This document shows positions 1 through 36,013 of a stretch of DNA of 36,013 nucleotides, one piece after another (position 1 is the stretch's first letter; the number at the start of each line of letters is the position of its first letter). The position numbers were made by a program, and so were the translations under genes. The notes under the pieces were generated by a model, which was not told the DNA's origin, did not search any database, and was given only the letters and a program-made list of their open reading frames with translations. This DNA comes from a virus: IMG/VR virus record IMGVR_UViG_3300046003_003170, positions 1 through 36,013 of that record; one strand, given 5' to 3'.

Positions 1-127
1 ACAGCCCCGCTCCCATGCCAATCATCAGCATCAGGTAAAGGCAGCCGAAAAGGCAGGCCACGCCGATCATGTCCCGGATCATTGTGCGGCCTCAAGGCGC
101 TTGGCGATGAAAATAAGGCACATACGA
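1..127. repeat. Terminal direct repeat, left copy (circular contig overlap)
   Basis: Bases 1-127 are identical to 35887-36013 at the other end of the window. The reading frames at both ends continue correctly when the ends are joined: a 27-residue ORF crosses the joint and links two coupled genes. This is the signature of a circular assembly with the overlap left on. A length of exactly 127 is a common assembler k-mer size, so a biological terminal repeat is less likely, though a short terminal repeat cannot be excluded from sequence alone. Confidence 0.95.
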
Positions 128-312
128 GTCACGTCGACGCTGGTCCTGTTGGCAAGGTCCACATAGATGGCGCGGGCGTCACGGCCCGTCAGGCGTTCAG
201 CCTCGCCGAGTGCATCCGCCGCGTCGTCCAGATTGTAGCACGGATCGCTGGCACCCATGCCGCGGGGGCCGTGGTCGCTGGTTATGATGTAAAAGTCTGG
301 TTGCTGGGTCAT
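79..312 (-). CDS. Hypothetical protein, 77 aa
   Basis: Small leftward gene in the early arm with no family I recognise. The protein is acidic in its first half and ends with a hydrophobic stretch and basic residues (CLIFIAKRLEAAQ). The start codon overlaps the stop of the upstream 60-residue gene (TGATG at 310-314). Its own stop overlaps the start of a 27-residue membrane ORF (ATGA at 79-82). These junctions argue that it is a real, translationally coupled gene. A partial second copy, lacking its 5' part, sits at 35965-36013 because of the end overlap. Confidence 0.7.
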   Translation of the reverse strand: MTQQPDFYIITSDHGPRGMGASDPCYNLDDAADALGEAERLTGRDARAIYVDLANRTSVDVTRMCLIFIAKRLEAAQ

Positions 313-494
313 CAGATGCGTCCGATCACTTCGCCGTCGTCCAGGTCCAAGACCTCAACGAAGCAGCGGCCCGACCCCTTGGGGTCAATCATGATGCGGG
401 TTTCGCCGTGCTCGAAGCCCATAAGTGCAATAACCGCAACGGCTGCGCCTTCGTCGGCGAAGATCTTGTGCGGCTTGTTGGTCGTCAGCATCAT
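312..494 (-). CDS. Hypothetical protein, 60 aa
   Basis: Short leftward gene without a recognised family. The sequence looks like a compact alpha/beta fold: a charged N-terminus, then AAVAVIALMGF, and an acidic end (VLDLDDGEVIGRI). Two adjacent ATG codons lie at 494 and 491. An AAGGA ribosome site about nine bases upstream favours 494. The stop overlaps the next start (TGATG). It follows the VRR-NUC nuclease gene after about 35 bases, so it probably belongs to the same leftward transcript. Confidence 0.65.
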   Translation of the reverse strand: MMLTTNKPHKIFADEGAAVAVIALMGFEHGETRIMIDPKGSGRCFVEVLDLDDGEVIGRI

Positions 495-529
495 TGGTCT
501 GGTTCCTTTTTCTTTCTACAAGACCAGAA

Positions 530-892
530 CTACCCCCGAATCTTCTTATCTTCAAGCATTTTGTTCACATGGATCAATATTCTTTCGGATGCGTCCCGCG
601 CGCCAAGTCCGACCACCACCGTGTGGCCGACCCCTTCGAGATACCCGATCATGTTTGTCTGCTCGCGCGACACCCGTCCGCCCTTGGCTTTCTTCATCTC
701 GATCCACAAAAGCCACTCAGGGATAAACAGGTCGGGGATGCCTGGCGTCACCCCCTCCGCCTTCAGCCGCTTGGCCGTGCTGATTGCACGATGCTCCCCG
801 TTTGGAATGGCAAAAATCAAAACGCCGGGGAACTTCGTGCGGAACCAGTTCACCAGCCCCACCTGTTCGTCATGCTCAGAAGTCATCGGCAA
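530..892 (-). CDS. VRR-NUC domain nuclease
   Basis: A 120-residue single-domain protein of the VRR-NUC family, the virus-type replication-repair nuclease branch of the PD-(D/E)XK fold. Visible motifs are the N-terminal EHDEQVGLVNWF helix, the IPNGEHR segment at 29-35, G-I-P-D with Asp54, E65-M-K67 in LWIEMKKAKGG, and Q78 in SREQTN. These match the catalytic D...ExK core and the following Gln. Family members cleave branched or structured DNA, so a role in phage recombination or replication intermediates is expected. The start at 892 has an AAGGA site eight bases upstream. The first 17 bases overlap the end of the helicase gene, placing both in one operon. The length is typical for stand-alone phage VRR-NUC proteins. 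Confidence 0.88.
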   Translation of the reverse strand: MPMTSEHDEQVGLVNWFRTKFPGVLIFAIPNGEHRAISTAKRLKAEGVTPGIPDLFIPEWLLWIEMKKAKGGRVSREQTNMIGYLEGVGHTVVVGLGARDASERILIHVNKMLEDKKIRG

Positions 893-2516
893 ACATTTCC
901 TTCAGGTCCCTGTCCAGTTCCGTTTCCGCAGGTGGCTTTTTCTCGGTGTAGTCCAGTTGCACGATCTGGAAATACTTCCCGTCGGGCTTTACCAGGATCC
1001 TGCTTGGCTTCACCCAATCCGCGCATTCCGCCAGTGCTGCGTCCGTACCGTCTGCGGTCGCCCGCAGGGCCGATTTCCGGGCCGTGTAGCGGCTTGCTGC
1101 GTATCCGCCATGATCAGGGCACAGCCACTCGCTGATCCGCGTCATGCCGCAATAGTAGGTCACACGGATGCTGTCGGGTTTCCCCTCTTTCTGCCAGCGA
1201 CCGTAGGACACATCATCCACGTCCAGCCATTCCATTTTGACCTGATTGGACAGCACCGCGCCTTCGTATGATTTGGGCGCGTGGTTCAATTCCGGTGCCG
1301 GAAACTCAAACGCACACTCTGGGCACACTCGCACGGCCGCGTGGCAAAAAGTATTGCAGCTGGGGCACGCCTTGACCGGCGCCTTACCATCACCTGTTCC
1401 GCCCTTCTTCTTGGGCGTTGGCGTGTCAATGAACCCGTGCCGCGCGACGTTGCCGCCGTAGTCCAGCAAGAGGCAGTCCGTCTTTCCCGGTGCCTTGCGG
1501 GTCCCGCGGCCCACCATCTGGATGTAAAGGCCCGTCGATTCGGTGGCCCGAACCAAAGCCACAAGGTCAACCGATGGGGCGTCAAAGCCCGTGGTCAGCA
1601 CGTTGCAGTTGACCAGTGCCCGAATCCGCCCGTTCTTAAAGTCCGCGATTTTGCGCCCCCGCTCGCCCATGTCATCAGCCCCGGTCACAACCTCGGCCGT
1701 CACATCCAAGGCGCGCAGCCCGTCCGCCAGCATATGCGCGTGGCCAATGCCGCTGGCAAAGATCAGCCAAGACTTCCGGTCCTCGCCCAGTTCGAATATC
1801 TCGCTGACTGTTGCCGCCACAAGTTCCGGATCTGATGCGGCCGCCGCAAGTTCGCTCTCGATGAACTCACCCCCACGCCGGCCGACATTGGTCAGGTCGA
1901 TCTGCTTCAGCCCGCCCTTGCTGTAGACCGTGGAAAGCCACCCTTCCTCCATCAGCCTGCTCACCGGGATATCGTAAGCGATGCCGTCAAACACCGCCCC
2001 CTTGCCCTTGTGCAGCACGCCGCTGTCCAGGCGGTATGGCGTGGCCGTCAGGCCCACGACTTTGACCTGCGGGTTGCAGATGGTCAGGTCGCGGATGAAC
2101 TGCCCGTAACGCGTCTCTGTGTTCTTTGGCAGCATGTGCGCTTCGTCAATCAACACCAGATCAGGCGCCGGGATCATGTCGTATGCTCGCTCCCAAACGC
2201 TCTGGATGCCGGCAAAGGTGATCGGCCGGTCCAGGCGCTTCTGCTTCAGGCTGGCGCTGTAGAACCCGAAGTCCGCCTCCGGGTACATCGCCAGCAGGCC
2301 CTTGGCGCCCTGCTCAAGCAGTTCCTTGACGTGGCTGACAATCAGGACCTTGGTGCCCGCAAAAGACATGGCGTCCCGAACGATCTGCGCAATGATTGCC
2401 GTCTTGCCTGAGCCTGTCGGGGCCACAATAAGAGGGTGGCTTCCCGCCCCCTTGGCCCAATAATCATAGAGCCCATCGACGGCGGCTTTTTGGTAATCCC
2501 TCAATTCAAAGGTCAT
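876..2516 (-). CDS. SF2 DEAD/DEAH-box helicase
   Basis: A 546-residue superfamily 2 helicase-like ATPase. Motifs in order: an N-terminal Q-like region (ELRDYQKAAVDGL); Walker A APTGSGKT at 32-39; Walker B DEAH at 124-127; TATPYR at about 157; a helicase C domain ending in motif VI (YIQMVGRGTRKAPG). After the core come two CxxC pairs (CPSC and CPEC, about 385-400) that look like a zinc ribbon, then a C-terminal accessory region. Similar phage proteins are annotated as restriction-type (ResIII-like) helicases acting at the fork or in recombination. The start overlaps the stop of the upstream nuclease (ATGA at 2513-2516), and the end overlaps the VRR-NUC gene by 17 bases. Substrate polarity cannot be read from sequence. 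Confidence 0.9.
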   Translation of the reverse strand: MTFELRDYQKAAVDGLYDYWAKGAGSHPLIVAPTGSGKTAIIAQIVRDAMSFAGTKVLIVSHVKELLEQGAKGLLAMYPEADFGFYSASLKQKRLDRPITFAGIQSVWERAYDMIPAPDLVLIDEAHMLPKNTETRYGQFIRDLTICNPQVKVVGLTATPYRLDSGVLHKGKGAVFDGIAYDIPVSRLMEEGWLSTVYSKGGLKQIDLTNVGRRGGEFIESELAAAASDPELVAATVSEIFELGEDRKSWLIFASGIGHAHMLADGLRALDVTAEVVTGADDMGERGRKIADFKNGRIRALVNCNVLTTGFDAPSVDLVALVRATESTGLYIQMVGRGTRKAPGKTDCLLLDYGGNVARHGFIDTPTPKKKGGTGDGKAPVKACPSCNTFCHAAVRVCPECAFEFPAPELNHAPKSYEGAVLSNQVKMEWLDVDDVSYGRWQKEGKPDSIRVTYYCGMTRISEWLCPDHGGYAASRYTARKSALRATADGTDAALAECADWVKPSRILVKPDGKYFQIVQLDYTEKKPPAETELDRDLKEMFADDF

Positions 2517-3457
2517 TGCATTCTCCCATCGAACATAGCTTGGCTGTTGTTTTTATTGCGCTCGGTTTGTCCCGTGAGTTGATCCAAATAGTCAACCCAA
2601 TCAGCCCCGGCGTCTTTAACCTCCAAGTCTTTCGGCATCATCTGCGGAATAAAAAGGTGTGACTGGCACACCTCTCCGACCTTATTGCCTTGCGCGCAGG
2701 ACCAAGAACCATCGCGCTCCGGCGTGACATGCGCGCAGGTTCGGCAGTGCACCTCCGGTATTTTATTGCCCTGGCAGACCGCAAAGTAGGGGCAGAACTT
2801 GCACCGCCAATCGCTCGGGTCCTCGGTGATCCTGGACGGCGGAAGCGGCGCAAACACAATCCGGTTTGCCTTCGCTTCAAGCTTGATTCCATCGGCCGGA
2901 TCATACCGGATTCGCTCGCCGTAGATAGCGTCCGTCTCCTTGCACACGGCAAAGAAGTAGCACCGTTCCAACTTCGACAGGTGCATCCCGATCTGGCACT
3001 GGGCCCAATAAATCGCGTTGGCCTTCTGCAGTCCGTCCTCGGACACCTTGCGAAAACTCTTTGTATTCATGGTCTTGAACTCAAGGGTGTGCGGCTTTTT
3101 GCTTTCGGGGAAATTCTCCCCAACACCATCAAGGCTCAAGGCAAAGTGCCCGCCGCAAGCCTCAAACCGCACCTGCCGACCCGTTTCCGGATCCCGGTCC
3201 CAGACCGTCACACCCACATCGCGCAGGTTGCGAACCACCCGGTCTTCCTCACGATCGCCAGTCTCAAACAGGCGCAGCATGCGCCCCTCGAAGTAAGGCG
3301 TCCACGCCCATCGAAACTGATACCAAAGCGCCCGGTCGCACTCGCGCCCGATCTGGCTGCCCCCCAAGTGCGGCCTGTGCTCGCCCTTCCTCTTTGCTTG
3401 GTAGTGGTCAAAAATGCGCTTGATTGTCTCGGGTGTTGTGCTGCCTGTAATATCCAT
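2513..3457 (-). CDS. Cas4/RecB-like PD-(D/E)XK nuclease with probable Fe-S cluster
   Basis: A 314-residue protein with a PD-(D/E)XK exonuclease core: Asp110 in LSLDGVGE, E126-F-K128 in TLEFKTMN, and a downstream Gln motif (YWAQCQIGMHL). A lone Cys40 (GRECDRALWYQF) and three clustered Cys near the C-terminal side of the core (CKFCPYFAVC) have the spacing used to bind a 4Fe-4S cluster in Cas4, AddB and related phage nucleases. Further Cys residues (HCRTC, about 240) may form a second metal site. With the neighbouring Sak4-like ATPase and DUF669 protein it probably supplies the end-resecting nuclease of a phage recombination module. ATG 3457 is preferred over GTG 3460 because it forms a TGATG junction with the upstream stop. 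Confidence 0.85.
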   Translation of the reverse strand: MDITGSTTPETIKRIFDHYQAKRKGEHRPHLGGSQIGRECDRALWYQFRWAWTPYFEGRMLRLFETGDREEDRVVRNLRDVGVTVWDRDPETGRQVRFEACGGHFALSLDGVGENFPESKKPHTLEFKTMNTKSFRKVSEDGLQKANAIYWAQCQIGMHLSKLERCYFFAVCKETDAIYGERIRYDPADGIKLEAKANRIVFAPLPPSRITEDPSDWRCKFCPYFAVCQGNKIPEVHCRTCAHVTPERDGSWSCAQGNKVGEVCQSHLFIPQMMPKDLEVKDAGADWVDYLDQLTGQTERNKNNSQAMFDGRMQ

Positions 3458-3654
3458 CACTCCGCCTCACCGCGCGGATAATCGATATTAAAATGAATGC
3501 TTCCGCCCAATTTACTCACGCCAACTCGGTAGCTGGTAATATGCCCCACCCCAGTGCGGCCAGACGCGCGCTGGTATATAAAACTCGTGCGCGCATCAGG
3601 CCCGTGCAAATCATAAATGCTGTCAACGATTGCCTTTAGTTCACTGATCGTCAT
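3457..3654 (-). CDS. Hypothetical protein, 65 aa
   Basis: Small leftward gene of unknown function. It begins with an amphipathic helix (MTISELKAIVDSIYDLHG) and continues with a mixed beta-rich segment ending in an acidic tail. ATG 3654 is preferred over the in-frame ATG 3666 because a GGAG ribosome site sits seven bases before it. Its stop overlaps the nuclease start (TGATG), so the two are probably co-translated. A strong hairpin (3678-3697) lies just upstream, between it and the DUF669 gene. Confidence 0.65.
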   Translation of the reverse strand: MTISELKAIVDSIYDLHGPDARTSFIYQRASGRTGVGHITSYRVGVSKLGGSIHFNIDYPRGEAE

Positions 3655-3677
3655 TTTGCTCTCCATCCATCCAGTGA

Positions 3678-3697
3678 CGCGCCCCCGTAGGGGCGCG
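3678..3697 (-). promoter_or_regulatory. Perfect 8-bp GC hairpin with UACG tetraloop
   Basis: CGCGCCCC and GGGGCGCG form a perfect stem around a four-base loop. In the leftward transcript the loop reads UACG closed by C-G, a member of the very stable UNCG tetraloop class. No T-run follows on the minus strand, so it is not a standard intrinsic terminator. It sits between the DUF669 gene and the 65-residue gene, the only real gap in this stretch. It may mark an mRNA processing, stabilising or attenuation point. Confidence 0.6.
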
Positions 3698-3713
3698 CTT
3701 CTTGAGGGACGTT

Positions 3714-4163
3714 TCAGCGCCGCCAGGGCGGGGAAGTGCTGGCTTGTGCTGCGGGGGTGGAGGCTTTACCCTCGCACTCCGCGTATTCCTTGATTTCGTT
3801 GCTGGGCCCATATTGAGCGTCGCCCGGCTTGACAGACACCTTCATCATGAAGGGCTTGTCCAGCAGTTCCTCGCTCCGGCGCGGCGCGTTGACCCCGACA
3901 GCCCGGCAGATGCCCGACAGCGTGCGGTTGGCAATCTCCACCGCGGTCGCGTTAGGGTTTTTCAGGTTCAGGCGCTCAAACATTTTGCGCCCCTGATACT
4001 GACCCTCGATGACCTCAGCGTTCAGCTGCAGGTAGCTGCCCGTCTGCGCCTTGGTCGGCTTTTCTTCGGATGCTGTGAAGACAGCCTTGTACCATCCAGC
4101 CGGAAGGGGCTCAAAGCTGGCAATCGGGTCTACCTTTGAGGCGTCGAAACCATTCAGATCCAT
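3714..4163 (-). CDS. DUF669-family phage ssDNA-binding-like protein
   Basis: A 149-residue protein matching the DUF669 pattern. Residues about 20-75 contain the typical LPAGWYKAVF start, a KAQTGSYLQL strand and QGRKMFERLNLKNPN. DUF669 proteins sit in phage recombination operons and are generally taken as single-strand DNA-binding or recombination accessory proteins. The C-terminal 20 residues are Ala/Ser/Pro-rich and end in WRR, a disordered tail. The ATG has an AAGGAG site five to six bases upstream. The gene follows the Sak4-like ATPase after 11 bases, supporting joint action on ssDNA. Confidence 0.85.
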   Translation of the reverse strand: MDLNGFDASKVDPIASFEPLPAGWYKAVFTASEEKPTKAQTGSYLQLNAEVIEGQYQGRKMFERLNLKNPNATAVEIANRTLSGICRAVGVNAPRRSEELLDKPFMMKVSVKPGDAQYGPSNEIKEYAECEGKASTPAAQASTSPPWRR

Positions 4164-4174
4164 AGTCGTTCTCC

Positions 4175-4951
4175 TTACTTCGCTGCAAATTTATCGAAAG
4201 GGTTCCCGCCGTCGAAAGTGAATGGCAGGGCCTGGGTGATGTCAAACCGGTTTTTCGTGACGCTGGATGCCTGCGGGTAGCAGATGATTTCCCGCTCGCC
4301 CGTGCTGATGGCGCGCTTCTTATCGCCATCGCCGCGCACGAAACTCTTGAGCCTGATCATACATACCGCGTCGACGTTGTCGGTGTAGTGCGGCAGTGAT
4401 TTCTTGTGCAGCCGCACCGTGTAGCGCCCGAAGGCGTCCATGTCCGGCAGGTCCAGCGTTTCGGTGTCCGCGTGTCCAATGAAGACCACGTTCATGCCGC
4501 GCTCGTAAGCAAGGGCCCCGGCCCATTCCCGGATGGTCCTGTGCTTTTCAGCGGCCGTGCTGTAGCCGGCGCCGTATCCGCCCCCAGCCTGGTTGATTGA
4601 TTTCGCCTTCGGGTCCGCCTCGACGATTTCGTGCTCAATCAGCGTGGCAAGCTGCGTGATGCTGTCCAGAACCATGGTTTTGAAGTCATGCTCCTGCGTG
4701 GCCAAGGACTCGATCGCCTCCAGCACGTCCTTGCTGGATTTCGCCAGCGGGAAAAGGCTGACCCCATCGTTCCCGGCCAAGCTGGCCGTGCCGTCTTCGG
4801 TTCGAATGAAGACCGGCTTTGGGAACATTGCCGCCAGCGTGGTTTTGCCCATGCCTCCTTCACCGAAGAGCGTCATGATGATGGGCCTGTCGGCGCGGGG
4901 CTTCGATAGCGTTTTGAGATCAATAGCCAAGGGAAAGTTCTCCCCCGCCAT
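4175..4951 (-). CDS. Sak4-like RecA-fold ATPase (AAA_24), putative strand-annealing protein
   Basis: A 258-residue P-loop ATPase of the phage nucleotide-binding/Sak4 type. Walker A is GEGGMGKT at 30-37. A strand ending in an acidic residue (KTMVLDSITQLATL) gives Walker B. A RecA-like loop (INQAGGGYGAGYSTAAEKH) and a strand NVVFIGHADTE follow. Sak4-type proteins are minimal RecA homologues that promote single-strand annealing. Placement beside DUF669 and a Cas4-like nuclease is the usual context. A TTG at 4969 could add six residues, but ATG 4951 is the more ordinary start. Its ribosome site is weak (GAGG twelve bases away), and it overlaps the upstream gene by 32 bases, so coupling is likely. 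Confidence 0.82.
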   Translation of the reverse strand: MAGENFPLAIDLKTLSKPRADRPIIMTLFGEGGMGKTTLAAMFPKPVFIRTEDGTASLAGNDGVSLFPLAKSSKDVLEAIESLATQEHDFKTMVLDSITQLATLIEHEIVEADPKAKSINQAGGGYGAGYSTAAEKHRTIREWAGALAYERGMNVVFIGHADTETLDLPDMDAFGRYTVRLHKKSLPHYTDNVDAVCMIRLKSFVRGDGDKKRAISTGEREIICYPQASSVTKNRFDITQALPFTFDGGNPFDKFAAK

Positions 4952-5117
4952 GAACCGCCAAGGCCTCAAGCATCTGTTCCCTTGTCAGGCAGTCCAGAAT
5001 TGCGGCCTGCAATGATCCATTCGTCAGGTCCACATTTTCTGCAGCCGACATCGGCACATCAAACATCCCCAAGTGACCAATCGTCAGTTGGTATTGGATT
5101 TCTTCATTGTCGGTCAT
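4920..5117 (-). CDS. Hypothetical protein, 65 aa
   Basis: Small acidic leftward gene without a recognised family (starts MTDNEEIQYQLTIGHLG, with a middle helix LQAAILDCLTREQMLEALA). The start at 5117 overlaps the stop of the upstream gene by ATGA (5114-5117), which decides it over longer frames. Its 3' end overlaps the Sak4-like gene by 32 bases. It may be an accessory of the recombination module, but only its position supports that. Confidence 0.65.
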   Translation of the reverse strand: MTDNEEIQYQLTIGHLGMFDVPMSAAENVDLTNGSLQAAILDCLTREQMLEALAVHGGGELSLGY

Positions 5118-5500
5118 TTCGCTACCTCCACTTTCACGCCAATCTTGCCCTTCGTGGTGGTGAAGGCGATTGCTATTTTGTCCCAGATTTCCGGCTCGTT
5201 GTTCATCAGCCACTTGCAGCCCGCGGCGTCGGCTTCGACCTTCATCTTGATCGGGAGCAGTGCCGCAGGGCACTTGTCCATGACCATCTGCCACTTCTTG
5301 GCATCGACCTTCCGCGTTACTGGCTGGGTCAGCGTCACCTTGTAGTCTTCCAGGGCGTGGGTGATCGCGCCTTCGTCCTTGACCTCAAGGGCTTGGGTGA
5401 TCTGGTCTTCGATCTCGTATCGAAGGTCCTTTGCGGCATCCTCTGCCGCCTTGGCGTTAAGCCAATCGCGCGCAAGCGCGTCGATGTTTGTCAGCATCAT
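5114..5500 (-). CDS. Hypothetical recombination-module protein, 128 aa
   Basis: Leftward gene whose product has a helical N-terminus (LARDWLNAKAAEDAAKDLRYEIEDQI), a short beta region (YKVTLTQPVTRKVDAKKW), a second Lys-rich helical part and a Lys/Val-rich end. Similar small proteins with an N-terminal helix over residues about 5-40 occur beside phage recombination genes, but I cannot name the family with certainty. ATG 5500 and ATG 5497 are adjacent. AAGGAAAGAG lies directly upstream and serves either. This is the first gene left of the small divergent region facing the XRE-type regulator. Confidence 0.7.
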   Translation of the reverse strand: MMLTNIDALARDWLNAKAAEDAAKDLRYEIEDQITQALEVKDEGAITHALEDYKVTLTQPVTRKVDAKKWQMVMDKCPAALLPIKMKVEADAAGCKWLMNNEPEIWDKIAIAFTTTKGKIGVKVEVAK

Positions 5501-5584
5501 CTCTTTCCTTCTTCTTCCAACGTCTTGACCATTCGCACAAGAAAGTGCAGGTTGCAAGCGTGAACTTTAACGTGGAGAAGAAAA
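5501..5584. promoter_or_regulatory. Divergent intergenic region with candidate operator
   Basis: An 84-base gap lies between the leftward 128-residue gene and the rightward XRE-like regulator. It holds a dyad GCAC-aagaaa-GTGC at 5535-5548 and a wider inverted pair AAAGT/ACTTT (about 5543-5569), both reasonable sizes for a Cro/CI-type operator. A TTGACC at 5525-5530 could be a -35 box for the rightward gene, but no good -10 stands at the right distance. The regulator's GGAG ribosome site is at 5574-5577. Confidence 0.4.
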
Positions 5585-5770
5585 TTGTTGAGCATCGCAG
5601 AAATCCGGGACCTTCTGGCCGACCGCCGGCTCACGATTGTGGCCGAAAAATCAGGCCTGTCCTACCCCACCGTCAAGCGCGTGGCGGATGGCGAGGAAGG
5701 CATCACCCTCGCCACCCTGCGCAAGCTGTCGGCCTACTTTACGCCTCCGGCTGTATCATCCGATGGATGA
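5585..5770 (+). CDS. XRE/Cro-CI-type helix-turn-helix regulator
   Basis: A 61-residue DNA-binding protein made almost wholly of an HTH. Helices cover LTIVAEKSGLSYPTVKRVADG followed by ITLATLRKLSAYF, matching the XRE pattern with the recognition helix around SYPTVKRV. It starts at a TTG (5585), with GGAG seven bases upstream and a second TTG at 5588. A weak start codon fits a low-level regulator. It is the only rightward gene in the leftward arm, and its last 32 bases overlap, tail to tail, the end of the primase/ATPase gene. It may repress the adjacent leftward promoter or its own. No integrase accompanies it, so a role in lysogeny is not supported. Confidence 0.75.
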   Translation: MLSIAEIRDLLADRRLTIVAEKSGLSYPTVKRVADGEEGITLATLRKLSAYFTPPAVSSDG

Positions 5771-8033
5771 TTGACGGCCGACCCTTGCCGCTTTCGGTTT
5801 TGGAAACCATCCGCTCGATCGGGTAATCTGTGCAGACCATCTGCAGCAGGCCGTCCCGTTCATGCTTTTTCTGGTTGCCAAGCTTGGGCACTCTCAGGAT
5901 CAATTCTCGCATCGTCAGCCCGACCGATCCCGAGGCCATGATTGCATCCGCAACTTTCTTGCGCAGGCCGTCCGTCTCGCCTTCGGCCAAATGCAGGTGC
6001 ATCGCGTCCACCGTCTGCTTGGCATAAAAATCAACGTAATCAATCGCCCATTGCGCGGCTGCTTCGGTGATTTCCTTGTCGCCCAGGCTGTGGGCCACGA
6101 TCAAGCTCAGCCGCATGGCAATCTCCCGCGTGCGGTTGAGCATGTCGGCCGCAACGGGCGTGGTCGAGTCCTGCCAGTCGTTGAGCCTTTTCTCGTAGGC
6201 CCTGAATAGATCCTGGGCGGGCTTGCTGAACGGAACAAGGATCGGCTCCGGCGGAAACTCCGGCCCATGCCCTTGCAGATCGCCCGCCTCATCAGCGCAG
6301 GCGGATGCCGCGGCCCTGACCCAATCCACCACGCTCTTGGGCGGCTCAATCATCGCAGGCACGCGGGACATTTCCCGTTTGCGTTTGCTTTCCACAATCA
6401 GGAACCTGTTCAGAAAGCCGCTCGCCACGTCCTTGGACCCGATCGCCTCGTAAAACGTCTCTGGCGTTGTCATGCCCAGAACCGTGACCGAGGGCGATTT
6501 GATTTCAATGTTCAGGGTTTTCTTTTGCCCCTCGGTCATCTGCATCGTGGCGTAGCCGACGTTGCGCAGCGTCTTGTTCTGCCGCCCAAAGGCCTGCATC
6601 AGCATCGTCAGCGCGTCCTTCTTGTGCTGATTGCCGTTCGCCCCTGCCGAGGCCAGCATGGCGCCAAACTCGTCAATCACCGCGATGTGCGTGGGCTTGT
6701 CCCGCAGCGATGACAAAACCCCTGCCGCTGAGGTGTAGCCGTTCGGCCCCACCAGGTTGTGGGCCCCGGCCGCCTCAAGGAAATCCTCAATCACCGTGTT
6801 GGCGTGTTCCTTGCCGGATCCGGTCTTGCCGATGTTGAGGAAATACAGGCCGGTCATATTCCGGTGGCAGGTGGTAAAGCGCCGGCCCATCGCAACCGAT
6901 CCAAGCGCCAGCGCCGTCTGAACGTCGAATTGCGGCTGTCGCTTGATGCAGGTCTTGGCCGAGAAGGTCACGGCGTCCGCCAGAACGCCTGGCACGCTCA
7001 GCAGGTGCTTGGGTATGGCGTCGTCCTCACCATCCTCCGGCTTTTTTCGGATGGCCTCCCAGACGGCCGCTCCGTGGCGTATGGCCTCGCGGTCTTCCTC
7101 GGTCGGGCCCGACGGCAGGGAACTGAGTTGCAGCATCTCCGCCGCCGCCTTAACCGCCGCGGATGCGTTGCCCATGTGCTGATATTGGCAAAACACCTCG
7201 AAGGCATCGAAGCTGTGCGCCGGGTCGAACGGATCGCTGGCGTGGTGGCTGTAGGCCCGCCCGTCATCGAACAGAATCACACCCGGAATGCGGCTGGTGC
7301 TGTTCGGGCTGAGCCACCGCGACCCGTATCGGCGGTAACCAGCCTCTTCCAGGGCCGAGGTTATGGAAACGGCATCGTTGTATGCCCCGATGACGCTTGC
7401 CCCCTCAGTGCCTATTTTACGGCTCTTGGCGGCCGGTGGGCGAAACTCGGGTGTTCTGATCCACGGACAGACGCTCATCATCTGCGGGCGAAACCGGTCC
7501 CACTCCCGCCACATCATCAAAAGCTGCTCGGGTATTTCCGGCGGGCTGTGCCAATCGGCCCCGGCCCAAGTGTAGGGGTTGCCCGTGTCCGGGTGGATTG
7601 AGGGCGGCAGCACGTCCTGAACCGAGCCTGCGCGCAGTTCAAACACCACCTCGGTCTTGCGCGGATCGCCGTCCACCGGCCAACTGATCTTGCGGGTGGT
7701 CAGCATTTCCCCGGCAGGTGCACGAAACAGAACCTTGCCCCGATCCGGGCGCCCAACGATCCGCGGGGCAGACGCAAGGATGGCATCAAGGTCGATGTTC
7801 ATCGCCTCCATGATCATCCGCGTGTTAACCATGTGGTCAATGTCCAGCGCCACCGTGCCGCTCAGGCTGTGCAGCACCCCGATGTTGTGGGTCGGGCACT
7901 CGGCCCAGTGCGATGGGCTGGTGGGCTGCGTTGACCATCCGAATGTGGTGGGGGCCTTGCTGCCGGCCGGAATGGCGACAAGCGCCCAGCCAGCATCCGC
8001 ATAGGCCAATGCCATGGCGTGGGTGTCACTCAT
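5739..8033 (-). CDS. PrimPol (bifunctional primase/polymerase) fused to DUF3987-type ATPase
   Basis: A 764-residue replication protein. Residues 1-170 resemble the phage/plasmid PrimPol domain: GWALVAIPAGSKAPTTFGW, the acidic pair D64 and D66 in ALDIDHM, and VLPPSIHPDTG at 141-151. Residues 220-290 form a connecting domain with a DGRAYSHHASDPFDP segment like those in other phage primase-helicases. The C-terminal half is a DUF3987-like P-loop domain with GKTGSGKE at 402-409 and Walker B HIAVIDEFGAML at 449-460. Glu replaces the usual Ser/Thr after the P-loop Lys. ATG 8033 is favoured over a longer frame and gives an 8-base overlap with the upstream gene. It probably primes and unwinds DNA for a host polymerase. 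Confidence 0.82.
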   Translation of the reverse strand: MSDTHAMALAYADAGWALVAIPAGSKAPTTFGWSTQPTSPSHWAECPTHNIGVLHSLSGTVALDIDHMVNTRMIMEAMNIDLDAILASAPRIVGRPDRGKVLFRAPAGEMLTTRKISWPVDGDPRKTEVVFELRAGSVQDVLPPSIHPDTGNPYTWAGADWHSPPEIPEQLLMMWREWDRFRPQMMSVCPWIRTPEFRPPAAKSRKIGTEGASVIGAYNDAVSITSALEEAGYRRYGSRWLSPNSTSRIPGVILFDDGRAYSHHASDPFDPAHSFDAFEVFCQYQHMGNASAAVKAAAEMLQLSSLPSGPTEEDREAIRHGAAVWEAIRKKPEDGEDDAIPKHLLSVPGVLADAVTFSAKTCIKRQPQFDVQTALALGSVAMGRRFTTCHRNMTGLYFLNIGKTGSGKEHANTVIEDFLEAAGAHNLVGPNGYTSAAGVLSSLRDKPTHIAVIDEFGAMLASAGANGNQHKKDALTMLMQAFGRQNKTLRNVGYATMQMTEGQKKTLNIEIKSPSVTVLGMTTPETFYEAIGSKDVASGFLNRFLIVESKRKREMSRVPAMIEPPKSVVDWVRAAASACADEAGDLQGHGPEFPPEPILVPFSKPAQDLFRAYEKRLNDWQDSTTPVAADMLNRTREIAMRLSLIVAHSLGDKEITEAAAQWAIDYVDFYAKQTVDAMHLHLAEGETDGLRKKVADAIMASGSVGLTMRELILRVPKLGNQKKHERDGLLQMVCTDYPIERMVSKTESGKGRPSIIHRMIQPEA

Positions 8034-8217
8034 GGCGTCCGACCTCCGCAAGCACATCCGCGAACGCGCTCTCCAAGAACTTCCAGCTTCCGAAGGTCAC
8101 GGGCAGCTTGCCATCGATGGCAAGCGAGCACTGCCACTTCTGCTTGGGCGGAAGCCACTCCAGCTTGACGACGGCCTTCTTGTCGGGAGCGGGCGGTGCG
8201 TGTAAAAGCTTCTTCAT
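8026..8217 (-). CDS. Hypothetical protein, first gene of the leftward arm
   Basis: A 63-residue basic protein (MKKLLHAPPAPDKKAVVKLEWL...) with a Trp-containing beta-like middle and an acidic C-terminal helix. No family is recognised. ATG 8217 is preferred because AGGA lies eight bases before it. A longer frame from ATG 8289 has no ribosome site. As the first leftward gene after the divergent control region, it is probably expressed early. It overlaps the PrimPol gene by eight bases. Confidence 0.6.
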   Translation of the reverse strand: MKKLLHAPPAPDKKAVVKLEWLPPKQKWQCSLAIDGKLPVTFGSWKFLESAFADVLAEVGRHE

Positions 8218-8418
8218 CGAAGCGATCCTCTCCAAGGTTGGGTTTCGATCACGGGCCAGGCTGTTTGCGCAGCGCTGGCCCAAATTCATCCATAGGTCAA
8301 AGTTCGTGGCCGGGCAAGCGACAAAGGGTTTGAACTTAGTCTGGGCCTGAAATCTCAGCCGCCGGATTTTGCAGGTTTAGTAAAATTTAATGGTCGACGA
8401 TCAAACAAGGTCGGTCGC

Positions 8419-8474
8419 AAAACCCCAGTGAAACAAGGGGTCTGAGGCCCTTCTATATAATAAGGGGTTTTTTT
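8419..8474. promoter_or_regulatory. Nested hairpin with T-tract in the divergent region
   Basis: AAAACCCC (8419-8426) pairs with GGGGTTTT (8464-8471), enclosing an inner stem AAGGG...CCCTT (8435-8452). On the plus strand the outer stem is followed by more T residues, like an intrinsic terminator, although no rightward gene lies just before it. Leftward RNA starting near 8447 could form ACCCC-GGGGT (about 8422-8441) followed by TTT, a possible leader attenuator. The structure overlaps the candidate leftward -10 box. Confidence 0.4.
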
Positions 8475-8481
8475 CTTTCAA
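8454..8481 (-). promoter_or_regulatory. Candidate leftward promoter (TTGAAA-N16-TATATA)
   Basis: On the minus strand TTGAAA (8481-8476) is followed after 16 bases by TATATA (8459-8454), a fair sigma-70 type match in the AT-rich part of the divergent region. It points toward the replication arm about 230 bases ahead. Inferred from the motif alone. Confidence 0.45.
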
Positions 8482-8559
8482 ACTATAAGAGGGTAGGCAG
8501 CTACTTCATACTGTCAGGGTCCCTAGAGGGTTCCCGGTTTTTATGATTAATCACCGCCC

Positions 8560-8589
8560 TTGACGCTCCCCACCAAGCGCAGGCATGAT
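8560..8589 (+). promoter_or_regulatory. Candidate rightward promoter (TTGACG-N18-CATGAT)
   Basis: TTGACG (8560-8565) and CATGAT (8584-8589) are separated by 18 bases. TTGAC-type -35 boxes with loose -10 boxes are usual in alphaproteobacteria. It would drive the rightward arm starting at 8671, with a GC hairpin (8621-8643) in the leader. Confidence 0.45.
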
Positions 8590-8620
8590 CCCGGCATGCG
8601 ACCTCCCTCGCGGCACCTCA

Positions 8621-8650
8621 GCCCAGGCCCACAGTGCCTGGGCGCCTTTT
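8621..8650 (+). terminator. Terminator-like hairpin in the leader of the rightward arm
   Basis: GCCCAGGC (8621-8628) and GCCTGGGC (8636-8643) form a perfect 8-bp stem with a seven-base loop, followed by GCCTTTT. It lies between the candidate rightward promoter and the first rightward gene, so it could act as an attenuator that needs antitermination. The T-run is short, so termination strength is uncertain. Confidence 0.5.
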
Positions 8651-8670
8651 CCCCCGAACGAAAGCCACCC

Positions 8671-8964
8671 ATGAATCGGTCCGAGATCCTCGATACTGCG
8701 AAGGCCTGCGTTACCGTCGACAGGGCGGCCGTACACGGCAATGCCGAGAATACCTTTGGCGAGATAGCGCAGGCATGGACTTGGTGGCTGGGCGGCCGCC
8801 TCAGCGCGCCTGTGACGGCATACGACGTTGGAATGATGATGGCGCTGTTCAAGGTTGCCCGAGCGAAGGGCAACCCAAGCCACATGGACTCAGTTGTGGA
8901 CGGAGCGGGCTACCTCGCCTTGGCCGGCGAAATGGCTTCCTCGGGCAACCCCTCGACTGGCTGA
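8671..8964 (+). CDS. DUF6378-family phage protein
   Basis: A 97-residue protein. The N-terminal part (MNRSEILDTAKACVTVDR, then HGNAENTFGEIAQAWTWWLG) matches the DUF6378 family, found widely in phages with no known biochemical function. The middle has the usual AYDVGMMMALFKVARAKGNP segment and ends in YLALAGEMA. It is the first gene of the rightward arm. The ATG at 8671 is chosen because the family starts there and the upstream hairpin and promoter would otherwise lie inside the gene. The ribosome site is weak. Confidence 0.8.
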   Translation: MNRSEILDTAKACVTVDRAAVHGNAENTFGEIAQAWTWWLGGRLSAPVTAYDVGMMMALFKVARAKGNPSHMDSVVDGAGYLALAGEMASSGNPSTG

Positions 8965-9024
8965 TCGTTTTGGAGTAGGGTTCAAACTCAATCCACCGGC
9001 CGATGGTCGAGATGAGAGGCTACC

Positions 9025-10221
9025 GTGAGTTTGCAGTTTGAAACTTGGAAGATCGATCGTTGCATCGATTACGCACGAAACCCACGCAAAAACGATCACG
9101 CCGTTGACAGGGTAGCCGCAGCAATCCGCGAGTTTGGATTCCGGGTCCCGATCGTTGCCAAATCCGACGGAACCGTTGTGGACGGCCACCTGCGCCTCAA
9201 AGCCGCGAAGAAGCTGGGCCTGACCGAGGTTCCGGTCATCTTGGCCGACGACATGAGCGAGGCCCAGATCAAGGCGTTCCGCCTCAGCGTCAACAAGGTT
9301 GCCGAACTCGCCGAATGGGACATCGATTTTCTAAAGCTTGAACTTCAGGATCTGGACAGCCAAGGCTTTGACCTCACCCTGACCGGATTTGACACCGACG
9401 AACTTGCCAACCTTTTTGCCGATCCAGCCGAGGGCCTGACCGACGACGACGCCGTGCCGGAGGTTCCTGCCGTCCCAGTGACGGTCGAGGGCGACGTGTG
9501 GCTGCTTGGCCGGCACCGGCTGATGTGCGGGGACAGCACCAGCATCGATGCGGTGGAGCGGCTCATGGCGGGAGCGGCGATAGACCTTGTCCACACTGAC
9601 CCGCCTTACGGAATAAATGAGAAGGGGATGCGCGCCGACCGTGGCGGCCTCACCACGAACTCAAAGCTGCCTGACTTCAACGATGCAAACACTGATGCAG
9701 CCAGAGACGCATTTAACCTTTGCGAAGGTATGGGGATAAAGCGGCAGGTTTGGTGGGGCGCAAATTACTATGCGCACGCACTGCCAGAGACGGCAAATTG
9801 GTTCGTGTGGGACAAGCGCGTAGACGATAAATACAAAGACACCCAATCCGACTGTGAACTGGCTTGGGTAAAGTCAAAGTGGTCAAGCGTTCGAATCTTT
9901 CGTCATGTCTGGAAGGGCATGATAAAGGACTCCGAAAAAGGGCAAAAGCGGGTTCATGCAACTCAAAAGCCCGTTGCGTTAGCTGAATGGGTTTTCGATT
10001 ACTACAAGGACGTCAAAACAGTCCTCGATTTGTTTGGCGGCAGCGGCAGCACGCTGATTGCGGCTGAGCGGGCTCAAAAGCAATCGTTCCTCATGGAGAT
10101 GATGCCAGAATACTGCGACGTCATCATCACCCGCTGGCAGGACTTCACCGGGCAGCAGGCAACGCTTGAATCCACGGGCCAGGCGTTCGGTGAACTGTCC
10201 GAAGAACGGAAGGCTGCGTGA
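9025..10221 (+). CDS. ParB-like nuclease domain fused to DNA methyltransferase
   Basis: A 398-residue two-domain protein. Residues about 10-100 form a ParB/Srx-like domain with the DGHLRLKAAKKLG motif at 53-65. Residues about 155-375 form an amino-methyltransferase with DPPYG at 192-196 (motif IV) before LDLFGGSGST at 334-343 (motif I). This is the beta-class order used by N6-adenine or N4-cytosine enzymes. KPVALAEWVF just before motif I fits motif X. Such fusions are frequent next to phage terminase genes and may protect phage DNA from host restriction. No partner endonuclease is visible. The start is GTG with AGAGG seven bases upstream. The stop overlaps the small-terminase start (TGATG). 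Confidence 0.9.
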   Translation: MSLQFETWKIDRCIDYARNPRKNDHAVDRVAAAIREFGFRVPIVAKSDGTVVDGHLRLKAAKKLGLTEVPVILADDMSEAQIKAFRLSVNKVAELAEWDIDFLKLELQDLDSQGFDLTLTGFDTDELANLFADPAEGLTDDDAVPEVPAVPVTVEGDVWLLGRHRLMCGDSTSIDAVERLMAGAAIDLVHTDPPYGINEKGMRADRGGLTTNSKLPDFNDANTDAARDAFNLCEGMGIKRQVWWGANYYAHALPETANWFVWDKRVDDKYKDTQSDCELAWVKSKWSSVRIFRHVWKGMIKDSEKGQKRVHATQKPVALAEWVFDYYKDVKTVLDLFGGSGSTLIAAERAQKQSFLMEMMPEYCDVIITRWQDFTGQQATLESTGQAFGELSEERKAA

Positions 10222-10592
10222 TGGCTGGCCGTCCCGCAATCACGCTGACAGACGAGCAGCGCGCAGAGATGGAAACCCTTGCCTCCGTCCTGAACCAAGA
10301 CCAGATCGCCGATTACTTTGGTATAACCCGCCCAACCCTCGCTGCGTTGATGGAGCGCGATGAAGATATTTCTTTGCGCTATAAAAGAGGCAAGGCAAAA
10401 GCCATTGGTAAAATCGCGCAGTCCTTAGTGCAAAAGGCGCGGGCGGGCGACACCACGGCCATGATCTTCTACCTGAAGACCCAAGCCGGATGGCGCGAAA
10501 AGCAGGAAGTTGATGTTACCTCCTCCGACGGCAGCATGACGCCGCAGGTGGTCGAGCGGATCATCATCCAAGCCAAAGCCGCGGATGGCTAA
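10221..10592 (+). CDS. Putative terminase small subunit
   Basis: A 123-residue protein with an N-terminal HTH (TDEQRAEMETLASVLNQDQIADYFGITRPTLAALMERD) and a middle FYLKTQAGWREKQEV segment common in phage small terminases. Small terminase subunits bind the packaging site and recruit the large subunit. It lies directly upstream of terL and overlaps it by eight bases, the classic arrangement. ATG 10221 is chosen over GTG 10218 because of the TGATG junction with the methyltransferase stop. Confidence 0.82.
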   Translation: MAGRPAITLTDEQRAEMETLASVLNQDQIADYFGITRPTLAALMERDEDISLRYKRGKAKAIGKIAQSLVQKARAGDTTAMIFYLKTQAGWREKQEVDVTSSDGSMTPQVVERIIIQAKAADG

Positions 10593-11886
10593 GAACAGGC
10601 TCAGGATCCCGACGGCGGCGTGCTTTATGCCGCTGCTGGAGCCAGCCCGATACAAGGGCGCGTGGGGCGGCCGTGGAAGTGGCAAGTCCCGTTTCTTCGC
10701 CGGCCTGCTGGTCGAGGAACACTTGCGCTTCCCTGGCCACCGCAGCGTCTGCATCCGCGAAGTGCAGAAGTCCCTGAAGCAGTCGGCCAAGAAGCTGATC
10801 GAGGACACGATCCAGACCTACAACCTCGGCGAGGCGCAGGGCTTCAAGGTGTTTCGTGAAGTCATCGAGACGCCGGGCGACGGGCTGATCATCTTCCAGG
10901 GGATGCAGGATCACACGGCCGACAGCGTGAAGTCCTTGGAGGGCTTTGACCGGGCTTGGGTCGAGGAAGCCCAATCGCTGTCCGACCGTTCGCTGTCGCT
11001 CCTGCGGCCCACGATCCGCGCCGAGAAGTCGGAACTTTGGTTTAGCTGGAACCCGTCCCGACCGACCGACCCGATCGACCAGCTTCTGCGCGGGCCCATC
11101 CTGCCGTCTGGAGCCGCTGTCGTTCGGTCCAACTGGTCAGACAACCCGTGGTTCCCCGACGTGCTGGAGGGCGAGCGCAAGGACTGCCTGGGCAACCAGC
11201 CGGAGCGGTACGGCCACATCTGGGAGGGCGAGTACGCAACCGTTCTGGAGGGCGCCTACTATGCCAAGCACCTGACCGAGGCACAGCTTGAGCGGCGCAT
11301 CGGATTCGTGGCGCGAGATCCGTTGATGAAGGTCTACGCATTCTGGGACATCGGCGGCACGTCATCCAAGTCTGACGCGACTGCGATATGGGTGGTGCAG
11401 TTCGTCGGCTCCGAGGTGCGCGTGCTGAACTACTACGAGGCCGTGGGGCAGCCCTTCGAGGCCCATGTCAACTGGCTGCGGTCCGAGGGCTACGAGGAAG
11501 CTGTCAGCGTCCTGCCGCACGACGGGCGCAAGCACGATCAGGTCTACGCCGTGACGCCGATGTCATACCTGCAGGAAGTGGGCTTCGTGGTTGAACTGGT
11601 GCGGAACCAGGGCGCGGGTGCGGCTCTGCAGCGGATCGATGCAACCCGCAGGCTGTTCCCCTCGATCAGGTTCAACGAGGTCACGACCAAGGGCGGACGC
11701 GATGCGCTGGGCTGGTATCACGAAAAGCGCGACGAGGCCCGCGGCATTGGGCTTGGCCCTGATCATAATTGGGCAAGTCACGCAAGTGACGCCTTCGGCA
11801 TGATGGCTGTCTACAAGGCGACCACGATGGCGTCGCAAGACACTTGGGACAAGCCCCTGCGCAGAAACTTGAAGGGCGTGCTATAA
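10585..11886 (+). CDS. terL: Terminase large subunit (packaging ATPase-nuclease)
   Basis: A 433-residue large terminase of the PBSX/Terminase_3 type. The ATPase domain has Walker A GGRGSGKS at 28-35 and Walker B with catalytic acidic residues in RAWVEEAQ at about 122-129, followed by SWNP (about 154). The RNase-H-like nuclease domain shows FWDIGGTSSKSDATA from 253 with Asp255, a PHDGRKHD segment near 312 and a late SDAF acidic motif near 400. It cuts concatemers and pumps DNA into the prohead through the portal. The length is typical. The portal gene is unusually far away (24777), beyond the lysis and ejection genes. Confidence 0.95.
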   Translation: MAKNRLRIPTAACFMPLLEPARYKGAWGGRGSGKSRFFAGLLVEEHLRFPGHRSVCIREVQKSLKQSAKKLIEDTIQTYNLGEAQGFKVFREVIETPGDGLIIFQGMQDHTADSVKSLEGFDRAWVEEAQSLSDRSLSLLRPTIRAEKSELWFSWNPSRPTDPIDQLLRGPILPSGAAVVRSNWSDNPWFPDVLEGERKDCLGNQPERYGHIWEGEYATVLEGAYYAKHLTEAQLERRIGFVARDPLMKVYAFWDIGGTSSKSDATAIWVVQFVGSEVRVLNYYEAVGQPFEAHVNWLRSEGYEEAVSVLPHDGRKHDQVYAVTPMSYLQEVGFVVELVRNQGAGAALQRIDATRRLFPSIRFNEVTTKGGRDALGWYHEKRDEARGIGLGPDHNWASHASDAFGMMAVYKATTMASQDTWDKPLRRNLKGVL

Positions 11887-11887
11887 T
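11879..11887 (+). promoter_or_regulatory. Candidate extended -10 promoter inside the terL stop
   Basis: TG-C-TATAAT at 11879-11887 is an exact extended -10 element lying across the last codons of terL (its TAA is part of TATAAT). No good -35 is present 17-18 bases upstream, which extended -10 promoters do not require. It would start RNA about 35 bases before the next gene and could boost the structural genes. Confidence 0.45.
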
Positions 11888-11921
11888 TGTGCTAGGGTAG
11901 CGGCAACGAAGGGGCGAGTGC

Positions 11922-13259
11922 ATGGCCAACGGGCTTCTTGATCTATTGATGCAGGCCCGCGAGTCTGGACGCGGTGCGCGGGCGGATCTCGAGAACTCGA
12001 TCAATTACTACATCCCGCCCGAGTTGCGCGGCCTGCTGGGTTTTGCCGCCGAGGCCAACCCGGTTGTGAGCATGGAGCGCGCGGGGCAGGATGCCCAGCG
12101 GCTTGTGCAGCCTGGGCTGTCGGGCTGGGAGCGCATGGCCGCTGCGGGCGACATGGCGTCGAACATGGCGGGCGTTCTGGCGCCTATGGCTGCGGGGCGT
12201 GCTGTGGGGATGCCCGTGGTGCAGGCGGCTCAGGAAGGGCTGCTTGGGCTGTCAATGACGCCCGAGGCTGCAGCGGTGCGGCAGTTTGGTGCAGAGGAAG
12301 CTGGAAGCGTTCCGTTGTTCGGTGGCGGGAAGTCTGACCCCACAGCGACGGGGTGGACGTTCCGAGACATGCGGAAGCCCGTATTGACGGGTGCGGATGA
12401 AAAGCGCGTTCAGTCGATGTTTGATCGCGTACAATGGCAAGAGACGGAACTGCCCATCGGTCGCATGATTGCTACGCAACCCACAGTCAATCCTGACTTC
12501 GCCGAAACGCTTTCAAGCCAAGACTTACTGCCGACAGTTGTGCAGAAAGGCAACGAACTGTTTGTCCGCGACGGGCATCATCGGCTTGTGAGGGCTGCTG
12601 AAGCCGGAAACACCAAGGCGAAGGTGGCGTTGCTTAACCTTGACCCGCCGACTGACGCGCCCTTGCTGGACTACCGCGCGCCCGCTCCGTGGAGTGCGGA
12701 AGATGATGCGCTGCTTGCGGAACTGTATGACACGCCTCCAGTCGCCCCCATGAAGGGCGTCGGCGGCAGCATGGAGGAAGCGCTGCAAGTTAAATATCCC
12801 GGCGTGAAGTTGAGCATTTCTGGCGATGCCGAACGCGGGTTTACGCTGAACCGGATTGAAATCCCAAAGTCGGAACGCAGCTCGGGCATCGGCACCAAGG
12901 TTATGCGCGACCTCACCGCAATGGCGGATGCGTCGGGCGCAACTGTTCGTCTGTCGCCCAGCGGTGATTTTGGCGGATCCCCGGCCCGATTGCGGGACTT
13001 CTATAAGAGGTTTGGCTTCGTGGACAACGCCGGCAAAAACAAAGATTTCGGCACACGCGAAACGATGCTTCGTGCTCCAGCTATCAAACCAATCGCCCCC
13101 CATGAAGGGCCTCCTTTCGGGACCGCAATAATGCCCCTCAAAAAAAGTTCGTCAAAGAAGACGATTTCGGCTAACATTCGCGCCGAAATCAAGTCCGGAA
13201 AGCCCCAGAAACAAGCCATCGCGATCGCCCTCAGCAAAGCAGGAAAGGCCAAGAAATGA
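11922..13259 (+). CDS. Multidomain virion-region protein with ParB-like and GNAT-like domains (possible frameshifted fusion)
   Basis: As read, a 445-residue protein. Residues 1-110 are Ala/Gly/Met-rich, like an internal virion protein (IPPELRGLLGFAAEANPV). Residues about 160-240 resemble a ParB/Srx fold with VRDGHHRLVRAAEAG at 215-229. Residues about 305-375 look like a GNAT acetyltransferase: RIEIPKSERSSGIGTKVM with the RxxGxG acetyl-CoA loop, then LRDFYKRFGFV. The GNAT part lies between repeats TCG-C5-ATGAAGGGC (12742) and TCG-C6-ATGAAGGGC (13093). With five C in the second copy, the frame would end MKGLLSGPQ at a TAA (13129-13131) overlapping the next ATG as TAATG. The last 42 residues are therefore probably a separate gene joined by one extra C. 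GCGAG lies close before the start ATG. Confidence 0.7.
   Translation: MANGLLDLLMQARESGRGARADLENSINYYIPPELRGLLGFAAEANPVVSMERAGQDAQRLVQPGLSGWERMAAAGDMASNMAGVLAPMAAGRAVGMPVVQAAQEGLLGLSMTPEAAAVRQFGAEEAGSVPLFGGGKSDPTATGWTFRDMRKPVLTGADEKRVQSMFDRVQWQETELPIGRMIATQPTVNPDFAETLSSQDLLPTVVQKGNELFVRDGHHRLVRAAEAGNTKAKVALLNLDPPTDAPLLDYRAPAPWSAEDDALLAELYDTPPVAPMKGVGGSMEEALQVKYPGVKLSISGDAERGFTLNRIEIPKSERSSGIGTKVMRDLTAMADASGATVRLSPSGDFGGSPARLRDFYKRFGFVDNAGKNKDFGTRETMLRAPAIKPIAPHEGPPFGTAIMPLKKSSSKKTISANIRAEIKSGKPQKQAIAIALSKAGKAKK
12742..12758 (+). repeat. Short direct repeat, copy 1, before the GNAT-like domain
   Basis: TCG-CCCCC-ATGAAGGGC. It matches 13093-13110 except for one C in the C-run. In this copy the frame gives Ala-Pro-Met-Lys-Gly. 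The two copies bracket the GNAT-like domain. Confidence 0.7.
13093..13110 (+). repeat. Short direct repeat, copy 2, after the GNAT-like domain (one extra C)
   Basis: TCG-CCCCCC-ATGAAGGGC. The sixth C shifts the frame so the codons read Ala-Pro-His-Glu-Gly. Without it the frame would read Ala-Pro-Met-Lys-Gly, as in copy 1, and stop at 13129-13131. Confidence 0.7.
13131..13259 (+). CDS. Small basic protein of the DUF6496 type (probably a separate gene)
   Basis: A 42-residue Lys/Ser/Ala-rich peptide beginning MPLKKSSSKKTISANI and continuing GKPQKQAIAIALSKAG. This is the pattern of short stand-alone phage proteins of the DUF6496 type. In the present sequence it is the in-frame C-terminus of the preceding ORF. 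A TAA in the neighbouring frame overlaps its ATG as TAATG, the normal gene junction in this genome. There is no separate ribosome site, so it would depend on coupling. Its stop overlaps the next start (ATGA). Confidence 0.55.
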   Translation: MPLKKSSSKKTISANIRAEIKSGKPQKQAIAIALSKAGKAKK

Positions 13260-13351
13260 AAAAGCCAGTGAAGTTCACGCCCTGTAAGGGCTGCCCGAAT
13301 CCCGCAAAGTGCAAGGCCATGGGCAAGTGCATGATGAAGGCCGCGAAGTGA
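13256..13351 (+). CDS. 31-residue Cys- and Lys-rich peptide
   Basis: A very short gene whose ATG overlaps the previous stop (ATGA, 13256-13259) and whose stop overlaps the following GTG start (GTGA). The peptide has Cys at 10, 13, 19 and 25 (PCKGCPNPAKCKAMGKC), a spacing that could bind one zinc ion, and a Met/Lys-rich tail. No function is known to me. The tight junctions on both sides are the main evidence that it is translated. Confidence 0.6.
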   Translation: MKKPVKFTPCKGCPNPAKCKAMGKCMMKAAK

Positions 13352-13494
13352 AGGGCCTTTACGCAAACTTGAACGCCAAAAAGGAGCGCATCAAGGCGGG
13401 CTCCGGCGAGAAGATGCGCAAGCCAGGCGCCAAGGGTGCGCCCACGGCGGCCGCGTTCAAAGCATCAGCAAAGACGGCGAAGGACGGCAAATGA
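13348..13494 (+). CDS. 48-residue basic phage protein
   Basis: Starts at GTG 13348, overlapping the stop of the Cys-rich peptide. The product begins MKGLYANLNAKKERIKAGSG and continues MRKPGAKGAPTAAAFKASAK, a pattern that recurs in short conserved proteins between terminase and adaptor genes of podovirus-like phages. It is highly basic and probably disordered, so it may bind DNA or be packaged. Its stop overlaps the adaptor gene start (ATGA at 13491-13494). Confidence 0.7.
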   Translation: MKGLYANLNAKKERIKAGSGEKMRKPGAKGAPTAAAFKASAKTAKDGK

Positions 13495-14102
13495 CCATCA
13501 CAAACTTCGGCACGCTGAAGACGGCCATCGCGGACACTTTGAACAGACAGGATCTTACCTCGGTCATCCCGCAGTTTGTCTCGTTGGCCCAGGCGCAGTT
13601 CAACCGCAAGATCCGGTCATTCCGCCAGATCACGCGGGGCAGCCTGACGATCGACGCGCAGTTCGAAGCCCTGCCAACCGATTGGCTGGAAACAATCCGC
13701 ATCACGATGGACGCCAACCCGATCCGGGTGCTGACGCAGATCAGCATGGACGACCTGACGCGGTATCGCACGGCCATCGACAACACGACGGACGCGCCCG
13801 TTTACTTCGCCCACAACGGGACCGACATCGAGTTGTTCCCGACGCCGAGCACGTCCTACACGGGCGAAATCACCTACTACGCCAAGATCACGGCGCTGTC
13901 GGCGGACGCGGACACCAACTGGCTGCTCACCAATAACCCGGATGTTTATCTTTACGGATCGCTAATACATAGCGCCCCATACTTGCGCGAGGACCCTCGG
14001 CTCGCGGTGTGGGCCGGACTGCTGGCCCAAGCGATGGACGAAATCGAAAATGAAACCGCCGCGGCCCGGTTTGGCTCCCCGCTGCGTATGAGGATGCGTT
14101 AA
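13491..14102 (+). CDS. Head-tail adaptor-like protein
   Basis: A 203-residue protein typical of podovirus/SU10-like head-tail adaptors: a helical N-terminus (LKTAIADTLNRQDLTSVIPQFVSLAQAQFNRKIRSF), a beta-rich middle with TYYAKITALSADADTNWLL, and a C-terminal helix beginning NPDVYLYGSLIHSAPYLREDPRLAVW. In homologues this protein docks under the portal and joins it to the tail. It overlaps the previous gene by ATGA. An antisense HNH gene begins eight bases after its stop, separating it from the tail fibre gene. Confidence 0.8.
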   Translation: MTITNFGTLKTAIADTLNRQDLTSVIPQFVSLAQAQFNRKIRSFRQITRGSLTIDAQFEALPTDWLETIRITMDANPIRVLTQISMDDLTRYRTAIDNTTDAPVYFAHNGTDIELFPTPSTSYTGEITYYAKITALSADADTNWLLTNNPDVYLYGSLIHSAPYLREDPRLAVWAGLLAQAMDEIENETAAARFGSPLRMRMR

Positions 14103-14110
14103 AAATGGCG

Positions 14111-14650
14111 TTAGCCCCCATGATTTTCATGGAAAAAGAACTTAGCCTCTGCGCTCTTTCGAGCGGAGATGGCTTCGTCAATTGTTGCAAACCGTCCAAG
14201 GAAAATCAGCTTTCTGTCGACCCGTATGTCTGCGGACCATTTGTTTCTTTTGCCATGAAACCTGACACCAACTTGTCCCGAAGAGTTCCGTCGCGAAAGC
14301 CGCATGTTCTTGGCGTTTTCAGCTTTTGTAACGGATCTGAGGTTGGATATCCGATTGTCAGTTCTGACGCCATTAATGTGATCGATGTTGTCTGGGATAA
14401 CGCCGTGATGCACAATCCAAGCGATCCTATGCGCGGCGGTTCTATGCCCCATAATGACGGCGCTCTTGTACCCATTGCCGTTGATTGCGGTGAAGGCTTC
14501 CTTTCCGGGAAACTTGCCATTAAATATGCGGCAACGCATCTCCGCAGTTCTGATTTTGTCGTCGAACATGTCGGGAGTGGCGACGTTCCATGTGAATATC
14601 CCAGTATCGGGATCGTAGCTTACAAACTTCCTGATGCGATCAATGTCCAT
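14111..14650 (-). CDS. HNH endonuclease with AP2-like DNA-binding region, antisense in the late arm
   Basis: A 179-residue HNH enzyme on the minus strand amid rightward genes. The core is TAAHRIAWIVHHGVIPDNIDHINGVRTDNRISNLR (HNH_3 type), followed by NAKNMRLSRRNSSG and an AP2-like stretch (VGVRFHGKRNKWSADIRV...FLGRFATIDEAISARKSAEAK). Such genes are free-standing homing endonucleases in phages. ATG 14650 is chosen because AGGG lies six bases upstream and the family begins near MDIDRIRKFVSYDPDTG. Longer frames add unlike sequence. It fills the gap between adaptor and tail fibre and is probably mobile. A partial hairpin lies over its ribosome site (14658-14679). It would need its own leftward promoter, which I could not identify. 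Confidence 0.85.
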   Translation of the reverse strand: MDIDRIRKFVSYDPDTGIFTWNVATPDMFDDKIRTAEMRCRIFNGKFPGKEAFTAINGNGYKSAVIMGHRTAAHRIAWIVHHGVIPDNIDHINGVRTDNRISNLRSVTKAENAKNMRLSRRNSSGQVGVRFHGKRNKWSADIRVDRKLIFLGRFATIDEAISARKSAEAKFFFHENHGG

Positions 14651-14657
14651 TTCAACC

Positions 14658-14679
14658 CTCAAGTGGCAGACCATTTGAG
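14658..14679. promoter_or_regulatory. Inverted repeat between the antisense HNH and tail fibre starts
   Basis: CTCAAGTGG (14658-14666) and CCATTTGAG (14671-14679) surround a four-base loop. In rightward RNA all nine positions pair, with one G-U. In leftward RNA the same position is an A-C mismatch, leaving 5 and 3 pairs. The GAG of the HNH ribosome site lies in the outer part of the stem, so mild control of HNH translation is possible. Confidence 0.4.
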
Positions 14680-14708
14680 TGTACCACATATGCGGAAGGA
14701 AGCAAGAC

Positions 14709-15611
14709 ATGTGCGCTGACACCGTCACAACGACGTACTCCCTGGTGAAGCCAGAGGTTGGAGCCTCTGCTGATACATGGGGGGGCAAAATCAATACCAC
14801 GCTCGACAGCCTTGACGATCTGCTCGACGGCACGACCGCGATCAAACCGAACCTGTCGGAAGGTTTGTGGAAGGTCGGCGGGGTGGCGGTGACGGCTACG
14901 GCGTCCCAGATAAACGGCGTTGTTCAGTTGCCCGGCCGCAATTTGATAATGAACGGCCAAGGCCGCATTAACCAGCGCGCCTATGTTTCTGGGACTGCGA
15001 CGGTTGCTGCAAATCAATACACATTGGACCGCTGGCGCGTCGTAACGTCAGGGCAGAACCTGTCATGGACCGGTAACGCCGCGCGCAACATCATGACCGC
15101 ACCTGCAGGTGGTGCTGAGCAGGTTATTGAGGGGCTGAACATAGTCGGCGGGACTTACACCATCAATTGGACCGGCACAGCGACCTGCACGGTTGCAGGC
15201 ACGGCACGGACCAAGGGTGAGGCTTTCACACTAACGGCGGCGACAAACGCGACGGTTCGTCTCACCGGCGGAACGTTTACGGATGTGCAGATTGAGGCGG
15301 GTTCAATCCCGACCGCGTACAGCTGGACGCCATACAGCGAAGAACTGGCGCTGTGCGAGCGATACTATGAGATTGGTGCCGCAGGATTGTTCGGCCACGC
15401 CACTCTAGGCGTTGCAAATGGCTATCAACTTTCTTTCAAGACAAGTAAGCGGGCGGTGCCGACGTTGAGTTATAGTGTTGGCACTAGTACTAACGTTAAC
15501 GTTTTTGATATCCGATCGGCCACGATTGACGGCGCGCTTTGGTATTCGGAGCCAGCCGCCACCGGCGGATATATTTGGCGCGGTTCGTGGACAGCGAGTG
15601 CGGAGTTGTAA
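14709..15611 (+). CDS. Tail fibre / receptor-binding protein
   Basis: A 300-residue fibre. The N-terminus ([35 protein letters not shown]) is the repeat-like module found in many phage tail fibre and collar proteins. A globular part follows, beginning [15 protein letters not shown] and including TLDRWRVV, with a jelly-roll-like C-terminus containing [14 protein letters not shown], common in carbohydrate-binding tips. ATG 14709 has AGGAA seven bases upstream and is preferred over 14679. It probably recognises host surface glycans. A second fibre system lies at 31120-33328, so the phage appears to carry two different receptor-binding proteins. Confidence 0.85.
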
Positions 15612-15661
15612 TCATGAATACTGACCTCACCGTTTCCACCACACACGCAGCGTCATAACAA

Positions 15662-15955
15662 ATGGCTGAAGAACCTCGATTCGAGCGCATGGAAAAGCAA
15701 ATCGACAAGCTTGGCGACAAGATTGACGACTTGACCAAGGTTGTCACCGTCATGGCTCGCATCGAGGAGCGCATGATTACCCTGTTCAAGCGCATGGAGA
15801 CATACGAGTCCCGGCACGACACGTTAGACGGCCGTCTAACAAGCGTCGAGCAAAACACCACGCAGCGGGGCGTGGTTGATCGGGTGCTGGAAAAGGGCTT
15901 TTGGCTGGTGCTCGGCGCCGGGATGGCTTTCCTCGTCAAGGTATTCGGAGAGTGA
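15662..15955 (+). CDS. Coiled-coil protein with C-terminal membrane segment
   Basis: A 97-residue protein with a long charged coiled coil (residues about 5-75, ERMEKQIDKLGDKIDDLTKVV...) and a C-terminal membrane helix (FWLVLGAGMAFLVKVF). Proteins with this layout sit in the lysis region of many phages and may act with holin or spanin, or anchor to the inner membrane. It lies 50 bases after the tail fibre gene, and nothing convincing fills that gap. The ribosome site is weak. The amidase gene follows directly. Confidence 0.7.
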   Translation: MAEEPRFERMEKQIDKLGDKIDDLTKVVTVMARIEERMITLFKRMETYESRHDTLDGRLTSVEQNTTQRGVVDRVLEKGFWLVLGAGMAFLVKVFGE

Positions 15956-15956
15956 T

Positions 15957-16451
15957 ATGCGCTCGCTGAATGAGATCATCGTCCACTGCACGGCTACCAG
16001 GCCCGACTGGTGGTCAACGCGCACGACCGCCCAGAAGGTGGCCGAGGTCAAGCGTTGGCATGTTCAGGATCGAGGCTGGTCGGACATCGGGTATCACTTC
16101 CTGATCGACCGCGACGGCACAGTTGTAGCCGGCAGGCCCCTGCAGACGGTCGGGGCCCACACGCAGGGGCACAACACCGGAACGATCGGCATCAGCCTGT
16201 TCGGCGGCCACGGGTCCGCCTCAACGGATGCCTTCGCCGAGCACTTCACGCCGCAGCAGGACAAGGCGCTGCGGGATCTGATCGCGCACCTGAAAACCAA
16301 CTACCCGACAATCACCAAGGTCAGCGGCCACAATGAGTATGCAAAAAAAGCCTGCCCCGGGTTCAATGTGCCGAAGTGGTACGGGGTCCAGTCAACCAGC
16401 CCGTCGCGCATGTCGCGCTTGGCTGCATTCCTCAAAGGAGAACCAAAATGA
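15957..16451 (+). CDS. Endolysin: N-acetylmuramoyl-L-alanine amidase (Amidase_2/PGRP type)
   Basis: A 164-residue amidase very like T7 lysozyme in size and motifs. It cuts the bond between muramic acid and the peptide stem. The zinc ligands are visible as His10 (IIVHCTATRP), His125 (SGHNEY) and Cys133 (KKACPGF). Between them are RGWSDIGYHFLIDRDGTVVAGRP and HNTGTIGISLFGG, all standard for the family. There is no signal peptide, so export depends on the holin. The start at 15957 has GGAGAG upstream. Its stop overlaps the holin start (ATGA at 16448-16451). Confidence 0.93.
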   Translation: MRSLNEIIVHCTATRPDWWSTRTTAQKVAEVKRWHVQDRGWSDIGYHFLIDRDGTVVAGRPLQTVGAHTQGHNTGTIGISLFGGHGSASTDAFAEHFTPQQDKALRDLIAHLKTNYPTITKVSGHNEYAKKACPGFNVPKWYGVQSTSPSRMSRLAAFLKGEPK

Positions 16452-16615
16452 CGCATGAACAGTTCGGCGGCATTGTCCGCGCGCTGGTGGCCGCTGCAGG
16501 GGGCTACTTTGTTGGCCAGGGCCTCATTGACGCCCAGACCATGATGACCGTGGGCGGGGCTGTTACGACGCTCGCAGTGGCCGTCTGGTCGATCTATTCG
16601 AAGAAGAAGGTATGA
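16448..16615 (+). CDS. Holin-like small membrane protein
   Basis: A 55-residue protein with two hydrophobic segments (GIVRALVAAAGGYFVGQGLI and MMTVGGAVTTLAVAVWSIY) and a basic C-terminus (SKKKV), the layout of short two-TM holins. It lies directly after the amidase with GGAG before the start. Holins form the membrane lesion that releases the amidase. The overlap ATGA with the next gene continues the lysis operon. Confidence 0.82.
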   Translation: MTHEQFGGIVRALVAAAGGYFVGQGLIDAQTMMTVGGAVTTLAVAVWSIYSKKKV

Positions 16616-16818
16616 TCGCACTGCTGACCATCACGGTTGTCCTGATCGTGATGGTCGTCCTGTTTGCTTTGGCCATCGGTCGGAGATCTGGTGGAGACGC
16701 CAAGGAAACACTCACGGCAGCGCGCAAGGCGGAGGAAATCGAGAATGAAGTTCAGGCTCTCCCTTCTGATGCTCTGCGCGCTCGCGCTCGGACCTGGGTG
16801 CGCAAGCCCAAGGGGTGA
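16612..16818 (+). CDS. Single-TM protein, candidate inner-membrane spanin
   Basis: A 68-residue protein with an N-terminal membrane helix (LLTITVVLIVMVVLFALAIG) and a charged helical tail (KETLTAARKAEEIENEVQAL). It follows the holin. Its 3' part contains, in another frame, the start of a predicted lipoprotein gene (16745). This Rz/Rz1-like overlap suggests the inner-membrane subunit of a spanin pair. It is short for an i-spanin, so the role is tentative. Confidence 0.6.
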   Translation: MIALLTITVVLIVMVVLFALAIGRRSGGDAKETLTAARKAEEIENEVQALPSDALRARARTWVRKPKG

Positions 16819-16945
16819 CTTCTGCGACGTGTCCACCGCGATGTACTTTGGCGGGGATGATGTGGTAGACTGGCTTTCAGCAAATGATGAACCGCTCCTG
16901 CGCAGCATCGTCACCCACAACAGTCTGGTAGAAACATGCCGCTGA
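16745..16945 (+). CDS. Small lipoprotein, candidate outer-membrane spanin
   Basis: A 66-residue protein with a basic, hydrophobic signal (MKFRLSLLMLCALALGPGC) and a likely lipidated Cys19. The lipobox LGPGC is not canonical because Gly replaces the usual Leu at -3. The mature part is about 48 residues (FCDVSTAMYF...VVDWLSANDEPLLRSIVTHN). It starts inside the previous gene in a different frame, with GGAGG eight to nine bases upstream, and overlaps the next gene by ten bases. The layout suggests an Rz1-like o-spanin, although it is not proline-rich like Rz1. Confidence 0.6.
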   Translation: MKFRLSLLMLCALALGPGCASPRGDFCDVSTAMYFGGDDVVDWLSANDEPLLRSIVTHNSLVETCR

Positions 16946-18411
16946 TTCCGCTCCAAGTTCCGCCAGGCGTTTACCGCAACGGCACCGACCTGCAGAGCGC
17001 CGGCCGCTGGCGTGATGCTTCCTTGGTGCGCTGGACGGAAGGCACCATGCGCCCGGTCGGCGGGTGGCTGACGCGTGCCACCGTGACGGACCAACCGCTG
17101 CGTGGGGCTCTGGCATGGCGCGACCTTGGCGGGGATCGGTGGTTTGCCTCGGGCAGTCACTTGGGGCTGTTCGTGGGCTTGGCCAGCAATACGATAACGA
17201 ACATCACGCCGGGGTCTTTTGTCGGCGGCACCAAGGACGCGGCGGTCAACATCGGGTATGGCGGCGGGTTTTATGGCACGGCCGCCTACGGCATCACGCG
17301 ACCGGACACGGGAAACTACAGCCTCGTATCGACGTGGTCGCTGGACACCTGGGGCGAATACCTCGTCGCGTGCAACGCATACGACGGCCGCCTGCTGGAA
17401 TGGCAGCTAAACGTGGCCAACGATGCCGTGGCGATCACCAACGCTCCCACGGGCTGCGACGGGCTGATGGTGACGGAGGAGCGTTTCCTGTTCGCCTTCG
17501 GCCCGGGCGGTAACTTCCGGCGCGTGCAATGGTCTGACCGCGAGGACAACACGACGTGGGCCCCGCTGGCCACGAACGAGGCGGGCGACATCGAGTTGCA
17601 GACTTCCGGGCAGATCATGCTCGGCATTCGCACACGCGGGCAGGCCCTGATCCTGACCGACCAAGACGCACACACGGCCACCTACCAGGGGCCGCCGTTC
17701 GTCTACGGGTTTGAGCGCGTGGGATCATCCTGCGGCGCTGTATCCCGCCTGTGTGCGGCCGCGGTTGACAATGGCGTGTTCTGGATGGGCCCGGGTGGCT
17801 TCCACACATACTCCGGCAGCGCGGTTCAAGATGTAACGTGCGATGTGGCTGATTACGTCTTCGGCGACATCAACCTGACGCAAATTTCGAAAGTAGCGGC
17901 CGTGGCCAACGCGCGCTTCAACGAGATTTGGTGGTTCTACCCGTCGAGTGGCAGCATCGAAAACGATCGATACGTCACCTACAACTATCAGGAGCAGCAT
18001 TGGAGCACGGGCATGATGGCCCGAACCAGCGGCGTTGACGTTGGCATTTTCTCCACGCCGATCTGGATGACGCCTGCAGGATTGGCCGTGAACCATGAAA
18101 TCGGAAACCAGACGGGCGGGGCCGAGGTCTACGCCGAAAGCGGGCCCGTCCAGATAGCAACGGGCGATAACGTCATGAGCGCGCTGATGCTGATCCCGGA
18201 CGAAAAAACGCAAGGCCAAGTCACGACGACCTTCCGCACCCGATTCCATCCGAATGACACAGAACGGACCTACGGGCCGTATTCAATGGCCAACCCAACG
18301 GACCTGCGCTTCACGGGTCGGCAAGTGTCGATGCGTGTCATTGGCGCACAGAACACCGACTGGCGTTGGGGCGTGCCGCGCGTTGACGTGCGACCGGGCG
18401 GCCTGCGGTGA
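16936..18411 (+). CDS. Tail hub / nozzle-like structural protein
   Basis: A 491-residue protein rich in beta-strands, Gly, Trp and Tyr, with recurring short strands that look like a propeller. It begins MPLIPLQVPPGVYRNGTDLQSAGRW and includes TWGEYLVACNAYDGRLLEW and FRRVQWSDREDNTTW. This start and pattern match podoviral proteins of the P22 gp10 stabilisation/T7 gp12 nozzle type. It would form part of the short tail through which DNA passes. It overlaps the lipoprotein gene by ten bases and the next gene by GTGA. Confidence 0.72.
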   Translation: MPLIPLQVPPGVYRNGTDLQSAGRWRDASLVRWTEGTMRPVGGWLTRATVTDQPLRGALAWRDLGGDRWFASGSHLGLFVGLASNTITNITPGSFVGGTKDAAVNIGYGGGFYGTAAYGITRPDTGNYSLVSTWSLDTWGEYLVACNAYDGRLLEWQLNVANDAVAITNAPTGCDGLMVTEERFLFAFGPGGNFRRVQWSDREDNTTWAPLATNEAGDIELQTSGQIMLGIRTRGQALILTDQDAHTATYQGPPFVYGFERVGSSCGAVSRLCAAAVDNGVFWMGPGGFHTYSGSAVQDVTCDVADYVFGDINLTQISKVAAVANARFNEIWWFYPSSGSIENDRYVTYNYQEQHWSTGMMARTSGVDVGIFSTPIWMTPAGLAVNHEIGNQTGGAEVYAESGPVQIATGDNVMSALMLIPDEKTQGQVTTTFRTRFHPNDTERTYGPYSMANPTDLRFTGRQVSMRVIGAQNTDWRWGVPRVDVRPGGLR

Positions 18412-19061
18412 GGTTTGGTATCCCACCAGTAGGTGCCGACTACAGCACCTGGGCAAACGATTTGCGCCGCTGGCTGGCACGGACGTGGGACAACCTGACG
18501 TTCAAGGACGCGGACGCCTCGGCCACGCAGGACGGCACGCTGCTGTGGGATCCGTCTGGCGGCTACCCGGTTATCTCCAAGGATGGCGTGTGGCGGCAGA
18601 TCGTGCTGGCTGATGGGTACGCTATTTTCAGCCAAGACGTTGATATAACGGCGGCGGCTGCCGACACGGCTTACAAAGTGGCGCTTGACAACATTGCGTC
18701 TCAGGGCATCACGCTGACCGGATCTCCGCTGACGGAAATTACCTTTGTCGAGGGCGGGCTGTATGAACTGGCCTTCGCCGCGCAGATCGCCAGCACGTCG
18801 GCGTCTCAGGTTGATTTCCGGTTCTGGCCCCGCATTGGCGGCGCGGACGTTACGGGCAGCACTATTGTTGCCAGCTTGCACAACAACGGGGCTACCTTCG
18901 TGGTATCCCGCACGGCGATCTTTACCGTAGCGGCAGGTGCCGTGTTGAACATCATGTGGGCCGTGAGCAGCACCAGCGGGCGGCTGAAGGCGCACGCAGC
19001 CACGGCCTACGCCCCCGTAGCCCCGTCGATCACGCTGAACATCACGCGGGTGCAGGGATGA
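18408..19061 (+). CDS. Structural protein with C-terminal jelly-roll (C1q/TNF-like) domain
   Basis: A 217-residue protein. Residues 1-80 are a conserved tail-type segment (FGIPPVGADYSTWANDLRRWL). Residues about 90-217 look like a beta-sandwich of the C1q/TNF type (GGLYELAFAAQIAST, VDFRFWPRIGGADV, FVVSRTAIFTVAAGAVL). Such domains trimerise and are common in phage appendages. The start is GTG overlapping the previous stop (GTGA at 18408-18411). It probably decorates the tail or contacts the host. Its partner is unknown. Confidence 0.68.
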   Translation: MRFGIPPVGADYSTWANDLRRWLARTWDNLTFKDADASATQDGTLLWDPSGGYPVISKDGVWRQIVLADGYAIFSQDVDITAAAADTAYKVALDNIASQGITLTGSPLTEITFVEGGLYELAFAAQIASTSASQVDFRFWPRIGGADVTGSTIVASLHNNGATFVVSRTAIFTVAAGAVLNIMWAVSSTSGRLKAHAATAYAPVAPSITLNITRVQG

Positions 19062-19414
19062 CCGAACTGGAGCGCTGCCGCCCGTGGATCGAGGCCGCGC
19101 TGGAATATAGCGGCGGCACGCATACCTTTGACGATGTGGTGGACGGCATAACCTCGGGGCGCATGCAGTTGTGGCCTGCGCCAAGGGGGTGTGCTGTGAC
19201 CGAAATTGTGTTACACCCTAGAAAGAAAGTGCTGCATGTGTTCTTGGCTGGTGGCGACATGGACCAGATACTAGACATGATCGACAGCGCAGCAGCGTGG
19301 GGCCGGACGCAGGATTGCACGGCACTGACGCTTGCGGGCAGACTCGGCTGGCAACGTGTATTGGACAAGCACGGGTTCACGCCAGTCTTGGTCACGATGG
19401 AAAGGAATATCTGA
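19058..19414 (+). CDS. GNAT-like internal virion protein
   Basis: A 118-residue protein whose pattern matches the small GNAT-like virion proteins of podoviruses (T7 gp13-like): TFDDVVDGITSGRMQLWPAPRGCAVTEIVLHPRKKVLHVFLAGGD followed by LTLAGRLGWQRVLDKHGF. The GNAT fold is suggested by the final RxGW...L..HGF part. The acetyl-CoA loop is poor, so it may be structural rather than catalytic. It overlaps the previous and next genes (ATGA and TGATG). Confidence 0.65.
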   Translation: MTELERCRPWIEAALEYSGGTHTFDDVVDGITSGRMQLWPAPRGCAVTEIVLHPRKKVLHVFLAGGDMDQILDMIDSAAAWGRTQDCTALTLAGRLGWQRVLDKHGFTPVLVTMERNI

Positions 19415-20160
19415 TGGCTGGCGGCGGCAGCGAAACCCAAACTACATCTGTTGAGATCCCTCAGTGGCTGCAAGAAGCGGCGCAACGGAACCTTTCCCGC
19501 GCAGATCAGGTATCTCAGATCGGATACACCCCGTATTATGGCCCTGACGTTGCGGCTATGACCCCGATGCAGATTGCCGCAATGCAGAATACCGGTGCCG
19601 CCGCGTCTGCGTTCGGGCTTCCCACTGTGGCCGATCCGATGGCCGGAATGCCGACGCCGCAGACTTTTGCGGGTGGCGTGCAGGGCTATTCGTCCGCGCC
19701 GCTGTTTCAGCAGAGCCTGGAAGCACTGCGGGTCAACGCGCCCGGTCAGTATGCCGCCATTCAATCCTTGTTCGTGGACCCGCGCACCGGGGCTGCCCCG
19801 TTTGGCATCACCAGCATGCCGATGGGCGGCATGGCACCGCAGTCTTACGGTCAGCCCATGCGAGAGGGCCCGCCCCAGGGGTCTGGCGCGTCGCGCAACT
19901 ACGGCAGCACCGCGGCAGACAGGATCGCGCAGGGCTTGGGCGGCAGCACGGCAGCATCACGCATTGCATCCAGCAACTTGGCATCGCGCTTGCCGGGTGG
20001 CGTCAACACGCGCAATCCAACCAGCGCGGTCAATCAGGCTGCAGCAAGGCTTACGTCCAAGCCGCAGAAGGCGCCCACATCCGCGAGCAGGCCGGCGGCA
20101 AAATCGACCAGCACATCAAAATCGGTTTCTGACAGCCGCAGCAAGGCGGGGAAAAAATAA
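19414..20160 (+). CDS. Internal virion protein, Ser/Ala/Gly-rich
   Basis: A 248-residue protein that starts MAGGGSETQTTSVEIPQWLQ, then a Met/Ala/Pro-rich middle and a basic Ser/Lys-rich tail (SKSVSDSRSKAGKK). It belongs to the block of ejection-type proteins before the portal. Low-complexity composition and position support an internal virion role. No enzymatic motif is visible. It starts in a TGATG junction and ends in TAATG. Confidence 0.65.
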   Translation: MAGGGSETQTTSVEIPQWLQEAAQRNLSRADQVSQIGYTPYYGPDVAAMTPMQIAAMQNTGAAASAFGLPTVADPMAGMPTPQTFAGGVQGYSSAPLFQQSLEALRVNAPGQYAAIQSLFVDPRTGAAPFGITSMPMGGMAPQSYGQPMREGPPQGSGASRNYGSTAADRIAQGLGGSTAASRIASSNLASRLPGGVNTRNPTSAVNQAAARLTSKPQKAPTSASRPAAKSTSTSKSVSDSRSKAGKK

Positions 20161-20801
20161 TGGCAGGCGCAGCACAGCCACAGCAAGTCCAGCAGCCCAT
20201 GGGCGCGGGCCAGCAAAACATCTACCAGCAGGCCGCCGGGCAGTACGGCCAAGCCGTCGCTGGCCCGAACATCGCTCAATTCATGAACCCGTACACAAGC
20301 GAAGTGATCGGGCGCACGGGCATGGACATGGCCCGGCAGGCTCAGATGGCCCAGAACACGCTGGGCGCTGAGGCAACGCGCGCCGGTGCTTTCGGCGGAT
20401 CTCGGCAGGGCGTGGCGCAGGGCACGATGCTTGGCGACTACGGGCGCGCCTTTGGCGACATTGCGGCGCAGCAGCGGCAGCAGGGTTTCAACACCGCCCT
20501 GAGCGCGGCCCAAAACCAACAAGGCATCCAGTCTAACCTGGCAGGTCAGGGCTTTAACTTCGGCCAGTCTATCGGTGCAACGCAGGCGCAAGAGGGCCAG
20601 CGCCAGCAGGCCATGAACCAAGCCCTGATTGACGCGGCCAAGGGCCAGTTCAGCGGGTTTACCGGCGCGCCGCAGGATGCTCTCAGCACATATCTGGCAG
20701 CCTTGGGCGGGTCGCAGACTGGTCAGCAAACGCAGACGCAGACATCGACGCAGAAGCCTGGGCTGCTGCAATATCTGTCGCTTGGGCTTGGGTTGCTCTG
20801 A
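20160..20801 (+). CDS. Gln-rich internal virion / ejection protein
   Basis: A 213-residue protein with very high Gln, Ala and Gly content ([17 protein letters not shown]). A helical core includes [27 protein letters not shown]. It ends with a hydrophobic segment ([13 protein letters not shown]). This resembles podoviral internal virion or DNA-transfer proteins that leave the capsid with the DNA and interact with host membranes. It lies between two other ejection-type genes and is coupled to both. Confidence 0.65.
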
Positions 20802-21433
20802 TGGATACCCGCGAATATGCCATTCAGCAGGCGCAGCGATACGGTATCCCGACGGATATCTTCCTGCGAATGATTGGGGCGGAAAGTTCGTGGAACCAAG
20901 GCGCAGTGTCGCCAAAAGGGGCAACCGGCCTCGGCCAGCTTATGCCCGGAACAGCCGCCGAACTGGGCGTTGATCCGACCGATCCCTACCAGAACATCGA
21001 GGGTTCGGCGCGCTATCTGGCGCAGCAATACGGCGATTTCGGGACGTGGCCGCTGGCCTTGGCCGCATACAACGCAGGCCCCGGCGCTGTCCGCAAATAC
21101 GGCGGCATCCCGCCCTTTGCGGAAACGCAGGCATATGTGCCGAAAATCCTTGGCAGCGGAGCGCCCCCGCAGCCGACTGCAAGCACCCCGTTTGGCCCTG
21201 GCACGCCCATGGCGCCCATGGCGACCACGGGTCAGTTTATGCCGATGCAACCCACAGACCCGTTCGAGGGCATGGGCCTGCTGTCGCGCCTTGCCGCCAG
21301 CCGCGGTATCGCGCAGGAAGCCGGTGGCGCGCCGCTGGCGAACCTTCTTAACATCATCACGCAAAAGAAAGACCCTCAGCTTGCCGATCTGGCAAAGCAG
21401 CGCGGCGGGTTTTTCGGTCTTTTGGGGGCGTAA
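20801..21433 (+). CDS. Virion-associated lytic transglycosylase (SLT domain)
   Basis: A 210-residue protein. The first 110 residues form an SLT-type lytic transglycosylase: catalytic Glu28 in [59 protein letters not shown]. The remainder is Pro/Met-rich and ends with a helical segment and FFGLLGA. Such proteins open a local hole in peptidoglycan during DNA injection, unlike the amidase, which acts at lysis. It starts in a TGATG junction. Confidence 0.9.
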
Positions 21434-22618
21434 ATGGCAATTAATATGGAGGAACTCCTGCGAGCCTTCGGTCGGCCCAATGTGGTCGAGGTTGGTTCCG
21501 TTCCGCAGCCGCCGGCCACCCTGCCACAGCCCGCCAGAGCGCCAGTAGCGGCCCCTGCGCCCATGCAAGCACCGCAGGCAGCCCAGCGGCCCCGCGGTCT
21601 TCTGGGTGGCTTCTTTGGGCCCGAGGGACGCGACGCCAGATCACGCCTTGCCATCGGGCTTGAAGGTCTGGCGATGAACCCGAACCAGGCGCTGATCGGG
21701 CAATTGCAGCAGGGCATCGAAACCCGCGCCACGGCGTCTCAGAAGAATGCCACGATCGAGTGGCTGCGGTCGCGCGGGCATGATGATTTGGCCGCAGCAT
21801 TAGAAGCTGGGGCATCCCCGCAAGACGTGCTGGGCGAGTCTATGCAGCGGATGCGGCCTGATGATCCGATGGACGCACTCAATCTGCAAATAAAGCAGCT
21901 TGAACTTGCCGGAATGGAAAACCCGCAGCCCGAGTTCCGCCGCGCAACGGAAGAAGAAGCCGCAGCATATGGCGCGCAAGGCGGCCAATTTGGCCCGGAC
22001 GGTCGCTTCTATGCCGTGGATGTCCCGCAAGGCATGAGCATTGAGAGCGACGGCGCTGGTGGCTTCCGCATGGTTCAGGGCGCTGGCGCCGGCACCGCAA
22101 AGCCATTCACAGAAGGCCAAAGCAAGGACGTTGTTTATGCGACCAGAGCGCAGGGCGCGCTTCAGGTTCTTGAGCCCGTCGCCGAAACATTGACGAGCCT
22201 CCCCAGCCGAATGGCGGAATCTGATCCAACTGGAATCATTCGCGGTCGCGTGCAGTCCCCAGAATATCAAATCGCACGCAATGCTGGCGACGAGTTCTTG
22301 CAGGCCATCCTTCGGAAAGACACCGGCGCTGCAATCACGCCAGGAGAACAGGCACTGTACGGGGTCACATACCTTCCGCAGCCTGGCGACGGCCCTGAAG
22401 TTCTTGCAGCAAAAACAACGGCTCGCCAGCGCGCAGTCGCAGCAATCAATGCAGGCATGTCGCCGGCCCAAATGGTCGCCGCCGAGAAAGCACTGGGCGG
22501 CGCGCCAACCGCTGCACAGGGCGGGCCCGCCAGCGTCGCCAATGATGCTGAATATGAAGCCCTACCGCCTGGCACGCAATTCATCGGGCCGGATGGTAAA
22601 CTGCGGAGGAAACCTTAA
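21434..22618 (+). CDS. Internal virion / ejection protein, 394 aa
   Basis: Begins directly after the transglycosylase stop. The N-terminus has an Ala/Pro-rich linker. Helical parts follow (ARSRLAIGLEGLAMNPNQALIGQLQQGIE) and then a domain at about 235-350 with SRMAESDPTGIIRGRV...ITPGEQALYGVTYLPQPGDG. The end (AEYEALPPGTQFIGPDGKLRRKP) is a short motif common at the C-termini of phage ejection-type proteins. No catalytic motif is visible. It is coupled to the next gene by TAATG. Confidence 0.65.
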   Translation: MAINMEELLRAFGRPNVVEVGSVPQPPATLPQPARAPVAAPAPMQAPQAAQRPRGLLGGFFGPEGRDARSRLAIGLEGLAMNPNQALIGQLQQGIETRATASQKNATIEWLRSRGHDDLAAALEAGASPQDVLGESMQRMRPDDPMDALNLQIKQLELAGMENPQPEFRRATEEEAAAYGAQGGQFGPDGRFYAVDVPQGMSIESDGAGGFRMVQGAGAGTAKPFTEGQSKDVVYATRAQGALQVLEPVAETLTSLPSRMAESDPTGIIRGRVQSPEYQIARNAGDEFLQAILRKDTGAAITPGEQALYGVTYLPQPGDGPEVLAAKTTARQRAVAAINAGMSPAQMVAAEKALGGAPTAAQGGPASVANDAEYEALPPGTQFIGPDGKLRRKP

Positions 22619-24780
22619 TGGGTTGGGCGGACGCACCAGAAATCAGCGGCGGGTCGGCTTGGGCTAAAGCACCTGTCCAAGAAGATATTGTAATGACGAC
22701 CAAAGACGGCGGGCGCGTTGTCCGCAGCCAGTCTGGCGCGCTGTCTTTCGTTTCTCCGGCATATTCCACGTCTGACCCTGAGCAGATCAAGCGCATCATG
22801 GAAGGCGCTGGCGGCGCTGAAGTCTCGCGCGGCGGCATGCAAGAAAGCATCATTGCGCAGGCACCCGTCTCTGCGCGGCTGACAAAGCTAGTCGAGGGAA
22901 CCCCCGCCGTCGGGTCATATCTTGATGAATTGATTGGCGCGTTTGCTGGGCCGGAAGCAACGCAGGGCGTCCGCGCGCTTTCCTCGGCGATGGAGGAAAC
23001 CCGGCCGGTCCAGTCGCTCGGGTTGAACCTTGGCGGCGCGGCACTGGGCACAGCGGCAACGCTTGCCGCAACGCCGGCCCGCATCGCCACTGCATTGGTC
23101 CCTTCAACGCCCGCCCGCATGCTGCCGAGCATCGGCAAGGCCGCGCTAACCTCTAGTCTTCTCGGCGCGACCGAGGGGGCAATCTACGGCGCCGGCCAGG
23201 GTGAAGGCGCTGGGCGCGCAGAAACTGCCGGAACGGGTGCCTTGTTCGGCGGCCTTCTTGGTGGCGCGCTTGGTGGCGCTGCACCGCTTGTTGCCGCCGG
23301 TGCAGAAAATGTTGCGGGCATCTTCCGCCGCAGCGATGTGGCAAAGATTGCGGCCGATCTTGGCATCTCTCGCGAGGCGGCAACTGTCATCAAGAACACC
23401 TTCGACCAAGGTGGCGACATTGCCGCTGCGCGCGCAGCGATTCAGCGCGCCGGATCTGAGGGCATGCTGGCGGATGCAGGCTTTGCGGCGCAGGCCCTGC
23501 TGGATGCCTCCGCTGCCACTGGCGGTCGGGCTGGGCAGGTTGCACGGGAAGCCGTTGAGGGGCGCATGACCCGCACGGGAGAGGCGCTGGACGCCACGCT
23601 GGACGCGACACTGGGCGCCGCTCCGCTTGGCCCTCGCACGGCGGTTAACGCCATCGCAGAGCGCACAGCGCCAGCCCGGGCCGAGGCATACGGATTAGCC
23701 TATCAAACCCCGATCAACTATGCCGCGCCGCAAGGTCGCAAGATTGAGGAAGTGCTGGGGCGGGTTGCGCCAGATGACTTGATTGCAGGCATCGTTGAGG
23801 CGAACAAAGAAATGCGTTCGCGTGGCATGGTCAATCAGCAGATTATGGCTGTGCTCGACGCCAACGGAAACGTGGAGTTTTTGCGCGAAATGCCGAACGT
23901 CCAGCAGTTGGACGAAGTCAAAAAGGCATTGCAGAAAATCGCATACGACAACACCGATGATTTCGGCCGGCTGACCGGGACGGGCCAACGTTATTCGCGC
24001 CTTGCAGGTGAGTTGCGCGATGCCGTCGGGGACGCCGTGCAAGACTATCGCACCGCTGTCTCGATCGGCGGTGACAAGCTGGCCGAAGAGCGGGCATTCA
24101 TGCTGGGCCGTGATCTTCTTTCCGCTAGAACGGAAATTGAAGATATCGGTTTTGAACTTGGCAAGAAGCCATCTGCGGCGCAGGTCGAAGCGGCGAAGTC
24201 TGGCCTGCGGTCCCAAATCGCAAAGGTTCTTGGCGACGTTCGCGCTGTGCCTTCTGATATGAACCTTGACGCCCGCGAAGTGGTCAAGGCCGTCACGGAC
24301 ATGAGCAGCAGCAACGCCAGGGCCAAGATCCGCGCGCTGATGGGCGCCGAGGCCGACGCACTTTTGAAGCAGGTTGACGAGGCCGCACAGAGCGCAGTCG
24401 TGCGGACGGCTATGGCGACGAACTCCAAGACGGCCATTCGGGGCAGCATCAAGCAGACCGTGCAAGAAATGACGACCCCCGGCGTCCTAGGTCAAGCGAT
24501 GGCTGGCGAGCCCATCAACTCGTCAAAGGCCCTGATCCAGGCCATCACTGGTCAGACCGAGGAATTTACTGCACAACAGCGGCAGCGTATCTTTGAGGAT
24601 ATCGCCAAGGCTTTGACGGAAAAGCGCGGGAACACGGCGTTGGCGGCGCTTGATTACCTGGAGCAGGCAATGCGTGGTCAGCCGTTGACTGCGGCGCAAA
24701 ATGAATTCCTTGCGCGCCAAATCGCGGGGACCACGATAATCGCTGGCGTGCCGGCGGCTCAAGAGGTGACTGGAAGATGA
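22618..24780 (+). CDS. Large internal virion / ejection protein, 720 aa
   Basis: A largely helical, Ala/Gly-rich protein with a strong GGAGG site before its start. Around residues 140-240 are several small-residue-rich hydrophobic stretches (ALGTAATLAATPARIATAL, GALFGGLLGGALGG) that could insert in a membrane. The rest is long amphipathic helix. Size, composition and position just before the portal fit the large ejection proteins of podoviruses, which help DNA cross the host envelope. No enzyme motif was found. It is coupled to the portal by ATGA. Confidence 0.68.
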   Translation: MGWADAPEISGGSAWAKAPVQEDIVMTTKDGGRVVRSQSGALSFVSPAYSTSDPEQIKRIMEGAGGAEVSRGGMQESIIAQAPVSARLTKLVEGTPAVGSYLDELIGAFAGPEATQGVRALSSAMEETRPVQSLGLNLGGAALGTAATLAATPARIATALVPSTPARMLPSIGKAALTSSLLGATEGAIYGAGQGEGAGRAETAGTGALFGGLLGGALGGAAPLVAAGAENVAGIFRRSDVAKIAADLGISREAATVIKNTFDQGGDIAAARAAIQRAGSEGMLADAGFAAQALLDASAATGGRAGQVAREAVEGRMTRTGEALDATLDATLGAAPLGPRTAVNAIAERTAPARAEAYGLAYQTPINYAAPQGRKIEEVLGRVAPDDLIAGIVEANKEMRSRGMVNQQIMAVLDANGNVEFLREMPNVQQLDEVKKALQKIAYDNTDDFGRLTGTGQRYSRLAGELRDAVGDAVQDYRTAVSIGGDKLAEERAFMLGRDLLSARTEIEDIGFELGKKPSAAQVEAAKSGLRSQIAKVLGDVRAVPSDMNLDAREVVKAVTDMSSSNARAKIRALMGAEADALLKQVDEAAQSAVVRTAMATNSKTAIRGSIKQTVQEMTTPGVLGQAMAGEPINSSKALIQAITGQTEEFTAQQRQRIFEDIAKALTEKRGNTALAALDYLEQAMRGQPLTAAQNEFLARQIAGTTIIAGVPAAQEVTGR

Positions 24781-26882
24781 AACCGAAAAAGCTGACCCGC
24801 GACCAGATCCAGAACACAGTCAAGAACGCCATCATGGAGGCGGTCAGCTTCATTGAGGCCGAGATCGCGCCGGATCGTATCAGGGCGCAGAAGTATTTCG
24901 ACGGCCAGGTTGACCTGGCATCGGAAGACGGCCGATCGGGCGTTGTGGCCACGAAGTGCCGGGATACCATCCGCGCGGTCAAGCCGTCGCTGATGCGGGT
25001 TTTCCTGCAGTCCGGCCGCCCGGTGGAGTTTATCCCGCGCAAGCCGCAGGCCGTGCAGGAAGCCGAGCAAAAAACGAACTACGCGGCCTACGTCTTCGAG
25101 CGCAACAATGGCTTCCAGATCCTGTCTGACGCCATTGACGATGCGCTGAAGAAGAAGGTCGGTATCTGGAAAGTCTACGTTGACGAGCCCGCCAGCATCG
25201 AAATCGATGAATACAGTGACCTGACCGACGATCAGGTGCAGTTGCTCCGCATGGACCCCGAAATTGAAATCCTTGAGGAAGAAATCACGCAGGAAGCCAT
25301 CATCGACGAAATGGGCATGTCCATTATGCCCGCGATGTATGACCTGAAGATCGCCAAGGAAACCCGCAGCAAGGAAATCCGCATCGACGCGGTGGCCCCG
25401 GAAGACTTCTTCGTGGACCGGAACGCATCCGGCATTCAGGACGCCTACGTCTGCGGCCACAGCGCAGAAATGCGGGTTGGCGATGTGGTTGCCATGGGGT
25501 TCGACTTTGAAGAAGTCTACGACATGGCCGGCACCACCGACGGCAGCGTTGACGAGGAAGAAGAACTGCAGCGCAAGGGCTGGGATGCCAGCGACACGGA
25601 CGAGGACGCCAACGACCCGTCCATGCGCAAGATCACACTGACCGAAGCCTATATGAAGATGGACATCGAGGGTACGGGCATCCCGCGCCTTTACAAGTTC
25701 CTCTGCGGCGGCGGCAGCTATGAAATGCTTGACTACGAACTCTGCGACGAAATGCCGTTCGCCGTGTTCGAGGTGGATCCCGAGGCGCACGCCTTCTTTG
25801 GCCGTTCGCTGGTGGAAATCATCATGGACGACCAGGACGCAGCCACAGCCCTGCTGCGTGGCCTGCTGGATAACATGTCCCTGATCAATAACCCGCGCAT
25901 GGTCGTCAATTCCAAGCTTGTGAACATGGATGACGTGCTGAACAACGAGATCGGCGCGGTTATCCGCACCAGCGATGTCAGCGCCCTGCGTGAGATCACG
26001 ATCGGCGGCATGGCGACGGGCCTGCTGCCCGCCATCACCTACTACGACGAAGCCATCAGGGCCAAGACGGGCGTCTCTGGCGCCGGCATGGGGCTTGATG
26101 CCAACCTCCTGCAGTCTCAGACAGCGCAGGGCGTGAATGCCGCTGTGCAGGCCGCTAATCAAGTCTCAGAGCTAATCGCGCGCCACCTGGCCGAGGGTGG
26201 GTTCAAGCAAGCGTTCAAGATCATCGTCAGGCTGGCGAAGCAGCACATCAGCGGCCAGGAGATGATGCGCGTCAACGGCGAGTTTGTGCCGGTCGATCCG
26301 CGCTCGTGGTCTGCCGACGCCGATATGATGGTGAACGTCGGCATCGGGACGAACAAGCACGAAGAAAAGGCGATGGTCCTGCGCGAAACGCTGCAGACGC
26401 AAATGGGTATCTGGCAGGCTTACGGGCCTCAGAACAACATCGTGAGCATGACCAACATCCGCAACACGCTGGCCGACATTCTGCGTCACGGTGGCCTGAA
26501 CAACTCCGAGCGGTATTATCAGCCCATGAACCAGCAAATGGAGCAGGCGCTGATGATGCAGGCCGCCCAGGCGGCGCAAGGCCAGCAACAGGCGCAGCCC
26601 AGCGACCCGAACGCGGCATTCTTGCAAGCCGAGCAAATGAAAATGTCGGCGCGCGTTATGGCTGATCAGCAAAAGACGCAACTTGATTACCAGAAGGCGC
26701 TGATGCAGGACGACCGCGAACGGGATAAGATGACGCAAGACCTTGCCATCGAGGCCGCCAAGATCTTCGCAAACACCGGCGTGCGCCTGAACGAGCAGCA
26801 GATCCGGGCCCAGCAGGCGATGACGCCGATGCCTATGGGGCAGCCGATGATGCCGCAGCCCGGGATGATGCCGAATGCTTGA
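24777..26882 (+). CDS. Portal protein (P22-like / podoviral type)
   Basis: A 701-residue portal protein. The N-terminus (QIQNTVKNAIMEAVSFIEAEIAPDRIRAQKYFDGQVD) and the following segment (ATKCRDTIRAVKPSLMRVFLQSGRPVEFIPR) are typical of large podoviral portals. A conserved stretch (APEDFFVDRNASGIQDAYVCGH) and a core helix region (FGRSLVEIIMDDQDAATALLRGLLDNM) follow, ending with a Met/Gln/Pro-rich tail. The portal dodecamer is the DNA entry and exit ring. It is separated from terL by about 13 kb, but scaffold and capsid follow directly. Acidic segments at about 160-175 and 255-280 are notable. Confidence 0.92.
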   Translation: MKPKKLTRDQIQNTVKNAIMEAVSFIEAEIAPDRIRAQKYFDGQVDLASEDGRSGVVATKCRDTIRAVKPSLMRVFLQSGRPVEFIPRKPQAVQEAEQKTNYAAYVFERNNGFQILSDAIDDALKKKVGIWKVYVDEPASIEIDEYSDLTDDQVQLLRMDPEIEILEEEITQEAIIDEMGMSIMPAMYDLKIAKETRSKEIRIDAVAPEDFFVDRNASGIQDAYVCGHSAEMRVGDVVAMGFDFEEVYDMAGTTDGSVDEEEELQRKGWDASDTDEDANDPSMRKITLTEAYMKMDIEGTGIPRLYKFLCGGGSYEMLDYELCDEMPFAVFEVDPEAHAFFGRSLVEIIMDDQDAATALLRGLLDNMSLINNPRMVVNSKLVNMDDVLNNEIGAVIRTSDVSALREITIGGMATGLLPAITYYDEAIRAKTGVSGAGMGLDANLLQSQTAQGVNAAVQAANQVSELIARHLAEGGFKQAFKIIVRLAKQHISGQEMMRVNGEFVPVDPRSWSADADMMVNVGIGTNKHEEKAMVLRETLQTQMGIWQAYGPQNNIVSMTNIRNTLADILRHGGLNNSERYYQPMNQQMEQALMMQAAQAAQGQQQAQPSDPNAAFLQAEQMKMSARVMADQQKTQLDYQKALMQDDRERDKMTQDLAIEAAKIFANTGVRLNEQQIRAQQAMTPMPMGQPMMPQPGMMPNA

Positions 26883-27123
26883 CGTTCGCCAGCGGGCCAC
26901 CCAGGCGCGGCAGCTTGAGGGCTACGAGCCGTTCAAGGAAATCTGCGCCGAAATCCGCGAGGAAGCGGTGCAATTGTTTTTGAACCCGGCTTCTGATATA
27001 ACTTCAATTGCTCGGGCGCATGAGGCTGTCCGGGCAGTGGAAACGTTCATGGCGGCCATTCAGACGCGCATCGACGCCGAGAAGGTCGCTGATAAAAAGG
27101 CTCAGCACCGTGGAAGCGACTGA
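26875..27123 (+). CDS. Small helical protein between portal and scaffold
   Basis: An 82-residue, mostly helical protein (LDVRQRATQARQLEGYEPFKEICAEIREEAVQLFLNPASD...HEAVRAVETFMAAIQTRIDAEK). Similar small proteins occur at this spot in podovirus-like phages, with no established role. It begins eight bases before the portal stop and overlaps the start of the scaffold gene, so it is well embedded in the head operon. Confidence 0.68.
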   Translation: MLDVRQRATQARQLEGYEPFKEICAEIREEAVQLFLNPASDITSIARAHEAVRAVETFMAAIQTRIDAEKVADKKAQHRGSD

Positions 27124-28051
27124 ACAAATGGAAGCGGCGGTAAATTCGCTGCTGATTGTGGACGAACCATCCCAGCCGGATGAGGCACCGCAGGAATCCC
27201 CTGCGACCGAACCGGAATTGGAAGCGCAAGAGACGGAAGCGCAGGAAGACGACGCCGAGGCCGAGTATTCCGAAGATGTCGAAGCCGATGACGAAGAAGA
27301 ATCACAGGAACAAGCGCCTTCGAAATACACCGTCAAGTTTGACGGCAAGGAAATCGAAGTAACGCTGGACGACCTTAAACGTTCATTCTCCGGTCAGGCT
27401 TATATCCAGAAGGGCATGCAGGAAGCAGCTGAAACCCGGAAACAGGCGACGGAACTCTTTCAGACCCTTCAATCTGAGCAATCTAAATTCATGCAAGTGG
27501 TTCAAACGATCCAGGAGCATGGGTTTAAGGCACCACCGCAAGCGCCTGACATCGCCATGATGGACAAGGATCCGATTGGCTACATGCAGGCGGAGGCGCG
27601 ATATCGCAAGGACGCCGCCGAGTACCAAAACCAGCAGCAGCAAATCCAGCAGACGGCGGCAGCACACCGCCAAATGCAGGACAGGGCGATGGCTGAGTTT
27701 GTGACGGAGCAAAGCAAGGTCTTGCAGTCGCGCATTCCTGAGTTTGCCGATGCGAATAAGGCTCGTGAAATCACGGGCAAAATCCGCAATACGGCATCCG
27801 AGGCTTACGGTTTTACCGACCAAGAACTGAGTGGCATCGTCGATGCCCGTCAGGTCTTGGCCCTGCACGACGCGATGAAATGGCGTGAATTGCAGGCCGC
27901 GCGGACCCAAAAGGCACCCGCAGCGCCCAAGTCAATCAAGCCGGTCATGCGCCGTACCGAGCCGCAGCAGATTGTTCGGAAAAAGCAGATCGACGCAGCA
28001 CGGAAGACCGGTGGCAAGCCCGAGGCTTTCATCGACCTTCTGTTCAAGTAA
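27110..28051 (+). CDS. Scaffold-like protein
   Basis: A 313-residue protein, very acidic at the start (residues about 15-70 rich in Glu/Asp) and then strongly helical and Gln-rich (ETRKQATELFQTLQSEQSKF, YQNQQQQIQQTAAAHRQMQ). The end is basic (RKKQIDAARKTGGKPEAF). Acidic-helical-basic layout and placement between portal and capsid are classic for internal scaffolds that shape the prohead and leave afterwards. GTG 27110 with AAGG nine bases upstream is taken as start. ATG 27128 is an alternative that would remove six residues. Confidence 0.78.
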   Translation: MEATEQMEAAVNSLLIVDEPSQPDEAPQESPATEPELEAQETEAQEDDAEAEYSEDVEADDEEESQEQAPSKYTVKFDGKEIEVTLDDLKRSFSGQAYIQKGMQEAAETRKQATELFQTLQSEQSKFMQVVQTIQEHGFKAPPQAPDIAMMDKDPIGYMQAEARYRKDAAEYQNQQQQIQQTAAAHRQMQDRAMAEFVTEQSKVLQSRIPEFADANKAREITGKIRNTASEAYGFTDQELSGIVDARQVLALHDAMKWRELQAARTQKAPAAPKSIKPVMRRTEPQQIVRKKQIDAARKTGGKPEAFIDLLFK

Positions 28052-28074
28052 TGAACCCTTAAAGGAGTCTGGTC

Positions 28075-29031
28075 ATGGCGCAGCCAACCAACACCCTGGA
28101 CAGCTACGACGTTCGTGGCATCCGCGAAGACCTTCAGGATATCATTTATGATATTTCGCCGGAGGAAACGCCCTTTTACACCAAGAGCGCGAAGGCCAAG
28201 GCGACCAACACGCTGCACGAGTGGCAGACCGACGCCCTGCGTTCGTCCGCTGACAACGCGCACATCGAAGGCGGCGACACCGCCCCGGAAGCGCGTGCAG
28301 TCACGACCCGCCTGGGCAACTACAGCCAGATCTTCAAGAACGCCGTTGCCATCCCCGGCACGGACGATGGCCTGAACAAAGCCGGTCGCGCACGCGAGAT
28401 GGCCTACCAGGTTCTGAAGATCGCCAAAGAACAGAAGCTGGACATCGAGAAAGCCCTGTTCGCGAACCAAGCCCGTTCGGCTGGTTCTTCGGTTGCACCG
28501 CGCCGTCTGGCTGGTGTGCCCGCCTGGCTGACCACGAACACCAACTTCCAATCCGGCAACGGCGGCGCTGACCCGACCGGCGACGGCACGAACGCCCGCA
28601 CCGACGACGGCACCCCGACTGCCTTCGACCAGACCAAATTCGACAGCGTTATGCAGGCGATTTGGCTTTCGGGCGGCAAGCCGGACACTGTTTATCTGTC
28701 GTCTTTTCAGATGAACAAGGCCCTGACCTTCACCGGCAACAACAACCAGCGGTCGAATATTACCGCTGAGTCCGAGAAGGTCATCAAGCACATGTCCGTC
28801 TATGTGACGCCGTGGGGCACCGTGGAATTCATGCCGACGCGTGAAAACCGCAGCCGCGACGTGTTCGTGATGCAGGACGATATGTGGGGAATCGGCGTTC
28901 TGCGCGCGACCCGCAATACCGAACTTGCGAAGACGGGCGACAGCGAAAAGCGCCAGATCATCACCGAACTGACTCTCATTTGTAAGAATGAGAAAAGCAG
29001 CGGGGCGGCTTACGACAATACTACGTCGTGA
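28075..29031 (+). CDS. Major capsid protein (DUF5309 / SU10-like)
   Basis: A 318-residue capsid protein. The N-terminus (TLDSYDVRGIREDLQDIIYDISPEETPFYTKSAK) and the following TLHEWQTDALRSSADNAHIEG match the SU10-type/DUF5309 coat family. Later parts (KIAKEQKLDIEKALFANQARSAGSS, LICKNEKSSGAAYDN) agree. It would form the HK97-fold shell. A good GGAG site is present. It has no long N-terminal delta domain, fitting a separate scaffold upstream. A short gap with an HNH gene follows. Confidence 0.93.
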   Translation: MAQPTNTLDSYDVRGIREDLQDIIYDISPEETPFYTKSAKAKATNTLHEWQTDALRSSADNAHIEGGDTAPEARAVTTRLGNYSQIFKNAVAIPGTDDGLNKAGRAREMAYQVLKIAKEQKLDIEKALFANQARSAGSSVAPRRLAGVPAWLTTNTNFQSGNGGADPTGDGTNARTDDGTPTAFDQTKFDSVMQAIWLSGGKPDTVYLSSFQMNKALTFTGNNNQRSNITAESEKVIKHMSVYVTPWGTVEFMPTRENRSRDVFVMQDDMWGIGVLRATRNTELAKTGDSEKRQIITELTLICKNEKSSGAAYDNTTS

Positions 29032-29063
29032 CCCTGACGGGTTTTCGTTGTTGATGGCGTGAA

Positions 29064-29104
29064 ATAGTGTATCCTTTCAGCAATCAGTTGGAGGGATACA
29101 CTAT
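29064..29104 (+). promoter_or_regulatory. Translation-blocking hairpin over the HNH start
   Basis: Bases 29064-29081 pair with 29087-29104, giving 18 consecutive pairs with a five-base loop (AATCA). The lower eleven (ATAGTGTATCC/GGATACACTAT) are perfect. The upper seven include three G-U pairs. The 3' arm contains the full ribosome site GGAGGG (29090-29095 region) and the A and U of the start codon at 29103. RNA reading in from the capsid gene would therefore hide the HNH start. A transcript starting inside the 5' arm, or melting by another factor, would expose it. I see no clear promoter there. Confidence 0.85.
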
Positions 29105-29702
29105 GAGCCTAGAAGAACGGTTTTGGTCTAAGGTTAAGGTTCAAGACGGATGTTGGGCTTGGACTGGTGGGAAGACGCAAGGGTACGGCAGTCTATCGCT
29201 TGGTCCTCGCGGTGCAGGTCGTATAAGGGCGCATAGGCTTTCTTATATCCTGCATAAAGGAGAAATCCCTGCTGGGATGCTCGTCTTGCACCAGTGCGAT
29301 AACCCTGAATGCACGAACCCAGATCATCTAATGATCGGGGATTATGCGGAAAACATGCGTCATGTTTCTGAGCGGAAAAGGAACCCGCAAAGCCAAAAGA
29401 CACATTGCCTCCATGGGCATGAGTTCACGCCAGAAAACACTAAGCTTCGAGGTCCAAACGGCACGCGAGAATGTAGGCAGTGCAAAAACGAAAACCAAAA
29501 GAAACGTCATCGCGAAACGCGCGGCGAAAATTTTGGCAAACCGCACTGGATACCTAAAACGCGCTGCCCATCGGGGCACGAGTTCACCCCCGAAAACACT
29601 TACTTGAACCCCAAGGGGTACAGGGAATGCAAGCTCTGCCGCAAAGCCCGAGTGCAAGAATGGACGGAACGGCAGAAATCAAGTAATCTGGGTAAAGCAT
29701 AG
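29103..29702 (+). CDS. HNH endonuclease with two C-terminal zinc-finger-like repeats
   Basis: A 199-residue free-standing HNH enzyme inserted between capsid and decoration genes. The core is RAHRLSYILHKGEIPAGMLVLHQC, then NPECTNPDHL: His63, Cys65, Cys70, Asn72 and His75 in the HNH/metal pattern. After it come two similar Cys/His modules of the form CxxGHEFTPENT...RECxxC (about 99-126 and 150-176), probably DNA-binding fingers. The start ATG 29103 has GGAGGG eight bases away but lies in an 18-pair hairpin. It is probably a homing endonuclease that targets phages lacking it at this junction. Confidence 0.88.
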   Translation: MSLEERFWSKVKVQDGCWAWTGGKTQGYGSLSLGPRGAGRIRAHRLSYILHKGEIPAGMLVLHQCDNPECTNPDHLMIGDYAENMRHVSERKRNPQSQKTHCLHGHEFTPENTKLRGPNGTRECRQCKNENQKKRHRETRGENFGKPHWIPKTRCPSGHEFTPENTYLNPKGYRECKLCRKARVQEWTERQKSSNLGKA

Positions 29703-29734
29703 CGCGCCTGGACAACCTCATAGGAGCAAACCCA

Positions 29735-30175
29735 ATGGCTTCCGAATACAAACCTAACCTTGGCGTGATTGCGATCACTGCCGCCACCACGCTTGATGAT
29801 GACGCCTACGCTGGGCGCACCATCAACCTGAACTCCGCAACCGGCCGGATCGTTACTCTGCCGGCCGCCACGGGTTCGGGCGCCACCTACACGATCTTCG
29901 TGGGCACCACCGTGTCCTCGGGCTCGCACGTCATTCGTGTGGCTTCGGCCTCCGACGTGATCCAGGGCGCTGTGTCGATCTCGACCGACATTGCAGGCGT
30001 GACGTGCCCGACCGCTGCCGACAGCGACACCATCACCATGAGCGGCTCCACCACCGGTGGCGTGCGCGGGTCGATGGTCGAACTGCAGGACGTGGCTTCC
30101 GGCATCTGGATGGTTCGCGGCTCGCTGGTTTCGACCGGCGCCGAAGCAACGCCGTTCTCGGCCGCGGTGTCCTGA
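29735..30175 (+). CDS. Putative capsid decoration / head structural protein
   Basis: A 146-residue, Thr/Ala/Gly/Val-rich beta protein (GRTINLNSATGRIVTLPAATGSGATYTIFVGTTV, ending WMVRGSLVSTGAEATPFSAAVS). It has a GGAG site and follows the capsid gene, separated only by the HNH gene. Composition and place fit a head decoration or head fibre protein. I cannot name a family. A stable hairpin follows its stop. Confidence 0.62.
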   Translation: MASEYKPNLGVIAITAATTLDDDAYAGRTINLNSATGRIVTLPAATGSGATYTIFVGTTVSSGSHVIRVASASDVIQGAVSISTDIAGVTCPTAADSDTITMSGSTTGGVRGSMVELQDVASGIWMVRGSLVSTGAEATPFSAAVS

Positions 30176-30182
30176 TAATGGC

Positions 30183-30208
30183 GGGGGCGGTTCTGCGGGA
30201 TCGCCCCC
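30183..30208 (+). promoter_or_regulatory. Hairpin after the decoration-type gene
   Basis: GGGGGCGGTT (30183-30192) pairs with GATCGCCCCC (30199-30208), ten pairs with two G-U and a six-base loop, a few bases after the stop at 30173-30175. It has no T-run. It may protect the 3' end of abundant capsid-region mRNA or reduce read-through to the next genes. Confidence 0.5.
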
Positions 30209-30227
30209 AACACCATAGGAATATGAT

Positions 30228-30548
30228 ATGACGCAGGTCTGGGTAAAAACCAATCGAGGTGATATACTCCGCCTCGGCGATGCGCAGAAGGCATGCAAGG
30301 CAGACGAGGGGCTGACGTATGAAGTTATCGGAACAAATGACGGTCGAGGACGGGACGCTGCACATTCAGCAGACGCACGACTTCACCCCGATAGCGGAAA
30401 AGTCGAAGGCGCTGCAATCCGCGGAAGCCTGGAACATGGGCGAGAGCCGGCTGGTGGCGAACATCCCGATGAAGATGTGGTCGGAGTGGGCGAAGAAACA
30501 CGGCGTCCGCGTGGACGACCACGGCGCGATGAAGGAAGTCGTGCATAA
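30228..30548 (+). CDS. Hypothetical protein overlapping the next gene in another frame
   Basis: Starts at ATG 30228 with AGGA seven bases upstream. The first 38 residues (MTQVWVKTNRGDILRLGDAQ...LTYEVIGTND) look like a normal small protein. After 30319 the frame runs through 230 bases that also code for the better-looking 100-residue gene. There its product becomes Gly/Arg/Glu-rich and low-complexity. The N-terminal part is probably translated; the C-terminal part is doubtful. A frameshift between the two frames (+1) is possible but no slippery site is evident. Confidence 0.45.
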   Translation: MTQVWVKTNRGDILRLGDAQKACKADEGLTYEVIGTNDGRGRDAAHSADARLHPDSGKVEGAAIRGSLEHGREPAGGEHPDEDVVGVGEETRRPRGRPRRDEGSRA

Positions 30549-30621
30549 GGAATTAAATGACCCGGATAACGCACACTTCCGGGTGTGGAATGGCAACCTA
30601 GGCCGCTTCCAGGCCAAGTAA
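30319..30621 (+). CDS. Hypothetical phage protein, 100 aa
   Basis: A 100-residue protein with a DFTPIAEKSKALQ segment and a conserved-looking C-terminus (NIPMKMWSEWAKKHGVRVDD...FRVWNGNLGRFQAK). Similar short proteins occur among structural genes of podovirus-like phages, without a known role. ATG 30319 has AGGGG seven bases upstream. ATG 30337 could also serve. It overlaps most of the preceding ORF in a different frame, and this frame has the more protein-like composition. Confidence 0.65.
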   Translation: MKLSEQMTVEDGTLHIQQTHDFTPIAEKSKALQSAEAWNMGESRLVANIPMKMWSEWAKKHGVRVDDHGAMKEVVHKELNDPDNAHFRVWNGNLGRFQAK

Positions 30622-30633
30622 GGATCAAGGCAA

Positions 30634-30978
30634 ATGGCGACGATTATCCCTACCACGGTCGAAGAGCAGATCTGGGCTGCCGCGTATCGCTGGACTGGCT
30701 ACAGCACGGCCGACACGTCCACCCCGATCAAAGTTCAGAACATGCAGGGTCTGGCCGGCTCCGTGCAGGTCACCGGCACGTTCGGCGGCGCTACGATCAC
30801 GCTGCAGGTGTCAAACGACGGCACGAACTATGTCACGCTGAAAGACAGCGCGGGCGCGGATATTTCACTGACGGCTGCGGGCATGCGTGAGTTCTCGACG
30901 GCGGCGCTGTATCTGAAGCCCACGTCCACGGGCGGGACCGCCGATAACGTCGTTGTGACCGTCATCCTGCGGGGTTGA
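30634..30978 (+). CDS. Beta-rich structural protein, 114 aa
   Basis: A small protein with alternating Thr/Val strands (GSVQVTGTFGGATITLQVSNDGTNYVTLKD), an Ig-like or decoration-protein look. An AAGGA site stands nine bases upstream. It lies between head and distal tail genes, so it may be a minor virion or tail-associated protein. No family can be named with confidence. Confidence 0.6.
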   Translation: MATIIPTTVEEQIWAAAYRWTGYSTADTSTPIKVQNMQGLAGSVQVTGTFGGATITLQVSNDGTNYVTLKDSAGADISLTAAGMREFSTAALYLKPTSTGGTADNVVVTVILRG

Positions 30979-30982
30979 TCTG

Positions 30983-31114
30983 ATGCATATGCCGCTCGTC
31001 CTCTTAAATCTAAGGCGCAGGGCCGGCGGGCTGTTAAGCTACGTCTTATTTATCCCCTCTGGTTCTGACAGCTTGATTACGGCGGATAGCCTCACCTTCA
31101 AAGCCAGGGAGTAA
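30983..31114 (+). CDS. Short ORF (43 aa) before the fibre genes
   Basis: A 43-residue ORF that begins MHMPLVLLNLRRRAGGLL and ends SLITADSLTFKARE. It fills the gap between the 114- and 118-residue genes, and its stop lies five bases before the next ATG. Short proteins with a basic start and an end of the type LITADG/SLTFK occur before fibre genes in similar phages. The upstream ribosome site is poor (GGGG region), so this is tentative. Confidence 0.45.
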   Translation: MHMPLVLLNLRRRAGGLLSYVLFIPSGSDSLITADSLTFKARE

Positions 31115-31119
31115 CCGAC

Positions 31120-31476
31120 ATGGCCGACTACAATTCAGCATACACCGGCGCGCAGATCGACGCCAACCTCGCGAAGGCGGCAACCGCCACGCAACCCGGC
31201 GACTTGGCCACGGTAGCCACCTCTGGTGATTACGACGACCTCACGGGCAAGCCCACGCTTGGCACCGCAGCGGCCACAGCGGCCAGCGCCTACGCCACGG
31301 CAGCGCAGGGCGCACTTGCTGACACCGCAGTCCAGCCCGCGGCCATCGCCAAGATGGTCGTCAGCGACACCACCGGCATCACTGGGGCGGACGCGATTGC
31401 CAACGTAGTCAGCCTGACGCAGGCCGAATACGACGCCCTGACCCCTGACGCTGACACGCTCTATGTGGTGATCTGA
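31120..31476 (+). CDS. Upper tail fibre / fibre-base protein
   Basis: A 118-residue protein starting MADYNSAYTGAQIDANLAKA with a repeat-type segment (SGDYDDLTGKPTLGTAA) and a GADAIANV...LTQAEYDALTPDADTLYVVI end. Both ends are standard features of phage fibre-base and collar proteins. A GGGAG site precedes the start, and TGATG joins it to the large fibre gene. It probably attaches the distal fibre to the tail. Confidence 0.75.
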   Translation: MADYNSAYTGAQIDANLAKAATATQPGDLATVATSGDYDDLTGKPTLGTAAATAASAYATAAQGALADTAVQPAAIAKMVVSDTTGITGADAIANVVSLTQAEYDALTPDADTLYVVI

Positions 31477-32999
31477 TGAAGATCGGGACAAGCACAGTCA
31501 CGGCCATCTATCTCGGCACCACGTCCATCGTCAGCGCATACCTTGGGTCCACGCAGGTCTTTGGCGGCGCGTCCGCATTCACGCCGATGGACCTGTTCTC
31601 CGGGGGCGCGCAGGGCATCTGGCTCGACCCCTCCGACCTGTCCACCATGTTCAGTGACCGCGCTGGCACGACGCCCGTGACGACGCCGGGGACTGTCGTG
31701 GGGCTGCGGCTGGATAAGTCGAAGGGGCTGACGCTGGGGGCGGAGTTGGTGGTGAATGGTACGTTTGACAGCGGGGTCGCCAACTGGACTTCTGGGCTAG
31801 GCACGCCCGCGCTGTCATGGGTCCCCGCTGGCGCTATGCGTGTGACGCGGAGTGCTACAGCCGGGTTCAATGTCGCGTCACAGTCAATCTCAGGTCTGGT
31901 CGTTGGAAAGACATACCTTGTCACCGCACTGTTCAGTTCAGTAGCGGTAGGGTTGACCCCCGCAGTTGCCATAAATTTCGTTGCGACAGGGACAAACCGA
32001 CTAATTTTCAAAGCAACGGCCACAAGTCACACGCTTGAATTCGTCACATCTAGCGGCTCCACGGGGCAATCGTTTGATGTCGACAACATCTCCGTCCGCG
32101 AACTCCCCGGCAACCACGCAGTCGCCCCAACCGACGCCGCGCGCCCGGTGTATGGGGTTGAGCCAAAGGGTGGCAGGCGGAATCTGCTGCTGGCTACGGA
32201 CACGCTGGCAACGCAAAGCCTCACCGTGACGGCAGTGGCCCACACGCTGGCATTCACCGGCACCGGCACGGTTACGCTGTCTGGCGCATCCATCGCTGGT
32301 CCGCTGATTGGTACAGGAGCGAGCGACAGGGTCAGCCTGACGTTTACGCCCACGGCGGCAAGCCTGACGCTTACTGTGGTGGGCAGCGTGACGCTGGGGC
32401 AGCTTGAATTGGGATCTTCAGTAACGGCGTATCAGAAGGTTGTTACCGCATACAATGTCACCGAATCCGGCGTCGCCACGACACACTACGTCCAATACGA
32501 CGGCAGCGATGACAGCATGTCCACGGCGGCGATTGATTTCACCGGCACGGATAAGATGAGCGTGTTTGCGGGGGTTTCGCGGCTTGGGACTACCGGCACA
32601 GGGGTGTTTGCAGAACTTGGCGCAGGCGGTCCACCGGGGTCGTTCAATCTTTACAGGTCCACCGCAACTGACTTCGTGTTCATAAGTTCAGGCACGCTTG
32701 AGCAAGCCACTTCAGGCGTAACCGCGCCATCCAACAGTATTCTGGCTGGCCTTGGCGACATCATTGGGGATACCGCCACGCTCCGCATCAATGGCGCGCA
32801 AGTCGCTCAATCAACCGGAAACCAAGGCACGGGCAATTACAAGTCAGCGTCGGTATTCATCGGTCGCCGCAACAACGCCACGCTCCCCTTCAATGGCCGC
32901 GACTTCGGAATTATCATCGTCGGCAAAGCCGCATCCGCCGGGGAAATCACCGACACCGAAACATGGCTGGCAGCCAGAACATCCGGGGTGACAATATGA
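31476..32999 (+). CDS. Tail fibre / receptor-binding protein with lectin-like domains
   Basis: A 507-residue fibre. The N-terminus (TSTVTAIYLGTTSIVSAYLGSTQVF) is an attachment module. A carbohydrate-binding-module-like domain begins near residue 90 (VVNGTFDSGVANWTSG). The C-terminal third (YVQYDGSDDSMSTAAIDFTG...FIGRRNNATLPFNGRDFGIIIV) resembles a LamG/concanavalin lectin. It probably binds host surface sugars. The downstream 110-residue gene is coupled by ATGA and could be a fibre chaperone or tip. Confidence 0.8.
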   Translation: MKIGTSTVTAIYLGTTSIVSAYLGSTQVFGGASAFTPMDLFSGGAQGIWLDPSDLSTMFSDRAGTTPVTTPGTVVGLRLDKSKGLTLGAELVVNGTFDSGVANWTSGLGTPALSWVPAGAMRVTRSATAGFNVASQSISGLVVGKTYLVTALFSSVAVGLTPAVAINFVATGTNRLIFKATATSHTLEFVTSSGSTGQSFDVDNISVRELPGNHAVAPTDAARPVYGVEPKGGRRNLLLATDTLATQSLTVTAVAHTLAFTGTGTVTLSGASIAGPLIGTGASDRVSLTFTPTAASLTLTVVGSVTLGQLELGSSVTAYQKVVTAYNVTESGVATTHYVQYDGSDDSMSTAAIDFTGTDKMSVFAGVSRLGTTGTGVFAELGAGGPPGSFNLYRSTATDFVFISSGTLEQATSGVTAPSNSILAGLGDIIGDTATLRINGAQVAQSTGNQGTGNYKSASVFIGRRNNATLPFNGRDFGIIIVGKAASAGEITDTETWLAARTSGVTI

Positions 33000-33328
33000 C
33001 AGACTACACATCCGCCGTCCTGATCCTGCCCGCAGCCTATCGCCAAGCTGGCAACACCCTCTCCGCAGAAATGGGCTGGCAACCCGTGGGCGCGGACCCC
33101 GGCACCTACAGCATTCCCTTGCTGACCGGCGACACGCTCACGCACTGGGGCTGTCGGGCTGACGTGACGCAGGGGTTTATCGATATGGTCGAGAACCCGA
33201 CGCCCGAGGTGCAGCCGCTGGTGGACGTGCTGATCTACGATTGGCGAATCACTGGCGATCCGCATCAGCATTTCATGGATGTGCTTACCGCCAACGGGCT
33301 TGTGGTGCAGCAAGATCCTGTTGAGTGA
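32996..33328 (+). CDS. Hypothetical protein downstream of the tail fibre
   Basis: A 110-residue protein (TDYTSAVLILPAAYRQAGNTLSAEMGW...DTLTHWGCRADVTQGFIDMVE). It starts in an ATGA overlap with the fibre stop. Small genes here often encode fibre-assembly chaperones or accessory tip proteins, but no family motif proves it. It is the last gene of the rightward arm. Confidence 0.65.
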   Translation: MTDYTSAVLILPAAYRQAGNTLSAEMGWQPVGADPGTYSIPLLTGDTLTHWGCRADVTQGFIDMVENPTPEVQPLVDVLIYDWRITGDPHQHFMDVLTANGLVVQQDPVE

Positions 33329-33334
33329 AAGCTT

Positions 33335-33416
33335 GCAGGGGCTGGTTGATTCCAAAGAATGTGGCGCATTCGGTTAGCACTCGACCAAAACGAAACCTGA
33401 GTTCCGGCGCCCCTGC
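33335..33416. promoter_or_regulatory. Structured convergent intergenic region
   Basis: Between the two arms' ends a perfect inverted repeat GCAGGGGC/GCCCCTGC (33335-33342, 33409-33416) encloses GGTTGA/TCGACC (33344-33349, 33381-33386) and an inner GAATG/CATTC stem (33357-33371). The whole can fold as a branched structure on either strand. No T-run follows on either side, so a normal intrinsic terminator is unlikely. It may still block converging transcription or be an RNA end. Confidence 0.4.
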
Positions 33417-33426
33417 GTTGGCATAA

Positions 33427-33750
33427 TTACATACCCGTGTCGGGGTATGCAACATAGTTTTCTTCGTAATACGCGTCCGCGATAATGGCACCGATCATTT
33501 CTGTTATCGTGCTGCCAGGCGGGACTTGTGCTTCCAGCCAATGACGCACCTCCGGCGGAAGGGAACGCAGCAGGCAACCCATGTTGCCACCGATCGGGCT
33601 CTCGATCAGCCCGGCCGCCCTGGCTTTGCTGATGTAACCGTTGACCGTTCTTTGCCCCACGCCCATGCGTTCGGCGATTACTTCGGTGTCCAGCTTGGCA
33701 TTGTGCAAGCGCGCTGCGTGCTGAATAACCGTCTCACTCTTCTTCGTCAT
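33427..33750 (-). CDS. HTH DNA-binding protein, last gene of the leftward arm
   Basis: A 107-residue protein with an N-terminal HTH (VIQHAARLHNAKLDTEVIAERMGVGQRTVNGYISKARAAGLI) and a C-terminal helical part (PEVRHWLEAQVPPGSTITEMIGAIIADAY). ATG 33750 has GGAG seven bases upstream, better than ATG 33756. It may regulate late transcription or its own arm. It overlaps the preceding gene by 17 bases. Confidence 0.75.
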   Translation of the reverse strand: MTKKSETVIQHAARLHNAKLDTEVIAERMGVGQRTVNGYISKARAAGLIESPIGGNMGCLLRSLPPEVRHWLEAQVPPGSTITEMIGAIIADAYYEENYVAYPDTGM

Positions 33751-33946
33751 GATCATGCTCCATCGGGCTTCGTTTATTGTTTGGGACAGTATCCACGGCC
33801 TTGCGTTCGAGGAAACTGACGCGGGCTTCCAGGGATTCGATCCAGTCGATGGCCTCGGTGGCCACGTCGGACAAATGCGTCCAGTTCAGGATAGGGCCGT
33901 TGGCAAGGACGGCGAGGTGGCCGAGGCGGGATTTGATGTCAGTCAT
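33734..33946 (-). CDS. Small coiled-coil protein, 70 aa
   Basis: A helical protein with a coiled-coil-like middle (VATEAIDWIESLEARVSFLERKA) and an acidic His/Asp/Glu end (EHDHDEEE). Its start overlaps the previous stop (ATGA at 33943-33946), and it overlaps the HTH gene. Function unknown. It belongs to the cluster of coupled small early genes. Confidence 0.6.
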   Translation of the reverse strand: MTDIKSRLGHLAVLANGPILNWTHLSDVATEAIDWIESLEARVSFLERKAVDTVPNNKRSPMEHDHDEEE

Positions 33947-34164
33947 CCCTCACCCCCTTTCGTGGCGGGCGTTAACACGTCGCCCGGAACATGTTCGCTT
34001 TTCGGCGTTTCGTTGACATGAGGCTGCACGGCGGGAAGGGCGCGGATGGCGTTGCGGTATTCGGACAAGGCGCTGTAGATGGAAGACATGGGGAGCGCGC
34101 CAATTATGTCGGCCAGCTTGTCCCTCAGTGCCAGCGCATCCTCACGGCGTATCAGGTCACTCAT
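33943..34164 (-). CDS. Hypothetical protein, 73 aa
   Basis: Begins MSDLIRREDALALRDKLADII, an N-terminal motif seen in many small phage and prophage proteins, with a helical middle and a Pro/Gly-rich end. Function unknown. ATGA overlaps with both neighbours place it in the operon. Confidence 0.65.
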   Translation of the reverse strand: MSDLIRREDALALRDKLADIIGALPMSSIYSALSEYRNAIRALPAVQPHVNETPKSEHVPGDVLTPATKGGEG

Positions 34165-34463
34165 GGCGTCTCTCCCTTCAGCGCGGCGCGTGCGTCAATC
34201 GCGGCTTCGTGTGCCAAACACGCCGCCCACGGTTCTCTTGAAAGGCAGTTGGCAAAGTCGCTCAGTTCCATGCCCGCTGCGTCCAATGCCACTGCGGCAT
34301 CATCCAGTTTCGCGCGCAGCCGGTCACGCTCTGCCTCTGCCTTATCCAGCGCAGCACGAAGCGCCCGTATCTTCCTGGCCCAGATGAAATTACTAGACGC
34401 CTCCATCATAGCGGCTTCGCGCTCTATCGACGCCCTGGATATGCCTGCCACCATTTCAGTCAT
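34161..34463 (-). CDS. Coiled-coil protein, 100 aa
   Basis: A helical, charged protein (KIRALRAALDKAEAERDRLRAKLDDAAVALDAAG) ending FANCLSREPWAACLAHEAAIDARAALKG. The start is chosen as ATG 34463 because GGGAG lies seven bases before it; two further ATG codons directly upstream are too close to that site. Longer frames add a Thr/Arg low-complexity stretch that is the antisense-like reading of the neighbouring lipoprotein tail. Function unknown. Confidence 0.65.
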   Translation of the reverse strand: MTEMVAGISRASIEREAAMMEASSNFIWARKIRALRAALDKAEAERDRLRAKLDDAAVALDAAGMELSDFANCLSREPWAACLAHEAAIDARAALKGETP

Positions 34464-34806
34464 CATCATGCTCCCGGTCTTCGCGCTCGTCGTCATCGTC
34501 CTTGTCGCGGTCGTCGTCTTTGTCGTCATCATCGTGGTGGTCCGGCTTCGGCGGCTCTGGGTCAGGGCCGGGCGGCGTAGGTTCGGGCGCTGGCGGCGTC
34601 GGCTTAGGTTCCGGCTTAGGGTCTGGGCGCGGCTCAGGAGAGGGCGCAGGGGCGGGTTCTGGCCGTGGCGGCACATTGCCCTCGGTCAGCAGAGACAGGC
34701 CCCCACCGCCGCTCTGTGAGCAGTCAGCGGGCAGCGGCAGGACAAGGCACGTCTCAACGTGCGGCGTGCATGCGGCCAGCGGCAGGATCAGGAGAAGGTG
34801 TTTCAT
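34456..34806 (-). CDS. Predicted lipoprotein with proline-rich spacer and poly-Asp tail
   Basis: A 116-residue protein. The signal MKHLLLILPLAAC has a clear lipobox L-A-A-C with lipidated Cys13. Two further Cys residues follow at about 20 and 29. Residues about 50-90 are a Pro/Glu/Lys spacer of repeated P-x-P units. The final 28 residues are almost only Asp, Lys, Arg, Glu and His. The DNA has matching triplet repeats, so length may vary. Phage lipoproteins are known to block receptors or alter the envelope (superinfection exclusion). That role is inference. ATG 34806 is preferred over GTG 34818, which lacks the GGTGGGAAG placement. Confidence 0.75.
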   Translation of the reverse strand: MKHLLLILPLAACTPHVETCLVLPLPADCSQSGGGGLSLLTEGNVPPRPEPAPAPSPEPRPDPKPEPKPTPPAPEPTPPGPDPEPPKPDHHDDDDKDDDRDKDDDDEREDREHDDD

Positions 34807-35003
34807 TTTGCTTCCCACCTGTTGCTGTCAGAAAAATGCTCGTGCCGGTTGCCTTCCTGCGCATCCAGCGTCGGCCTGCCTTTTTTGCGGCCCCTTGAGC
34901 CATGCGAGATGTAAGGCATTCCACCAATTCTCTTGTGGTCCTTCTCGCAGGTCGGACAGGTCGCTGTCTGGTACGGCGTCCAGCAATAATCGCATGTCGG
35001 CAT
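34803..35003 (-). CDS. Small zinc-ribbon-like protein, 66 aa
   Basis: The product starts MPTCDYCWTPYQTATCPTCEKDH, with two CxxC pairs spaced as in a zinc ribbon. A basic tail with HGSRGRKKGRPTLDA follows, perhaps DNA- or RNA-binding. The start ATG 35003 overlaps the previous stop as TAATG, which decides it over the longer frame. Its stop overlaps the lipoprotein start (ATGA). Confidence 0.68.
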   Translation of the reverse strand: MPTCDYCWTPYQTATCPTCEKDHKRIGGMPYISHGSRGRKKGRPTLDAQEGNRHEHFSDSNRWEAK

Positions 35004-35281
35004 TACAGCACAAGCCTCCCTACTAACGTCGCCACCCCGAAACACGCCATCCCCATCACGGCCACGGCAGCGGCAACCAGCGGTGACGGCGACGGCACCA
35101 GCCACATTTCATCCTCGACTATCCGGCACAGCGCTTGGTCGTCTGGATCCGGGCTGTACGCCAAGACCTCAAACGCGGAGTCGATGGCGTCCAGATCGTG
35201 CAGCCGGTGGTGCCGCAGGATAACCCGGGCCTGCGCGTAACCGATGTGAACGGGCGGCAGTTGCATGACTTGCGCGGTCAT
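35003..35281 (-). CDS. Tail-anchored membrane protein, 92 aa
   Basis: A soluble N-terminal part (YAQARVILRHHRLHDLDAIDSAFEVLAYSPDPDD) is followed by a C-terminal membrane helix (PLVAAAVAVMGMACFGVATLV) and a short end. Function unknown. It overlaps the upstream gene (ATGA at 35278-35281) and the zinc-ribbon gene (TAATG). Confidence 0.65.
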   Translation of the reverse strand: MTAQVMQLPPVHIGYAQARVILRHHRLHDLDAIDSAFEVLAYSPDPDDQALCRIVEDEMWLVPSPSPLVAAAVAVMGMACFGVATLVGRLVL

Positions 35282-35562
35282 GGCGTTGTACCCTTTCTGG
35301 TGAGGGCGGCGCGGGCCATGTCGCGCGGAAGTTGAAGAAGGGCCAAAATGCGATACCCCTTCAAGCCTCGCTCTGACATGCCCGCTGTTCTAGCTTCAAT
35401 TTCCTCCTGACACGTCACCGCGATTTGCTCCAGCGCTTCACGCAGCCGCGCGTTTTCTGCCTCCAAGGCCTCGATGCGGCTGGCAGCTTCTTCAACGACT
35501 TCCCATGTATCCCAATTTGGGTCAAAATCCCGTAGCCGCTTTGCCAGATCATCATCATTCAT
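35278..35562 (-). CDS. Coiled-coil protein, 94 aa
   Basis: Begins MNDDDLAKRLRDFDPNWDTW and continues with a coiled coil (VVEEAASRIEALEAENARLREALEQIA). Ead/Ea22-like phage proteins share this type of coiled-coil, but assignment is not firm. ATG 35562 is supported by an ATGA overlap with the upstream stop. Function unknown. Confidence 0.62.
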   Translation of the reverse strand: MNDDDLAKRLRDFDPNWDTWEVVEEAASRIEALEAENARLREALEQIAVTCQEEIEARTAGMSERGLKGYRILALLQLPRDMARAALTRKGTTP

Positions 35563-35885
35563 TCTGTCTTCTCCACGCAGCGGTAAAACCACAGCTTCAA
35601 CGTGCTGTTGTAGGTTTTGATCAAACGCCCCTCGTCCCGCAGGCTACCCAGCGCACGGTCGGCCGTCTTCTCGCCGATCTTGAGAGCCCGGCAAATACCG
35701 CCGCGGGTGTCCGGCATTTGATCAAGGTGCTTGGCCACCGCGAAGATCACTTCCGGCGACGTGGGCCTGGCCGGATCCGTATCGCGGATCTTTTCCTTGC
35801 GCAGGTATTGCGGGATGCCGGCCATCCAAAGGATCCGCAGGCGATCTTGATCCCATTCGGCGAAGTTGTTGGATTTATGGTTCAT
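35559..35885 (-). CDS. Winged-helix DNA-binding protein
   Basis: A 108-residue protein. Residues about 45-95 form a winged-helix-like domain (PEVIFAVAKHLDQMPDTRGGICRALKIGEKTADRALGSLRDEGRLI) with a recognition helix near KTADRALGSL. The start at 35885 forms TGATG with the stop of the 27-residue membrane ORF that spans the circular joint, so ATG 35981 is rejected. It may regulate phage or host genes. Confidence 0.7.
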   Translation of the reverse strand: MNHKSNNFAEWDQDRLRILWMAGIPQYLRKEKIRDTDPARPTSPEVIFAVAKHLDQMPDTRGGICRALKIGEKTADRALGSLRDEGRLIKTYNSTLKLWFYRCVEKTE

Positions 35886-35968
35886 CACAGCCCCGCTCCC
35901 ATGCCAATCATCAGCATCAGGTAAAGGCAGCCGAAAAGGCAGGCCACGCCGATCATGTCCCGGATCAT
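35885..35968 (-). CDS. 27-residue membrane peptide spanning the circular joint
   Basis: A very short gene, complete only in the right-end repeat (its left copy lacks the stop). The peptide MIRDMIGVACLFGCLYLMLM followed by IGMGAGL is almost all hydrophobic, enough for one membrane helix, with a short basic/acidic start. Its ATG overlaps the stop of the 77-residue gene (ATGA), and its stop overlaps the start of the winged-helix gene (TGATG). Exact coupling on both sides supports real translation. The role is unknown; small membrane peptides in early phage arms often affect host membrane proteins. Confidence 0.6.
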   Translation of the reverse strand: MIRDMIGVACLFGCLYLMLMIGMGAGL

Positions 35969-36013
35969 TGTGCGGCCTCAAGGCGCTTGGCGATGAAAAT
36001 AAGGCACATACGA
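35887..36013. repeat. Terminal direct repeat, right copy (circular contig overlap)
   Basis: Identical to bases 1-127. It includes the 5' part of the 27-residue membrane ORF and the 3' end of the 77-residue gene (35965-36013, truncated by the window end). Confidence 0.95.

Follow-up and report, generated by a model that had tools for sequence, protein, structure and literature searches.

An HNH endonuclease gene that lies directly behind the major capsid protein (MCP) gene of a virus starts within an 18-bp RNA hairpin, and this leader very probably silences the gene on RNA reading through from the capsid gene, with shorter RNA that begins inside the hairpin escaping the block. On the same explanation, which we hold with this degree of confidence only as a whole, the gene would encode a homing endonuclease of the free-standing HNH kind that has settled in the structural operon, between the capsid gene and its downstream neighbour. 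The arrangement was found in a stretch of 36,013 nt, referred to here in its entirety as the window, and a survey of related loci points to what is probably a rule: HNH genes behind SU10- and P22-like MCPs have repeatedly gained a hairpin gated by the RNA start site, with a host-type promoter in its 5′ arm. The features of the region, in window coordinates, are as follows.

28075–29031, plus strand: major capsid protein gene, SU10-type MCP (PF17236, E 4e-82; phrog_1328, E 3e-84)
29032–29721, plus strand: inserted HNH cassette (leader, gene and short tail), delimited by empty sites in close relatives
29048–29053, plus strand: candidate −35 box TTGTTG, weak (score 4.5, shuffle p 0.06)
29064–29081, plus strand: 5′ arm of the hairpin, from pairing and fold
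29070–29075, plus strand: candidate −10 box TATCCT in the 5′ arm, 16 nt after the −35 box and unchanged in the nearest copy, L001
29082–29086, plus strand: 5-nt loop AATCA, from the fold
29087–29104, plus strand: 3′ arm of the hairpin, including the Shine–Dalgarno (SD) sequence and the AU of the start codon, from pairing and fold
29090–29095, plus strand: SD sequence GGAGGG, wholly within the 3′ arm
29103–29702, plus strand: HNH_3 endonuclease gene, 199 aa (PF13392, E 2e-10; phrog_826, E 7e-54)
29735–30175, plus strand: next operon gene, which adjoins the MCP gene in relatives too, without a family match

The HNH_3 domain scored 40.5 bits against PF13392 (cut-off 24.8), and the protein has an HNH core that looks intact and two C-terminal Cys/His repeats. 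Farther upstream of the MCP gene are two more genes, one of scaffold type and one for an SU10-type portal protein. A preliminary description of this DNA had placed the HNH gene between capsid and decoration genes; the first two assignments hold, but the label 'decoration' is not established, the downstream gene having no match among protein family and phrog profiles. In close relatives (L007–L012, L088 and L091–L096) the site is empty, with 15 nt between the MCP stop codon and the next ATG and no hairpin, and because of these empty sites the HNH gene is counted as a discrete and, as the comparison indicates, recent insertion. Its first base immediately follows the MCP stop and its last immediately precedes the SD of the next gene, its right edge being fixed by AGGAGCAAACCCAATGG, which is common to the window and L008; the protein of the next gene in L008 is 100% identical to that of the window. 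In two related loci (L021:4078-4312 and L103:1005-1375) the MCP gene is itself interrupted near codon 30 by group I introns (RF00028, 84 and 59 bits), and the insert in L103 also holds an ORF of 259 aa in which an HNH-like motif is present. In this phage group, mobile elements thus have a hotspot in the capsid gene.

The hairpin stem consists of 18 unbroken pairs (15 Watson–Crick, 3 G-U) with an 11-bp perfect lower stem, and the AUG of the HNH gene occupies 29103–29105, so that its AU is paired in the 3′ arm. Both the pairing of the two arms and the cover of GGAGGG and the AU by the 3′ arm had been described beforehand, and all coordinates proved correct. Folding of 29040–29130, the interval proposed for this check, gave −37.3 kcal/mol (z −6.35), and none of 200 shuffles was equally stable. 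The hairpin is the longest in the window (25 dinucleotide shuffles of the entire sequence gave 11–16 pairs), and among its long near-perfect inverted repeats it is the only one that is not a simple palindrome. Rfam covariance models had no match in 28800–29800 at E values up to 1, and assignment to a known RNA family was rejected on this ground. An exact-pattern search of viral contigs for further copies returned only the contig of L001, and a distant DNA search of the phage collection returned MCP matches only.

For read-through RNA from the capsid gene, the calculated cost of opening the SD (29091–29096) is 15.6 kcal/mol. The cost depends on where the RNA starts, being 12.2 kcal/mol from 29070, 2.1 from 29076 and 0.3 from 29082, and since it is so small in the last case, an RNA starting at the loop should have an open ribosome site. 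The predicted fold places the SD and the AU of the start codon in a stable hairpin on upstream-initiated RNA. As proposed here, read-through capsid RNA would fold the leader into the 18-bp hairpin and conceal the ribosome site and start codon, and, judging from sequence and folding, hardly any endonuclease would be made from it. RNA whose first base lies within the hairpin, from about 29076 onward, would retain too little of the 5′ arm to fold and could be translated; in HNH genes neighbouring capsid genes this short RNA probably comes from a host-type promoter whose −10 box touches or lies within the 5′ arm. Production of a nuclease that cuts phage DNA would thereby be separated from the most abundant structural message, while it could still be made from its own start. 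That repression takes place, where the RNA starts and when the gene is expressed are the parts of this explanation that we infer.

The nearest copy, L001, carries the same HNH (88% identical) behind a leader with four stem changes, in which all 18 pairs are kept. The changes are one-sided, three A-U or U-A pairs having become G-U and one U-G having become C-G, so that L001 has 5 G-U pairs against 3 in the window, and 13 Watson–Crick pairs against 15; because of the three new G-U pairs, the changes retain RNA pairing and not DNA symmetry. Four pair-preserving changes out of four have a chance probability of about 0.12, and taken alone the retention is weak evidence. The compensatory changes for which the preliminary description had looked to related phages were found only in part: no pair differs on both sides between the window and L001, but two sub-groups of the survey described below show changes on both sides in 3 and 2 pairs. 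In L001 the 5′ arm opens with an in-frame ATG (MVYPSGSQLEGYAMSLEERFW..., at L001:1518); its counterpart in the window is ATAGTG, with an in-frame GTG at 29067, and no obvious SD precedes either codon. In L087 the slot is occupied by a different HNH (38% identical), whose SD lies in a 16-bp hairpin of unrelated sequence (z −4.8) with promoter-like boxes TTGACA-16-TAGTCT. The next full-length relative of the window HNH, L116 (46%), also lies behind an SU10 MCP gene and has a third, unrelated hairpin. The earlier reading had been made to depend on pairing being present in homologous HNH genes at this site, and the leaders of both L001 and L087 are paired. Its central proposal, I-TevI-like masking that keeps the gene silent on capsid read-through mRNA, thus draws support, as a prediction, from the insertion, the pairing in L001, the hairpin of L087 and the positional association.

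That association emerged from a survey in which HNH genes were collected by protein similarity and not by the presence of a hairpin, mostly from uncultivated phage contigs, with genes called by a simple ORF rule. One fixed criterion decided whether a leader counted as hairpinned: a stem with 8 or more pairs across the SD zone, z < −2.5 and an opening cost > 8 kcal/mol. Such hairpins were present at 37 of 168 HNH starts and at 12 of 750 other genes on the same contigs; hairpin genes had served to build one of the survey queries, A5, and fractions from the A5 scan are not population rates. A scan not seeded with hairpin genes gave 13/77 HNHs versus 2/228 controls (p 5e-7). Two extra HNH samples, seeded mainly with members lacking a hairpin, gave 3/128 versus 15/613 controls, and on these counts the hairpin was rejected as a general property of phage HNH genes. 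It was seen in about 2–3% of HNHs not behind an MCP gene and in none of 15 HNH relatives in bacterial genomes.

What accounted for the pattern was the upstream neighbour. Directly upstream of 33 hairpin HNHs were 19 SU10-type and 7 P22-type major head protein genes, compared with 2 and 1, respectively, for 98 hairpin-less HNHs. When all collected loci were scored for the gene directly behind an SU10- or P22-type MCP gene, with HNHs made non-redundant, the fixed criterion (its z-scores here being from simple letter shuffles) found an SD hairpin in 34 of 37 HNH genes and 1 of 55 other genes (p 1e-20), and the median opening cost was 18.9 and 3.1 kcal/mol, respectively. The three misses were hairpinned on inspection (37/37), the start having been picked too far downstream in L380 and the stems being interrupted in L120 and L420. 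The class of HNHs with N-terminal Cys/His motifs carried the hairpin in 29 of 42 cases; a count by position gave 27/29 behind an MCP gene and 2/14 elsewhere, and the corresponding figures for other HNHs were 5/6 and 4/228. A tree of 252 HNHs requires the hairpin label to change at least 17 times, and well-supported branches make at least 5 of these changes unavoidable; the HNHs of the window and L087 lie on separate branches. From the class-by-position counts and the label changes, position predicts the hairpin better than lineage does, and the idea that it is a property of one HNH lineage (that with N-terminal Cys/His motifs) was rejected for this reason. Several independent origins of the hairpin are likely.

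The same leaders carry candidate promoters. These were scored with an approximate E. coli matrix, from which the preferences of the host may differ. Among hairpin HNHs, sigma70-like boxes are concentrated where their −10 box falls within the 5′ arm or at its foot. In 19 of 26 capsid-neighbour leaders (6.4 expected, p 3e-7) the RNA start predicted from the best promoter lies in the arm or loop, and 13 of 28 leaders score above 5, against a mean of 1.7 and a maximum of 7 in 300 shuffles. Good examples are L277 (TTGAAA-17-TATAAT), L134 (TTGATG-17-TATAAT) and L216 (TTGACA-17-TAAGAT). In the window the boxes listed above predict a start at 29082, the first base of the loop; a strict scan of the region for 9 of 12 consensus positions had no match, and promoter-driven escape is plausible for the window itself. 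A T4-type late promoter (TATAAATA) is absent from 29032–29104 and, for that reason, the window leader, though it would work like the late-regulated leaders of T4, is not one of them.

It could be argued that the hairpin is instead a terminator, or a stabiliser of the 3′ end of the capsid mRNA, and that it covers the HNH ribosome site only by coincidence. Other relatives do have terminator-like hairpins behind the MCP gene (L013, L014 and L031), and at least four T follow the hairpin in L116, L124, L143, L182, L210, L215, L218 and L223, where a dual role is possible. In the window, the combination of GC-rich stem and T run expected of an intrinsic terminator was not found: no T run follows 29104, the sequence continuing into ATGAGCC, and the hairpin is not among the terminator-like sites of a scan. 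A run of four T follows only 4 of the 28 non-redundant hairpins, and in close relatives that lack the HNH, no hairpin follows the MCP gene. The single covered SD among 55 non-HNH genes behind an MCP gene led to rejection of a capsid 3′-end terminator as the main role, and we consider this explanation unlikely. Less likely still is that the inverted repeat acts as DNA, being an operator for the HNH protein or another regulator. The repeat overlaps the candidate −10 box, and I-TevI autorepresses through an operator at its own promoter (PMC2988022), but the leader is no more similar to the insertion site than shuffled sequence is (p 0.08–1), the changes in L001 spoil the symmetry of the DNA while keeping the RNA paired, and the 3′ arm consistently ends at the SD or start codon in hairpins that are unrelated. 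The operator reading was rejected on the first of these points, the leader being unlike the homing site. That the SD merely pairs by chance with upstream sequence, for which the limited covariation between the window and L001 alone could be cited, is scarcely credible against the fold statistics, the rank of the hairpin in the window and the contrast between HNH and control genes behind MCP genes.

Masking of the ribosome site as proposed for the window has precedents. In I-TevI, I-TevII and I-TevIII of T4, transcripts from upstream promoters fold a stable hairpin over the SD, and a promoter near the gene gives RNA too short to fold; such genes are intron-encoded, specify GIY-YIG or HNH proteins, use T4 middle or late promoters and are silent early and expressed late (PMC2988022). 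The window shares with these the predicted masking of an endonuclease SD on upstream-started RNA and, like I-TevI, the capsid-neighbour class has its best sigma70-like promoter usually starting RNA in the 5′ arm or loop. Its gene, in contrast, is free-standing, lies behind a capsid gene and belongs to a non-T4 phage, and the promoter-like boxes in the arm of this class are of the host sigma70 type instead of the T4 middle or late type. The timing may also be the mirror image of that of I-TevI, with silence on the late capsid message and not on the early one. The genes mobE of Aeromonas phage Aeh1 and segB of T4 encode free-standing endonucleases and have a hairpin-masked ribosome site; they are located in T4-like phages at ribonucleotide reductase or tRNA genes (cited in PMC2988022 and PMC3014915), and no capsid link is reported for them there. 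The T4 genes e (lysozyme) and soc also have an SD or start that is masked on long read-through RNA and freed on RNA from a nearby promoter (PMC3014915), but these are ordinary phage genes and the window gene is a mobile element.

The masking principle is therefore already known from T4-like phages (I-TevI, mobE and segB). The present cases differ in phage groups, in the HNH_3 family, in the position in the capsid operon, in the host-type boxes in the arm and in their rule-like recurrence. What appears to be new is the rule for capsid neighbours, the setting outside T4-like phages and the repeated origin. No description of a capsid link for such leaders was found in a literature search that covered mostly open papers, which is weak evidence. 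Such masking of homing endonucleases had been described for only a few genes, all of T4-like phages; in the present survey it appears to accompany HNHs behind capsid genes almost universally, across unrelated capsid lineages and several HNH branches. If the rule is true, the same DNA would yield two messages, a long one that is silent and a short one that can be translated, and a selfish nuclease could persist in the operon that a virus expresses most highly and yet not be overproduced. It would also supply dozens of natural hairpin and promoter pairs for testing start-site-gated translation, and would predict which annotated phage HNH genes stay silent on late mRNA.

Annotated phage genomes provide two comparisons. 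In MW202691, a podovirus from Manatee Spring, the P22 coat protein gene is followed by an endonuclease gene with a strong SD hairpin that contains TATAAT. Sulfitobacter phage phiGT1 has an HNH gene (gp9) behind an HK97-like capsid gene, but there a terminator-like hairpin is favoured and the alternative SD pairing is less stable (−19.6 versus −28.5 kcal/mol), so that the case is ambiguous and some capsid lineages may fall outside the rule. The two hairpins of gp9 (L450:1259-1313) are mutually exclusive, the SD one being formed by GACGGTAATCC/GGATACCGTC, and the arrangement resembles an attenuator. A second phiGT1 HNH, of the Cys/His class and not behind a capsid gene, is without a hairpin.

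Some variants of these leaders were also observed. In the eight loci listed above with T residues after the hairpin, the T run lies between the 3′ arm and the ATG, and both terminator and mask are possible. The more distant L013, L014, L022, L028, L031, L032 and L056, which have no HNH, show a GC-rich, terminator-like hairpin after the MCP gene that leaves the SD uncovered. A group of near-identical HNHs (L238, L242, L261, L262 and L285) has an inverted repeat directly 5′ of the SD; in L261 this is TTGTGTCTGTCATTCC...GGACTGACGGACACAAGGAG, and the gene upstream is a Mom-type DNA modification gene.
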